Source: a virus. From it: a stretch of DNA of 38,065 nucleotides. The DNA is taken from the IMG/VR virus record IMGVR_UViG_3300015261_000010, positions 1 through 38,065 of that record, one strand, 5' to 3'. Below are positions 1 to 38,065 of this stretch, piece by piece (within the stretch, counting starts at the first letter, position 1; the number at the start of each line of letters is the position of its first letter). The notes beneath the pieces are model-generated. The model ran no database searches. It was not told the origin of the DNA and saw only the letters and a list, made by a program, of their open reading frames with translations. Made by a program: the position numbers and the translations under genes.

Positions 1-19
1 ATGGTGCCCGAAGCCGGAA
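1..19. repeat. attL: left copy of the att core
   Basis: ATGGTGCCCGAAGCCGGAA is identical to the last 19 bases of the window. Its complement is the 3' end of a tRNA: T-stem CCGGC, acceptor strand TTCGGGC, discriminator A, then CCA. The bases to the right (CTAATTGAG) do not continue a tRNA T-loop, so this is the orphan copy. The repeat may extend left beyond the window. Confidence 0.9.
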
Positions 20-32
20 CCTAATTGAGTCG

Positions 33-54
33 AAAAACCCCAGTTTTTACTGGG
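33..54 (-). terminator. Intrinsic terminator beside attL
   Basis: On the minus strand a CCCAG/CTGGG stem with an A-rich loop is followed by GTTTTT. It is a second stop behind the one at 131-153 and would keep late phage transcripts from running into the host chromosome. Confidence 0.6.
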
Positions 55-130
55 CATATCAAGACGACATTCAGATCGATGTGCTATCCAATGTACTTTT
101 CCTGTCTCGCTGGGCTTGGATGACGGGCAG

Positions 131-153
131 AAAAAAGCCCGCGCTTGGCGGGC
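131..153 (-). terminator. Intrinsic terminator ending the late operon
   Basis: On the minus strand GCCCGC, a 5-nt loop and GCGGGC are followed by TTTTTT. It lies 20 bp past the stop of the lipoprotein gene and ends the leftward late transcription unit. Confidence 0.85.
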
Positions 154-172
154 CTCTTCTGGTCGGTGCTGC

Positions 173-328
173 TTACCACATGGCCGCACAGGGCAACGAA
201 GAATTCTTGCAGCTCTCGAAGCCAGTGTGGTCCTGAGCTACTTCGAGATCCCCTGGCAGCTCCACTTCGCTGCATCCGCCCAGGGCCAGCAGGAACACCA
301 GTGCGAACAACGTTTTGAATCCTTTCAT
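173..328 (-). CDS. Small lipoprotein, probable lysogeny cargo gene
   Basis: A predicted 51-residue lipoprotein. Residues 1-19 are a signal peptide with a Lys-rich start, a hydrophobic core and the lipobox LALGGC, so the mature protein would be acylated at Cys19. The remaining 32 residues are acidic then neutral, with two more Cys. An upstream in-frame start at 388 would put a non-signal extension before the lipobox, so 328 was chosen; its Shine-Dalgarno is weak. The gene is the last before the terminators and has its own candidate extended -10. Small lipoproteins in this place are often superinfection-exclusion or host-modifying factors, but no such function is shown here. It is not Rz1, which is found at 19778-19984. 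Confidence 0.65.
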   Translation of the reverse strand: MKGFKTLFALVFLLALGGCSEVELPGDLEVAQDHTGFESCKNSSLPCAAMW

Positions 329-361
329 TTTCAGATCTGCCAGGTAGTGTTGGTGGCGGCC

Positions 362-370
362 ATTATCACA
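362..370 (-). promoter_or_regulatory. Candidate extended -10 promoter for the lipoprotein
   Basis: The minus strand reads TGTGATAAT, an extended -10 (TGN plus GATAAT), about 34 bp upstream of the lipoprotein start and just after the tail-fibre stop. No good -35 is visible. A separate promoter would allow expression from the silent prophage. Confidence 0.35.
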
Positions 371-395
371 AATAAAGCAACGTGCCACCAGTGCT

Positions 396-2396
396 TCAGG
401 CTGCCTCCAGGGCGTTGATCAGGTTCCGGGCGATGAGCGAGTGCCCAAGGATGCTTGGGTGCAGCCCATCGCTGGTGACCACCGAGGTGTCCAGAGAGGA
501 CAGCGCGGCGTAGTTGTCCACCACATCCAGGTTGTTGGCCTTGCCGACCTTCATGATGACGCCCCGAACATCCTGCATGTTGAACGAGTAGACGGCAGGA
601 TCTTCGTTCGTGGCCGGGTTGGCGATCATCAGGATTTTGTTGGTGGCCGCCGGCGCCGCCGCAATGAACGAACTCAGGTCATAGACAAACTGGTTCATGC
701 CACCTGCCGCGTTGCCCTGGAACACCCGGTCATTAGTGCCGAGCTGGCAGATGGCGTAATCACAGGTGTAACCGTACTGGTCGGTGAAGGCCCCCATGTT
801 GAAGTTGATGTACCAACGGCACGCTACGCCGATGATCCCCTGGTTGATCAGATTGATGATTTTGGTGACCTTGATGCTTTGCAGGTACACCTCGCGCAGC
901 CCGGTTTCACCATTGCGCCGGGTCTTGATCTCGATGTTTCCGTTAACAACTTTCGGGAACGAGTGAACTCGGTAGTTGTTGCGGGTGTTGTTGACGAAGC
1001 CATCGACACCAGCATGAGTGCTGAAGATCCCTTGCGATACGCCGTTAACCAGCAGTTCGTAATAACTCGCGGTCGCTTCCTGGCAAGTAAAACCGAGGGT
1101 GAACGAATAGCCGGTGTATACGAACTTAATAGAGTGCGAGGATTCAACACCGGCGTTCCCGTTGCCCATGATCATAACGGCATGTGTACCGTCAATGGTC
1201 GACGAATACTGCTCGACAGTTGAAATGCTGCCGCCGGCGGTTTCGGTCAGGGTGAAATCACCACGGCGCGGGAACAGATAGCGGTCGAAGTTGAATTGAG
1301 CAATCGCTTGACCAGTTGGAGACGTTGGCCAGTTGGTGTTCACCTGCGCAGCGCCGAAGGCGTAGCGCTCCCCAATGTACTTCTTGAAAATGTTCACCCA
1401 GCTATAAGACGCGGCGTTGTCCCGGGCCGCCGTCAATAGCGATGTGTTGGGCGCCGAGGTAGATTCCTCGCCAGTACCAACGCCCCAGGTGATCGAGTCG
1501 CCCGGAAACGCGATGCTCGTAATCTGCTCAAGCGGATTGGAGAGCGAGACTTTCAACTTTGCAAGTTGGCCACCGAACTTATGGAAGAAAGGAGGTTGCA
1601 CTGCAAAGCTGCCAGGCCAGCCGGCGGATCGGGTAAACCCGGCAATTTTGAAGAAGCCGTTAACGTAGGCGTTCTTTTTCGGCGCGGCATTTACAAGAAA
1701 TGTCCGCCCACCAAGATCGATGGACTTACCGAAAACAGCGGCCTCCAACTGATTAAAGGCGATCGTGTCGTTAGTTGCTGCATCGCCGACGGCGCCGTAG
1801 TCGGCGGGAGTTGCAGAGACGTCATCAATCTTGCTCTTCACGGTTCGCGTGATACCGCCCCGTGAAATGTAAAGAATGTTCTGCGCCAGGTTGATCGGAC
1901 CTTGAGCCGCCTCGATCAGGGCAGAAAAGAACGCCTGCGACCAGCTTCGGGTCGCAGCATCCTGCGGTTCGGTCGGGTCGCCCAGGTTGGAGATCCTGTT
2001 GCCTTTGGCACGGTAAGAGCCCTGGCCGTCAACGTCGCTGTCTCCCAGGGTCAGCGCCCTGCCGGTCGAGCGAAGTAGCTGTTTCAGCGCTTGCCAGATC
2101 CGGTCGAAGTCGCGGTTGACCGTGGCGGAAAGGAAGTCGCCGTTTTCCTGATAGTCCGTCAGCCGCTGGAACGGAACATTGAGGATCAGGTACAGATCAC
2201 CCGTAGGCGGGGTGAGGAACGTGATGGATCCGACAGGCTGCCCAATGCCGCTTTGCGTGTAGCCGGACGTCAACAGCACGCCATTGAGATAAACGTCCAG
2301 ATCGCCGGCTTCGATCACAAGGAAGGGGACAGGGTAAGTGGTGGTGATGCCGTTTGCGGCGTAGCGCTTTTCGGCGGGTCCTGGCTGGACAGACAT
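396..2396 (-). CDS. Tail fibre/spike with SGNH (GDSL) esterase domain
   Basis: A 666-residue receptor-binding tail protein. Residues 1 to about 150 resemble the T7-type fibre N-terminal domain that docks on the tail tube (aromatic, beta-rich, ending with the PQDAATR repeat-like linker). DYGAVGD near 200 is the usual entry of a beta-helix spike. The C-terminal half is an SGNH hydrolase: block I GDSITWG at 299-305, block III GTND at 553-556, and the Asp-His pair in DGLHP at 643-647. It probably deacetylates host surface polysaccharide. The start is ATG at 2396 with AGAGG upstream. It follows TerL directly, with a hairpin in the 28-bp gap. The C-terminal domain is the part most likely to have been swapped between phages. 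Confidence 0.9.
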   Translation of the reverse strand: MSVQPGPAEKRYAANGITTTYPVPFLVIEAGDLDVYLNGVLLTSGYTQSGIGQPVGSITFLTPPTGDLYLILNVPFQRLTDYQENGDFLSATVNRDFDRIWQALKQLLRSTGRALTLGDSDVDGQGSYRAKGNRISNLGDPTEPQDAATRSWSQAFFSALIEAAQGPINLAQNILYISRGGITRTVKSKIDDVSATPADYGAVGDAATNDTIAFNQLEAAVFGKSIDLGGRTFLVNAAPKKNAYVNGFFKIAGFTRSAGWPGSFAVQPPFFHKFGGQLAKLKVSLSNPLEQITSIAFPGDSITWGVGTGEESTSAPNTSLLTAARDNAASYSWVNIFKKYIGERYAFGAAQVNTNWPTSPTGQAIAQFNFDRYLFPRRGDFTLTETAGGSISTVEQYSSTIDGTHAVMIMGNGNAGVESSHSIKFVYTGYSFTLGFTCQEATASYYELLVNGVSQGIFSTHAGVDGFVNNTRNNYRVHSFPKVVNGNIEIKTRRNGETGLREVYLQSIKVTKIINLINQGIIGVACRWYINFNMGAFTDQYGYTCDYAICQLGTNDRVFQGNAAGGMNQFVYDLSSFIAAAPAATNKILMIANPATNEDPAVYSFNMQDVRGVIMKVGKANNLDVVDNYAALSSLDTSVVTSDGLHPSILGHSLIARNLINALEAA

Positions 2397-2403
2397 TGTT
2401 TAG

Positions 2404-2419
2404 GCCTCTTCGTTGAGGC
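2404..2419 (-). promoter_or_regulatory. Hairpin over the tail-fibre ribosome binding site
   Basis: On the minus strand GCCTC, a 6-nt loop and GAGGC form a stem between the terL stop and the fibre ATG. The 3' arm contains the AGAGG that serves as Shine-Dalgarno. No T-run follows, so it is not an intrinsic terminator. It may limit fibre translation or be a processing site. Confidence 0.4.
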
Positions 2420-2424
2420 GGGCC

Positions 2425-4059
2425 CTAGTATTCAACCTGCACTTCGTGCACGCCCGCACCTGGACGCCAATCGTCCCGCCGGGCCTCTGTCGGTTTCCCG
2501 ACTATTCGCCCAATGCGAACAGGGGTTTGGCTGATCCCACCGGCGCCGGAATCGATGTAGTCATCGTCCTGGTCGGTCAGTGCTGGGTTGAAGTCGCGCA
2601 TCTGGTCCCAGACCGGACCGCGCAGAACATCGACGTGCGCCCACAGGAATCGGGCCGACAATGGAGACTCGAAGGAATCGAGGATGCGTTTCTGTTTATT
2701 GATCGTTGAGAACTCTTCCTTCACACCGCACCCGGTGCCCTTCAGAGCCTGTTTAAGAATGTTCGGAACAAAGCCACCAGGCCCGTTGGTTTCCACGGTC
2801 ACCAGCGGTATTTGGTATTTGATGACCAGCTCCCGAACCTGCCATACCTGGCCGCCGATGATCCTGTCCCGGTCGTCGAATTCGGCCAACTCGCCGGTGA
2901 GGCCTTCGGCGACGTGCCAGTAGAGTTGCCCGCGGGCATCGGTGAGCAGCAGCGAAAACGCCGAGGCGTCCGACTTGATCTTGCCTAGTGAACAGTCCCA
3001 GTAAGCGACGGCGCCGACGATCTGTGTTGAACCCAGGTACATGGCCGCCGCGCCGTTGGCGTAGCGCATGGTTGGCTGTACGTCGTACGGAATGATGCGG
3101 GCCGGGTCCAACCGAACTTCGGTGACCGGCTTACTGTGCAGTTGGTACTGGCTATCCCACTCGTTGATTGTTCGAGTCTTGCGCCGCCGCTTCTGCAATT
3201 CCTTCATGTCGAAGCGTTCAGGCCATGCGCTGCCGGCGTAACAGTCGATCAGGCCGCCGGGGGGCGCCATGAAGGCTATACCGGTTTTGGTGAGCTGGTA
3301 GTCCTTGCCAAGCTCCAGCACTCGCGCCAATTTGCCAATGCCGAAGAAAACCACCTCAGGCACAAACGGCAGCGCGTAGGCGACTTGCTTGGCGTCCTCA
3401 ATTCGAAACTCTTGCGCGAACATCTTGATGGTTAGGCAGTCCGCCCCCATCGCTTCCATTTCGTCGTAAAGACTGTCGTGGGTGTGAGGCGTGCCGATAT
3501 ACAGCTGGCTCCCGCCAGGCACCAGAATGTGCGTCTGCTCGCCCAATCGGTAGCGCAGCTTCTCCCTTGCCTCGGGCGTCTGGATGTTCTTGGGCACCTC
3601 TACGTCATCGTTTTGGCATTCATCCGCACGGGCCGAAGTGACGTTCGACAGGATGCCTCGGGCGTACATGGACGAGTTCCGAAAGTCGGCAGCGCCCTCG
3701 ACCCACCACTGTTCAACCTGCCCCTTGTTGGGCGGCAGCATGTGGCGGGTCAATGGGTGGCTGCGGATAACGTTCTGAGTGTCCCGGCTGGTTTTGTACG
3801 CGGTGCCGTCCGATTCGGACTGGTGGAGAATCCTGAATGTGGGGTCGCGGTAATACCGCCAAGCGTTGTAGATCGCGAGGATTGTGGACTTACCGAAGCC
3901 ACGGAAACAGCGAAGTACCGCCAACTCCCCCTTGGATTCCAGCCACAGGACAGCCCTGATATGGATATCAGGCACTGCCCATTTCCTGCGATTGGCCCAA
4001 ATAAGGAAGAAGACCAGGAACCCAACCTTTGCTGCAGGTTGCTCTGGCTCAGTGGACAT
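2425..4059 (-). CDS. terL: Terminase large subunit (TerL)
   Basis: DNA-packaging motor ATPase and nuclease of 544 residues. The ATPase half has Walker A RGFGKST near 53-59, an acidic Walker-B-like pair in SARADE near 147, and coupling motif YIGTPH near 190. The nuclease half shows the RNase-H-fold acids: Asp in AYWDCS near 356, Glu in VTVETNG near 424, and the Asp cluster DDDYIDSG near 500-505. ATG at 4059 is preferred to 4137 because it has AGAAGG upstream and gives the usual short overlap with the small-subunit gene. The last 65 bases contain one copy of the late hairpin element, which here encodes IVGKPTEA. Confidence 0.93.
   Translation of the reverse strand: MSTEPEQPAAKVGFLVFFLIWANRRKWAVPDIHIRAVLWLESKGELAVLRCFRGFGKSTILAIYNAWRYYRDPTFRILHQSESDGTAYKTSRDTQNVIRSHPLTRHMLPPNKGQVEQWWVEGAADFRNSSMYARGILSNVTSARADECQNDDVEVPKNIQTPEAREKLRYRLGEQTHILVPGGSQLYIGTPHTHDSLYDEMEAMGADCLTIKMFAQEFRIEDAKQVAYALPFVPEVVFFGIGKLARVLELGKDYQLTKTGIAFMAPPGGLIDCYAGSAWPERFDMKELQKRRRKTRTINEWDSQYQLHSKPVTEVRLDPARIIPYDVQPTMRYANGAAAMYLGSTQIVGAVAYWDCSLGKIKSDASAFSLLLTDARGQLYWHVAEGLTGELAEFDDRDRIIGGQVWQVRELVIKYQIPLVTVETNGPGGFVPNILKQALKGTGCGVKEEFSTINKQKRILDSFESPLSARFLWAHVDVLRGPVWDQMRDFNPALTDQDDDYIDSGAGGISQTPVRIGRIVGKPTEARRDDWRPGAGVHEVQVEY
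2489..2506 (-). repeat. Late-junction hairpin element, copy A (inside terL)
   Basis: The minus strand reads AATAGTCGGGAAACCGAC: the invariant AATAGTCGGG block followed by the pairing arm CCGAC, with GAAA loop. This copy lies inside the terL coding sequence 62 bp before its stop, about 90 bp upstream of the tail-fibre start. Confidence 0.8.
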
Positions 4060-4387
4060 TCCCGGCCTTCTGCATCCGTTCGATGATGGTCTGCGCCGCT
4101 CGCTCGGCGGCTGCCAGCTCGCCATCCAGCTCATCAATCACGTGGCCGGCATCAGGCGCCGGCTTCTGGCGGTTCATGATGCCGGCAATGTTCACGACCT
4201 TGAGCAACAGCGTCATGGTTGCGGCGGCGTTCTTTTTGCACCAGTACCTGTCGCCCCGTTCCTGCTGGGTCAGCTCGGTGGGCGTCTTCTCGGCCCCGGG
4301 CCAGTTGTGCGGATCAACCTCGGTGATGACTACCTCACCCAGGCGCTCGCTGAGCGCTTGCAGGCGCGTGATCTGATCGTCTCTCAT
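4049..4387 (-). CDS. Probable terminase small subunit
   Basis: A 112-residue protein directly before TerL, with its stop overlapping the terL start by 11 bp. The start chosen is ATG at 4387, which overlaps the TAA of the preceding gene (TAATG). It is largely helical, with a charged N-terminus, the segment HNWPGAEKTPTEL near 27-40, and a C-terminal amphipathic helix rich in Glu and Ala. I see no clear HTH motif. Position, size and coupling to terL fit the DNA-recognition subunit of terminase; sequence alone does not prove it. Confidence 0.65.
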   Translation of the reverse strand: MRDDQITRLQALSERLGEVVITEVDPHNWPGAEKTPTELTQQERGDRYWCKKNAAATMTLLLKVVNIAGIMNRQKPAPDAGHVIDELDGELAAAERAAQTIIERMQKAGNVH

Positions 4388-6927
4388 TATCTCGCTCCCA
4401 CAGCAGCACCAAGGTTTGGAGCCCGATCCGGCGCGGTGTCGCCCGGCTCCCACCAATACGATTGGTTGAACTCTTTTTTGGCCCGCTTCTTCATCCGGCG
4501 CAGATAACCCGGGCTGAAATATTCCTGAAGCTGGTTAAAGATCAGGTGGTCTGTGGCGGCCTTCGTGTACCAGAGGTTTGCGCCAGGCGTGTGGGACTTG
4601 GCGAACTTCACCAGGTTGCCGCCAACCTGCGGGCCTTTGCCGTCAGCGGCGTTGCCCTTCAGCTTGGAAAGCGCTTCGATGTCGCCGGCGATGGGCCCAC
4701 CGACTGCACCGATGAACGACTGTCCACCTTGGGACGTGTCCGAAAACAGGAAATCCCCGTACAGGCCGAGAGCGCCGCCCTTGAGGAACGAGGCGATTCC
4801 AAAGCGAAGACCAGGCACGCCCCACTTTTCGTCATCGGTGATGTCCTTCGGATCGCGCCCGGCCGCAATCTCGCCCAGTTGAATCGCCATGCCTCCCAGC
4901 ACCGTTGTGCTGGCGACCAGGGCACCGATATAGCCGGCCTTGCCCCAACCTTCCTGAGCCATGCCGCGCCGGGCGTGGCGCATCATCATCGCGATGGAAA
5001 AGCTTTTGAACTGCCAGAAGCTGCGCATCAGTTCGCCTTTCCAGGTCCCCCGTTCCACGCCGCCGTGCATGAGGGCCTTTTCCCTGGCCCCGGGCTCGAT
5101 GATTGCCATGTTCGTTTCGTCCAGCACCGTGCCCAGCAGCTTGGTGGCCGCCTGGTCCTTGAGCCGCTGCGGGGTCGTGTTGAGCTGCTGGGCCAGCGGC
5201 ACCAAATCAGCGTTCTTGATGCGGTAGATGCTGTTCGCGGTGAGCACCGTATCGCCGACGCCGCGCCAGTCCTCTGGCTGCGCCAGGCGCCACACGGCCC
5301 AATCGGTTTCGGTGACGCCCTGCCCGAGCAGGCGCTTGCTGTCTGCGGGGTCCATAGCGGCAATGGTCTGGTGCCGGCGGGACATGTCGCCCAGGGTATC
5401 CATCATCGTCGCGCCGAACGCCCGCTGAGTGCCGGCGGTCAACATGTTCAGGCCCGATGCCTGCATGACCTTGCTGGCGGCGGTCTGCGAAAACTTCGAT
5501 ATCCGCCCGGAAATTTCCTCGGTGGTGCCCAGGCCGTCGGCGCCCCAGCGATTAAGGCTGCCGATCAACTGATTCAGGCCCAGGCCTGCCCGCTGCGCCA
5601 GACGCCGGTCCGCCGCGCTGGCCGGGTTGAGCATGCGAACCTCGTTCGCAAACACCTTCATCACCGGCATTCCGTTCATGGATGCGGTCAGGCCCAGGGT
5701 TCCCTGGTCGGTGATGGACGTCAGCACGGCAGAGCCCAGGCGGCTGGCAACGTTCAAGGCCCGGTACGTCTCAAACCCGTTCGCAAGGGCTGCCGACGCC
5801 GGCGGCTCCCTGGTGCCGGCCACCTCTTCGAACAGGGACTCAATCCGGCGGCGCTGCCTGGCGGTCTTTTTTGTTTTCTTGGGATCAGCCGTATCCGTGG
5901 CCTTTTGCCCCTCATCAAGGAAGTAGCGCATCTGGTTGGACGGATTCGGGCCCAGGGCCTCTACCAGGGCGATATCACGGGATGCGCGGTCTATGTGACC
6001 GATAAGCAGCTCAAGCAGGTTGCGCTCGCCGTAGGCCTTCTGTGCAGCGATAAAGCTTTCGGCGTCCTTGTAGTGGATCTGCCGCGACTCGCTCCCACGG
6101 TTGGCGCGCATGCCGTTGCCGGCGGCGTTGCCGGGCTCCAGCTTGTTCGCGCCGCCGGTGGCCAGGGTCTGCCACGCGTGATTCAGAAAGTCGGTCAGCT
6201 CGGCATCGTTCATCGGCGTCCCGTCTTCGTTCATGTACTTCGCACGGTTGGCCCACTGGATATGGTCGCCAACCCACTTGGCCTGGTCCTTGGCGACCTT
6301 GATTTGCGAGTGGTCCCGAGGCATGGACCAATCATCGAGGAAACCAACATCGCCGCCGGCGCGGTTGAAGCGCTGGCGCAACTGTTCGGCAGTGTCCTTG
6401 AACGACTTTGCTGCGGCCTTGGCCGTGGCGCTGCCCGAGTCCTGGCCATGCAGCTCGCGCACCAGCGCCAGGTTTCCAGCCTCGTTCTGGAACAGGCCCA
6501 GGAACTTGCCCTTGGTCTGGTCGATCACGTCCAGCATGCGGCTGAGGGAGTCGTCACGAATGGCCCGGGTTGCCGACTCGATCGACTGAATCCCGCTCTT
6601 GCCGTCCGACGAGAACGCCAACAGCCGGTCGAGCCCTTCAAGGGGTTGCTCAGGAAAGCGCGCCATGTAGCTGGCCACGCGGTCGTGCGCAAGGATGGTC
6701 AGCGCCACGCGCTTTTTCTTGAGGTTGGCCTCATCTACCAGGTCCTTGGCGGATTTGGTCGCGGCCTCGTTGAGGCGGTCGGCGCTGGTCTTTGATTGCC
6801 AGGTGGGGTCGGTCTGCGCCAGTTGCCTCATGTTGCGGCGTACGCGGTTCTCGATGCCCTGGATTTCTGGTTGCGTGAGGGGGCGGCCAATGGCCTGGGT
6901 GACCGCCTTGATGCATTCGGGGCGCAT
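4387..6927 (-). CDS. Large internal virion/DNA ejection protein
   Basis: An 846-residue protein in the place of T7 gp16. In T7-like virions, gp14, gp15 and gp16 form the core ejected into the cell envelope to make a DNA channel. Residues 1 to about 400 are mostly helical and charged, with a Lys-rich stretch near 350-365. The C-terminal half has hydrophobic or amphipathic segments, for example the Gly/Ala-rich YIGALVASTTVLGGMAIQ near 675-695, suited to membrane contact. No lytic transglycosylase motif was recognised, unlike T7 gp16. ATG at 6927 has AGGAG upstream. Copy B of the late hairpin precedes the gene, so it opens the packaging block of the late region. Confidence 0.72.
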   Translation of the reverse strand: MRPECIKAVTQAIGRPLTQPEIQGIENRVRRNMRQLAQTDPTWQSKTSADRLNEAATKSAKDLVDEANLKKKRVALTILAHDRVASYMARFPEQPLEGLDRLLAFSSDGKSGIQSIESATRAIRDDSLSRMLDVIDQTKGKFLGLFQNEAGNLALVRELHGQDSGSATAKAAAKSFKDTAEQLRQRFNRAGGDVGFLDDWSMPRDHSQIKVAKDQAKWVGDHIQWANRAKYMNEDGTPMNDAELTDFLNHAWQTLATGGANKLEPGNAAGNGMRANRGSESRQIHYKDAESFIAAQKAYGERNLLELLIGHIDRASRDIALVEALGPNPSNQMRYFLDEGQKATDTADPKKTKKTARQRRRIESLFEEVAGTREPPASAALANGFETYRALNVASRLGSAVLTSITDQGTLGLTASMNGMPVMKVFANEVRMLNPASAADRRLAQRAGLGLNQLIGSLNRWGADGLGTTEEISGRISKFSQTAASKVMQASGLNMLTAGTQRAFGATMMDTLGDMSRRHQTIAAMDPADSKRLLGQGVTETDWAVWRLAQPEDWRGVGDTVLTANSIYRIKNADLVPLAQQLNTTPQRLKDQAATKLLGTVLDETNMAIIEPGAREKALMHGGVERGTWKGELMRSFWQFKSFSIAMMMRHARRGMAQEGWGKAGYIGALVASTTVLGGMAIQLGEIAAGRDPKDITDDEKWGVPGLRFGIASFLKGGALGLYGDFLFSDTSQGGQSFIGAVGGPIAGDIEALSKLKGNAADGKGPQVGGNLVKFAKSHTPGANLWYTKAATDHLIFNQLQEYFSPGYLRRMKKRAKKEFNQSYWWEPGDTAPDRAPNLGAAVGAR

Positions 6928-6973
6928 GGGCTTGCTCCTGTTGGGATGGGAGCAAGCCTATGGGGCGGGAATA

Positions 6974-6991
6974 GACGGTTTCCCGACTATT
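6974..6991 (-). repeat. Late-junction hairpin element, copy B
   Basis: The minus strand reads AATAGTCGGGAAACCGTC. The invariant AATAGTCGGG is intact and the second arm has one mismatch. It begins at the TAA stop of the 632-residue ejection protein and lies 47 bp upstream of the next start. Confidence 0.8.
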
Positions 6992-8889
6992 TAGAAACCG
7001 CGTTGCAGGAAACAAGCGGCGGCAGCGGCGAAGCCTCGGGCGTCCTCTTGAGCCTTGGCTATTTCAGCATCGGCGCTGGCGAGCATTTCCCGGGCAGACA
7101 CGGTGATAGGGTTGCCGTCGGCATCGATGGCGCCGGTGGATATCCGCATGTCCTCAACCCTGGAAAGGATCTCGTCGGCAACCTGAAGCTCTGGGTCTGC
7201 ATTGGGTTTGCCAGGCTCGTTTACCACCTCGGCCCCCGTTTTATCAGGGGTGGTAACTTTCTCCCCGGCTGGCTTACCAGCTTGTTTACCACCCGCCGTT
7301 TCCGGTTTTTCAACCTGTTTTGAGGTGCCGATATCCAGCGGTTTTGCCTGCAACGTAGGCTCGGCGCGCTCGATGTCATCAAGGATGCGGGTGATTTCCT
7401 GTTGCGCCACCTGGGCCATGCTCAGCCTGGTATTGCCCTCGGCCACGCCAGCGGCAAGCGGCTTTTTCTCGAAGCCCTGGACGATGGCATCAGCGCGCTG
7501 GCTGACCCGTTCTTCAAACCGCTGTGGGAGCGAACCACGGTCAAGGGTGTTCAGGTCTGCCCTGGCCTGCTCTGCGCTGCGGTTGCCGTCAAGGCTGTTG
7601 GTGAGGGTGGTCTGCTGGTCGGTCAGCGCCTGGCGCTCGGCCTCGATGGCCTGGCGTGCCGACTGCTCGGCCTGCTTTCTGGTCTGGCCCTGCTGCTGAA
7701 ACTCCTTTGCTCGAGCACGAAAGGTATCGTCCAGCCCTTCCAAGCTGCGAGCTACAGTTGATAGCTCTGCCTTGACGTCGCGCACGTTGGGCAGAATGCC
7801 GGCGGCTTCCCGCTCCAGCTCCAGGCGTATGGCTGGCTCCAGGTCCTGGCGGGCGGTGGCCAGGGCTACGTCGCGACTTGGGGCAACTACCGGGGATTCC
7901 TCGGCAGTTCGCAGAAACTCAGCGCTGTGGATGCTCTCCGGCACCGTCACTGGCTCGCCACGGCTCAACTGGTTGATGGCTGTACGAATGGCCTCCTGAT
8001 GCGCAACCGCCGACTTGGGGTCAACCGGCGCGCCCGGGGCGGTATCGACGTCGGCATGCTGGTAGGTGCGTTCGGTCAACGCTGCGTCGATCTGTTTTGT
8101 GGAGGGGCGCCGCAAAGCTCCACGGCCAATGCCGAAGAAGGCTGCGCCCAGGATCGCATCAGTGGCCACGGCTGTTCCGTCCATGGCCTGGTACTGTGCC
8201 GCCTGGGTGGTGTAGCCGTTGCTCTCCAGCAGCTTGGCCGTAGCGCCACGCCCGGCCATGCCCAGCCCTACGTTCGCTCCCACAGCGACAGCGGCGTCTC
8301 CCAACAGTGGCTTGACGAAGCGAGCAGCGGGCAGCACAGCGCCAACCCCCATGGTCGTGGCGTCAATGGCGCCCTTGTAGGTGGCGGTTTCCTCGTCCAG
8401 CCCTTCGGCCATGCCTACCTGCTTGCTTGCGTAGCCAGCAGGCCCACCAGCAGCAACAGCCGCTCCCACAGGTCCGCCGAGGGCTGTGCCGACAACGGTG
8501 CGAGGCAGCACGGCGGCAGCCTCGCCCAGGATCTGCCCAACAATACCGACCTCAGCAGGATCAGGACGCAGGTCCATGACGGTCTGTGCTGTGCCCTGCC
8601 CCAGCGTTTCCTGGCTGGAGCGCTCGGCGCTGGTAACGTCGGGCGTGCCGCCGAACTTCGGCTTGGGCAGCAACGCGCCGGCGGCTAGGTCGAGGCCGCC
8701 TTGCCACAACGAGCTGAACCCCGATTCAATCGCGCTACCGGCCTCAAGACCACCGCGCAACAGGTTGGGGCCCAGGGTTTCGAGCGCACCGGTAAAGGCA
8801 CCTGGCTCGGGCTTTTCTTCAGTCCGCTCAAATCGCTGATCCTGGCTCAGCGCCTCGTTTTCTTCGACCAATCCGTCTAGCCAGCTCAT
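6991..8889 (-). CDS. Internal virion/ejection protein, 632 aa
   Basis: Second of three large genes after the gp14-like gene, so a probable component of the DNA-ejection apparatus. Residues about 105-175 are Gly/Ala/Val-rich (GIVGQILGEAAAVLP, then a long AAVAAGGPAG stretch) and could insert in a membrane; a second apolar part lies near 195-260. From about 340 the protein is highly charged and coiled-coil-like, rich in Gln, Arg and Glu. A Lys/Pro/Gly-rich linker lies near 520-565. Its ATG overlaps the TGA of the preceding gene (ATGA). I do not recognise an enzymatic motif. The call rests on position, length and composition. Confidence 0.65.
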   Translation of the reverse strand: MSWLDGLVEENEALSQDQRFERTEEKPEPGAFTGALETLGPNLLRGGLEAGSAIESGFSSLWQGGLDLAAGALLPKPKFGGTPDVTSAERSSQETLGQGTAQTVMDLRPDPAEVGIVGQILGEAAAVLPRTVVGTALGGPVGAAVAAGGPAGYASKQVGMAEGLDEETATYKGAIDATTMGVGAVLPAARFVKPLLGDAAVAVGANVGLGMAGRGATAKLLESNGYTTQAAQYQAMDGTAVATDAILGAAFFGIGRGALRRPSTKQIDAALTERTYQHADVDTAPGAPVDPKSAVAHQEAIRTAINQLSRGEPVTVPESIHSAEFLRTAEESPVVAPSRDVALATARQDLEPAIRLELEREAAGILPNVRDVKAELSTVARSLEGLDDTFRARAKEFQQQGQTRKQAEQSARQAIEAERQALTDQQTTLTNSLDGNRSAEQARADLNTLDRGSLPQRFEERVSQRADAIVQGFEKKPLAAGVAEGNTRLSMAQVAQQEITRILDDIERAEPTLQAKPLDIGTSKQVEKPETAGGKQAGKPAGEKVTTPDKTGAEVVNEPGKPNADPELQVADEILSRVEDMRISTGAIDADGNPITVSAREMLASADAEIAKAQEDARGFAAAAACFLQRGF

Positions 8890-10904
8890 TTGACTTTCAC
8901 CACCATAGGTTTCTTAGTCTGCGGGTCGATCTGCACGCGGCCGGCGTTGAGCAGGTAATACGAGCCCTCACGGCCCGGTACAGGCGACAGCGGCATATCC
9001 TCCAACTGCCCTATCGGAAACTTCGTTTGCTCGGCCATGCCCTGCAACTGAAGGTCCACCGCCTTATCGAAGTCATCGTCAGCCATGCCATACGGCTTGA
9101 TTACCTTGGCGCTGCCACGCTCGGTGATCCCGCCCGTTGCCATGTTGATAGCCGCCTTGGCGGTGTCGCTATCCAGGTCCTCACCTTCGCTGTACGAAAC
9201 GCCCTTCGCAGCCGCGGTGCCCGCGTACAAGGACTTGAACGCGATGTAAGCCTGCTCCCGCTGCGGCGTGCCCGGGGCCAGGGATAGACCCACATGCTCA
9301 TCGAAGGCCTCACGAAAGATGTTGTCCTTCGGCATGGGCGTGGATTTGTCCTTGAGGACCTTGGCACCGGCCATCAGGGTTTTGGGGACGTCCGTCCCGT
9401 CAGCGCCCTTGAGTCCCCGGAACTGGGCCATGCCGGCGAGCGTGGCGACTGGATCGTCAGCCACCAGGGGCTTGATCGCCGCCGCGAAGTCAGCACCGGA
9501 CGGCGAGGCCGCTGCGATAGCGCCCAGCAACTGCAACTTGGTGCCGTCGTCGGCCTGGGTCATCACCGCTGACAACATGGTCTGTTCGTCCGGCTTCCAC
9601 GGGTTCCGGGCGACCTCAGGGCCGTATGCCCGCCGCACTGCGTTCACCACGTCAAAGCGCTCGGCGACCTGCTCGCCCAGCTTCATCTGGCCCTCAGGGC
9701 TGGCAATGTTTGAAACGTCGAGCGGCGCCACATCGGCGCCGGTTCGCATTGCGTTGAACGTCAGCGGGTTATCCCGCATCAGCTTGGTGTTGTGGTCCAC
9801 GGCGGTTTGCAGGCGGTCGAGGTTGGCCTGCTGGGCCACGCTGGCGCCGTTGGCCTGCATCTGCTGGCGCTGGCGGTCGATGTACTGCTGGGCGAGCCCT
9901 GGCGGCTGCCGTAACAGGCTCTGGACCTGCGTCATTTCCTGCATGCGGGTGTTGAACTCGCCGGCGGCCGACGTACCGGACAAGGCCGATTTCCACCGCT
10001 GCTGGTCCGCCGGTGTCGGCGGGATGCCGGTGGCCGCCTGCCTATCCATCTGGCTAAGGATCCGCTCAGCCCTCACCTCGCGCATTTCGGCCTGGCGCTG
10101 CTGGTGTTCCTTCACCTGGAAAATGCGACCGCTGACGGTGTTCATCAGTTGCGTGCGCTTCTCCGGGTCCAGCTTCTTGGCGTAGAACCCATCCTCGGCG
10201 GTCAGGTCGTGCTCAACCTTTTGCAGGCTAGCAAGGCTATCCCGCGATTCCATGACGCGCTGGGTCGCGTGCGTGGTCCAGTTGTCATCCTTAAATTCCT
10301 GTTTCTTGCTGGCCCAGGCCTCACCGAACGCCAGGCGCCCAGCGATATCGATATCCTCGGCGTCCATCCTGGCGTTGATCTGGTCCACGTTCGCCCCGGG
10401 CATGGCGGCGTCTTTGCCCAGCAAATCCATGCGCGCCGTGAGGTCGCTCTGTGCTGCCAGGATGCGCCCCTTGCCGGCGGCCTCGCGAACCTTGCCCAGG
10501 CCGCCAAGTTGCATGCGCTTCAGCGAGTTGCCGATCTCGGCCTGCTGCACCTGGTCAAGCCCTGGGGTGTCCAGCGGATCAAGCTTGGACACTGCAGCTT
10601 GGTAGGCCTCCTCCGACTTGTCGTAGCTGAGCTTGCCGGTGCGCATCTGCTCATCGAGGTCATTGGCAATGGTGGTGATTTGCGACTCACGGTCGATCAG
10701 GGCAGTGCTGGCCTTTACCCTGGCTAGCGCCTGATCCTCCTTGTTGACCTGGTCCAGGTAGCCAAGCGCGGCGTTCTGGACTGTCGACGCAGTTTGCTGG
10801 GCGGCCCTGGTCTGCGCGCTGTTATCCATCTGAATGACGCGGTTTTGTGGGGTTTCCTGTTGGACCTGGACCTGCCCAAAGTTGCCCAGCGGTATCTGTG
10901 CCAT
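8886..10904 (-). CDS. Internal virion protein (gp15-like position), 672 aa
   Basis: A long, mostly helical protein without predicted membrane spans, rich in Gln, Ala, Asp and Arg and with coiled-coil-like heptads near residues 60-110 and 255-345. It lies directly after the gp14-like gene, with which it shares TGATG, and has GGAGG upstream. In T7-like phages the gene at this place encodes gp15, a core protein that becomes the periplasmic tunnel during DNA ejection. The N-terminus (PLGNFGQVQV) and the C-terminal short beta repeats (YYLLNAGRVQIDP) may be docking regions. No catalytic motif was seen. Confidence 0.68.
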   Translation of the reverse strand: MAQIPLGNFGQVQVQQETPQNRVIQMDNSAQTRAAQQTASTVQNAALGYLDQVNKEDQALARVKASTALIDRESQITTIANDLDEQMRTGKLSYDKSEEAYQAAVSKLDPLDTPGLDQVQQAEIGNSLKRMQLGGLGKVREAAGKGRILAAQSDLTARMDLLGKDAAMPGANVDQINARMDAEDIDIAGRLAFGEAWASKKQEFKDDNWTTHATQRVMESRDSLASLQKVEHDLTAEDGFYAKKLDPEKRTQLMNTVSGRIFQVKEHQQRQAEMREVRAERILSQMDRQAATGIPPTPADQQRWKSALSGTSAAGEFNTRMQEMTQVQSLLRQPPGLAQQYIDRQRQQMQANGASVAQQANLDRLQTAVDHNTKLMRDNPLTFNAMRTGADVAPLDVSNIASPEGQMKLGEQVAERFDVVNAVRRAYGPEVARNPWKPDEQTMLSAVMTQADDGTKLQLLGAIAAASPSGADFAAAIKPLVADDPVATLAGMAQFRGLKGADGTDVPKTLMAGAKVLKDKSTPMPKDNIFREAFDEHVGLSLAPGTPQREQAYIAFKSLYAGTAAAKGVSYSEGEDLDSDTAKAAINMATGGITERGSAKVIKPYGMADDDFDKAVDLQLQGMAEQTKFPIGQLEDMPLSPVPGREGSYYLLNAGRVQIDPQTKKPMVVKVK

Positions 10905-11431
10905 CAGGAATTACCTCCAGCTTGCGTGACGGTCCCGTTTCTGCCGGCTGCCGATGCCTTCCACGACATGCCGGCCTGTGCACCAGCAGACAGGACGGTG
11001 CCGATCGATTGCGAGTTTGCCGCCGACCTGGCCTGCTGGCCGGCAATCGTGTAGTTCGCCGAGTCGTTGTAGAGCCTGGATTGCTGGTTGCGCCCGTTGA
11101 AAATCGTCAGCGCCGCATCCTCTTCGGCGTTGCCGATGATCTCTTCGTTGATGTTGATCGCCGTTCCCGCCCCCACCTCGACGCCCGAGGCGGCCAAGGC
11201 CGCGTTGGCCTGGCTGGCCTGGTTGCGCGCCAGGCGACGAATGCGATCGGCCTGCACCACTGCGGCGCTGGCGGCGGTATCAGCATCCAGCTTGGCCTGG
11301 TCGCTCTGCGCGTCTGCATTGAGCTGCGCCTGCTTGCCAGCCTGCTGGGTGGAATAAACCGAGTAAACCGTTGCAGCCGCAAGAGCGGCGTATGCCGCGT
11401 AGCCTGCTGCGCCTACTGCTCCGACAGCCAT
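10904..11431 (-). CDS. Internal virion protein, T7 gp14-like
   Basis: A 175-residue protein with an apolar Ala/Tyr-rich N-terminal segment (residues 1-28) and a long Ala/Gln helix. The middle has the pattern typical of gp14-type proteins: RRLARNQASQANAALAASGV followed by a short Gly-rich turn. In T7 the homologous protein inserts in the outer membrane during ejection. The start has GGAG upstream and lies 2 bp after the stop of the acetyltransferase-like gene. Size, order and composition agree with gp14. Confidence 0.78.
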   Translation of the reverse strand: MAVGAVGAAGYAAYAALAAATVYSVYSTQQAGKQAQLNADAQSDQAKLDADTAASAAVVQADRIRRLARNQASQANAALAASGVEVGAGTAININEEIIGNAEEDAALTIFNGRNQQSRLYNDSANYTIAGQQARSAANSQSIGTVLSAGAQAGMSWKASAAGRNGTVTQAGGNS

Positions 11432-11433
11432 GG

Positions 11434-11877
11434 TCAGATCTCCATCATCAAAAGCGGGCCGATCTTGCGTAGGCCCTGGGATTCATACAGTCGGGTGGTG
11501 CCTTCAACGCTCACACCAGTCCCGATACCCATGTAAATTTGCTTGGCGCCCTTGATGGCCGCCCATGCCTTGAACGCCTGGATCAGCCGAATAGCAGTGA
11601 TACCACTGCGCCGGCTGGGCTCGATGAACAGCGAGTAGTCGTAGGCGATCAGGTCATTGCTGAACCACTGGTCAGTGACCGCGCCGGCCATGCCTCCGAC
11701 CACTACCCCGGCCAGATCGGCAACAAAAATCACCCCGGCGCCGTTGATCAACTCATGCATGAAAGCCCCGGTTTTGTCGGGGCAGAAGGACATCCTTGAG
11801 TAATCGCTTGTGGCATGCAGCAGCGTGGCCAGCTCAACGAGTCGAGGAACATCGGAGTGCGTTGCAGGGCGAATCAT
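11434..11877 (-). CDS. GNAT-fold N-acetyltransferase-like virion gene
   Basis: A 147-residue protein with the GNAT fold. The N-terminus MIRPATHSDVPRL is strand 1 and helix 1, and the acetyl-CoA pyrophosphate loop is seen in EPSRRSGITAIRL near 86-98. The C-terminus RLYESQGL is the usual last part. It lies between the nozzle gene and the gp14-like gene, exactly where T7 has gene 13, and similar GNAT-like genes occur there in other podoviruses. It may be an assembly factor rather than an enzyme; the substrate cannot be told. ATG at 11877 has GAGG upstream, inside the end of the nozzle gene. Confidence 0.8.
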   Translation of the reverse strand: MIRPATHSDVPRLVELATLLHATSDYSRMSFCPDKTGAFMHELINGAGVIFVADLAGVVVGGMAGAVTDQWFSNDLIAYDYSLFIEPSRRSGITAIRLIQAFKAWAAIKGAKQIYMGIGTGVSVEGTTRLYESQGLRKIGPLLMMEI

Positions 11878-11887
11878 GTCGAGTACC

Positions 11888-14038
11888 TCAATCGTTGAAC
11901 GTGATTTTCTTGATGACGCTCAAAAGCTGGAACGGCAGGGGCTGCTCCTGAGTGATGGTGATCGACCCTTCGCCACGGCCCCACCCAAGGTTCTCCATCC
12001 GATGGACCCCGGTGAACAGGTCAGGTGGCTTATCCAGGGTGTCGGTGCCCGTGGAGCGGAAAGCGATCGTTTGCCCGTTGATCTTGCAGCCCGTGGTTTC
12101 AAGGAATCGCAGGGAAATCTCGCCGATTCGCATGCTGTTGCCCTGCATGCTGCCGGTACTGCCCTGGACTTCTGGCGTCAACGTTTTGATTTTGGTGACG
12201 AAGTTGAGCCCGATTTGAACGAACGTGGCCGGGCGCGGGAGAGTGATTTGCCCACTGGTGACCACCTGCGGCTGCATGACGATGTTGTCGGCGACGATAT
12301 CGACCGTCATCCCTTCCAGGTGGGACAGGCCACCCCAGACCGTTGGCTTCGTTGGGTCGATGGCGAAAATGCCGCAATCGACGCGGATTCCCTGGTTGAA
12401 GCGCTCGATGTAGCGAACGTTCTTGCCGTTCACGTTCCGCCGCACGACGCACCACACCTGGTCGCCATCGGCCACCGGGATCGACGCGACCGATTCAAAA
12501 GCCCCGTTCGTGATCTGTCTGGCCCAGCCAATCACGTCTTGGTCCCGATCCACGGTCATGGTGGCCATGACGCCATCGGCGCGTACCAGGTACAGGATCG
12601 ACTCAGGTTCCTGTTGATAGGCCATGTCGATGATGCCGGACTTGGTCGCGTGCTCGGACAGGACCGACATGTCAGGCGACCCGAACGTGTCGGAGTCGTA
12701 CTTGTAGGCCATGGCGCGCAGCTTGCGGTTGGCCCGCTGCACAAAATACAGCTCGTTACCGATCCGCACCGGACGCACCTTGTTGCAGCCGTAGACCGAA
12801 GGGTTCTTGGCGCGGATGTTGGTCGGGGTGATGGACTTCTCAACGCCACCGCTGACGGTGAACTCACCGCCGTAGGTCAGCGGGATCAGGGCATTGATCT
12901 GCCCCATGTGAAGGATGGGGTTGATCTGGTCCGACGACAGGTTGTAGGACAGGGCGTCATCATCCTTGGTGCCCAGCTCGAAGTTCAGGTACTCGCCCGT
13001 GCGCGACTCCCAAATCGTTTGCGGGTAGTTCACCGAGCCGCCCAGGGCAAGCCGCTGCTCGTACAGCGTGCCGGCACCAGGGTAGCCGTCAATGTCGTTC
13101 CAGACAGAAGACTCAAGCGACCAGGCGTTCGCCGGCGATGCAACGGCAGACGTCGGGGCAGACCGGATGATGCCCGACACCACCGTCGCGCTGGTGAACA
13201 CAGTGATTTCCAGCAGGCCGCCGTTGATCTTCACGAACTTGCCAAGATCAGTGGCGCGCCAGCCAGCAGCCCCCAGGGTCATGGTCACCACGCCACCCAC
13301 GGGCGTTGCGGCGCTCAGGGTATTGGTGGTCTGTGGCGATCCCTTCAACGACCAGGTGGGGCGCACGGCGGCGGTGAACGGGTTCAGAATTTCCACAGTG
13401 ACCACGGTGGCGCTGGTCACGGCGGTGATCTTCGCCACGCCGCCGCCTGACCAAATCTCCCGGCCAACGTCGGACGCCAGAAACGCGGAAACGGCCGCCG
13501 TGGCCGTGCGTCCGGTGCCGACCGTGGGGTCGCTGAACGTGATCAAGGATGTGAAATCGATGCCCTTTTCATCGAATGGCTTGGTCACAAAGGGTGCCGG
13601 GGCAAGGCTCCACTCGGTATCCGAAAGCCTGCGCAGGCGGTGCACTGGGATCGCGGTGTTGAACAGGAACATAGTGTCCGCACCCTGGACGTAGTCAGTC
13701 CGATCAAGCACGGTGTGGCTGAAGGGGCTCACCAGCTCGACGCCGGTGAACGTGCCGTTGGGGTAGTAGATCCTGACGTAGTAATCACCAAACTCGCACA
13801 TGTAGGCCTGCTGGGTGTTGAACACGTAGGGAATCAGGCGACAGAACCTGTCTGGATATTTCGCCTCTTTCACGAAGAGCGTGCCGTCACGGCGCAGTGC
13901 ACCGCCGTGGATGACCGGCCAGGCGTTCTCGATGATCTCGGCGCCATTCTGGTACCGGGTCAAATCAACCCGGCCAAGCATGCGCGGGGAAACCTCGCCG
14001 GCGGTGAAATTCGTTTGGATCAGGGTTAGGCGGGCCAT
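11888..14038 (-). CDS. Tail tubular protein B / nozzle (T7 gp12-like)
   Basis: A 716-residue protein that forms the hexameric nozzle at the end of the short tail. The N-terminus is the hallmark of the family: TNFTAGEVSPRMLGRVDLTRY, then NGAEIIENAWPVIHGG and the LRRDGT turn near 35-55. The rest is rich in beta strands and aromatic residues. ATG at 14038 overlaps the TAA of the preceding gene (TAATG), with a G-rich ribosome site before it. The order gp11-like then gp12-like is that of all T7-type tails. Confidence 0.93.
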   Translation of the reverse strand: MARLTLIQTNFTAGEVSPRMLGRVDLTRYQNGAEIIENAWPVIHGGALRRDGTLFVKEAKYPDRFCRLIPYVFNTQQAYMCEFGDYYVRIYYPNGTFTGVELVSPFSHTVLDRTDYVQGADTMFLFNTAIPVHRLRRLSDTEWSLAPAPFVTKPFDEKGIDFTSLITFSDPTVGTGRTATAAVSAFLASDVGREIWSGGGVAKITAVTSATVVTVEILNPFTAAVRPTWSLKGSPQTTNTLSAATPVGGVVTMTLGAAGWRATDLGKFVKINGGLLEITVFTSATVVSGIIRSAPTSAVASPANAWSLESSVWNDIDGYPGAGTLYEQRLALGGSVNYPQTIWESRTGEYLNFELGTKDDDALSYNLSSDQINPILHMGQINALIPLTYGGEFTVSGGVEKSITPTNIRAKNPSVYGCNKVRPVRIGNELYFVQRANRKLRAMAYKYDSDTFGSPDMSVLSEHATKSGIIDMAYQQEPESILYLVRADGVMATMTVDRDQDVIGWARQITNGAFESVASIPVADGDQVWCVVRRNVNGKNVRYIERFNQGIRVDCGIFAIDPTKPTVWGGLSHLEGMTVDIVADNIVMQPQVVTSGQITLPRPATFVQIGLNFVTKIKTLTPEVQGSTGSMQGNSMRIGEISLRFLETTGCKINGQTIAFRSTGTDTLDKPPDLFTGVHRMENLGWGRGEGSITITQEQPLPFQLLSVIKKITFND

Positions 14039-14625
14039 TACCAGCCACCCCCGAAGCGCGCAGCAAGCAGGCGCTCATCGCCCAGGGTCTGCGGCGGATC
14101 CTCTTGCCCATCCACGGACTTGGCGACCTTCAAGGCCTGCCTGAAATCCTCTTGACGCGAAGCGTGCTCGGACGTCGATTGCGTGATGGGATAGGCCAGG
14201 ACCGAAGCCATCTTCAGCGTCATGAGGTCAACGAGCTGGGAATCCCACGAGCTTTCAATCTCATTGCGAAAGATGTAGCGCAGCTCAAGCACTGTGGTGT
14301 TGGCCTGGATGGATCGACCTTCGACCAGGTAATCGATCTGTAGGCCGCTCGACCCAACTTCCAGCACCCTCAGGAAGTCGGCGGGCAGCTCGAAGGCATG
14401 GTCATAACCGAAGGCCGGGGCCGCGGCATCGGGTGCCAGCACAGCCCGCTTAACGCAGCAGTTCCAGGGATGCGCCCTCAGCAGCATGTCGCGATTGGTT
14501 GGGTAGAGGTTTGCGCAAAGCTTGGCCCGGTCCAGGTTCAACTGGTCGTTGAAGTCGTTGATGGTTTGGGCGCCCAGCATCAACAGCGCGTTGGAGCAGA
14601 TCGAAACACCGGTGGCCATTGTCAT
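14038..14625 (-). CDS. Tail tubular protein A / gatekeeper (T7 gp11-like)
   Basis: A 195-residue adaptor between portal and nozzle. The sequence SICSNALLMLGAQTINDF near 6-23 is the conserved start of gp11-like proteins. It is followed by the usual NLYPTNRDMLLRAHPWNC segment near 40-57 and a C-terminal helix with SEHASRQEDFRQAL. ATG at 14625 was chosen over 14658 because GGAGG lies at the right distance, and because the longer form would start inside the hairpin of the terminator at 14641-14667. Confidence 0.9.
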   Translation of the reverse strand: MTMATGVSICSNALLMLGAQTINDFNDQLNLDRAKLCANLYPTNRDMLLRAHPWNCCVKRAVLAPDAAAPAFGYDHAFELPADFLRVLEVGSSGLQIDYLVEGRSIQANTTVLELRYIFRNEIESSWDSQLVDLMTLKMASVLAYPITQSTSEHASRQEDFRQALKVAKSVDGQEDPPQTLGDERLLAARFGGGW

Positions 14626-14640
14626 CCTCAACCTCCAGAT

Positions 14641-14667
14641 AAAAAGACCGGGGCACATGGCCCCGGT
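14641..14667 (-). terminator. Intrinsic terminator between head and tail genes
   Basis: On the minus strand ACCGGGGC, a 5-nt loop and GCCCCGGT are followed by C and five T. It lies between the capsid-associated gene and the gp11-like gene, the same place as T-phi after gene 10 in T7, and would lower tail-gene expression relative to capsid. Confidence 0.85.
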
Positions 14668-14697
14668 AAGTTATTGCCATCCGCTGGCCACCACGAA

Positions 14698-15222
14698 TCA
14701 GTTGCCGTCGATGTACTGCAAGCGCAGTGCAACGGTGCCGGCGCCGGTCGCGGCAGCAGTCAACGTGATTGCCACGTCGTACTGCTTGCCCGGGTCAGCA
14801 GCGAGGCCCAGGGCCTGCCACAGTGGCTTCTCGATGTCGGCCAGGCCGAAGCCTGCACCAGCGTCGGCCGGGTCCGCTTCGTGACCGACGTCCACGTTGA
14901 CCAGCGCAGCGGTGAGAGCCTGGGCCGATGCGAAGAAGTCGACGTCCACAACGGCGCCGGCATTGACCGCCGTAACGTCGTAGATACCGATGTCGCCGAC
15001 GGCGGTGGTAATGGCGTCGCACGACAGCAACAGGCGGGACACGCGGTCCACGGAGTTGATGCGCATCATCCGGTAGACCGAACCGATGGAGTCGGCGGCG
15101 CCAACCTCAATCACGCCAACGCGCTCACGGATGCGGCCACCGTCGATACGCTGCGGCGACAGGGTTTGTGGGAGCGCGTCAGCGTTGGTGACGGCGGTGG
15201 ATTTGGTGATTACTACAGCCAT
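14698..15222 (-). CDS. Capsid-associated structural protein, unknown
   Basis: A 174-residue, beta-rich, slightly acidic protein encoded straight after the major capsid gene and before the head/tail terminator, hence probably made in large amounts. Visible features are the GGRIRERVGVIEVGAADSIGSVYRMMRI segment near 28-55 and a C-terminal strand-rich part (YDVAITLTAAATGAGTVAL). Proteins of this size and place are often head decoration or completion factors; I cannot assign one family. ATG at 15222 has AGGAG. Confidence 0.7.
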   Translation of the reverse strand: MAVVITKSTAVTNADALPQTLSPQRIDGGRIRERVGVIEVGAADSIGSVYRMMRINSVDRVSRLLLSCDAITTAVGDIGIYDVTAVNAGAVVDVDFFASAQALTAALVNVDVGHEADPADAGAGFGLADIEKPLWQALGLAADPGKQYDVAITLTAAATGAGTVALRLQYIDGN

Positions 15223-15267
15223 GATTCATTGCTCCTGATCAGATGGGGGGAAGGCAGCGCCTGAGCC

Positions 15268-16131
15268 TTACGACTCAAGGGCTGCGATTTCCACAACCTT
15301 TTCTTCTTCCACCCGCACGGAGCCGATGGACATCTTGCCGTAGATGCGCACGTTAAAGCCCTTGCCCGGATCTTTGCCCACCTCGGTAGTGATGTCGGCG
15401 CCCTTGCCCAGCGTCACGCCAGACTTGGCCCAGGCGTAAAGCAGGCGAGTGGAGCCGTTCAGCGGGGTGCGCTCGGACGGAATCCAGGTGAAGCCCATCC
15501 ACTTGCCTTCAACATCGCCATCCTCGAGGAACCTGCCTGCCATGTAGTCAGCGCTGGTCAAGGTTGGGTCCGCCAGGATGTCAGCAGCAGCCGAGGCGCT
15601 GTAGGTGATAAACAGTTCCTCGCCGTTGTGTTTGTCCGCTTCGTTGCGGCGGAACAGCTTGCGGGCCTGGATGATCTTGGCCTTGGTCAAGCCGGTACCA
15701 CCAACAGCGATCTTTTGCGCGGTCGGCAGGATGATGTTGCCGGTGGTGGAGCGGGAGTTGCCGCCCATGGACGCGATGATTACGTCATCCTTGGCGCGGT
15801 TGAGCGAAGCCACCATCGCCTTGACGTAGTCCGAGGTTGGGTCAACCAGCATGCGGATCTTGTCCTGGTCGTCGAGCATGTCGCCGTCTTCCCAGTCGAA
15901 CAGGTCCACAAAGCGCGTGCTGTGTGGTTGGTCGTTGATCGGGGTGTCGCCGTGGCGAGTGGTGCGGCGCTTGGCGGTACGCTGGCCCATGCGGTTGATC
16001 GACTTGGACATACCGACGATGTTCGGCTCGATGGACACGCGGGTTTCGAGGCGCGAGGTCATCTGCTGAGCCAGGTGGCGGAAGTTGTCGCCGAACTGCT
16101 GGACAAAAGCTTCAGTGATTTGAAAGGACAT
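15268..16131 (-). CDS. Major capsid protein
   Basis: Predicted main shell protein of 287 residues, expected to have the HK97 fold. It begins MSFQITEAFVQQFGDNFRHL, a start recognised from capsid proteins of temperate podoviruses, and has the long helix and E-loop region in residues 20-110 and a beta-rich C-terminus (GFNVRIYGKMSIGSVRVEEEKV). ATG at 16131 with GGAG about 9 bp upstream is preferred to an in-frame start at 16263, whose 44-residue extension is translated leader with Arg/Pro-rich sequence unlike a capsid. It lies between scaffold and the capsid-associated gene. Confidence 0.9.
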   Translation of the reverse strand: MSFQITEAFVQQFGDNFRHLAQQMTSRLETRVSIEPNIVGMSKSINRMGQRTAKRRTTRHGDTPINDQPHSTRFVDLFDWEDGDMLDDQDKIRMLVDPTSDYVKAMVASLNRAKDDVIIASMGGNSRSTTGNIILPTAQKIAVGGTGLTKAKIIQARKLFRRNEADKHNGEELFITYSASAAADILADPTLTSADYMAGRFLEDGDVEGKWMGFTWIPSERTPLNGSTRLLYAWAKSGVTLGKGADITTEVGKDPGKGFNVRIYGKMSIGSVRVEEEKVVEIAALES

Positions 16132-16165
16132 TTGATGCACTCCAATGCAGATATGGGATTGCCTG

Positions 16166-16258
16166 CCGGTTGTCCGCATCGCGGGCCGGGATTCCTGGCG
16201 TGCATCGGCTTTGCGTCGCCTGGGGCGTTCCGGTTGTCTGCATGCCATCGCAGGCCGG
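16166..16258 (-). repeat. Direct repeats in the capsid-gene leader
   Basis: Two imperfect copies, 16166-16189 and 16230-16258, share CCGGTTGTC(C/T)GCAT and end with CGC(G/A)GGCCGG on the plus strand. Each copy can fold on itself through its CCGG ends. They lie in the 197-bp space between scaffold and capsid genes, with copy C of the late hairpin nearby. A role as mRNA stabiliser or processing site for the capsid message is only a guess. Confidence 0.5.
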
Positions 16259-16298
16259 CCCATTGCTGGGATGCCTGCGATGTTTGTGCATGGGGGGT

Positions 16299-16316
16299 GT
16301 CGGTTTCCCGACTATT
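16299..16316 (-). repeat. Late-junction hairpin element, copy C
   Basis: The minus strand reads AATAGTCGGGAAACCGAC, with perfect 5-bp arms and a GAAA loop, 13 bp after the scaffold stop and about 170 bp before the capsid ATG. A run of six C follows. Confidence 0.82.
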
Positions 16317-16328
16317 TGAGGGCTGGAA

Positions 16329-17174
16329 TCAGCCCAGGCGGGATGGGGCGCGGTTGTACTTGCGTTCGTAAAGCGCATTCAGCTCGGCTTGAATGCCGGC
16401 GCGCTTCGGATCATGCGCGGGCATGGCCTCCAACTGCTGGCGCAACTCAGCCGTCTTGACCGCAAAGTCGGCCTCGTTGGCCGGGCTGCCGCTGATCGCG
16501 GTGTCCTCGCGCAGTTCCTTGCCGATATTGGCGGTAAACGCGATGAAGTCAGGGTCGTTGCCGTACTTGCTCATGAGCGCGTCGAAGTTTCCAGGCTTGC
16601 CAGGCTCACTGGCGAAGACCTCGGCAGCGCGATAGGAGGCGGTTACGTTGGTCTTGAGGGCTGCGTCATCGCCCCAGACAGACTTGAGGGTTGCGGTGCA
16701 GTCCTGGGCAGTGAGCTGGGCCCCGCCCTCGATCAGCCCGGGCGCGGCCTTCATGTACTCGCCGATGACGTATTGCACCTGGTCGTTGGTCAGGCCCTTG
16801 GCGTGGGCGCCCTTCAGGAACGACTGAGTGCTCTCGTCCGCTTTGAACTCATCCCAGTTGAAGCCCTCGACGCCTTCCAGCTTGACCGTGTATTCATCGA
16901 CGGACTTGGGCGGCGCATCGCCGGTGCCCATGCGCTTTTCCAGGTGGGTGTACGACTCGGCCAGCTTGCGGCTGGACTGTTCCAGGTCGAGCGAACCATC
17001 CTCCTTATTGACTCGGTATTTCTCGGGGATGTAGTCGTTGTTCGCCCCCATGTTCAGCACGCTGCCGGCAGTTGCTGGCGCAGATGCTGGCGGCTGACCA
17101 CCACCGCCCTCGCCGCCTTCGCCAGCCTCAGCCATCAGGAAATGGCCCAAGCGGCCATGGATAAACCAGTTCAT
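16329..17174 (-). CDS. Scaffolding protein (T7 gp9-like)
   Basis: An acidic, helical 281-residue protein between portal and capsid genes. It has a Gly/Glu-rich N-terminal part (EAGEGGEGGGG), the segment YIPEKYRVNKEDGSLDLEQSSRKLAESYTHLEKRMG near 48-84 that is typical of podovirus scaffolds, and a charged C-terminal helix (AELRQQLEAMPAHDPKRAGI) likely to bind capsid. Scaffold guides procapsid assembly and is released on packaging. ATG at 17174 overlaps the previous TGA (ATGA) and has AGAGGA upstream. Confidence 0.87.
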   Translation of the reverse strand: MNWFIHGRLGHFLMAEAGEGGEGGGGQPPASAPATAGSVLNMGANNDYIPEKYRVNKEDGSLDLEQSSRKLAESYTHLEKRMGTGDAPPKSVDEYTVKLEGVEGFNWDEFKADESTQSFLKGAHAKGLTNDQVQYVIGEYMKAAPGLIEGGAQLTAQDCTATLKSVWGDDAALKTNVTASYRAAEVFASEPGKPGNFDALMSKYGNDPDFIAFTANIGKELREDTAISGSPANEADFAVKTAELRQQLEAMPAHDPKRAGIQAELNALYERKYNRAPSRLG

Positions 17175-17428
17175 TGCGATTCCTCTTGGTCGTTGGCGTC
17201 TTGTACGCCGTTGGCACGATTGATACGGAGAACAACGTGGTCCAGGACCTCACGGGCCCCGGCTTGCTTGTAGGTGGTGAGGATGGCGTCGATGCCACCC
17301 ACGGTGCAGGCGTTCTTGGCGAAGCGCTGAATCAGCAGTTCCAGCGCGATCCGGCCTTCGTAGTGGTCCTCGAAAACACGCTTGAACAGCGCGTCGGTTT
17401 GCTCGGGCGTCAGTTTGTCAGGCGTCAT
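17171..17428 (-). CDS. Small conserved protein between portal and scaffold
   Basis: An 85-residue helical protein overlapped by 4 bp with both neighbours (ATGA at each end), so it is translated together with portal and scaffold. The pattern FKRVFEDHYEGRIALELLIQRF, then a short Thr/Tyr stretch and REVLDHVVLRIN, resembles the Bbp19-like small phage proteins that lie beside portal genes. Its job in assembly is unknown. Confidence 0.72.
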   Translation of the reverse strand: MTPDKLTPEQTDALFKRVFEDHYEGRIALELLIQRFAKNACTVGGIDAILTTYKQAGAREVLDHVVLRINRANGVQDANDQEESQ

Positions 17429-19020
17429 GCCGCGCTCCCCTGTTGCTTGAGCGCAGACTCAGCGACCTGCTGCTGCATCATCTGCTGTTGCGCCTGTTCC
17501 TGGGCGGCCTGCTGGGCCTGGGCCCGATCCTGGCGCAGCTTGTCGCGGGCGGCAGTGCTGCGGATAACGGCAGACGGAACGCCCAGGGCCTCGCCTTTGA
17601 AGCGCTGGGCCTCGTCCATGTCGATGTTGTCCATGACGGTCGGATCGACCTGAGCAACGACCAATGCGCCGTTGACGTACTGGTCAATGGCGGTGACCTC
17701 TTCCAGCTTCTGCGAGCGGGCCAGCGGCGACAGGTAGCGCACGGTGAAGTTGCGCCCGGCCAGCGACTCAGGCGCAGCGCCCAGGACGCCAGCGCGGTAG
17801 GCAATGCCGAAGCACCGTTCGATCAGTGGTTGCAGGTACTCAGTCTGGAGCCGGCCATAGACCGGGCCCAGCAGTTGACGGATCAGGTTGACCCGCACGT
17901 GCACCTCGGTGGCAGTCATCGCCGGGCCGTCCTGGGCCTGGAGCTGGTCAGCCATCAGGATCTTGCGGATGGAACCCTGCAAGCGGGCGATCTTCGTTTC
18001 CGCGTACTGGAAGTTTGAGCCGGACTGCAACGGCTTCATGCTGTCCACGGAGTTCGCAATGATGATCTTGCGCGGCCCGACCTTGATGGTTCGCGGGTTG
18101 AGCACGCCGTCATCTTCGGCAATCCACATGCCGGCGATGGCCAGGTCACCGGCGGCCAGGTCCATCCTGCAGAGTTCGTTCAGGGTGCGAGCGTCCGGCA
18201 GCGCGTCGAAGACTGGACCCACCGCATAGACGCTGTCGGGGATCATCATCCAGCGCGGCACCACCACTGGCATTTCGTGGTAGCCCGACTCGCTCACCAG
18301 TTTCTTGGCTTCCACTTCAACTTTGCAGGAAGCAATCGGCATGTTCTTTGCCAGCTTCGCGCCGACCATGTAGGTGCTGCGCGGGTAGATGGCATGAACG
18401 AACCGGACCATTTCCTGCGGCTTGTCCTTGGCCAGCTTGCGTGTGGCATCGCTCAGGTTCTCTTCGCCGAACTCGTTAACCGCCTGCTCGGCGGTCAGCT
18501 TGTATTCGCGGTATACGGTATCGATCTTGCCGCCAGCCTTGGACGCCGAGGCGTAGACGCTCGCGATGGGCCACAGCTCGAAGGTAAAGCCGCCCTTCTC
18601 CCTGTCCTGATCGATGTACAGGGCAAACCACCCAGCGCACACAACGTCGATAAGCCCCTCAAAGGCGGCCGCGTCGAAGTTGGATGCGTGGATGTTCTGC
18701 CAGAGGATATCGGCGGAATCATCCAACCACCGGCGTTCATCCTCGGTTTCCTGGCCGACGTCCATGCCGAACCACAGGGAGTTGGCCGGTGTCAGGCCCG
18801 ACATGATGCCGGACGAAAGGATCCGCGCCGCGTCAGTGGTGGTGCCGTCAATGAGCTTGGCCTTGCGCATCTGCGCTTCCATGGCCGTGATTTGCTCAGT
18901 GCAGAACCCACTACCCCGGATCGGGTAGCTGTAATCGAAGCAATCGCGCCAGACCGACTCATGCGGCGAGCGGAGAGACTTCAGGGTGCTCAACGTTTTG
19001 GCGATCTGGTCTGCGTTCAT
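17425..19020 (-). CDS. Portal / head-to-tail connector (T7 gp8-like)
   Basis: A 531-residue dodecameric portal of the podovirus head-to-tail connecting family. Typical features are LRSPHESVWRDCFDYSYP near 16-33, TTTDAARILSSGIMSGLTPANSLWF near 60-84, and MTATEVHVRVNLIRQLLGPVYGRLQTEYLQPL near 366-397, the helical wing and crown. The C-terminus (about 490-531) is very rich in Gln and forms the barrel-like tail of the connector. ATG at 19020; the Shine-Dalgarno is weak, but the overlap with the 67-residue gene upstream suggests coupling. Confidence 0.92.
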   Translation of the reverse strand: MNADQIAKTLSTLKSLRSPHESVWRDCFDYSYPIRGSGFCTEQITAMEAQMRKAKLIDGTTTDAARILSSGIMSGLTPANSLWFGMDVGQETEDERRWLDDSADILWQNIHASNFDAAAFEGLIDVVCAGWFALYIDQDREKGGFTFELWPIASVYASASKAGGKIDTVYREYKLTAEQAVNEFGEENLSDATRKLAKDKPQEMVRFVHAIYPRSTYMVGAKLAKNMPIASCKVEVEAKKLVSESGYHEMPVVVPRWMMIPDSVYAVGPVFDALPDARTLNELCRMDLAAGDLAIAGMWIAEDDGVLNPRTIKVGPRKIIIANSVDSMKPLQSGSNFQYAETKIARLQGSIRKILMADQLQAQDGPAMTATEVHVRVNLIRQLLGPVYGRLQTEYLQPLIERCFGIAYRAGVLGAAPESLAGRNFTVRYLSPLARSQKLEEVTAIDQYVNGALVVAQVDPTVMDNIDMDEAQRFKGEALGVPSAVIRSTAARDKLRQDRAQAQQAAQEQAQQQMMQQQVAESALKQQGSAA

Positions 19021-19220
19021 GATCCGAGGGTTCTCTTTCCTTGTTCGAGCACGCTACCGGCGGCCCCGCCGGACGAAAGCAGGCTGCTTTCCAACTTGCG
19101 TTTCTTGCGCGTGGCCGTCTCGTCGTTGGCCTTCTGCGCAGCCAGGTCGGCGGCTTTCTGTGCCTCGACCTGCGGGTCTGGCGCGGCAACAACCTTTGGC
19201 TTCTTTGGTCGGCTTCCCAT
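19017..19220 (-). CDS. Small basic protein before portal
   Basis: A 67-residue basic protein with a Lys-rich N-terminus (SRPKKPKVV), an Ala/Gln helix and a second Lys/Arg cluster (TRKKRKLESS). AAGGAG precedes the ATG and the stop overlaps the portal ATG by 4 bp. Small genes of this kind are frequent directly before connector genes in temperate podoviruses. No function is assigned. Confidence 0.75.
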   Translation of the reverse strand: MGSRPKKPKVVAAPDPQVEAQKAADLAAQKANDETATRKKRKLESSLLSSGGAAGSVLEQGKRTLGS

Positions 19221-19225
19221 GGTCG

Positions 19226-19660
19226 TTACTCCTTGACCTGCGGTTCAGGGCAGAGCCAGCCTTCGCTGGTCAGTACGGCCTGCTTGATGGTGGTTGGATC
19301 AACGGCGTTGGTGCTGGCCGCTGGTGCTCGGTTGCTCAGCGCTCCCATGTCGCCCTTACGCTCAGCATCGATGACGAGGGGTTCGCCGCCGGCGTTCATG
19401 CGCTCGACCTCGGCGATGATCGATACCTTGTCGCCAACGAAGTCACCCACGCGGGTGGCCTGGGCGTCATTGGTCACGACGTGCCAGCGCCCGCCGGCGC
19501 TGTGCTTGGCCACGTACAGCGGCGGCTGAGCCTGGGCGGTGTTGGATTCGTTGGCGTCGGGAGTACCGCCGGCCGCGTCGGTGACTGCGGACGCAAGCGG
19601 TGACATGGTGGCGAGGGGTTCGCCGGGGGTCTGCGGGGTAAGGTCTGGAGCTGGGGGCAT
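19226..19660 (-). CDS. Hypothetical protein, first gene of the head module
   Basis: A 144-residue protein with a Pro/Ala/Thr-rich, probably disordered N-terminal third and a compact part near 50-105 (PPLYVAKHSAGGRWHVVTND, then VGDFVGDKVSIIAEVERMNAGGE). ATG at 19660 is preferred over a TTG at 19690 because GAGG lies before it. It is 5 bp before the next gene and opens the portal-scaffold block after copy D of the hairpin element. I do not recognise a family. Confidence 0.65.
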   Translation of the reverse strand: MPPAPDLTPQTPGEPLATMSPLASAVTDAAGGTPDANESNTAQAQPPLYVAKHSAGGRWHVVTNDAQATRVGDFVGDKVSIIAEVERMNAGGEPLVIDAERKGDMGALSNRAPAASTNAVDPTTIKQAVLTSEGWLCPEPQVKE

Positions 19661-19717
19661 GATGGTGGCCTCGGGTTGGTTGTCGATCAACGAGGGCCAG
19701 CATCAAGGGGGATGGCT

Positions 19718-19735
19718 GTCGGGTTCCCGACTATT
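19718..19735 (-). repeat. Late-junction hairpin element, copy D
   Basis: The minus strand reads AATAGTCGGGAACCCGAC. The arms are perfect and the loop differs from copies A-C. The TAG of the element is the stop codon of the Rz gene. It separates the lysis block from the head block. Confidence 0.82.
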
Positions 19736-20183
19736 TGCGAGGGGTGCAGGAAGCGTTGACGTGGTCGATCAACGCGTTCAGGGCGATGATGGCTTCGTCT
19801 CCGTCGTTGGTGATGGTGACAACTCGTTGAGCAGTCGCTGGGTCAAGTTCGGCTCTCGCTTCTGCATCATCCACGCTGCCGGGGCCTGTGCCGGTTCGCA
19901 CGACGGGGCAACGGACTGGGACTGACAGGCGCTGAGCGCCAGAGCCGAGGCGAGCAAGAAGAGCTTTGTTCGTGGATTGTGCATCGGTAAGTACCTTCGT
20001 GTTGTCGGTATCAAGCTGGCGCAACAGGCGCTGGGTGTTGCGGCGGGACTCGGCGGCGGCCTCCAGCTCGCCGTTGAGCTTCGTGGCCGTGTCGAGGCTG
20101 GTGGTGACATGGTCAAGGCGCCAAAACGCCAGGATCAGCGCCATGGCAAGCCCTGCGACGAGGTAGCGAGTCATGGCGCCCAT
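19731..20183 (-). CDS. Rz: i-spanin, Rz-like
   Basis: About 150 residues: a short cytoplasmic N-terminus, one transmembrane helix (RYLVAGLAMALILAFW, about 6-21), a periplasmic coiled-coil part with many Asp, Arg and Gln, and a C-terminal segment (ATAQRVVTITNDGDEAIIALNALIDHV) typical of Rz proteins from pseudomonad phages. It spans the periplasm with Rz1 and fuses the two membranes in the last step of lysis. Starts at 20183 (ATG) and 20174 (ATG) are both possible; a TTG at 20189 is less likely. The Rz1 gene is wholly inside it in another frame. Confidence 0.85.
   Translation of the reverse strand: MGAMTRYLVAGLAMALILAFWRLDHVTTSLDTATKLNGELEAAAESRRNTQRLLRQLDTDNTKVLTDAQSTNKALLARLGSGAQRLSVPVRCPVVRTGTGPGSVDDAEARAELDPATAQRVVTITNDGDEAIIALNALIDHVNASCTPRK
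19778..19984 (-). CDS. Rz1: o-spanin, Rz1-like, embedded in Rz
   Basis: A 68-residue lipoprotein in a different frame within Rz. The signal peptide TKLFLLASALALSAC ends with lipobox ALSAC, so the mature protein would be anchored in the outer membrane at Cys20. The mature part is rich in Pro, Ser and Glu (VAPSCEPAQAPAAW, PSPTTETKPSSP), as in other Rz1 proteins. Full nesting of Rz1 in Rz is the classic lambda arrangement. The longer frame upstream (to 20116) is only the shadow of Rz. Confidence 0.82.
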   Translation of the reverse strand: MHNPRTKLFLLASALALSACQSQSVAPSCEPAQAPAAWMMQKREPNLTQRLLNELSPSPTTETKPSSP

Positions 20184-20185
20184 GA

Positions 20186-20542
20186 TCAAGCGAACTTCGA
20201 AGTGCGGGTGTTGATGATGCCCAGGTAAAGCACCATCGCGTCGGCCTGCATCTTGAGCAATTGCTGCTCGTCCTCAGGAAGTCCCGCGAACAGCTCGGTG
20301 TGCAGGAACGCCTCCAGCTTCTGGATGCGGTCGGCCAGTTGCTCGCGCTCGGCAATCATCCGCTGCTGGTGCGGCGGCAGGTGCCCGACGTGGCCGATAG
20401 CGACGTTGGCTTCTTCGAACTGAGCTTTCGGGCACCAGCTGGTGTAACCATCGCTGTACTTCACCGTGTAGCCTTCGCGGCCATCAGCGTGAGCCTGGGC
20501 CCAAGCCATAACGATCTTGGTGCCAACGTAGTGCTGAGTCAT
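20186..20542 (-). CDS. Conserved phage protein in the lysis block
   Basis: A 118-residue protein of two parts. Residues 1-50 contain GTKIVMAW and EGYTVKYSDGYTSWCPKAQFEEA, a small beta domain common in many phages. Residues 55-115 are a helical pair (HQQRMIAEREQLADRIQKLEAFL and EDEQQLLKMQADAMVLYLGII) seen also in crAss-like and other phage genomes. The function is unknown. ATG at 20542 has GAGG. It sits between the endolysin and spanin genes, but nothing in the sequence shows a lysis role. Confidence 0.78.
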   Translation of the reverse strand: MTQHYVGTKIVMAWAQAHADGREGYTVKYSDGYTSWCPKAQFEEANVAIGHVGHLPPHQQRMIAEREQLADRIQKLEAFLHTELFAGLPEDEQQLLKMQADAMVLYLGIINTRTSKFA

Positions 20543-20567
20543 GGTATTGCCTCGGTGGTGGTGGGAT

Positions 20568-20798
20568 TTATCGTGCGTACCAAGTCAGCGTGAAGCACCG
20601 CGCATCCTGCGGCACTTCGGCGATAGGCCAGCGCAGGCACTGCATGTGCTTGCGCTCGGGCCTGGTGCGGCTAACTCGGAGGGTCTGAACCAGGTATGCA
20701 GACCCGGCAGCAGTGGTGATGTAGTCGCCGACTGCGATGCCTTCGGCGCCGTCGACGTATAGCTTGCAAGGCGTGTAGGGCTGCCTGCGGCCTGCCAT
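20568..20798 (-). CDS. Small conserved protein after endolysin
   Basis: A 76-residue, basic, beta-rich protein: YTPCKLYVDGAEGIAVGDYI, then SAYLVQTLRVSR and a final LTWYAR. Similar short proteins lie by lysis or tail-completion genes in other pseudomonad phages; the function is unknown. ATG at 20798 follows the endolysin stop by 2 bp, so translation is coupled. The long open frame that continues upstream to 21470 is the shadow of the endolysin and holin genes. Confidence 0.75.
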   Translation of the reverse strand: MAGRRQPYTPCKLYVDGAEGIAVGDYITTAAGSAYLVQTLRVSRTRPERKHMQCLRWPIAEVPQDARCFTLTWYAR

Positions 20799-20800
20799 GG

Positions 20801-21310
20801 CTACTGAGCCCCCATGCACTGGCTGTGTCGCTTGAGCTGGCGCGTCCATACGCCTGGGCAACGCTTGTTCCCTGGCGTGGAGCAGTCGAAGCCGGCGACA
20901 AAGCGGTACTTGAGCAGGTCGTTGCAGGCCTGGGCGTATTGGCCGGCCACCAGATCGCGGCGCATTGAGGACTTGCGCCAGGTGCCGATGCCGTACTGGC
21001 CGACGAAGTCCATGTACAAATCGAACTCGACCTGGTGCAGCTTCACGCCCGGCAGGCTGGCGGCGAACTGTTTCTCGTCCTGGGTCATCAGATTGCGGGC
21101 CAGCAGCGCAGCCCGTGGCCGGGTGATGGTGTCGCCCATCTGCACAGGCCGGCCATCTTCGTACCGTGTCGAGCCGTGGCCGATGGTGGGCACGTCGCCC
21201 TTGGTGGGGATGACAGCGTGATCGGTGAACCCCTCGTTCGCCTGCCAGGCACTGAAGCCGCCCAGGCTGAGGGTGAGCAGGCCGACCGCAATGCGGTTGC
21301 GGTTGTTCAT
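20801..21310 (-). CDS. SAR endolysin (GH24 lysozyme)
   Basis: A 169-residue muramidase that cuts peptidoglycan. Residues 6-23 (RIAVGLLTLSLGGFSAW) form a weakly hydrophobic Gly/Ala/Ser-rich signal-anchor-release segment, so the enzyme is probably exported by Sec and stays tethered until the membrane is depolarised. Catalytic residues fit GH24: Glu26 in ANEGF, Asp39 and Thr42 in GDVPTIGHG. Cys129, Cys143 and Cys151 may be used for disulphide control. ATG at 21310 overlaps the holin stop by 4 bp. A longer frame to 21445 would destroy the N-terminal signal. Confidence 0.9.
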   Translation of the reverse strand: MNNRNRIAVGLLTLSLGGFSAWQANEGFTDHAVIPTKGDVPTIGHGSTRYEDGRPVQMGDTITRPRAALLARNLMTQDEKQFAASLPGVKLHQVEFDLYMDFVGQYGIGTWRKSSMRRDLVAGQYAQACNDLLKYRFVAGFDCSTPGNKRCPGVWTRQLKRHSQCMGAQ

Positions 21311-21585
21311 GAGCGGGCGCGCTCGCGCAGGGCCTGGATGCGTGCGGCGCTCTCGGCATCCTCGCGGCGATCCCTGCGGATCTGGAAGTAGGTGTTGACC
21401 AGGAAGCCCAGCACGGCAATGCCAACGCCGGCGATGCCAATCCAATTGACCTGGGAGAGCCAGCCCACAACGCCGGTAGCCGCGCCCGCCATCATGCCCT
21501 TGCTGGCAACCGACGCCCCCACAGCCTCAACGATTCCCTCAGGTGCAGGGTTCGACATGTTTGTACTCCTGACTGGGGCTTTCAT
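21307..21585 (-). CDS. Holin with dual start (holin/antiholin)
   Basis: A small membrane protein with two helices (about 29-44 and 48-67 of the long form) and a highly charged cytoplasmic tail (RRDRREDAESAARIQ). Two ATG codons each have their own Shine-Dalgarno: 21585 with GGAGG gives 92 residues, 21558 with AGGAG gives 83. The long form adds MKAPVRSTN, which carries two positive charges. This is how lambda S and phage 21 S make an antiholin and a holin from one gene. With a SAR endolysin next to it, a pinholin-type system is plausible. The gene is the first of the late region. Confidence 0.85.
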   Translation of the reverse strand: MKAPVRSTNMSNPAPEGIVEAVGASVASKGMMAGAATGVVGWLSQVNWIGIAGVGIAVLGFLVNTYFQIRRDRREDAESAARIQALRERARS

Positions 21586-21603
21586 GGTCTGGCCTCCAGG
21601 GTC

Positions 21604-21631
21604 AAAAAAAAGCCCCGCACTGTGGCGGGGC
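21604..21631 (-). terminator. Strong intrinsic terminator before the lysis genes
   Basis: On the minus strand GCCCCGC, a 6-nt loop and GCGGGGC are followed by eight T. It ends leftward early transcription directly before the holin ribosome site. Late transcription must either start after it or pass it by antitermination. Confidence 0.93.
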
Positions 21632-21662
21632 AGCGATGACGCAAGGGTCGTCGGGGTTGGGT

Positions 21663-21680
21663 GTCGGAATCCCGACTATT
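21663..21680 (-). repeat. Late-junction hairpin element, copy E
   Basis: The minus strand reads AATAGTCGGGATTCCGAC. Arms are perfect, the loop is GATT. Its TAG is the stop of the 130-residue early gene. It lies 32 bp before the strong terminator and so is at the boundary of early and late genes. Confidence 0.82.
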
Positions 21681-22068
21681 TTGAAGTGCCACTACACCAG
21701 AACTCCCACAGTTCCGTGGTCATCTTGCTGATGTAGCCCTCCTCGTCCTGGTCAGTGTTGTAGCCACGCTTTCGCGCCAGAGCCTCGAACGCATTGCGGC
21801 TGCCACGATATCCCTCGATCAACGCTTGAAGCGCATCAACGCCGTTATCAATCACGTATATGGCGCCCTTGGTCCCCCTGCTGCTCTGCACTGACTCAAG
21901 CCTGTAAACCACATGTTGAACATCCATCACCGTTGGCGAGCTACCGCCGTAAGGCCCGTGGCCTGTCGCGCTCGCCTCGGCGAACTGGATGCGCTGCACA
22001 CCACTCAGCACGGACATACGCGTGCCATCCTTCGGCCCGCCAATCAACAACACGTTTTCATAGTTCAT
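21676..22068 (-). CDS. Hypothetical protein, last gene of the leftward early operon
   Basis: A 130-residue protein. The first 15 residues (MNYENVLLIGGPKDG) resemble the short start motif of several small phage proteins in which GGPxDG is followed by beta strands. The C-terminal half is helical with ALIEGYRGSRNAFEALARKRGY. ATG at 22068 has TTGAGG. No function is recognised. Its place next to an HTH gene, right before the late region, makes a regulatory role conceivable, but nothing in the sequence shows it. Confidence 0.7.
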   Translation of the reverse strand: MNYENVLLIGGPKDGTRMSVLSGVQRIQFAEASATGHGPYGGSSPTVMDVQHVVYRLESVQSSRGTKGAIYVIDNGVDALQALIEGYRGSRNAFEALARKRGYNTDQDEEGYISKMTTELWEFWCSGTSK

Positions 22069-22078
22069 CGCACAAGCC

Positions 22079-22339
22079 TCAAGCTTTGGAGTGATAAGCC
22101 CACCAGTCACCAACGGCGACCATGGGCAGCTTCGAACGAGCCTGGCCGGTGGCCTGGACCCAAAACAACACAAGGCGCTCCCCCTCGGTGTAGCGAGGTT
22201 CGGCGCCCTGCTTCCAGCCCAGCAACGTGCTGCGCGGGACTGCGATGGCGTCGGCCACCGACTGCGGGGAGTAGCCTGCACGCGAAAGCCCGGTGATCAC
22301 CGAGAACCAATCCACGCGCTGTTCGGCCAGGGCGAGCAT
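22079..22339 (-). CDS. Small HTH DNA-binding protein, possible late regulator
   Basis: 86 residues with a helix-turn-helix in residues about 18-45: SRAGYSPQSVADAIAVPRSTLLGWKQG. The signature is that of homeodomain-like or Cro-like small phage regulators (GxS...IA...VPRSTxxGWK). The following YTEGERLVLFWVQ is a common helix in this group. It lies near the end of the early leftward operon, directly before the late genes, where lambda has Q. It has no similarity to Q, but it is the best candidate here for a late activator. Confidence 0.75.
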   Translation of the reverse strand: MLALAEQRVDWFSVITGLSRAGYSPQSVADAIAVPRSTLLGWKQGAEPRYTEGERLVLFWVQATGQARSKLPMVAVGDWWAYHSKA

Positions 22340-22341
22340 GG

Positions 22342-22581
22342 TTAGGCCACTCGCAGGTATTTCGGCATGCAGACCTCGATCACCTCGATTCCGTCGAGCG
22401 TGACGCGCCGGAGGTCATCCTCCACATACTCGATACGCACCGGCGACCAACTCCGCATGCTGAGCAGCAGCTCATAGAACTCAACGCGGCCCAGGTAGAT
22501 AACCGCCTGGCTGATCGGCTCAAGGCTCTCGCTCTGGCGTTGGTAGATGGCCTGCCGAATCCGGCTCAGGATGTCGCTCAT
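22342..22581 (-). CDS. Hypothetical protein, 79 aa
   Basis: A small protein with an N-terminal helix (LSRIRQAIYQRQSESLEPISQAV) and a beta-rich C-terminal half (VRIEYVEDDLRRVTLDGIEVIEV). The chosen ATG at 22581 overlaps the preceding TGA by 4 bp. No family is recognised. Confidence 0.62.
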   Translation of the reverse strand: MSDILSRIRQAIYQRQSESLEPISQAVIYLGRVEFYELLLSMRSWSPVRIEYVEDDLRRVTLDGIEVIEVCMPKYLRVA

Positions 22582-22856
22582 GCTGCACCACCAAACGCGC
22601 ACGCACGCGAGGCAGAGTGAGGTGGCGCGTCCACCCTCCCCATCCTGCTCATGACTTCAGTCATTTCGGATATAACCGCTGTGAAACCCATAACCGGATT
22701 GTCCAGCTCGTCGAACTCGAACGGATGCACGGCCCTCCTGAGCCCAAGCATGAATTCCGGTTGCTCGGGCGTGGACAGGTCGATATCAACCCCGATCATG
22801 ACCCAGCCGTCGTACAGCTCGCGGCAGGCCCATTGCATGACTGGTTTCATGTTCAT
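22578..22856 (-). CDS. Hypothetical protein, 92 aa
   Basis: A small protein with the start MNMKPVMQWACRELYDGWVMIGVDIDLS and an acidic C-terminal part. Starts at 22856 and 22850 are both possible; AAGGGG best fits the second, GAGAGG the first. It overlaps the next gene by 4 bp. No function is recognised. Confidence 0.6.
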   Translation of the reverse strand: MNMKPVMQWACRELYDGWVMIGVDIDLSTPEQPEFMLGLRRAVHPFEFDELDNPVMGFTAVISEMTEVMSRMGRVDAPPHSASRACAFGGAA

Positions 22857-22860
22857 CCCC

Positions 22861-23229
22861 TTAGAACCTCTCAAATGACCAGCCGCCGCCAGACTTCTTG
22901 GTTTTGGCGGTGACTGCGACGATCTGGAACGGGTACAGGCTGGCCGCGACTTTGGTTTTCACTCGGGCGTCGTCGGTCCAAAAGCCCTTGACCTCATGCA
23001 ACTCCATGGCGCCATTGGCGAGCATCACGGCGAAGTCAGGCGTGTAGAACGTGTTATCAGCGAGGCGCAGCTTGATCCCTTCGAACTTGAACCAGGCGAT
23101 GTGCCCAACGAACTGGCGGTCCTTCAGGTACTCCATGTACGCCGCTTCGGTCTTGTTCATTTCGCCGGTCTTGAGCCGGCCCAGGGCCTGGAGTGAACGG
23201 CTCATGCCGCTCCGTGGCTGGTTAGACAT
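22861..23229 (-). CDS. DUF1064-like PD-(D/E)XK nuclease
   Basis: A 122-residue protein of the group that acts as small phage endonuclease or Holliday-junction resolvase. The nuclease core shows Asp65 in FYTPDFAV, then Glu79 and Lys81 in HEVKG, the D...ExK triad of the fold. NKTEAAYMEYL near 25-35 is the usual first helix with its Glu. ATG at 23229 has AGGAG and overlaps the end of the P-like gene by 8 bp. In lambdoid replication blocks a nuclease at this place (Rap, RusA) resolves recombination branches. Confidence 0.8.
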   Translation of the reverse strand: MSNQPRSGMSRSLQALGRLKTGEMNKTEAAYMEYLKDRQFVGHIAWFKFEGIKLRLADNTFYTPDFAVMLANGAMELHEVKGFWTDDARVKTKVAASLYPFQIVAVTAKTKKSGGGWSFERF

Positions 23230-23941
23230 GGTCGTTTCTCCTGATGCCCATCTTCGCCAGCAGCATGGCGCGGCAGGCTTTCGGGTCTTTTGGGATTTCG
23301 AGGACGTCGACGATGCGGTCGGCTTCCTGGCGGCTGTGCTCGAGCTGGACCTGCTCACGTGGGCGCATGCTGTCGTTGCCAATGCCCTTGGCAATTCGCC
23401 CTTCCAGCGGCTGGCCGGTCTGTGCGCGGCGCATGACGATGGCGTAGTTACGCTCGAAGCGCTGGCGCAGTGGCTTGTCATCGGCCCTGGCGGTGCGCAG
23501 GTCGAATGTGCTGGTGGCTTCTGCAGCGATGCGCACAGCGTCATGGGAGTACTTGCCCTCAAGGGCTTGAATCCAGGCGTCTGCCTCATGCGGCAAGCCC
23601 ATCTGTTCGGCTGTTGGCTTGCACCAGGCAACGAACTGGCCGACGTTGGGCAAGAACGGGCTTGAGGACTTACGGGCCTGCTGAAAACCGAAGGCGAGCT
23701 GTTCATCGCTGTTGATGCCGCCCTGCACAAAACCTGCGATCCATTCGCGCTTGGCGTTGAACAGCGCCTTGTCGTCTGCCCAGGCCTGGCGCCAAGCCGG
23801 AAAGATGCCTTGGAGCTTTTCGAAAACGGTGTTCACGATCTCGGCGGTGCGCTGATCGACCTTGATGGGCTGAGCAACTGGAACGCCCGCCATGGCCCTA
23901 GGCGGGTTTAGATCTTTGGTGATGTCGGTGATGTGCTTCAC
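23222..23941 (-). CDS. Replication protein P-like helicase loader
   Basis: A 239-residue protein like lambda P, which brings host DnaB helicase to the O-bound origin. The middle part fits the family: IVNTVFEKLQGIFPAWRQAWAD near 35-56, NAKREWIAGFVQGGI near 62-76, and LAFGFQQARKSSSPFLPNVGQFVAWC near 82-107. The start is GTG at 23941 with AAGGAG 9 bp before, better than any ATG nearby. It overlaps the O-like gene by 4 bp, so initiator and loader are made together. Confidence 0.88.
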   Translation of the reverse strand: MKHITDITKDLNPPRAMAGVPVAQPIKVDQRTAEIVNTVFEKLQGIFPAWRQAWADDKALFNAKREWIAGFVQGGINSDEQLAFGFQQARKSSSPFLPNVGQFVAWCKPTAEQMGLPHEADAWIQALEGKYSHDAVRIAAEATSTFDLRTARADDKPLRQRFERNYAIVMRRAQTGQPLEGRIAKGIGNDSMRPREQVQLEHSRQEADRIVDVLEIPKDPKACRAMLLAKMGIRRNDHV

Positions 23942-24717
23942 AGGATCGGCTCCTTGGCCCAGTCAGTGCTGGTCATGTCGAGCGGCAGGTTGCTGGTACG
24001 CATTGGTCCGCTCATGCGGCGGTTGGCGTCTTCCTGGGCTTTGAGCAGCCAGTTACGCCATGTGGCGATCCAGTCGGCTTTGGTCTGTCCGTTGCCGCGC
24101 CAGTAGTTCACGAACTTCTCTGTTTCGTTGACCAGGATCACGCCCGGGGTGCGTTCGGCCGCCCACTTGCGCATGTCACCGGTGACGTTGAATGGTTCGG
24201 GCAAACGGCATTTGCGCTTGGCTTTCGGCTCGGGTGCTGGAGCCGGATTTTCAGCAAGGGGGGATAAAGGGGGTTTTAGATCTTCTTCTGTATCTGTATC
24301 TGTATCTCTTATCGTTGAGTTTTCGTTCAACGGGATTTCAACGGGCGTTGAACGAGCGTTCACAGCCTTTGTTTTCCTGGCCTTGGCGCGTGCTGCCCTT
24401 GCCTCGGCAGAGGCTTTTCCCGCTGCACTTCGCTGACTTTGGGTTGCGTGAACGGCCTCCAAATCCCGCTCAATTCGGTCGTGAACCCACTCACCGGAAC
24501 GCTCGTTGAAAAACTCGTTCAACGACCGTTCAACGTCCGTCCAACGCTCGTTCGAAAGCCTTGCAATACGGGCCAGTCGGGACACTGGGATTGGCTTCCC
24601 TGTCTGCCAGTAGTTGAAGATCAGCAGCAGATAGGCGCCGTGCTCTTCTGTGGTCAGGTGCATGGTGTCGGCCAGGTAGTCGGCGACGTACAACTGCATG
24701 TATGGGAGGGCGGCCAC
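23938..24717 (-). CDS. O-like replication initiator (DUF1376)
   Basis: A 259-residue protein with an N-terminal DUF1376 domain (MQLYVADYLADTMHLTTEEHGAYLLLIFNYWQTGKPIP near 7-44), a Lys/Arg/Ala-rich linker, a DTDTDT stretch, and a C-terminal segment (NYWRGNGQTKADWIATWRNWLLKA) typical of phage initiators. The start is GTG at 24717 with GGAGGAGG before it; the upstream frame to 24813 lies in the CII-like gene. Its own coding DNA holds two sets of 11-bp-spaced repeats, as lambda O holds the lambda origin. Confidence 0.87.
   Translation of the reverse strand: MAALPYMQLYVADYLADTMHLTTEEHGAYLLLIFNYWQTGKPIPVSRLARIARLSNERWTDVERSLNEFFNERSGEWVHDRIERDLEAVHATQSQRSAAGKASAEARAARAKARKTKAVNARSTPVEIPLNENSTIRDTDTDTEEDLKPPLSPLAENPAPAPEPKAKRKCRLPEPFNVTGDMRKWAAERTPGVILVNETEKFVNYWRGNGQTKADWIATWRNWLLKAQEDANRRMSGPMRTSNLPLDMTSTDWAKEPIL
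24270..24559. other. Candidate replication origin inside the O-like gene
   Basis: Two iteron clusters based on CGTTCAACG occur at exact 11-bp steps. Cluster 1 begins at 24313, 24324, 24335, 24346 and 24357; cluster 2 at 24516, 24527, 24538 and 24549, with a related CGTTGAAAA at 24504. The motif is nearly its own complement, so copies appear in both orientations. Next to cluster 1 lies an AT-rich stretch with TCTGTA three times (24287-24304), a possible unwinding element. Iterons plus AT-rich DNA within the initiator gene copies the plan of lambda ori. The 11-bp step is not a multiple of three, so it is not a by-product of protein repeats. Confidence 0.68.
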
Positions 24718-24719
24718 GG

Positions 24720-25025
24720 CTATTCCTCCTCCAGCTGATCGACGTTCTGCACGTGCTCCATCCAGCGCTTGGCCTGGTGGAAGATCGCTTCGATGTCGCG
24801 CTGATTGAAGCACCGCATTTCATTGGGCACGACCTTGAGCCCCAGCACGGCCAGGATCTGGCAGAACTGCTCAAACTTCTCCGGCTTCATGCGGCTGATC
24901 GTCGCCTCGTCGCAACCGACTGCAAGCGCCACGGGCGCATTGCCGACAGACGCAAGGTGCTGCATGAGAACGCAATAGTTCTTGCGGGCCCTTACGGTCT
25001 GCTCTTGGTTCAATGGGCTCGACAT
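24720..25025 (-). CDS. cII: CII-like transcription activator
   Basis: A 101-residue protein like lambda CII. It has the helix-turn-helix NAPVALAVGCDEATISRMKPEKFEQF near 29-54, then LGLKVVP, the order seen in CII proteins, and an acidic C-terminal helix. CII acts as a tetramer that activates promoters for repressor and integrase and so chooses lysogeny. It lies second in the leftward operon, after cro, as in lambda. ATG at 25025 has AGAGG. No CIII was recognised, and its target promoters cannot be seen. Confidence 0.84.
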   Translation of the reverse strand: MSSPLNQEQTVRARKNYCVLMQHLASVGNAPVALAVGCDEATISRMKPEKFEQFCQILAVLGLKVVPNEMRCFNQRDIEAIFHQAKRWMEHVQNVDQLEEE

Positions 25026-25027
25026 GA

Positions 25028-25267
25028 TCAGGCCGCCTCTTCTCCGGAGTCGGGAAAGCGCTCCGGGTAAAGGATGTGAATCTCGGTGATTTCGCCGCCG
25101 AAAACCTTGCTCAGGTTTTCCGCAAGGGTTGCGGATGCACGCTGAACGCCGCGCTCGATGCGCGAGAGGTTTCCGGAATCAATGGCGTCACCGATCTGAA
25201 CCAGACGTGCCGAGACATCGGCGAGCGTCCATTTCTTTTCGAGACGAGCACGTTTTAAAGGAGTCAT
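25028..25267 (-). CDS. cro: Cro-like repressor
   Basis: A 79-residue HTH protein: LKRARLEKKWTLADVSARL is helices 1-2 and SGNLSRIERGVQ the recognition part. The repressor CI has TGNLSRLERGLQ at the same place, so both should read the same TCTGCG-N5-CGCAGA operators. The C-terminal half is a short helix and acidic tail. ATG at 25267; a 6-bp hairpin precedes it in the leader. It is the first gene of the leftward operon, and its product should shut off cI and start the lytic programme. Confidence 0.86.
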   Translation of the reverse strand: MTPLKRARLEKKWTLADVSARLVQIGDAIDSGNLSRIERGVQRASATLAENLSKVFGGEITEIHILYPERFPDSGEEAA

Positions 25268-25274
25268 GGCAAGG

Positions 25275-25293
25275 CCCTGAGTTGATTTCAGGG
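25275..25293 (-). promoter_or_regulatory. Leader hairpin of cro
   Basis: CCCTGA, a 7-nt loop and TCAGGG form a stem in the short leader between the left operators and the cro start. There is no boxA beside it. It might be a regulatory or nut-type hairpin, but the evidence is thin. Confidence 0.35.
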
Positions 25294-25297
25294 TGAT

Positions 25298-25361
25298 TCT
25301 GCGATTAGCGCAGATTTAATGCAATCAAATTCTGCGCCTATCGCTTTGCGCAATACGCAGA
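25298..25361. promoter_or_regulatory. Left operator cluster, three sites
   Basis: Sites of the form TCTGCG-N5-CGCAGA. O1 25298-25314 is a perfect dyad with spacer ATTAG. O2 25331-25347 has a good left half only. O3 25345-25361 is one base off (TTTGCG) in its left half and overlaps O2 by 3 bp. They lie between divergent cro and cI, and so should hold the leftward promoter and the cI promoter. I could not fix -35 and -10 boxes here with confidence; TTGATT on the minus strand (25323-25328) is a possible -35 for cro. Confidence 0.85.
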
Positions 25362-25380
25362 AAGACCGGAAAATCCCCCC

Positions 25381-26013
25381 ATGGATATTGGACAAATCAT
25401 CAGAAGCGCCCGCAAAGCCAGGAAACTTTCGCTGGAAGACCTGGCGCACCAGGTCGGCTCAGACACTGGCAACCTTTCCCGCCTGGAGCGTGGCTTGCAA
25501 AGCACCACCCCGGAAAGGCTCAAGCAGATAATGAGCATCCTGGATATCAAACTCACCCCGCAGATGGATGCGGGCATGTCGAACGTGCAGATGGCCCTGC
25601 AACCGCGCCGGGAGCCTAAGGAATATCCGTTGATCAGCTGGGTGATTGCTGGGGAATGGGCAGAATCGTGCGATACCTTCCACCCTGGTGACGCTGATAC
25701 CTGGATCACCTCCACAGAGAACGCCGGCGATAATGGCTTCTGGCTGGACGTGCGCGGCGACTCAATGACCTGCAACGGCAACCCCAGCTTCCCCGAGGGC
25801 TCACGTATCCTGGTGCGGCCTGAGGCCGACTTGATCAGTGGCAAGTATTACGTGGTCAAGCTGGGCACCGGCGAAAGCACTTTCAAGCAGTACGTTGAAG
25901 ACGCCGGGGCCAGGTATCTACGCCCACTGAATAACGCCTACCGCGTTATCCCAATCGAGGGCGAATTCAAGGTTATTGGCCGTGTGATCGACGCCAAAAT
26001 GACCGGCCTGTAG
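25381..26013 (+). CDS. cI: CI-like prophage repressor (LexA/S24 type)
   Basis: A 210-residue repressor. Residues 1-60 are an HTH domain with recognition part TGNLSRLERG. Residues 85-210 are a S24 self-cleavage domain: the cleavage site is Ala90-Gly91 (in VIAGEW), the nucleophile Ser128 in GDSM, and the general base Lys169 in TFKQY. It should be cut upon RecA activation in the SOS response, releasing the prophage. Operators lie on both sides of its gene. A perfect terminator follows at 26040. The Shine-Dalgarno is poor, as is common for repressor genes made from a maintenance promoter. Confidence 0.95.
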   Translation: MDIGQIIRSARKARKLSLEDLAHQVGSDTGNLSRLERGLQSTTPERLKQIMSILDIKLTPQMDAGMSNVQMALQPRREPKEYPLISWVIAGEWAESCDTFHPGDADTWITSTENAGDNGFWLDVRGDSMTCNGNPSFPEGSRILVRPEADLISGKYYVVKLGTGESTFKQYVEDAGARYLRPLNNAYRVIPIEGEFKVIGRVIDAKMTGL

Positions 26014-26039
26014 CAACCACTCTCACCCCTTCTCAACAC

Positions 26040-26064
26040 AGCCCGCCAAGCGCGGGCTTTTTTT
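26040..26064 (+). terminator. Intrinsic terminator of cI
   Basis: AGCCCGC, a 5-nt loop and GCGGGCT, then seven T in all. It ends cI transcription 27 bp after the stop and insulates the rightward promoter at 26089. Confidence 0.92.
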
Positions 26065-26081
26065 CGTCCTGAATTTATAAA

Positions 26082-26144
26082 TCTGCGCTTGACGCAGAAT
26101 ATTATCTGCGCATAATGCAACCCATGTTCTGCGATTGGCGCAGA
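26082..26144 (+). promoter_or_regulatory. Rightward early promoter with three operators
   Basis: -35 TTGACG (26089-26094), 16-bp spacer, -10 CATAAT (26111-26116). Operators: O4 26082-26098 (perfect TCTGCG-CTTGA-CGCAGA) covers the -35; O5 26105-26121 (left half only) covers the -10; O6 26128-26144 (perfect, spacer ATTGG) is over the start region. CI or Cro on these sites would block entry to the rightward operon. The set mirrors the one at 25298-25361. Confidence 0.88.
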
Positions 26145-26152
26145 TTTGTAAC

Positions 26153-26180
26153 CGCTCTTTAGATCCACCCCTGCCGGATC
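26153..26180 (+). promoter_or_regulatory. nut-like site: boxA plus hairpin
   Basis: CGCTCTTTA (26153-26161) matches boxA of lambda and rRNA operons, which binds NusB/NusE. A stem GATCC/GGATC with a 9-nt loop follows at once (26162-26180), in the place of boxB; the loop is longer than the lambda boxB pentaloop. It is about 35 bp after the promoter -10, in untranslated leader. This suggests antitermination of the rightward operon, which contains several terminator-like hairpins. Confidence 0.6.
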
Positions 26181-26381
26181 ACCACCGGCCCAGCAACAAA
26201 GGCAAGCGATGGACCGGCCTCAACGGTCCAGAAGGATGGCAACTGTCCCAGGGTGCGCAGCGCAAAGCCCCGAATCAGTTTTCCAGCGGGCAGGGCCGCG
26301 GCTGGAGCTACGGAAACACGGAATTTTCACTGATGCACCTGGGCAACCGGGTGCATTGGGAAATCAACCGGAGATACGCAA
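26181..26381 (+). other. Untranslated leader of the rightward operon
   Basis: About 200 bases without a convincing gene. Two hairpins are visible: TGGACCG/CGGTCCA (26210-26230) and one formed by TGCACC/GGGTGCA around 26334-26356. A frame of 90 codons from a TTG inside operator O6, and a 64-codon ATG frame at 26209, have neither good composition nor recognisable product, and were not called. Confidence 0.45.
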
Positions 26382-26573
26382 ATGGATACAAGCAGCAGCT
26401 TGAGTAGAAATATCGGGCAGATCCTCACGATTTTGTTTGTAGTTTTCATCGTTCTGAAACTGATCGGCACCATCGACTGGTCATGGTGGTGGGTTCTGGC
26501 GCCGAGCTGGCTCCCAACTTTGTTGCTGATCGTCGTCTCGCTCATCAAGGTCTTGATGCGCCGGCGACCATGA
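26382..26573 (+). CDS. Small two-helix membrane protein
   Basis: A 63-residue protein with two membrane spans: ILTILFVVFIVLKLIGTI near 14-31 and WLPTLLLIVVSLIKVL near 43-58, joined by the aromatic DWSWWWVLAPS. This sequence around IDWSWWWVLAP is found in many phage small proteins, sometimes named transmembrane Fragile-X-F protein. The function is unknown. GGAG lies before the ATG. It is the first gene of the rightward operon. Confidence 0.85.
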   Translation: MDTSSSLSRNIGQILTILFVVFIVLKLIGTIDWSWWWVLAPSWLPTLLLIVVSLIKVLMRRRP

Positions 26574-26654
26574 TGGGTTGTGAAGGCTGACGGCATCACC
26601 TCTGCCCATTCCAACGAGTGGGCAGACGGATGCAACCAAACCGGAGCAACAGCC

Positions 26655-26783
26655 ATGAATGACACCCTCGTGCAGCAACTGCTGGCAAAGGCCCGAAAAA
26701 GCCTGGCTGCCGGCGACAAGGCGCAAGCGTTCCTATGGCACAACCTGGCGAAACAGGCCAAGGCGTGCAAACACCGTATTTGA
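26655..26783 (+). CDS. Small helical protein, 42 aa
   Basis: Reads MNDTLVQQLLAKARKSLAAG and then a Lys/Ala-rich helix ending ACKHRI. GGAG stands before the ATG at 26655; an in-frame GTG at 26580 has no ribosome site and would add an unlikely N-terminus. Basic and helical; function unknown. Confidence 0.62.
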   Translation: MNDTLVQQLLAKARKSLAAGDKAQAFLWHNLAKQAKACKHRI

Positions 26784-26808
26784 AGCACCCGCCACGTTGG
26801 AGGCGACC

Positions 26809-27096
26809 ATGACTTACGAAGTGATTGTTGAAGGGTTCGTCCTCCAGGTGGAGGTCACCCATTGCGAGAACATCGCGCCCTGCCTGAATTCTTGGAACAG
26901 CGACTGGGACTTCTACGGGTCCCGCGAACTGGAATTCAATCTGGAGTCGGGCATCTGCTACGACGATGACGGCGTGCGGATGGATGTCGATCAGCGGCAG
27001 TTGCCGATCCTGGCCCAGCAGATGTGCCAGCAGATCGAGACGGCGCTGTGGATTGAGATCGACGCGGCCAATCGCCGGCAACGGTGGGTGGCATGA
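26809..27096 (+). CDS. Hypothetical protein, 95 aa
   Basis: An acidic alpha/beta protein. N-terminal strands (TYEVIVEGFVLQVEVTHCE), a Trp/Tyr-rich middle (NSWNSDWDFYGSRELEF) and a C-terminal helix. GGAGG lies before ATG 26809, and the stop overlaps the next ATG by 4 bp. No family is recognised. Confidence 0.75.
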   Translation: MTYEVIVEGFVLQVEVTHCENIAPCLNSWNSDWDFYGSRELEFNLESGICYDDDGVRMDVDQRQLPILAQQMCQQIETALWIEIDAANRRQRWVA

Positions 27097-27320
27097 ACAA
27101 GCACGATATTGCGACCGGGATGATTGATGCCCGGTTCGCCCTGCTGAATGCCGGCGACACATCGGCAGTTGTGCACGCTGAGGCGTCCACGGCGATCGAG
27201 CTGGCCCACTCGCTGGGCGTTATCGACATGGACGAATACGGTTCGTACCGGAAACGGCTTGATCGCATCTACGAGCTGCAAAGCCAGTACGCCCTGGACC
27301 GCATGAGGCTGAGAGCATGA
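27093..27320 (+). CDS. Hypothetical protein, 75 aa
   Basis: A helical 75-residue protein (MNKHDIATGMIDARFALLNAG, then ELAHSLGVIDMDEYGSYRKRLDRIYEL). ATG at 27093 overlaps the stop before it; its own stop overlaps the next gene by 4 bp. The shape is that of small phage proteins with a pair of helices and a short turn. No function is seen. Confidence 0.75.
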   Translation: MNKHDIATGMIDARFALLNAGDTSAVVHAEASTAIELAHSLGVIDMDEYGSYRKRLDRIYELQSQYALDRMRLRA

Positions 27321-27451
27321 CGATCATCTGCCGCACTGCCCGACAACTCACCCAGGCCCTGCAATCGCAGGGCTTTTTCTTGGTCACTGACCTGCCGCGC
27401 CCGCTTCGCATCGAGGTTCGGCGCGGAATGATCATTGCGAGGTTTGCATGA
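27317..27451 (+). CDS. Small protein, 44 aa, with terminator-like DNA inside
   Basis: Begins MTIICRTARQLTQALQSQGF and ends with a basic beta strand pair (LRIEVRRGMIIARFA). It is held in the chain of 4-bp overlaps (ATGA on both sides), which supports real translation. Codons 14-21 form a perfect GC stem followed by five T. Confidence 0.65.
   Translation: MTIICRTARQLTQALQSQGFFLVTDLPRPLRIEVRRGMIIARFA
27356..27378 (+). terminator. Terminator-like hairpin inside the early operon
   Basis: GCCCTGC, loop AATC, GCAGGGC, TTTTT. By shape it is a full intrinsic terminator, yet it lies inside the 44-codon gene with at least ten more kilobases of same-strand genes after it. It is the first candidate target for the nut-like site. 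Confidence 0.65.
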
Positions 27452-27624
27452 GCGGAACAAGTTCAGATCTACGCGCCCAGGCACTTGCCAAGCGCGTCTA
27501 TCGCCTTCGCGCCGAGGGCATCAGCGTCCGTGAAACTGCACAGATTGTCGGCATCCACAAAGGTCGTGTGCGCACGCTTCAACTGCTCGGCGAGCGCCTG
27601 ATCAGCATCGAGACAAGCTCATGA
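27448..27624 (+). CDS. Small HTH protein, 58 aa
   Basis: A homeodomain-like helix-turn-helix: AKRVYRLRAEGISVRETAQIVG followed by IHKGRVRTLQLLGERL. The pattern GISVRETAQIVGIHKGRVRTL is a typical recognition unit. It fits in the overlap chain (ATGA at both ends). It might be a regulator of early genes; which sites it binds is unknown. Confidence 0.72.
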   Translation: MSGTSSDLRAQALAKRVYRLRAEGISVRETAQIVGIHKGRVRTLQLLGERLISIETSS

Positions 27625-27740
27625 CCACACACCAGCGCTCCCGGCGCCGCGCCATCCGCTGGACCTCGGCCATCGTTGGCCTGACCTTCCTCACCATCGT
27701 TCTTCTGGGCCCCGCCATCGGCGGCCTGATCACTCAATAG
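27621..27740 (+). CDS. Single-span membrane peptide, 39 aa
   Basis: Begins MTTHQRSRRRAIRW and then has one strongly hydrophobic helix (IVGLTFLTIVLLGPAIGGL). The basic N-terminus suggests it stays in the cytoplasm. The start overlaps the HTH gene by 4 bp. Function unknown. Confidence 0.62.
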   Translation: MTTHQRSRRRAIRWTSAIVGLTFLTIVLLGPAIGGLITQ

Positions 27741-27748
27741 GTAACCCC

Positions 27749-28006
27749 ATGGAAAAACTCAAAGGCGGCGGGCCGGCTTTCCCGGTCACGCCTGACAACG
27801 ACGTGCGCACGAACGGCGCCGGCGGCACCGGCATGACGCTGCGCGATTACTTCGCGGCCAAGTGCGATGTCTCGGTGTACGCGCCTGTCGATTCGTTCCA
27901 TCGAAAGCATGGGCGAAACCCAACGGGTAATGAGCTGGCTGCGTGGATCGCAGAAGTTCGCTTCATCGAAGCTGACGCCATGCTGGCGGCCCGGGGTGAA
28001 GCATGA
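27749..28006 (+). CDS. Conserved phage protein, 85 aa
   Basis: An 85-residue protein: GGPAFPVTPDND, then GGTGMTLRDYFAAKC, followed by a helical C-terminus. The GMTLRDYFAA motif is frequent in small phage proteins of early operons. Function unknown. AGG lies before the ATG; the stop overlaps the nuclease gene by 4 bp. Confidence 0.78.
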   Translation: MEKLKGGGPAFPVTPDNDVRTNGAGGTGMTLRDYFAAKCDVSVYAPVDSFHRKHGRNPTGNELAAWIAEVRFIEADAMLAARGEA

Positions 28007-28806
28007 GCACCATCACCGTCCGCGCCTCGTCCTGGGGCTCGCTCTTCGACTGCGCTTTCAAGTGGGAATGGGTTCACATGCTCGGCCACCGGTCGCCGGG
28101 CAGCCCCCGCTCCCAGCTCGGAACGGCGATCCACGCCGGCACTGCGGCTTTCGACTCGGCGCGCATCAATGGAAGCAACCTGACGGCCTACGACACGGCT
28201 GAAATGTTCGTCCACACGCTGCGCAATCCAGATTATGAGGTGGACTGGCGCGGGTCTGACATCAGCATGGCTCAGGCCGAGTCCATCGGCCTGCAGCTGC
28301 ATACCCGGTACTGCACCGAGATCAGCCCGCGTTATGAGTTCGTGGCAGTTGAACGCACGGCCACGCCGCTGGAAATCGACTGCGGCGGTGGCGTCGTCGT
28401 TCGCCTGACCGGCCAGCTTGACCGGGCGCGGATCTGCAAGACCGGCACCGGAAAAGGCATCGCTGACGTGAAGTCGGGCCGGGTTGCGGTTGTCGAGGGC
28501 AAGGCCAAGACCAAGGGCCATGCCGCGCAGATCGGCACCTACGAAATCCTTGAAGAGCACACCACCGGCGAGGCCTGTACGGCGCCGGCTCACATCATCG
28601 GCCTGAAAACCGGTGGCAAGCCTGAAACGGGAATCGGCGAGATCCACAACGCCCGCCAGATGATGGTGGGAACAGAGGAATTCCCCGGCCTGATCCAGAT
28701 CGGCGCCGAAATGTTCCGGTCCGGCCTGTTCCCGCCGAACCCACAGAGTTTTCTATGCAGCGCAAGGTATTGCCCGCGCTGGTCCTCCTGCCCCTACCAC
28801 GAGTAA
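28003..28806 (+). CDS. Cas4/RecB-like Fe-S exonuclease
   Basis: A 267-residue PD-(D/E)XK nuclease with an iron-sulphur cluster. Catalytic signs are His44 (GTAIHAG), Asp140 (TGQLDRA), Asp155 and Lys157 (IADVKSG), and the QxxxY motif at 176-180 (QIGTY). Four Cys could bind the cluster: Cys17 near the N-terminus, and Cys252, Cys257 and Cys263 near the end, as in Cas4 and AddB. Beside a RecT-like annealase it is probably the 5'-3' exonuclease of the phage recombination pair. Start ATG 28003. Confidence 0.87.
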   Translation: MSTITVRASSWGSLFDCAFKWEWVHMLGHRSPGSPRSQLGTAIHAGTAAFDSARINGSNLTAYDTAEMFVHTLRNPDYEVDWRGSDISMAQAESIGLQLHTRYCTEISPRYEFVAVERTATPLEIDCGGGVVVRLTGQLDRARICKTGTGKGIADVKSGRVAVVEGKAKTKGHAAQIGTYEILEEHTTGEACTAPAHIIGLKTGGKPETGIGEIHNARQMMVGTEEFPGLIQIGAEMFRSGLFPPNPQSFLCSARYCPRWSSCPYHE

Positions 28807-28811
28807 CCGCC

Positions 28812-29039
28812 ATGAATGCCATCAACGAAAAGATGAAAGGCCAGGACCTGTATGTGCGCTTGATCGACCCAACCGGGAAACGTGAGCCGGTCATCAACGC
28901 CCACCGGGTTTGGGACCGGGAAAAGTTCTACACCGCCCAGGTGAAGTTTTACGAAACCCCGAAGAACGAGGCCGACAAGCGCCTGGTATCCATCGCAACC
29001 GAGGCCGATTACCTGGCCTCCCGCAAGGTGAAATCATGA
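28812..29039 (+). CDS. Hypothetical protein, 75 aa, before recT
   Basis: Begins MNAINEKMKGQDLYVRLIDP and continues with beta strands and a helical, Lys-rich end. The ribosome site is weak. Its stop overlaps the recT-like ATG by 4 bp. A role in recombination is suggested only by place. Confidence 0.68.
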   Translation: MNAINEKMKGQDLYVRLIDPTGKREPVINAHRVWDREKFYTAQVKFYETPKNEADKRLVSIATEADYLASRKVKS

Positions 29040-29968
29040 CTCAGCAACCCACGAACCTGGCGCAGATGCAGACCAGCGCTGTCGCCGCCCCAAAGAATGA
29101 TTCCCCTATGTCCCTGCTGACTGGCTCCGGCTTCGATCAGCTCCAGCGGGTTGCCAAGGCGCTGTGCGCCTCCACCCTGGTGCCTGCTCAGTACCGTGCC
29201 TTCACCGAAGTTAAGTCCTACGGCAAGGTCACCGGCCACACACCAAACCCGGCCGGCCTGCCGAACTGCGTTGTCGCGCTGAACATGGCGATGCGTATGG
29301 GCGCCGATCCACTGATGGTGATGCAAAACCTGTACGTCATCGAGGGCCGCCCGAGCTGGTCAAGCCAGTTCATCATCGCCGCGATCAACAGTTGCGGTCG
29401 CTTCAGCCCATTGCGCTTCGAGCTGAGCGAGCCCGGAAAAGATGAGGTGGTGAAGTACAAGGCCGTGGTCTGGAAGAACGACAAAAAGACCGAAGAGCAG
29501 CGCGAAACCACCATCCAGCACCGCACCTGCCGGGCCTGGGTCATCGAGAAGGAAACAGGCGATCGCCTCGACGGGCCGACGGTATCCATGCAGATGGCAA
29601 TCGACGAAGGCTGGCTCACGAAGAACGGCAGCAAGTGGCAGACGATGCCGGAAATCATGTTGCGTTACCGGGCGGCAAGCCTGTTCGGTCGGCTGTATGC
29701 GCCGGAGCTGCTGATGGGGCTGCAAACCCAAGAGGAAGTGCACGACTTCATTGATGCAACGCCTGACGGCTCTGGCAGCTACACCGTGGACGTCAACGAC
29801 CTGCGCAACAAAGAGCCAGAGGCGCCGGCCATCATCGATGACGACGAACCTGAATCGCAGGAACCTGAAACAGAAACGGCTGAAACCGCAACGGACCAAG
29901 ACGAAACCGCAACCCAAACCGAAGAAACCGTAACAGCCGCCGACACTGACGGCCTTTCCGTCGAGTAA
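29036..29968 (+). CDS. RecT-like single-strand annealing protein
   Basis: A 310-residue protein with the RecT core at about 30-240: NCVVALNMAMRMGADPLMVMQNLYVIEGRPSWSSQF and the MPEIMLRYRAASLFGRLYAPE segment near 205-225, both typical of this family. The last 55 residues are very acidic (Glu, Asp, Thr), perhaps for contact with SSB or the nuclease. It pairs complementary strands in phage recombination. ATG 29036 with AAGGTG, 4-bp overlap with the gene before it; the longer frame from 28910 is a shadow. Confidence 0.85.
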   Translation: MTQQPTNLAQMQTSAVAAPKNDSPMSLLTGSGFDQLQRVAKALCASTLVPAQYRAFTEVKSYGKVTGHTPNPAGLPNCVVALNMAMRMGADPLMVMQNLYVIEGRPSWSSQFIIAAINSCGRFSPLRFELSEPGKDEVVKYKAVVWKNDKKTEEQRETTIQHRTCRAWVIEKETGDRLDGPTVSMQMAIDEGWLTKNGSKWQTMPEIMLRYRAASLFGRLYAPELLMGLQTQEEVHDFIDATPDGSGSYTVDVNDLRNKEPEAPAIIDDDEPESQEPETETAETATDQDETATQTEETVTAADTDGLSVE

Positions 29969-29972
29969 CCCC

Positions 29973-30173
29973 ATGGCTACCCAATCTGTCCTTGAGGCCT
30001 ACGACAGCCTTGAAGAATTCATTGGTGTCCTTGTCGCCGCTGAGCTGCATGCCAGCGGCGAGTGGGAGCTTGAATTCGTCGAAAACATCCGCGCCAGCTT
30101 CAAGCGTTACGGCGCTCACACCAATCTGAGCCCGGCCCAGCAGTCGAAGCTCGAACGCATCGCCAAACACTGA
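29973..30173 (+). CDS. Hypothetical helical protein, 66 aa
   Basis: A helical, acidic-to-basic protein (SVLEAYDSLEEFIGVLVAAELH, then SFKRYGAHTNLSPAQQSKLERI). It starts 5 bp after recT-like. No family is recognised. Confidence 0.72.
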   Translation: MATQSVLEAYDSLEEFIGVLVAAELHASGEWELEFVENIRASFKRYGAHTNLSPAQQSKLERIAKH

Positions 30174-30182
30174 GGGAATCCC

Positions 30183-31043
30183 ATGAAAGCTGAACACCGC
30201 GACATCATCGAGCGGGCAAAGCTGGCCGGTATCGAGCCGTCCTATCTCGCCCACGAACTGCTGGTGCACGACCTTGTAAACATGGTCCTGTTCGAGCTGA
30301 AGAACATTCACTCCCCGTGGAGCAAGCTGAACGAAGGCTGCCAACAGGAAGTGATTGACCGCGCCATCAAGAGCGCGACCGAAGCCGCACACAACGCCAT
30401 CAACATCATCAGCTCGCGCAACGTTGAAGTGGTCGAAGTGAAGGTGATCGACGCCAAATTCAAGGAAAAGGCGATCACGATCACCGCGAACATCGACGCC
30501 AACGACCCCAACGGCGGCGCCCTGGCAAAGGTCCCCGGGAAAATGTGCTTGCTGGTGCTGGCGCCGACCGACTACGACGACGGCCTCGACTTCATCCAGC
30601 CAGACCGCGACCAGAAAGAATTTCCGCTGCACGTGAGCGACATCACCGGCAGCCTGTTCGACCGACGCCCCACCGGTCCAGACGAGCCGGACGGCCAGGA
30701 ACACCCGCTGGGCACCGATGAAGAGCTCAACGCTTTGGTTGACGCTGGCCGTCAGGACGATAACGACATCGTTGATGCTGAATTCCCACTGGATAAAGAG
30801 TTCGGCGAATTCAGCTACGAAGATGCGGCCCAATTGATCGTGCTCAAGGCGGCTCCCAGCTTCGACATCGACTGGATGCAGAGCCGCCTGGCCATCAGCA
30901 GCGAACAGGCCACCACCCTGCTGCTACGCCTCATCGACAACCAGGTGATCGAACTGCTCATCGAGGGCGAAACCTCGGCGGACAACACCTACACGGTCAT
31001 CGCCTCCCTGGATGACCTGGGCCCCAACCTCAGTGTGGAGTAA
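30183..31043 (+). CDS. Two-part protein with FtsK-gamma-like C-terminal domain
   Basis: A 286-residue protein. The N-terminal half (HRDIIERAKLAGIEPSYLAHELL, then RNVEVVEVKVIDAKFKEKAI) resembles a phage family of unknown function. The middle is acidic and probably disordered. The C-terminal 75 residues (SYEDAAQLIVLKAAPSFDIDWM and AISSEQATTLLLRLIDNQVIE) look like a winged helix of the FtsK gamma type, which in FtsK reads DNA polarity sequences. It stands between the RecT-like and SbcC-like genes. The gamma-like call is by pattern only. Confidence 0.65.
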   Translation: MKAEHRDIIERAKLAGIEPSYLAHELLVHDLVNMVLFELKNIHSPWSKLNEGCQQEVIDRAIKSATEAAHNAINIISSRNVEVVEVKVIDAKFKEKAITITANIDANDPNGGALAKVPGKMCLLVLAPTDYDDGLDFIQPDRDQKEFPLHVSDITGSLFDRRPTGPDEPDGQEHPLGTDEELNALVDAGRQDDNDIVDAEFPLDKEFGEFSYEDAAQLIVLKAAPSFDIDWMQSRLAISSEQATTLLLRLIDNQVIELLIEGETSADNTYTVIASLDDLGPNLSVE

Positions 31044-31046
31044 GCC

Positions 31047-32801
31047 ATGCGTATCGAATCCATCTACGTCGAAAACTTCCAGGGCCTGCGCGGCGCTAAC
31101 CTGGATTTGACCACCGCGCCCATCACCATGGTTTGCGGCTTGAACGGCGCCGGTAAGTCGAGCTTGAAAGAGGCCATCGGCCTGGCCCTTGGCGAAGCCG
31201 CCCGGGTCGCCAAGAAGGGTGATTACAAGATGCTGATCACCGAGGGCGAGAAGAAAGCTCAAATCATCATCGGCCATGACGGCGTTGCCAGCAGCATCAC
31301 GCTGCCCAAGGGCACGCTTGAGCGAAACGACATCGCCGGGCAGGAATACCTGCCCTATGTGCTGAATCCCGAGGCATTCGCCAACCTGGATGACAAGGCA
31401 CGCCGTTCGCTGCTGTTCTCGCTGACCAAATCCAGCGGCAAGCCTGCGGTGGTGGTGGAAAAGCTGGTGGCGCGAGGCTGTGACGCTGGCAAGGTCGAGA
31501 AGATCAAGCCGTTGCTGTTGAGCGGCTTCCCAGCCGCGATGGAACAGGCCAAGACCTACACCAGCGAGAGCCGCGGCGCCTGGAAGGCGATCACCGGCGA
31601 GGCCTACGGCAGCGAGAAGTCCGAAGGCTGGACCGTAACCATCGATCCGCTGCCCGAAGGAACGCCCGAGGTAACCCAGGATGACCTGGCACAGGCCCAA
31701 GCGGATCAGGCCCAGGCCGCCGTTGAGATCGAAAAGGGAAACCAGTACCTCGGCAATCTGAACGCCAAGCGCGAAGCCGTCACCAGCATGGCTACTCGCA
31801 AAGCAGAGCTGGAGCCTATCTATCTTGAGTTGGACCGTCGCAAGAACAAGTTGGAAGCCACCAACAAAGAGCTGGAGGTCTGGCGAGCCAAGGTCAGCGA
31901 AGCCGAACAACACGTCCAAGCCTTCTCAGGCGAAAGCCCATGCGAGTGCCCGAGCTGCGGCGTGAAATTGAAGATCGTCGGCAAGGTGATCGAGCTGTTC
32001 AAAGGCAAAACCGCCGACGCGGCCAAGCTGGTAGCAGCACAGGCCGAACTCAAAAAGGCGAACGACGCGTACAACCTGATGGCCCGCACCCAGGTAAACG
32101 ACCAGAAGGCCGTCGATGAATCGATTCGGGCTGGCAACGACCTGGAAGCGTTGAAAGAGTCCGCCGGCGAAGAAGTCACCGAAGCCATGGTTGAGCGGGC
32201 TGAAGCAGCCATTCAGGTGCAACGCAACCTGCTGGCCAAGGCCAAGGCTAAAGCCGAGCTGATGGCCGAACGCTTGGATCTGATCGCCAACGCCAAGAAA
32301 CGCGGCGAAGAGGCAGCCAAGCATCATCAGGACGTGAAGGATTGGACGCTGATCGCCGGCGCCCTGGCGCCTGATGGCATCCCTGGCGAGATCCTGGCCG
32401 GCGCGCTGGAGCCGATCAACGCCCGCCTTGGCAAGCTGTCTGCCCTGGCTGGCTGGCCGCCGGTGAAGATCGACGCTGACATGGCTATCACCGCCAATGG
32501 CCGCCTGTATGCGCTGCTGTCGGAGTCCGAACAGTGGCGCTGCGATGCGCTGATCGCGCTCACCATCGCCATGACCTCGGGCCTGCAAATGGTGGTGATG
32601 GATCGCTTCGACGTGCTGCTGCCGAAAGTGCGCGCCCAACTGCTGGGCATGCTGATCAGCCTGTCCAAGTCAGACGGCATCCAGGCCGTTACCTGCGGCT
32701 CGCTCAAGGAGAAGCCGACCAAGCTGCCCGCCGATATCCAAGTGGTCTGGATCGAGAACGGCATCGCCGGCGGCGACGTGCAACTGCAGCAATCCGCGTA
32801 A
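31047..32801 (+). CDS. SbcC/Rad50-like ATPase with zinc hook
   Basis: A 584-residue SMC-type ATPase. It has Walker A GLNGAGKSS at 31-39, coiled-coil arms near 210-290 and 320-430, the zinc-hook ECPSCG with CPSC at about 301-304, an ABC-signature-like LSESEQWR near 491-498 and Walker B VVMDRFD near 516-522. Rad50 and SbcC work with an Mre11/SbcD nuclease on DNA ends; no SbcD is seen here, so it may use the Cas4-like or DnaQ-like nuclease instead. It is about half the length of bacterial SbcC. GGAG is before the ATG. Confidence 0.88.
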   Translation: MRIESIYVENFQGLRGANLDLTTAPITMVCGLNGAGKSSLKEAIGLALGEAARVAKKGDYKMLITEGEKKAQIIIGHDGVASSITLPKGTLERNDIAGQEYLPYVLNPEAFANLDDKARRSLLFSLTKSSGKPAVVVEKLVARGCDAGKVEKIKPLLLSGFPAAMEQAKTYTSESRGAWKAITGEAYGSEKSEGWTVTIDPLPEGTPEVTQDDLAQAQADQAQAAVEIEKGNQYLGNLNAKREAVTSMATRKAELEPIYLELDRRKNKLEATNKELEVWRAKVSEAEQHVQAFSGESPCECPSCGVKLKIVGKVIELFKGKTADAAKLVAAQAELKKANDAYNLMARTQVNDQKAVDESIRAGNDLEALKESAGEEVTEAMVERAEAAIQVQRNLLAKAKAKAELMAERLDLIANAKKRGEEAAKHHQDVKDWTLIAGALAPDGIPGEILAGALEPINARLGKLSALAGWPPVKIDADMAITANGRLYALLSESEQWRCDALIALTIAMTSGLQMVVMDRFDVLLPKVRAQLLGMLISLSKSDGIQAVTCGSLKEKPTKLPADIQVVWIENGIAGGDVQLQQSA

Positions 32802-32822
32802 CCCGCTGACCGCAACACCCAC

Positions 32823-32847
32823 AGGCGCCTACGGGCGCCTTCTTCTT
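32823..32847 (+). terminator. Terminator-like hairpin after the SbcC-like gene
   Basis: AGGCGCC, loop TACG, GGCGCCT, then TCTTCTT. The tail is interrupted by C, so termination is partial at best. Genes on the same strand continue 20 bp further on, so an antiterminator or mere leakiness must serve them. Confidence 0.55.
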
Positions 32848-32866
32848 GCCCAAAGGAAAGTGCCCC

Positions 32867-33475
32867 ATGAACCTGCTCACCCCGTACGACACCGAAACCA
32901 CCGGTCTACCGCTGTTCCGCGACCCCAGCGACGACCCGCGCCAGCCCCACCTGGTGGACATCTGCATCCTGGCCTACAGCCCGGACGGCACCCTGGTCGA
33001 TTCCTTCGAAGCGATGGTCCGGCCGGATGGCTGGGTTATCCCGCCTGACGTGACCGCCATCCACGGCATCACCAACGAAATGGCGATGGACATCGGCATC
33101 CCTGAGTCCGAAGCGCTGGACGGCTTCATGGCGATTCATGACCGTTCCGGCCTGCGCATTGCCCACAACATCAACTTCGATGACCGAATCATGCGCATTG
33201 CCCTGTCCCGGTACCGGGGCAAGGAAGCGGCCGACGCCTTCAAGGCCACCCCAGGCTATTGCACCTGCCTGAACAGCAAGCCCCTGGTGCAGTGCCCCCC
33301 CACTGAAAAGATGATCCGCGCCGGGTTCGGCGGCCAGTTCAAGCCGCCAACCGTTGCCGAGGCCCTGTTTCACTTCACTGGCGAAGAGCTGGTCGGTGGC
33401 CACCGTGCCCGGCCCGACACCGAGGCCTGCGCCCGCGTGTACTTCGCCATGAACCCAGCCGCTCAGGTGGCTTGA
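32867..33475 (+). CDS. DnaQ-like 3'-5' exonuclease (DEDDh)
   Basis: A 202-residue exonuclease. ExoI is Asp8 and Glu10 in DTETTGLP, ExoII is Asp105 in HNINFDDR, and ExoIII is His179 with Asp184 in HRARPDTEA. It is thus a DEDDh nuclease, which may edit or trim DNA ends. ATG at 32867 with AAGGA is preferred to the TTG at 32846, which lies in the hairpin before it. Confidence 0.9.
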   Translation: MNLLTPYDTETTGLPLFRDPSDDPRQPHLVDICILAYSPDGTLVDSFEAMVRPDGWVIPPDVTAIHGITNEMAMDIGIPESEALDGFMAIHDRSGLRIAHNINFDDRIMRIALSRYRGKEAADAFKATPGYCTCLNSKPLVQCPPTEKMIRAGFGGQFKPPTVAEALFHFTGEELVGGHRARPDTEACARVYFAMNPAAQVA

Positions 33476-33482
33476 TCCTGCT

Positions 33483-33506
33483 GGCTCCGTCAGGGGCCTT
33501 TCTCTT
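33483..33506 (+). terminator. Terminator-like hairpin before the methyltransferase
   Basis: GGCTCC, loop GTCA, GGGGCC with one G-U pair, followed by TTTCTCTT. It lies between the exonuclease stop and the methyltransferase ribosome site. Weak, but the third such structure in this operon. Confidence 0.45.
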
Positions 33507-33515
33507 GGAGATCGC

Positions 33516-34523
33516 ATGAATGAGCTGGCTCTTTTCGCGGGCGCTGGTGGCGGAATACTTGGCGGCCACCTGCTTGGATGGCGAACCATTTGCGCCGTTG
33601 AGCGTGATGCCTACGCCGCACAAATTCTGGCGCAACGACAAAACGATGGAGCCATCCCAGCTTTCCCGATTTGGTCTGACGTGTGCAGTTTTGACGGAAG
33701 GCCATGGCGCGGCCTTGTTGACATCGTTTCGGGCGGCTTTCCCTGCCAAGACATTTCATCCGCCGGTACAGGCGAGGGAATCGGCGGGGCTCGATCGGGA
33801 CTATGGCGGCAAATGGCAAGAATTATTGGTGAGGTACGACCTCGATTCGTCTACGTGGAAAACTCACCAATGCTTGTGGGTCGAGGACTTGCCGTGGTCA
33901 TCGGTGACCTTGCCGAAATGGGGTATGGCGCACGATGGGGGGTTGTGGGAGCGGCAGACCTGGGAGCCCCTCACCAGCGCGACAGAATCTGGATTGTGGC
34001 CTACGCCCACGGTTCACGGGAACCACAACCGACCAGGGTCGAGCAAGAATGCAGGGTGGGGACTTTCGACAGCGGTGAAGCTGTGGACCACACCCAGCGC
34101 CAGCGACGGCAGACGGGGCGGAACAATCACCAGCAACATGACCGGCACCAGCCTTGCGCAACAGATCAGAACGCCGGAACGTTGGCCGACACCGACAGCG
34201 ACAGACAGCAAGCGCGGCGCCTCTCCCGCAGACAAACTTCGCAAATCGCCGGGGCTACCTGCTGCGGTGAAGATGTGGAGAACACCTCAGGCCAGCGACT
34301 CCAACAAGTGGAGCAACCAAAGCCTGGCGGAGCGTCAGGCCAAAGGGCAGCAGATTCGACTAAACACCCAGGTATCACCAGACGGTGGCCAGGGTGGCCA
34401 GTTGAACCCGGAATGGGTCGAGTGGCTGATGGGGTGGCCCATCGGGTGGACCGAATTAAAGCCCTTGGCAATGGACAGGTTCCGAGAGTGGCAGCAGCAG
34501 CATTCACCATCCTTTCTCAGTGA
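33516..34523 (+). CDS. C5 cytosine DNA methyltransferase
   Basis: A 335-residue enzyme that adds methyl to cytosine C5, with motif I LFAGAGGG (6-13), motif IV with catalytic Cys in GGFPCQD (Cys77), motif VI ENS (115-117), motif VIII QRDR (154-157) and motif X GNGQVP (318-323). All core motifs are intact, so it should be active and may guard phage DNA from host nucleases. The region between motifs VIII and X is rich in Arg and Gln and holds four repeats like LADTDSDRQQ. No restriction enzyme is next to it. The ribosome site GGAG lies 5 bp before this ATG. A second long frame covers the same DNA. Confidence 0.9.
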   Translation: MNELALFAGAGGGILGGHLLGWRTICAVERDAYAAQILAQRQNDGAIPAFPIWSDVCSFDGRPWRGLVDIVSGGFPCQDISSAGTGEGIGGARSGLWRQMARIIGEVRPRFVYVENSPMLVGRGLAVVIGDLAEMGYGARWGVVGAADLGAPHQRDRIWIVAYAHGSREPQPTRVEQECRVGTFDSGEAVDHTQRQRRQTGRNNHQQHDRHQPCATDQNAGTLADTDSDRQQARRLSRRQTSQIAGATCCGEDVENTSGQRLQQVEQPKPGGASGQRAADSTKHPGITRRWPGWPVEPGMGRVADGVAHRVDRIKALGNGQVPRVAAAAFTILSQ

Positions 34524-34536
34524 GCAATCAAAATGA
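33520..34536 (+). CDS. Overlapping +1-frame ORF, 338 codons, W-x-T-P repeat protein
   Basis: Starts 4 bp after the methyltransferase ATG, has no stop through the whole gene, and ends with ATGA on the start of the next gene, like most joins in this operon. The product begins MSWLFSRALVAEYLA and has four repeats near residues 159, 188, 221 and 252 (WPTPTVHG, WTTPSASD, WPTPTATD, WRTPQASD) and a Trp-rich end (WVEWLMGWPIGWTELKP). Ribosome site spacing (9 bp) is better than for the methyltransferase. I recall proteins of this style in other phages annotated as hypothetical, but cannot check. Translation is not proven. Confidence 0.6.
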   Translation: MSWLFSRALVAEYLAATCLDGEPFAPLSVMPTPHKFWRNDKTMEPSQLSRFGLTCAVLTEGHGAALLTSFRAAFPAKTFHPPVQARESAGLDRDYGGKWQELLVRYDLDSSTWKTHQCLWVEDLPWSSVTLPKWGMAHDGGLWERQTWEPLTSATESGLWPTPTVHGNHNRPGSSKNAGWGLSTAVKLWTTPSASDGRRGGTITSNMTGTSLAQQIRTPERWPTPTATDSKRGASPADKLRKSPGLPAAVKMWRTPQASDSNKWSNQSLAERQAKGQQIRLNTQVSPDGGQGGQLNPEWVEWLMGWPIGWTELKPLAMDRFREWQQQHSPSFLSEQSK

Positions 34537-34841
34537 CCCCACTCGCAAAGCAGGCACTCAACAACGCCCGCCAGGCAGCAGCGCCTGCACCGAAGCTGCT
34601 CCCACCAATCCTGGCCAACGAGCCGCTACCCGAACTGGTGATCACCGGCCCCATCAACCGGTTTATGGAACTGGAGGGCAAGCGGTACGCCGTGGACTTC
34701 GTCCAGGGCCTGGGCTCTTCGGTTCGCCGGGAGCCCGTCCGGACCAAAGCAATAGCCGACCTGACCCGGTACGCGGCCGCGCAGCCTTCCAGCGTGGCGA
34801 GCGGCGTGAAGATGGTCATTGATTTGTTGAAGGGGGCGTGA
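34533..34841 (+). CDS. Hypothetical protein, 102 aa
   Basis: Begins MTPLAKQALNNARQ and contains ITGPINRFMELEGKRYAVDFVQ and a helical end. The ATG overlaps the stop of the W-x-T-P frame, not that of the methyltransferase frame. No function is recognised. Confidence 0.75.
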   Translation: MTPLAKQALNNARQAAAPAPKLLPPILANEPLPELVITGPINRFMELEGKRYAVDFVQGLGSSVRREPVRTKAIADLTRYAAAQPSSVASGVKMVIDLLKGA

Positions 34842-35224
34842 TGAAGACGACCGCCGAGCGGCTGGCAGAGCTGGCCGTTGCTTATGCCTCCTACCGGGCG
34901 AAGCTGCTCGAGAACGGCAAGGCCATCAAGAAGGTGCAGAGCGATGCTGATGGCGCCTACTTCGACCTGAAGCCCTACCGCGAGCGCTACTGGAGCGACC
35001 CCGATGTGCATGACCTGGTTATGGGCCAGGTAATCGTCTGGCACGGCTGGGTCCACGCCATCCAGCAATGCGAGCCGGACAAGGATCACGAAGAAGAGGA
35101 ATGCGGGTACATGGCAACCGCGATCCTGATGGACGAACGCCGCGACATCCAGCGCGATGGAGCACGTATCCGTGCGGCCATCACCAAGATCGGCAATCAG
35201 TTGCTGAAGGATTCAGCGCCATGA
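34841..35224 (+). CDS. Hypothetical helical protein, 127 aa
   Basis: A charged, helical protein (TAERLAELAVAYASYRAKLLE, then DLVMGQVIVWHGWVHAIQQCE and a C-terminal DERRDIQRDGARIRAAITKI). TGATG joins it to the gene before, with AAGGGGG upstream. Function unknown. Confidence 0.75.
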   Translation: MKTTAERLAELAVAYASYRAKLLENGKAIKKVQSDADGAYFDLKPYRERYWSDPDVHDLVMGQVIVWHGWVHAIQQCEPDKDHEEEECGYMATAILMDERRDIQRDGARIRAAITKIGNQLLKDSAP

Positions 35225-35391
35225 CCGCCCTACGCCGCACCACCACCGTTCGCGGGCGGCCCATGAAGCCGCTCGACCTCGAAACCATCTGCGACCAGTG
35301 CGGGAAGTCCCGCGCCCACGGCAACCACGACAAATGCAGCAAGAAGCGCCAGGCGGCCATGGCCGAGCAGCGCGCACAGGAGAATCAGTGA
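35221..35391 (+). CDS. Small zinc-ribbon-like protein, 56 aa
   Basis: A 56-residue basic protein with CDQCGKSRAHGNHDKC, a Cys-x2-Cys pair, two His and a third Cys that could bind zinc. The two ends are Arg- and Gln-rich. It overlaps both neighbours (ATGA and TGATG). The same motif is common in small early proteins of pseudomonad phages. Confidence 0.75.
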   Translation: MTALRRTTTVRGRPMKPLDLETICDQCGKSRAHGNHDKCSKKRQAAMAEQRAQENQ

Positions 35392-35837
35392 TGAGCGAAG
35401 TGAAGCGTTTCGGGCACACCGGGAGCCTGATCCAGGTGACACCAAAGATCCTGGAAATTTACCCAAGCATGACCGTTTACGTGCTGGCGGCCGACTTCGA
35501 CCGGGTTGTCGCCGATAATCAGGCCCATATCGCCAAACTCGAACAGTCAGAAAAGCAGATGCAGGAAACCGTCGACCTTGCGCTGAGCGCGGGCACCAGG
35601 GTCGCCGCCGAGCGTGACGCACTGCAACAGCGCCTGAACAAATCAGACCAGGATTTAGACGAAACGATGGCAATGGCCGAGAAGGTTCTCGCCGAGGCGG
35701 TGCGCCTGCTGGAGCGGACGCGCGAGCTGGAAACGCAACTGGCTGACCGGGAGCAATCGCGCCGGGCTTGGTTCGATCAGTGCCAGGAACTGGAGCGGGC
35801 TGCCGCCCTCAACCCAACCACCGAGAACCCACAATGA
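35391..35837 (+). CDS. Coiled-coil protein, 148 aa
   Basis: Residues 1-45 form a compact N-terminal part (SEVKRFGHTGSLIQVTPKIL, then YVLAADFDRVVADN). Residues 46-140 are a long coiled coil of Gln, Glu, Arg and Leu. AGGAG precedes the ATG. Such proteins occur in many phage early regions with unknown role. Confidence 0.76.
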   Translation: MSEVKRFGHTGSLIQVTPKILEIYPSMTVYVLAADFDRVVADNQAHIAKLEQSEKQMQETVDLALSAGTRVAAERDALQQRLNKSDQDLDETMAMAEKVLAEAVRLLERTRELETQLADREQSRRAWFDQCQELERAAALNPTTENPQ

Positions 35838-36436
35838 ACATTCCTGAAGGCTGGAAGCTGGTGCCGGTTGAGCCGACAGAAGAAATGAAAGGTGCCGGTG
35901 GCGAGGCGTACAGCTTCAATGTTGAAAACATTTATGCCGCTATGCTCGCCGCCGCCCCTGTACCGCCGCAAGCTGATGCGCAGCCGGTGGCGTTGCCTGT
36001 TATGAAGCTTGAGGCTGATGCGCAGCCGGTGTTCATGGTTCGCTCACATGGGTCTGAATGCTGGGAGGAAATGACCGGCGAAAGCCTTGAAATGTGCCAG
36101 TCCTCGCCAGAAGATTATGAGGTGCGCAAGCTCTACGCCCACGCCGATGCGGGCGAGCTTGAGCGGCTACGCGAAGAGGTGCAGAAGTTGAATATCTCGC
36201 ACGAAGGCTCGAATGCCTTAGCCGCGAGCTTGCAGAAACATAACGAAACCCTACACGCCCAGTTAGCCGGACGGGATGCGCTGCTTAAGAGAATCGTTAA
36301 GCGCGGGAAAATTGATTATGGCGATTTGTCGTACGCCGAACAATTGCTATCCGCCAGCGCAGAGCCTGCCGATAAAGCGCTCCAGCGCCGGCCTGAAACA
36401 AATCACGACTACTTCAAATGCATGAAAGGTGAATAA
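35834..36436 (+). CDS. Hypothetical protein with PEGWKLVP start, 200 aa
   Basis: Begins MNIPEGWKLVPVEPTEEMKG, a frequent phage motif, followed by YAAMLAAAPVPP. A tandem (ADAQPVALPV...ADAQPVFMV) comes from an 18-bp direct repeat near 35972 and 36014. The second half is a coiled coil and ends FKCMKGE. The last 240 bases look richer in A and T than the neighbours, which may mean recent acquisition. Confidence 0.74.
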   Translation: MNIPEGWKLVPVEPTEEMKGAGGEAYSFNVENIYAAMLAAAPVPPQADAQPVALPVMKLEADAQPVFMVRSHGSECWEEMTGESLEMCQSSPEDYEVRKLYAHADAGELERLREEVQKLNISHEGSNALAASLQKHNETLHAQLAGRDALLKRIVKRGKIDYGDLSYAEQLLSASAEPADKALQRRPETNHDYFKCMKGE

Positions 36437-36438
36437 CC

Positions 36439-36684
36439 ATGAACACCGCACATACCGATATCCCAACCACCCACATCGAGTACATCAAGCTGCCAGAGGT
36501 CAAGCGGATATCCGGGCTCAGCACCGCCACCATCTACCGCATGGCGGTCAAGGGTGAGTTCCCCAAGCAGGTCAAGCTCGGGGCCGCCGCTGTGGCCTGG
36601 GTCAAGGCCGAGGTTGATGCCTGGGCCAGCAGCAAGATGGCAGCCCGCGACAATCAGCTCTCGGCTTCCAGCGAATCCAAGTAA
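36439..36684 (+). CDS. AlpA-family regulator / excisionase
   Basis: An 81-residue winged-helix protein. YIKLPEVKRISGLSTATIYRM is the AlpA signature of first strand and HTH; KGEFPKQVKLGAAAVAWVKAEVDAW is the wing and last helix. AlpA-type proteins act as excisionase or integrase-gene activators in P4-like elements, and its place at the end of the rightward operon converging on int fits. It overlaps the 3' end of int by 31 bp, so the two transcripts are antisense there. AGGTG is before the ATG. Confidence 0.86.
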   Translation: MNTAHTDIPTTHIEYIKLPEVKRISGLSTATIYRMAVKGEFPKQVKLGAAAVAWVKAEVDAWASSKMAARDNQLSASSESK

Positions 36685-37883
36685 TCCGCCCAGTCCTGCA
36701 TCATCCCCCGCCTCTGCTCCACAAACTCAGCGTGGTTGTACGTCCGGCGCACTTTGCTGCCGCTGGCGTGCGATAGCTGAGCCTCGATCCAATCCTCGTT
36801 GTAATCCATTTCGTTCAAGGCCGTTGAAATCGTGGCACGAATCCCGTGCCCGGTCAGCCTGCCTTCGTATCCCATGCGTCTCAAAGCCATGTTGACTGTG
36901 CCGTCGCTGATCGGCTTGCTCGGGTCACTCCGACCCGCGATCAGCAGCTTGTAACGGCCAGTCATCTGGTGCACCTTGCGCACCTCTTCAACCGCCTGCC
37001 GCGACAGTGGCACAAGATACGGCGGCACCTTATCCCCTCCTTTCGCCCTAATTACCTTCTGCAGTTGCTTCACCCCCTCAGGGGGAATAGTCCACAGCGC
37101 GTTGTCCAGGTCGAACTGGTCCCACCTCGCGTTACGCAGCTCCCCGGTACGGACAGCGGTCAGCAGCAGGATGCGGATCGCGCTCCGGGTGTAGTCCTTG
37201 ATGTCGGACACCTTCAGCGCGTGCAGGAACTCTTTCAGTTCATTCCGCACCAGCATGGGGTTGTGTTTCTCGGGTGGCTCCTTGGCGGCCACGATATCCA
37301 GGTCGGCCGCTGGATTGACCTCCAGATAACCCGACGCGATGCCGAAGCGGAATATCTCGTTCAGCCAGGTCCGGCACTTGCGGGCAACGTTGAGCGCCCC
37401 GCGCTTCTCGATCTTGCGCAAGCACTCCAGCACGTCGGCGCGCTTCACCTCGGCAATCGGGATTCTCCCCAGCGCCGGTACCAGGTCCTTGTCCAGGTAG
37501 AGCTGGGCCTGCTTGGCTGCCCCCTTCTTTGCCGTGGCCCACCGTGGCAGCTTGAAGGCGTACCACTCGCCGGCGACCACCTCAAACGTTTTGACGGCGC
37601 TGGTGCTGGCCGCCCGTCTCTCTTCTCGACGCTTGGACCTGGGGTCTATCCCCTTGGCAACCTGCGCCCGAGCCTGGTCGCGAAGCTCGCGGGCTTCCTT
37701 CAGGGTTATTTCCGGGTACGTGCCCAGCGACACACGCGGTTGCTTGCCGTGCCATGAAAAACGGAAGTGCCACGATTTGGTGCCGTTCGTCGCAACGTAC
37801 AGGGACAGGCCGTTGCCGTCAGTGATGGAGTATTCCTTTTCGCCCGGCTTGGCCTGGCGCACAGCGGTATCAGTCAGGGGCAT
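36654..37883 (-). CDS. int: P4-type tyrosine integrase
   Basis: A 409-residue integrase. The N-terminal DUF4102 arm domain has LTDTAVRQAKPGEKEYSITDGNGLSLYV near 3-30 and SLGTYPEITLKEARELRD near 52-69. The catalytic domain shows Arg245 (TAVRTGEL), His346 and Arg349 (GHGIRA), His372 (LSHASG) and nucleophile Tyr382 (RTYNH). It should join attP and attB in the tRNA gene. The gene ends facing alpA and starts 164 bp from attR. Its start codon is the edge of an 11-bp inverted repeat. Confidence 0.96.
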   Translation of the reverse strand: MPLTDTAVRQAKPGEKEYSITDGNGLSLYVATNGTKSWHFRFSWHGKQPRVSLGTYPEITLKEARELRDQARAQVAKGIDPRSKRREERRAASTSAVKTFEVVAGEWYAFKLPRWATAKKGAAKQAQLYLDKDLVPALGRIPIAEVKRADVLECLRKIEKRGALNVARKCRTWLNEIFRFGIASGYLEVNPAADLDIVAAKEPPEKHNPMLVRNELKEFLHALKVSDIKDYTRSAIRILLLTAVRTGELRNARWDQFDLDNALWTIPPEGVKQLQKVIRAKGGDKVPPYLVPLSRQAVEEVRKVHQMTGRYKLLIAGRSDPSKPISDGTVNMALRRMGYEGRLTGHGIRATISTALNEMDYNEDWIEAQLSHASGSKVRRTYNHAEFVEQRRGMMQDWADYLDSLEAES

Positions 37884-37934
37884 TAGTACATCACCTAATC
37901 ACTCGAACTGGGGATGGGCTGAATGATGTACTAA
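37883..37934 (-). promoter_or_regulatory. Inverted repeat over the int start
   Basis: TTAGTACATCA (37883-37893) and TGATGTACTAA (37924-37934) are perfect 11-bp complements 30 bp apart. On the minus strand the second arm overlaps the AGGTGA ribosome site and touches the ATG, so in mRNA a hairpin would close off int translation; as DNA it could bind a dimeric regulator. Confidence 0.6.
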
Positions 37935-37968
37935 AAATATTGAGAAGTGGTAATAAACCTTGTGAAGC

Positions 37969-38043
37969 GCTGATAAGCAAAAAGCCCGGCTACATCGCTG
38001 TGCGCCGGGCTTTCTGATGAGGGCTGATAAAGCCTGATAAGCA
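37969..38043. repeat. Candidate integrase arm-type repeats
   Basis: CTGATAAGC or CTGATAAAGC occurs at 37970-37978, 38024-38033 and 38034-38042. They are direct repeats between int and the att core, where integrases bind arm sites. Confidence 0.55.
37979..38013 (-). terminator. Terminator between the tRNA side and int
   Basis: A 10-bp stem AAAGCCCGGC/GCCGGGCTTT with a 13-nt loop. On the minus strand the run TTTTT follows. It would stop transcripts of the tRNA gene, which comes from the right on the minus strand, before they enter int. On the plus strand only TTT follows. Confidence 0.75.
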
Positions 38044-38046
38044 TAA

Positions 38047-38065
38047 ATGGTGCCCGAAGCCGGAA
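38047..38065. repeat. attR: right copy of the att core
   Basis: Identical to bases 1-19. In minus-strand direction it reads TTCCGGCTTCGGGCACCAT, the 3' end of a tRNA, so the full tRNA gene should begin to the right of the window and be kept intact at this end, next to the integrase. The amino acid cannot be told from this fragment. Confidence 0.9.

Follow-up and report, generated by a model that had tools for sequence, protein, structure and literature searches.

The window, as we call the full length of a 38,065-base IMG/VR virus record, very probably carries a lambda-ori-like origin of phage replication that is embedded in the gene of its own initiator and is probably bound by that initiator, a protein of the DUF1376 (YdaU) family. 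This reading comes from sequence comparison. It draws on two clusters of palindromic repeats beside an AT-rich stretch, their conservation at the nucleotide level, the recurrence of such arrays in DUF1376 genes, and the replication genes that neighbour them. The fold of the initiator is predicted, and from these observations we infer that DUF1376 reads the repeats and that opening of the DNA, helicase loading and origin activity follow. Annotation libraries are already known to label DUF1376/YdaU proteins as 'primosomal protein', and in the papers available to us we found none that describes these proteins as initiators or assigns an origin to their genes.

Gene neighbourhood and features of the window

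The early and immunity region of the window is lambda-like. Its genes, together with the parts of the candidate origin and of the initiator, are as follows.

23222 to 23941, minus strand: lambda P-like helicase loader gene, overlapping the stop of the initiator gene (PF06992, 3e-32; phrog_109, 8.9e-46)
23938 to 24717, minus strand: predicted initiator gene of the DUF1376 (YdaU) family, containing the candidate origin; GTG start, 259 aa (PF07120, 1.2e-25; PHROG 'primosomal protein', 6.6e-57)
24043 to 24216, minus strand: DnaT-like C-terminal domain, residues 168-225 (profile match; DnaT structures 9zbu, 9zbt, 4ou6 and 4ou7)
24274 to 24312, unstranded: AT-rich stretch with three tandem TCTGTA repeats (GATACA-type on the coding strand), the presumed unwinding element; synonymous sites strongly conserved
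24313 to 24367, unstranded: iteron cluster B, in which five units follow one another every 11 bp, with AACGNNCGTT exact at 24340 and 24351; encodes a low-confidence, poorly conserved linker
24460 to 24705, minus strand: DUF1376 domain, residues 5-86, predicted winged helix and proposed iteron reader (Pfam profile, AlphaFold2 model, structure matches)
24498 to 24557, unstranded: iteron cluster A, with AACGNNCGTT exact at 24498, 24521 and 24543 and with 1 mismatch at 24532; in the protein, it corresponds to the recognition helix and wing predicted for the DUF1376 domain
24720 to 25025, minus strand: CII
25028 to 25267, minus strand: Cro-like gene
25381 to 26013, plus strand: CI

Repeats of another kind, TCTGCGN(5)CGCAGA with partial copies, occupy the gap between the Cro-like and CI genes (25298-25361) and occur again beyond CI (about 26080-26150). 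They resemble the two operators, right and left, of an immunity region of lambda type, and their sequence is unlike that of the iterons.

Iterons and the AT-rich stretch

The first-pass annotation of this DNA had described nine CGTTNAACG-like units in two clusters with exact 11-bp steps, and all nine were found where it placed them. Compared with CGTTNAACG, the units of cluster B (24313, 24324, 24335, 24346 and 24357) have 3, 0, 2, 0 and 2 mismatches, and those of cluster A (24516, 24527, 24538 and 24549) have 0, 0, 1 and 3. Positions and steps thus stood, with the steps exact within both clusters, but the units are uneven: four are exact, and of the five degraded ones one has a single mismatch and the rest, which are weak, have 2 (two units) or 3 (two units). 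A weaker tenth unit lies at 24504, 12 bp ahead of 24516. The tightest motif is the re-phased AACGNNCGTT, of which the whole 38-kb window holds five exact copies, every one within the element. The units are dyad-symmetric and are therefore inverted as well as direct repeats.

Clusters A and B are the top two spots of lag-11 self-similarity in the entire window. When synonymous codons were permuted and the protein was kept, four exact units arose in 1 of 5000 shuffles and the observed best 11-step chain in 0 of 5000, which rejects chance as their source. The units fall in differing reading frames and encode differing peptides, in agreement with the earlier remark that the 11-bp step is independent of codon phase. 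The AT-rich stretch that had been noted beside the cluster at 24313-24367 is also present, with its three TCTGTA repeats at 24287-24304 in surroundings of 60-65% AT.

Two conventional indicators of origins were also considered. DnaA boxes gave 14 near-matches across the window, below chance expectation, with none inside the element. Cumulative GC skew runs high between about 20 and 28 kb but is unusable as origin evidence because AT skew flips with gene orientation.

Nucleotide-level constraint

In a codon alignment of 38 non-redundant relatives, synonymous codon identity was compared with expectation at each position. It reaches about 0.8-1.0 at many positions of codons 56-73 (24499-24552), which cover cluster A, and of codons ~116-148 (24274-24372), which take in both cluster B and the AT-rich repeats of GATACA type, and is near background for most of codons 1-55 and 74-115. 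The freezing of synonymous sites is limited to these two stretches, with background values between and outside them, and in cluster B the bases are constant while the amino acids vary. Since the constraint falls only on two codon stretches, the cis element is bipartite (24274-24372 plus 24498-24552), with a free spacer and with the AT-rich repeats included. It is slightly larger than first described: both clusters lie inside the extent then given, and the conserved element reaches 24498 and 24274, past the cluster coordinates noted at the time.

The predicted initiator

The initiator matches PF07120 (DUF1376/YdaU) at 90.1 bits, against a curated cut-off of 30.1, and its only other Pfam matches are weak ones to DnaT and DUF6291. 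The likeness of its C-terminus to DnaT is suggested by a profile match to DnaT structures (E 7.8e-5), with the Pfam DnaT score, 15.2 bits, under the cut-off of 25. A PDB sequence search with the DUF1376 profile gave no credible match. In the AlphaFold2 model the N-terminal domain is confident (pLDDT >90 from about residue 11) and has winged-helix topology, with helices at 11-18, 23-39, 45-51 and 56-66 and strands at 71-73 and 76-78. It is followed by a long helix, then by a low-confidence linker (127-158), for which the AT-rich DNA and some of cluster B provide the codons, and lastly by a helical C-terminal domain. The structures matched are winged helices, including ORC2 and the N-terminal domains of RepA_N initiators, at Z <=7.4, which may reflect just a common arrangement. 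By the usual order of elements in winged helices, the recognition helix would be the one at 56-66, and most of cluster A lies in the codons for it (24520-24552).

Across relatives, the downstream partner is a P, a DnaC/IstB-like or a DnaB gene. Iterons of the window's type, together with the N-terminal domain, pair with several C-terminal types, and several iteron types are in turn represented in the main C-terminal cluster. That the iterons keep the N-terminal domain while C-terminal types vary favours the DUF1376 domain as their reader, although co-inheritance is weak proof of recognition because iterons and N-terminal domain are physically linked.

Recurrence in DUF1376 genes

A survey of 146 non-redundant DUF1376 genes found significant lag-11 self-similarity in 88, where about 0.7 would be expected, and a lag-22 signal in 44 of the 146; 58 of the 146 lack a significant lag-11 array. 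Flanking DNA holds such arrays in 1 of 143 upstream and 1 of 143 downstream regions. Within the genes, array positions peak at nt 150-180 and 300-360, which correspond to clusters A and B of the window, and many relatives, such as the Rhizobium group, show cluster B alone. Dyad symmetry is commoner in the arrays than in column-permuted controls (39 of 93 at p<0.05). As the genes surveyed are not phylogenetically independent, recurrence is more safely gauged by how many distinct iteron types there are, namely at least four. The window shares AACGNNCGTT with Pseudomonas, Serratia and Pantoea elements; the unit is AACANNTGTT in E. coli Rac and some others and TGCANNTGCA in Rhizobium phages, and it is TGCGNNCGCA-like in another IMG/VR group that has both clusters. 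Unit sequence shifts coordinately by lineage, with the architecture retained.

The AT-rich component recurs in distant relatives as well. Signals at lag 7 and lag 12 come from AT-rich 6-7-bp tandem repeats (GATACA; AACCAWW) immediately past the linker array, and in the mean of 89 arrays both AT content and A excess are highest 0-60 nt past the array. The 7-bp AACCAWW form, on a coding strand that is nearly free of G, stands just past the linker array in many IMG/VR DUF1376 genes (L246-L308, about nt 350-420).

Some further observations were made in the course of the survey. The arrays of L040, L098, L138 and L342 have 23-bp or 12-bp steps and variable unit numbers, which suggests that units have been gained and re-phased between relatives. 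A gene of the Mom family (DNA modification) lies directly downstream of the DUF1376 gene on one IMG/VR contig (L249:3570-4385). In the plasmid collection, matches to DUF1376 were few (15 records) and most of them lay on large replicons, from which no sign of plasmid-replicon use was drawn.

A blind scan and a second protein family

IMG/VR was also searched for AACGNNCGTTNAACGNNCGTT, that is, two adjacent units, with no protein used, which returned at least 91 loci. Among the matches listed, 71 of 91 loci lie within a DUF1376 ORF, usually 312-411 nt past the start of the domain, and DUF1376 ORFs make up just 7.4% of the DNA of the loci listed. Most of the other loci among these matches are in Lin1244_N ORFs (PF14297 in five of those scanned). 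These phage proteins likewise have, in the linker that follows the domain, pairs of AACGNNCGTT stepped by 11 bp together with AT-rich repeats of the AAAGTAAAG type (L321, L341, L350, L380, L396, L399 and L400), but they belong to a Pfam family other than DUF1376, and homology between the two was not supported by profile comparison (hhalign probability 7.5). The shared layout suggests that Lin1244_N may be a second initiator family with an equivalent self-embedded origin. In L326, L346 and L387, two-unit AACGNNCGTT arrays lie at gene boundaries near RecF/SMC-like ATPase, capsid and terminase genes; these are either chance matches or another origin type.

Comparison with known systems

In lambda, protein O binds iterons in the middle of gene O beside an AT-rich tract, and the loader P is encoded by the partner gene (PMC7466680). 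Like lambda ori and that of Stx phages, the window has iterons and an AT-rich tract in the middle of an initiator gene, with lambda P, CII, Cro-like and CI neighbours. Unlike in lambda, the initiator is a DUF1376 protein with a DnaT-like C-terminus and is no lambda O homologue by Pfam (no match to Phage_rep_O, the lambda O family); the unit is a 10-bp palindrome at 11-bp steps, and a second cluster lies within the coding sequence of the predicted DNA-binding domain. The earlier suggestion that the logic of lambda ori is repeated here with a DUF1376 initiator gains strong comparative support from the nucleotide constraint on the repeats and the AT-rich stretch. Further support comes from the occurrence of arrays in DUF1376 genes and not in their neighbours, the winged-helix model, the adjacent P, DnaC-like or DnaB genes and the layout of ydaU in Rac.

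The Rac prophage of E. coli has an active origin, oriJ (PMC3945230), and oriJ plasmids are cited in PMC11014345. Its ydaU is a DUF1376 homologue with an equivalent layout of the linker array and with GATACA-type repeats, whereas its units are AACANNTGTT, its cluster A is weak or degenerate and its loader is the DnaC/IstB-like YdaV and not P. We infer that oriJ is the ydaU element, the position of oriJ being known here only to the level of the prophage.

RepA_N plasmids of the pSK41 type have an initiator with a winged-helix N-terminal domain, an origin central in rep and a C-terminus that varies by host genus (PMC5703833). The DUF1376 system resembles them in its central in-gene element, its predicted winged-helix N-terminal domain and its variable C-terminal domain, but its partner is P, DnaC or DnaB. 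The fold match is too weak for a claim of kinship: the RepA_N structures 4pql, 4pt7 and 5kbj give Z 6.1-6.4, too low to rule out a common arrangement, and none of 38 DUF1376 domains matches RepA_N (PF06970) up to E 1.

Alternative explanations

One alternative is that the repeats are an operator or roadblock, through which the initiator binds its own gene solely to repress its own transcription, the true origin being elsewhere. The sites are downstream of the gene start in an early operon, where binding could block RNA polymerase, and such a role could coexist with origin function. However, an operator needs no conserved AT-rich tandem-repeat stretch beside cluster B, a form that recurs with other sequences; similarly placed sites of lambda O and RepA_N are origins (PMC7466680, PMC5703833); and no other lag-11 array in the window matches these two clusters. 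We regard a purely regulatory role as improbable.

We consider it decidedly improbable that the element, as an origin or another cis site, is read by a protein other than the DUF1376 domain, such as another part of the initiator, host DnaA, a phage regulator, or a packaging or partition factor. The C-terminal domain of the initiator is DnaT-like, and binding by DUF1376 is itself deduced from sequence. But C-terminal domains and loaders swap with the iterons unchanged, there are no DnaA box candidates near the element, and the repeats of the CI/Cro region differ (TCTGCG...CGCAGA).

Conservation imposed by mRNA structure, with cluster A RNA pairing with cluster B RNA, is very unlikely and was rejected as the cause. 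The strand does fold better than its shuffles (z -2.56) with A-B pairing, but palindromic sites in two places pair automatically, Rfam gave no match, many relatives show cluster B only, and the conserved 11-bp phase and AT-rich repeats are left unexplained. Ordinary coding constraint or amino-acid repeats are scarcely credible and were rejected at the sequence level: cluster A does encode a conserved helix, NERWTDVERSLNEFF, but the units are encoded in different frames as different peptides, in cluster B synonymous sites stay conserved although the residues vary, and the codon-shuffle null fails.

Proposed mechanism and significance

If the element is the origin, its use could be envisaged in three steps. 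Firstly, the winged-helix DUF1376 domain would bind the palindromic 10-mers AACGNNCGTT, one per 11 bp and on a single face of the helix, in clusters A and B. Then the complex, possibly bridging both clusters, would strain the DNA so that the AT-rich GATACA-type repeats (24274-24312) beside cluster B open. Finally, the DnaT-like C-terminal domain would hold the exposed single strand and/or recruit the lambda P-like loader, the product of the next gene, which would deliver the host DnaB helicase.

More broadly, we think it likely that DUF1376 is a widespread family of winged-helix initiators with the origin inside their own gene, consisting of 4-NN-4 palindromes per 11 bp, after which come AT-rich tandem repeats of 6-7 bp. 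Its sites would have changed sequence several times (AACG/CGTT, AACA/TGTT, TGCA/TGCA, TGCG/CGCA), and the codons of the predicted recognition helix would, in some lineages, hold a portion of the array, so that site and reader are encoded by identical bases. Such a family would place oriJ of Rac inside ydaU and predict many phage origins from sequence.

On this account, DUF1376, a domain of unknown function, gets a specific and testable job as an origin-binding initiator, and there would be a rule for locating the replication origins of many prophages and temperate phages, E. coli Rac among them. Divergent pairs of initiator and iteron would provide material on how a winged helix reads 10-bp palindromes packed at each helical turn, and binding sites that overlap the predicted recognition-helix codons would represent an unusual constraint on the evolution of specificity.

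Follow-up and report, generated by a model that had tools for sequence, protein, structure and literature searches.

Overlapping reading frames at the locus

The window analysed in this study is a 38,065-nucleotide stretch of viral DNA (IMG/VR IMGVR_UViG_3300015261_000010, positions 1 to 38,065), and the neighbourhood of the locus is that of a temperate phage, with genes for an AAA/SMC-type ATPase, an exonuclease, an AlpA-type regulator, an integrase and a capsid protein. Two complete reading frames, here called alpha and beta, occupy nearly the same kilobase of the plus strand, with beta in the +1 frame of alpha (Table 1). Their ATGs lie 4 nt apart (ATGAATGAGC), and a single GGAG stands 5 nt upstream of the alpha ATG and 9 nt upstream of the beta ATG, in agreement with the initial annotation, which had proposed two full-length frames of 335 and 338 residues starting from one ribosome site. 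The same annotation correctly described beta as ending in ATGA on the next gene, the TGA of beta occupying positions 34534-34536 and the ATG of the next gene beginning at 34533, but it placed the alpha stop 11 bp before that of beta, whereas the ends of the two stop codons are actually 13 nt apart. The W-x-T-P repeats that it pointed out in the second product are real as well (WPTP160, WTTP189, WPTP222 and WRTP254).

Table 1. Positions of the two frames, their putative parts and their start and stop signals in the window
Feature	Position	Strand	Evidence or remark
alpha, putative C5-cytosine methyltransferase subunit, 335 aa	33516..34523	+	PF00145, phrog_363 and M.HhaI matches
beta, putative second subunit, +1 frame, 338 aa	33520..34536	+	phrog_1008 family
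GGAG, Shine-Dalgarno-like, common to both starts	33507..33510	+	sequence, consensus of relatives
ATGA, next gene's start overlapped by beta stop	34533..34536	+	sequence
alpha catalytic block, motifs I-VIII (FAGAGGG, GGFPCQ, ENSP, HQRDRIW)	33516..34004	+	alpha w 0.13-0.20, beta w 0.46-0.54
alpha middle region, neutral drift	34005..34442	+	alpha w 1.0-1.3, beta w 0.16-0.23
alpha motif X (RVDRIKALGNGQVPRVAAAAF)	34443..34505	+	alpha w 0.28
beta N-terminal half (MSWLFS..., STWKTHQ, TLPKWGM)	33520..33990	+	conserved; constraint weaker but real
beta W-x-T-P repeat region, at position of target-recognition domain	33991..34395	+	hhalign to residues 197-357 of single-chain gp71
beta LNPEWVEWLMGWPIGWT, presumed motif IX equivalent	34402..34452	+	nearly invariant

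Alpha matched PF00145 (E=4e-33, residues 4-190), phrog_363 (E=4.9e-62) and, by phmmer, M.HhaI, and its motifs FAGAGGG, GGFPCQ, ENSP, QRDRIW and ALGNGQVP are largely or nearly invariant in relatives. Motifs I, IV (PCQ), VI (ENV), VIII and X of PF00145 follow one another in order in alpha, and motif IX and the target-recognition domain seem to be missing from this chain. The initial annotation had suggested searching the 338-residue product against phage proteins, and beta indeed matched a phage family, phrog_1008 (E=5.7e-26), which was also matched by 111 of 111 members of the alignment of beta relatives (A1). Both PHROG families are labelled DNA methyltransferase and are kept as separate families, with no record that the two have their DNA in common. 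Searches of the PDB by sequence or profile found no relative of beta among solved structures, and comparison of the alpha profile with the beta profile found no relation between the two. The neighbouring genes that were checked yielded no match to a restriction enzyme.

Taken singly, this sequence gives suggestive evidence only. Synonymous-codon shuffles of alpha produced a mean of 3.0 stops in the +1 frame and left it stop-free in only 0.75% of cases, and GC3 of alpha is 0.56 versus 0.78-0.83 in five neighbouring genes; both tests are moderate, and the comparative evidence is decisive. Elsewhere in the window, a 777-codon open frame (4462-6795, plus strand) runs antisense to an 846-codon ORF on the minus strand (4387-6927) and is probably an artefact of GC-rich DNA.

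Conservation of the two frames

Relatives were found in IMG/VR on at least 598 contigs for beta and at least 564 for alpha, together with 79 further loci in bacterial genomes, and in the phage records both frames match the same DNA. Wherever both were matched, the +1 relation was kept (246 of 246 loci), and the offset between the starts was exactly 4 nt in 182 distinct loci. The first codon of beta in these 182 loci was ATG in 164 and GTG in 7 (171 together), that of alpha was ATG, GTG or TTG in 155 and TTA in 11, and in 15 loci without an alpha start codon at the usual place an alternative start in the alpha frame was found upstream, with the ATG or GTG of beta kept. The two frames have median lengths of 304 and 298 codons in the 182 loci, where the median number of stops in the third frame is 17. 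The consensus of the start region carries GGAGG at -13 to -9 of the beta ATG, and 129 of 171 loci had a Shine-Dalgarno-like match, usually 8-9 nt upstream of the beta start. The dual frame is also kept in AT-rich hosts, for example Acinetobacter.

Each full-overlap record examined has only one of the two proteins annotated. In phages SLP-22 (L250) and phPA-G (L003) beta is annotated and alpha omitted, and the reverse holds in the other full-overlap records examined. In the prophage of E. coli PCP07014 (L284:1500-2261), PGAP gives alpha as a pseudogene with an internal stop, and the beta frame has a stop of its own at nearly the same place; with separate stops in the two frames, both subunits are broken. 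More distant relatives, phage N15 gp58 (L251) and Salmonella phage SEN5 (L249), likewise have W-x-T-P repeats and LNP...WLMG in a long second frame, which stays open for about 243 codons (N15) or 283 codons (SEN5). Overlap of this kind may be much more widespread, with a nested rather than a full-length beta.

Selection on each frame

Substitutions in 40 independent pairs were classed by their effect on each frame, and the resulting w values, with bootstrap intervals, are based on uncorrected counts with few SS sites. Across motifs I-VIII, alpha is the more constrained frame, and between motifs VIII and X alpha evolves at a w of about 1.0-1.3 and beta becomes the constrained frame (Table 1); over the last 25 residues of alpha, containing motif X, the ratios are 0.28 for alpha and 0.52 for beta. 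The most variable codon position moves accordingly from the third position of alpha to its first, which is the third of beta, and back to the third of alpha, with abrupt changes close to alpha codon 165 and some 25 codons ahead of the alpha stop. The +2 frame, used as a control, gave ratios above 1. Thus constraint is relayed from alpha to beta and back to alpha, and the N-terminal half of beta is also constrained, more weakly.

The weaker signal in the N-terminal half of beta could reflect the constraints on alpha itself, and single-frame flanking genes from 17 pairs chosen likewise were therefore used as a control. NN/NS was 0.84 in the flanks and 0.35 in the N-terminal half of alpha, SN/SS 0.73 and 0.19, and fourfold-site divergence 0.262 and 0.089 (ratio 0.34, 0.23-0.47), figures to be read bearing in mind that mosaic flanks may differ in age. 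This control indicates that selection acts on beta from end to end. Judged from these comparisons, it is near certain that the locus is a real case of dual coding with both frames under selection. The initial annotation had offered true dual coding or a former gene overprinted by the other; beta-changing substitutions are suppressed relative to the flanking single-frame genes and both frames are kept in the 182 loci, and, since selection acts on both frames today, the second option is superfluous. Frequent +1 stops in homologues and an absence of extra constraint, which it had named as counting against dual coding, were not seen.

Fused, tandem and rearranged relatives

What the initial annotation missed is the identity of the second protein, which, as in-frame fusions in other phages indicate, is the other half of the enzyme to which alpha belongs. 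One such fusion is gp71 of Mycobacterium phage IrishSherpFalk, a single chain in which the alpha profile aligned at residues 19-158 (99.5%), residues 197-357 aligned with residues 159-315 of beta (97.8%, hhalign) and motif X comes next; gp71 matches phrog_363 and phrog_1008 together, and about 20 single-chain relatives were found in IMG/VR. Vash, Lemur, Samy and phiBT1 have the two parts as tandem genes with motif X on the second, and these actinophage versions overlap by only tens of bases. In three other loci (L219, L233 and L207) alpha ends after motif VIII and motif X has been gained by beta. Among 208 distinct loci, motif IX was assigned to beta in 188 and to alpha in 1. Motif X fell in alpha in 186 of them and in beta in 5, never in both, and 11 loci had motif IX in beta and motif X in neither frame, by the pattern used. 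The LNPEWVEWLMGWPIGWT segment of beta is what we take to be motif IX, by its position and by reference to the M.HhaI sequence rather than to a residue-level structural alignment.

Two of these relatives deserve separate mention. In phiBT1 (L247:1194-2244), gp9.1 is noted as possibly inactive. A beta-like protein that includes motif X is encoded further downstream in the +1 frame, where no gene is annotated, so gp9.1 and this protein may together form a functional split enzyme. At L086:1497-2276 the catalytic half and the C-terminal half of beta stand in one frame, apparently via an indel, which is possibly a step towards a single-chain enzyme or else a broken copy.

The beta alignment prepared for folding (A3) is A1 less two rows from annotated phage records. 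AlphaFold modelled beta alone with low confidence (pLDDT 58), and in a model of a single-chain relative the catalytic and C-terminal parts were confident and the repeat region (residues 165-302) fell below 50. Foldseek with the single-chain model returned C5 methyltransferases, and the length of the best alignments (about 163-186 columns) is consistent with a match to the catalytic domain. As the W-x-T-P repeats are unresolved in both models, a role in recognition is assigned to them by position only.

Discussion

In this study, we propose that this temperate-phage locus codes in two frames for what is likely a split C5-cytosine DNA methyltransferase made of two subunits. A single Shine-Dalgarno sequence would load ribosomes that initiate at one of two ATGs, that of alpha or that of beta 4 nt further on, and the same kilobase would thus be read in two frames. 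Alpha would provide AdoMet binding and catalysis through the domain with motifs I-VIII and, beyond a linker that drifts because beta dictates its codons, the closing motif X, and beta would provide motif IX and, in the place of the target-recognition domain, the W-x-T-P region, which may recognise DNA. The two chains would associate into one active heterodimeric enzyme, probably an orphan methylase with which the phage marks its DNA. We are somewhat inclined to go further and to suggest that the whole second subunit, including an N-terminal domain that arose by overprinting the DNA of the catalytic domain, is made from the gene of the first, and that this is a stable and widespread phage design in which the two halves are in every case inherited, transcribed and translated together.

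Three other explanations have been weighed. The catalytic half and the beta half are adjacent and in a +1 relation, single-chain fusions exist and the actinophage tandem versions overlap only slightly, all of which would suit a frameshift-fused enzyme, in which translation starts in alpha and shifts +1 into beta after motif VIII to give a one-chain product, the start of beta being incidental. However, the start codon and Shine-Dalgarno sequence of beta are conserved, including in the 15 loci that lack the usual alpha start codon, the N-terminal half of beta is constrained although it lies upstream of any shift site, and motif X of alpha is constrained in frame 0, where it is useless to a shifted product. 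Around alpha codons 136-189, no dip in divergence was seen that would mark a conserved shift element. For these reasons we consider a frameshift product unlikely. It might also be supposed that alpha is a complete methyltransferase, given that motifs I-VIII and X are all on its chain, and that beta is an unrelated overprinted protein with another role, for example in anti-restriction, its N-terminal half having no known relative among solved structures. This is very unlikely in our estimation, since the fused relatives identify the C-terminal half of beta as the part missing from alpha, motif X moves between the chains, and the region of alpha between motifs VIII and X evolves neutrally, which makes it an improbable place for a target-recognition domain and motif IX.

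A chance open frame beside an ordinary methyltransferase is conceivable in GC-rich DNA when this single gene is viewed alone, since a small fraction of codon shuffles have no stops and the window has other long ORFs that are probably non-coding, but it was rejected as practically negligible on the comparative data: the frame is conserved in the 182 loci, AT-rich hosts such as Acinetobacter included, the phase of divergence flips to the wobble position of beta in the C-terminal half, and the flanking-gene control shows the added constraint.

Two-chain C5 methyltransferases with separated motifs have precedents. M.EcoHK31I recognises YGGCCR and has a smaller chain of about 23 kDa, which is said, in work of Lee, Kam and Shaw from 1995, to be read in an alternative frame inside the gene of the larger; M.AquI recognises CYCGRG. 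The phage pair likewise has motif IX on the second chain and motifs I-VIII and X on the first, the second chain being read from the first gene in an overlapping frame. M.EcoHK31I has two polypeptides, the larger with motifs I-VIII and X and the smaller with motif IX alone, and its predicted target-recognition domain is on the larger chain (PMC3404938), so the likeness to the phage pair, drawn from this description of the motifs, extends to the motif distribution. However, in the phage the second frame spans the whole gene, starting 4 nt after the first and encoding 338 aa, the constraint places the putative recognition region on beta rather than on the larger chain, and the gene is a phage gene with no linked restriction enzyme seen. 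M.AquI is similarly one enzyme made from two chains and divided after motif VIII, but its smaller chain carries motif X together with motif IX (I-VIII / IX-X) and a distal variable region, and no large overlap is mentioned (PMC3404938); it is closer to the tandem actinophage versions than to the full-overlap gene. An out-of-frame HNH endonuclease, the ShiLan domain, has been described inside a mycobacteriophage methylase (PMC11855218), which resembles the present case in having a second frame within a phage methylase gene; however, that domain is a mobile element inserted in the gene, and its product is unrelated, whereas here the second frame appears to be the other half of the enzyme and spans the gene. 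Our literature search found no paper on full-length overlap in phage methylases, though one may exist elsewhere or in REBASE.

Long same-strand overlaps with both frames under selection are rare and often doubted. The overlap described here is about 1 kb long, nearly complete and present in hundreds of phage contigs, and it is functionally interpretable because the two frames putatively encode the two parts of a single enzyme. How one piece of DNA can accommodate two proteins is shown by the relayed constraint, each frame being demanding where the other is free. Annotation hides one of the subunits, since databases nearly always give only one of the two proteins, and for many orphan methylases of phages the recognition sequences may not be assignable without beta.

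Follow-up and report, generated by a model that had tools for sequence, protein, structure and literature searches.

Two almost fully overlapping frames in a phage locus probably encode the catalytic and recognition chains of a C5 cytosine methyltransferase

M.AquI is a C5 methyltransferase made of two polypeptides, which are split between motifs VIII and IX so that the second chain carries the recognition region, motif IX, and motif X. In M.EcoHK31I (YGGCCR), a different reading frame within the gene of the large chain encodes the small chain. Motifs I–VIII and X and the predicted recognition domain of this two-polypeptide enzyme are on the large chain, and motif IX is on the small chain (PMC3404938). 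The multispecific methyltransferases of the Bacillus phages SPR, phi3T, and H2 are single chains, which carry, past the catalytic part and ahead of motif IX, several recognition units in tandem (PMC8936443).

The stretch of DNA analyzed here (the window) is a whole virus record of 38,065 bases, with a phage integrase and an AlpA-type regulator close to its right end. At 33516–34536 (+ strand, as for all features below), two long frames share an overlap of ca. 1 kb. P1 (335 aa; 33516..34523) has the features of an alpha-like chain of a C5 cytosine methyltransferase, and P2 (338 aa; 33520..34536), in the +1 frame relative to P1, those of a beta-like chain. A GGAG ribosome-binding-like site common to both frames and two start codons 4 nt apart (ATGAATGA; 33507..33522) were read from the DNA. 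The upstream neighbors of P1/P2 include an RNase_T-type exonuclease and an SMC/AAA ATPase. Since no restriction enzyme was recognized in a scan of seven genes near P1/P2, the pair looks like an orphan enzyme. We consider it probable that the two almost fully overlapping frames encode the two subunits of one C5 cytosine methyltransferase, with P2 supplying the recognition modules and motif IX. No description of this overlap in phages was found in the openly accessible literature.

In profile searches, P1 matched PF00145 (E = 4e-33) and phrog_363 (E = 5e-62). Its translation contains motif I (FAGAGGG; 33534..33554), motif IV with the catalytic Cys (GGFPCQ; 33732..33749), the motif VIII region (HQRDRIWIVAY; 33972..34004), and motif X (ALGNGQVP; 34461..34484). 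Motifs I, IV, VI, and VIII of C5 methyltransferases were invariant in the P1 alignment (alignment A4 for motif IV and for H153, R155, R157, and W159 of motif VIII), and the motif X pattern was present in 174 of the 179 P1 sequences. P1 thus holds motifs I–VIII and X together, as the large chain of the M.EcoHK31I type does. In the predicted P1 structure, residues 1–170 were mostly confident and the module region was unfolded; the match of the model to the M.HhaI fold covered the catalytic part only. The motif IX pattern was found in none of the P1 sequences of 179 distinct relatives. A recognition domain with motif IX was not found on the P1 chain itself, the module region being as variable as a non-coding frame.

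P2 matched phrog_1008 over residues 65–313 (E = 5.7e-26). Of 80 viral loci retrieved with P1 only, 75 had both frames at full length, as did 68 of 80 loci that the P2 profile picked up in bacterial genomes. When the P1 codons of the window were reshuffled synonymously, about 3 stops were expected in P2, and the chance of none was 0.008. The same test on 76 representatives gave 0 observed P2 stops against 336 expected, and the third frame of these representatives showed no depletion of stops. This set was assembled from loci with both frames open; therefore, 75/80 is the fairer figure. In 79 of 81 loci, the P2 start was located 4 nt 3′ of that of P1. The base that creates it, the third base of P1 codon 2, was T in all representatives, despite AAC being the commoner Asn codon elsewhere in P1. 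In several loci, TTA or CTC occupied the position of the P1 start while the ATG or GTG of P2 was intact. Nine loci (L011, L015, L017, L027, L032, L041, L059, L064, and L070) had TTA at the usual P1 start with the P2 ATG kept; P1 would need an upstream start in such loci, and an in-frame ATG in L011 suggests one.

At ca. 60% GC, long spurious frames are common in the window, and both the open frame and the motif of P2 might thus be by-products of GC content and codon bias. This explanation is hardly credible, since it is contradicted by the reshuffling tests, by the same layout at ca. 50% GC, and by the codon-position pattern described below. The comparative data suggest that P2 is translated. 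The record of Paenibacillus phage Shelly annotates the second frame ("g55 internal gene"), and most inspected records annotate one frame only. In L035, L056, L074, and L080 (ca. 1670–2940 of each locus), the frames were swapped inside the gene: one open frame had the start of P1 and the end of P2, or the reverse, as after a 1-nt indel. This may be due to sequencing error, decay, or a real switch. One phage (L002:4–402 and 1997–2975) had a second, partial P1/P2 overlap ca. 1.6 kb upstream of the first, and the downstream P2 contained a single stop codon, near residue 120.

With P2 in the +1 frame, the first base of a P1 codon is the third of a P2 codon, and the third base of a P1 codon is the second of a P2 codon; therefore, the location of the differences shows which protein is protected. 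In N-terminal segments, the difference rates were 0.21–0.29 at P1 position 3 versus 0.07–0.14 at position 1. P1 is the dominant frame in this part, where P2 identity was only modestly above that of the third frame, with no excess in the segment around motif IV. For the module region, 133 independent homologous pairs were picked by DNA identity alone. Their difference rates were 0.39, 0.12, and 0.09 at P1 positions 1, 2, and 3, respectively, and 130 of 132 decided pairs pointed in the P2 direction. Amino acid identity in this region was 0.87 in P2, whereas P1 (0.56) was close to the non-coding frame (0.54); the result was unchanged when the motif codons were dropped. Between the window and its nearest relative (L177; Pseudomonas sp. 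ok272), 131 module codons showed 67, 9, and 10 differences at the three positions, with 91% identity in P2 and 45% in P1. P2 is the constrained frame of the modules, and the P1 reading of the modules shows no detectable protein-level constraint besides staying open. The initial annotation had placed the units in the target-recognition region of the methyltransferase frame; selection of that reading does not agree with differences concentrated at P1 position 1 and a P1 identity equal to that of a non-coding frame. Since P2-preserving reshuffles would give about 9 P1 stops, the openness of P1 through the modules is itself selected. In the final part of the gene, the codon-position test showed balanced constraint on P1 and P2.

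One polypeptide produced by programmed frameshifts, with a first shift from P1 to P2 past motif VIII and a return to P1 ahead of motif X, would account for a selected frame that switches in exactly this way along the gene. However, two shifts would be required, P2 has a conserved start of its own 4 nt past that of P1 and is stop-free through its N-terminal part, and P1 is kept open through the modules. We therefore regard programmed frameshifting as very improbable and retain two separate chains as the preferred reading.

The module region contains four W-x-T-P-x-A/V-x-D/G units in the +1 frame, at steps of 87, 99, and 93 bp. The initial annotation had described these units, and both their positions and its readings of them in the methyltransferase frame were correct in the DNA. 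Their W codons are at 33997, 34084, 34183, and 34276, and the starts it had given (33994, 34081, 34180, and 34273) are the codons immediately before W. The +1 readings are WPTPTVHG, WTTPSASD, WPTPTATD, and WRTPQASD. In residue shuffles of this P2 stretch, more than two W-x-T-P were obtained in 0 of 20,000, and synonymous reshuffles of the P1 codons gave four W-x-T-P in 7 of 5,000. Because shuffles rarely or never yield four W-x-T-P, the repeats are not due to codon bias. Using a strict anchor for locating modules, we counted 449 W-x-T-P-type units in 173 of 179 distinct relatives, with 1–6 units per gene and a typical length of 29–42 aa. With units in most relatives and shuffles far below the observed number, the repeats withstand the two objections that the initial annotation had itself raised, namely relatives without repeats and shared codon bias.

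Clustering gave 28 module types with at least three members, which covered 300 of the 449 units, and 124 module arrangements were found among 173 genes. The order in the window is 1-8-2-4. Module 1 (WPTPTVHGNHNRPGSSKNAGWGLSTAVKL; 33997..34083) belongs to type 1, whose 37 members occupy several positions. Module 2 (WTTPSASDGRRGGTITSNMTGTSLAQQIRTPER; 34084..34182) is of type 8 (11 members), which also takes the first place in other genes, and module 3 (WPTPTATDSKRGASPADKLRKSPGLPAAVKM; 34183..34275) is of type 2 (26 members), which is elsewhere mostly first. Module 4 (WRTPQASDSNKWSNQSLAERQAKGQQIRLNTQVSPDGGQGG; 34276..34398) is of type 4, a terminal class with 19 members. Orders in other genes included 8-2-3-4, 2-3-4, 6-1-7-4, 6-1-7-0, 1-7-0, and 2-1-0. 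Types 0 and 4 were last in all cases (49/49 and 19/19, respectively), and the position of types 1, 2, 3, 6, 7, and 8 varied between genes. Some relatives had one module or little more. In short forms from Vibrio, Salmonella, and Klebsiella phages (L090, L092, and L096), both frames were ca. 230–250 aa, with little remaining between motifs VIII and X.

In 85-nt module windows, units of the same gene had a mean DNA identity of 0.371 and a maximum of 0.51, with none at 0.6 or above, and random module pairs had 0.368. The same-gene units are no more alike than random ones; therefore, the array did not grow by recent tandem duplication. The sole notable DNA similarity within the window, between 34059–34107 and 34251–34299 (73% of 49 nt), covers the P2 junctions GLSTAVKLWTTPSASD and GLPAAVKMWRTPQASD and remains beside this result. 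From these comparisons, exchange of ready-made units appears to be a better reading of array growth than recent duplication. The "duplicated" unit of the initial annotation is thus replaced by four distinct module types, each found in other genes in other orders. What stands of its overall reading is a dual-frame region at the position of target recognition; the duplication and the frame that it had assigned do not. Units vary between phages and therefore plausibly diversify specificity, as it had proposed, although P2, which it had seen as a second protein varied at the same time, is more likely the recognition part than a separate by-product.

Downstream of the modules, P2 carries a motif-IX-like stretch (LNPEWVEWLMGWPIGW; 34402..34449), which was near-invariant in alignment A3. 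The motif IX pattern was present in 160 of 179 P2 sequences at a conserved position. A profile alignment of P2 with single-chain enzymes had motifs IX and X in register, without reaching significance. We tentatively assign motif IX to P2 by pattern and position. The motif X pattern was found in none of the 179 P2 sequences, and the second chain in the window is thus not of the M.AquI type.

In contrast, some relatives have motif X on the second chain. The P1-frame gene of the Streptomyces phages Vash and Samy and the Mycobacterium phage Goose stops just past motif VIII; PTP modules, a motif-IX-like stretch, and motif X are all on the second chain, which is read in the P2 frame. The P1 frame of Paraburkholderia adhaesiva (L233) and of a Spirochaetia genome (L252) has several stops through intact P2 modules, and motif X is on the P2 chain. 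Once P1 need not reach motif X any more, its reading of the modules decays and P2 persists. The P2 sequences of the window family were homologous to the second chains of all these split relatives (E = 1.6e-67). In four other loci (L223, L226, L245, and L247), the P1 frame was closed at or before the modules with P2 at full length; three of them (L223, L226, and L247) retain motif X downstream in the P1 frame, where it would be severed from motifs I–VIII.

These relatives bear on two further explanations. In one, P1 alone would be the whole methyltransferase, with the recognition domain in its own frame, and P2 would be a separate protein that shares the duplicated DNA; the P1 frame is indeed open through the module region and has every motif but IX. 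We consider this improbable, since P1 identity in the modules is that of a non-coding frame, the region is predicted to be unfolded, none of the P1 sequences has the motif IX pattern, and L233 and L252 have lost the P1 reading but kept P2 intact. Alternatively, P2 might be a real modular-repeat protein outside the methyltransferase, such as an accessory or anti-restriction protein, that overprints the gene. A Pfam search with P2 gave no match above the cut-off, sequence searches of the PDB with P2 and with IX–X fragments gave no relevant match, and P2 alone was predicted with low confidence (pLDDT 56); moreover, the pairing of P1 and P2 as subunits is something that we infer. However, a poor fold of P2 alone would be expected for a chain that folds on its partner, and equally for a chain that is not yet understood. 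The P2-frame chain carries motif X in the split relatives, the modules lie between motif VIII and motifs IX–X, which is the place of the recognition domain in methyltransferases, and P1 has no conserved recognition region or motif IX of its own. An unrelated function of P2 is therefore unlikely, if somewhat less so than a self-sufficient P1, and P2 most likely belongs to the enzyme as its recognition part. The predicted structures fit an alpha/beta enzyme model without proving it.

In the two-subunit enzyme that we propose, P1 would make the catalytic domain (motifs I–VIII) and the closing motif X. P2, probably translated from the same ribosome-binding site, would supply the tandem recognition modules of ca. 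30 aa (W-P-T-P-x-A) and motif IX. The two chains would then join in the order I–VIII (P1), recognition (P2), IX (P2), and X (P1). The P1 translation of the module DNA would be an unselected linker that need only stay open to reach motif X. Whole modules are exchanged, with lengths that keep both frames open. The specificity would change in this way, and one enzyme would probably have several specificities, with which an orphan phage methyltransferase could protect phage DNA against restriction. Of this model, the dual frames, the frame selected in each part, the shuffling of modules, and the split relatives come directly from the sequence comparisons, whereas translation of P2, its pairing with P1, DNA reading by the modules, and the role against restriction are inferred. 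A broader proposition, on which we are evenly divided, is that in this large phage and prophage methyltransferase family the fully overlapping second frame is a combinatorial set of ca. 30-aa DNA-recognition modules, each with its own target and exchanged between phages as cassettes that keep two frames, with the P1 reading as unselected filler. Specificity could then be read from the module order like a code.

Long same-strand overlaps in which both proteins are selected have rarely been established in bacteria and phages. The P1/P2 overlap is present in hundreds of phage and prophage loci, the selected frame changes along the gene, and in some relatives the first frame has decayed following the move of motif X to the second chain. 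Judged from these sequences, the comparative support for the overlap appears unusually strong. These results suggest that a common type of methyltransferase is half-annotated. The usually called frame has no protein-level conservation where specificity would be decided; therefore, a prediction of specificity from P1 would mislead. If the modules are recognition units, a modular recognition code can be tested directly through the module types and orders that recur.

Compared by description with M.EcoHK31I, P1 resembles the large chain in carrying motifs I–VIII and X, and P2, with its putative motif IX, may correspond to the second chain. However, P2 spans all of P1 and has several modules. Selection on the recognition region acts in the P2 frame, the opposite of M.EcoHK31I, for which the predicted recognition domain was assigned to the large chain (PMC3404938). 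The split of M.AquI between motifs VIII and IX is like that of the actinophage pairs, L233, and L252. In contrast, it is P1 and not the second chain that carries motif X in the window, and the frames overlap almost fully. Several units in tandem are shared with the SPR, phi3T, and H2 enzymes. Those enzymes are single chains, whereas the array of the window belongs to a second chain read in another frame and the catalytic motifs to P1, and multispecificity is putative. Besides the P2 match to phrog_1008, gene 50 of the Streptomyces phage Samy is annotated as related to that family. On the other hand, its label, "DNA methyltransferase", does not describe a P2-type chain; P2 and related chains gave no match to the C5-methylase model. 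The P1/P2 family thus appears to unite the split-enzyme and tandem-recognition ideas in a single locus with almost complete overlap.
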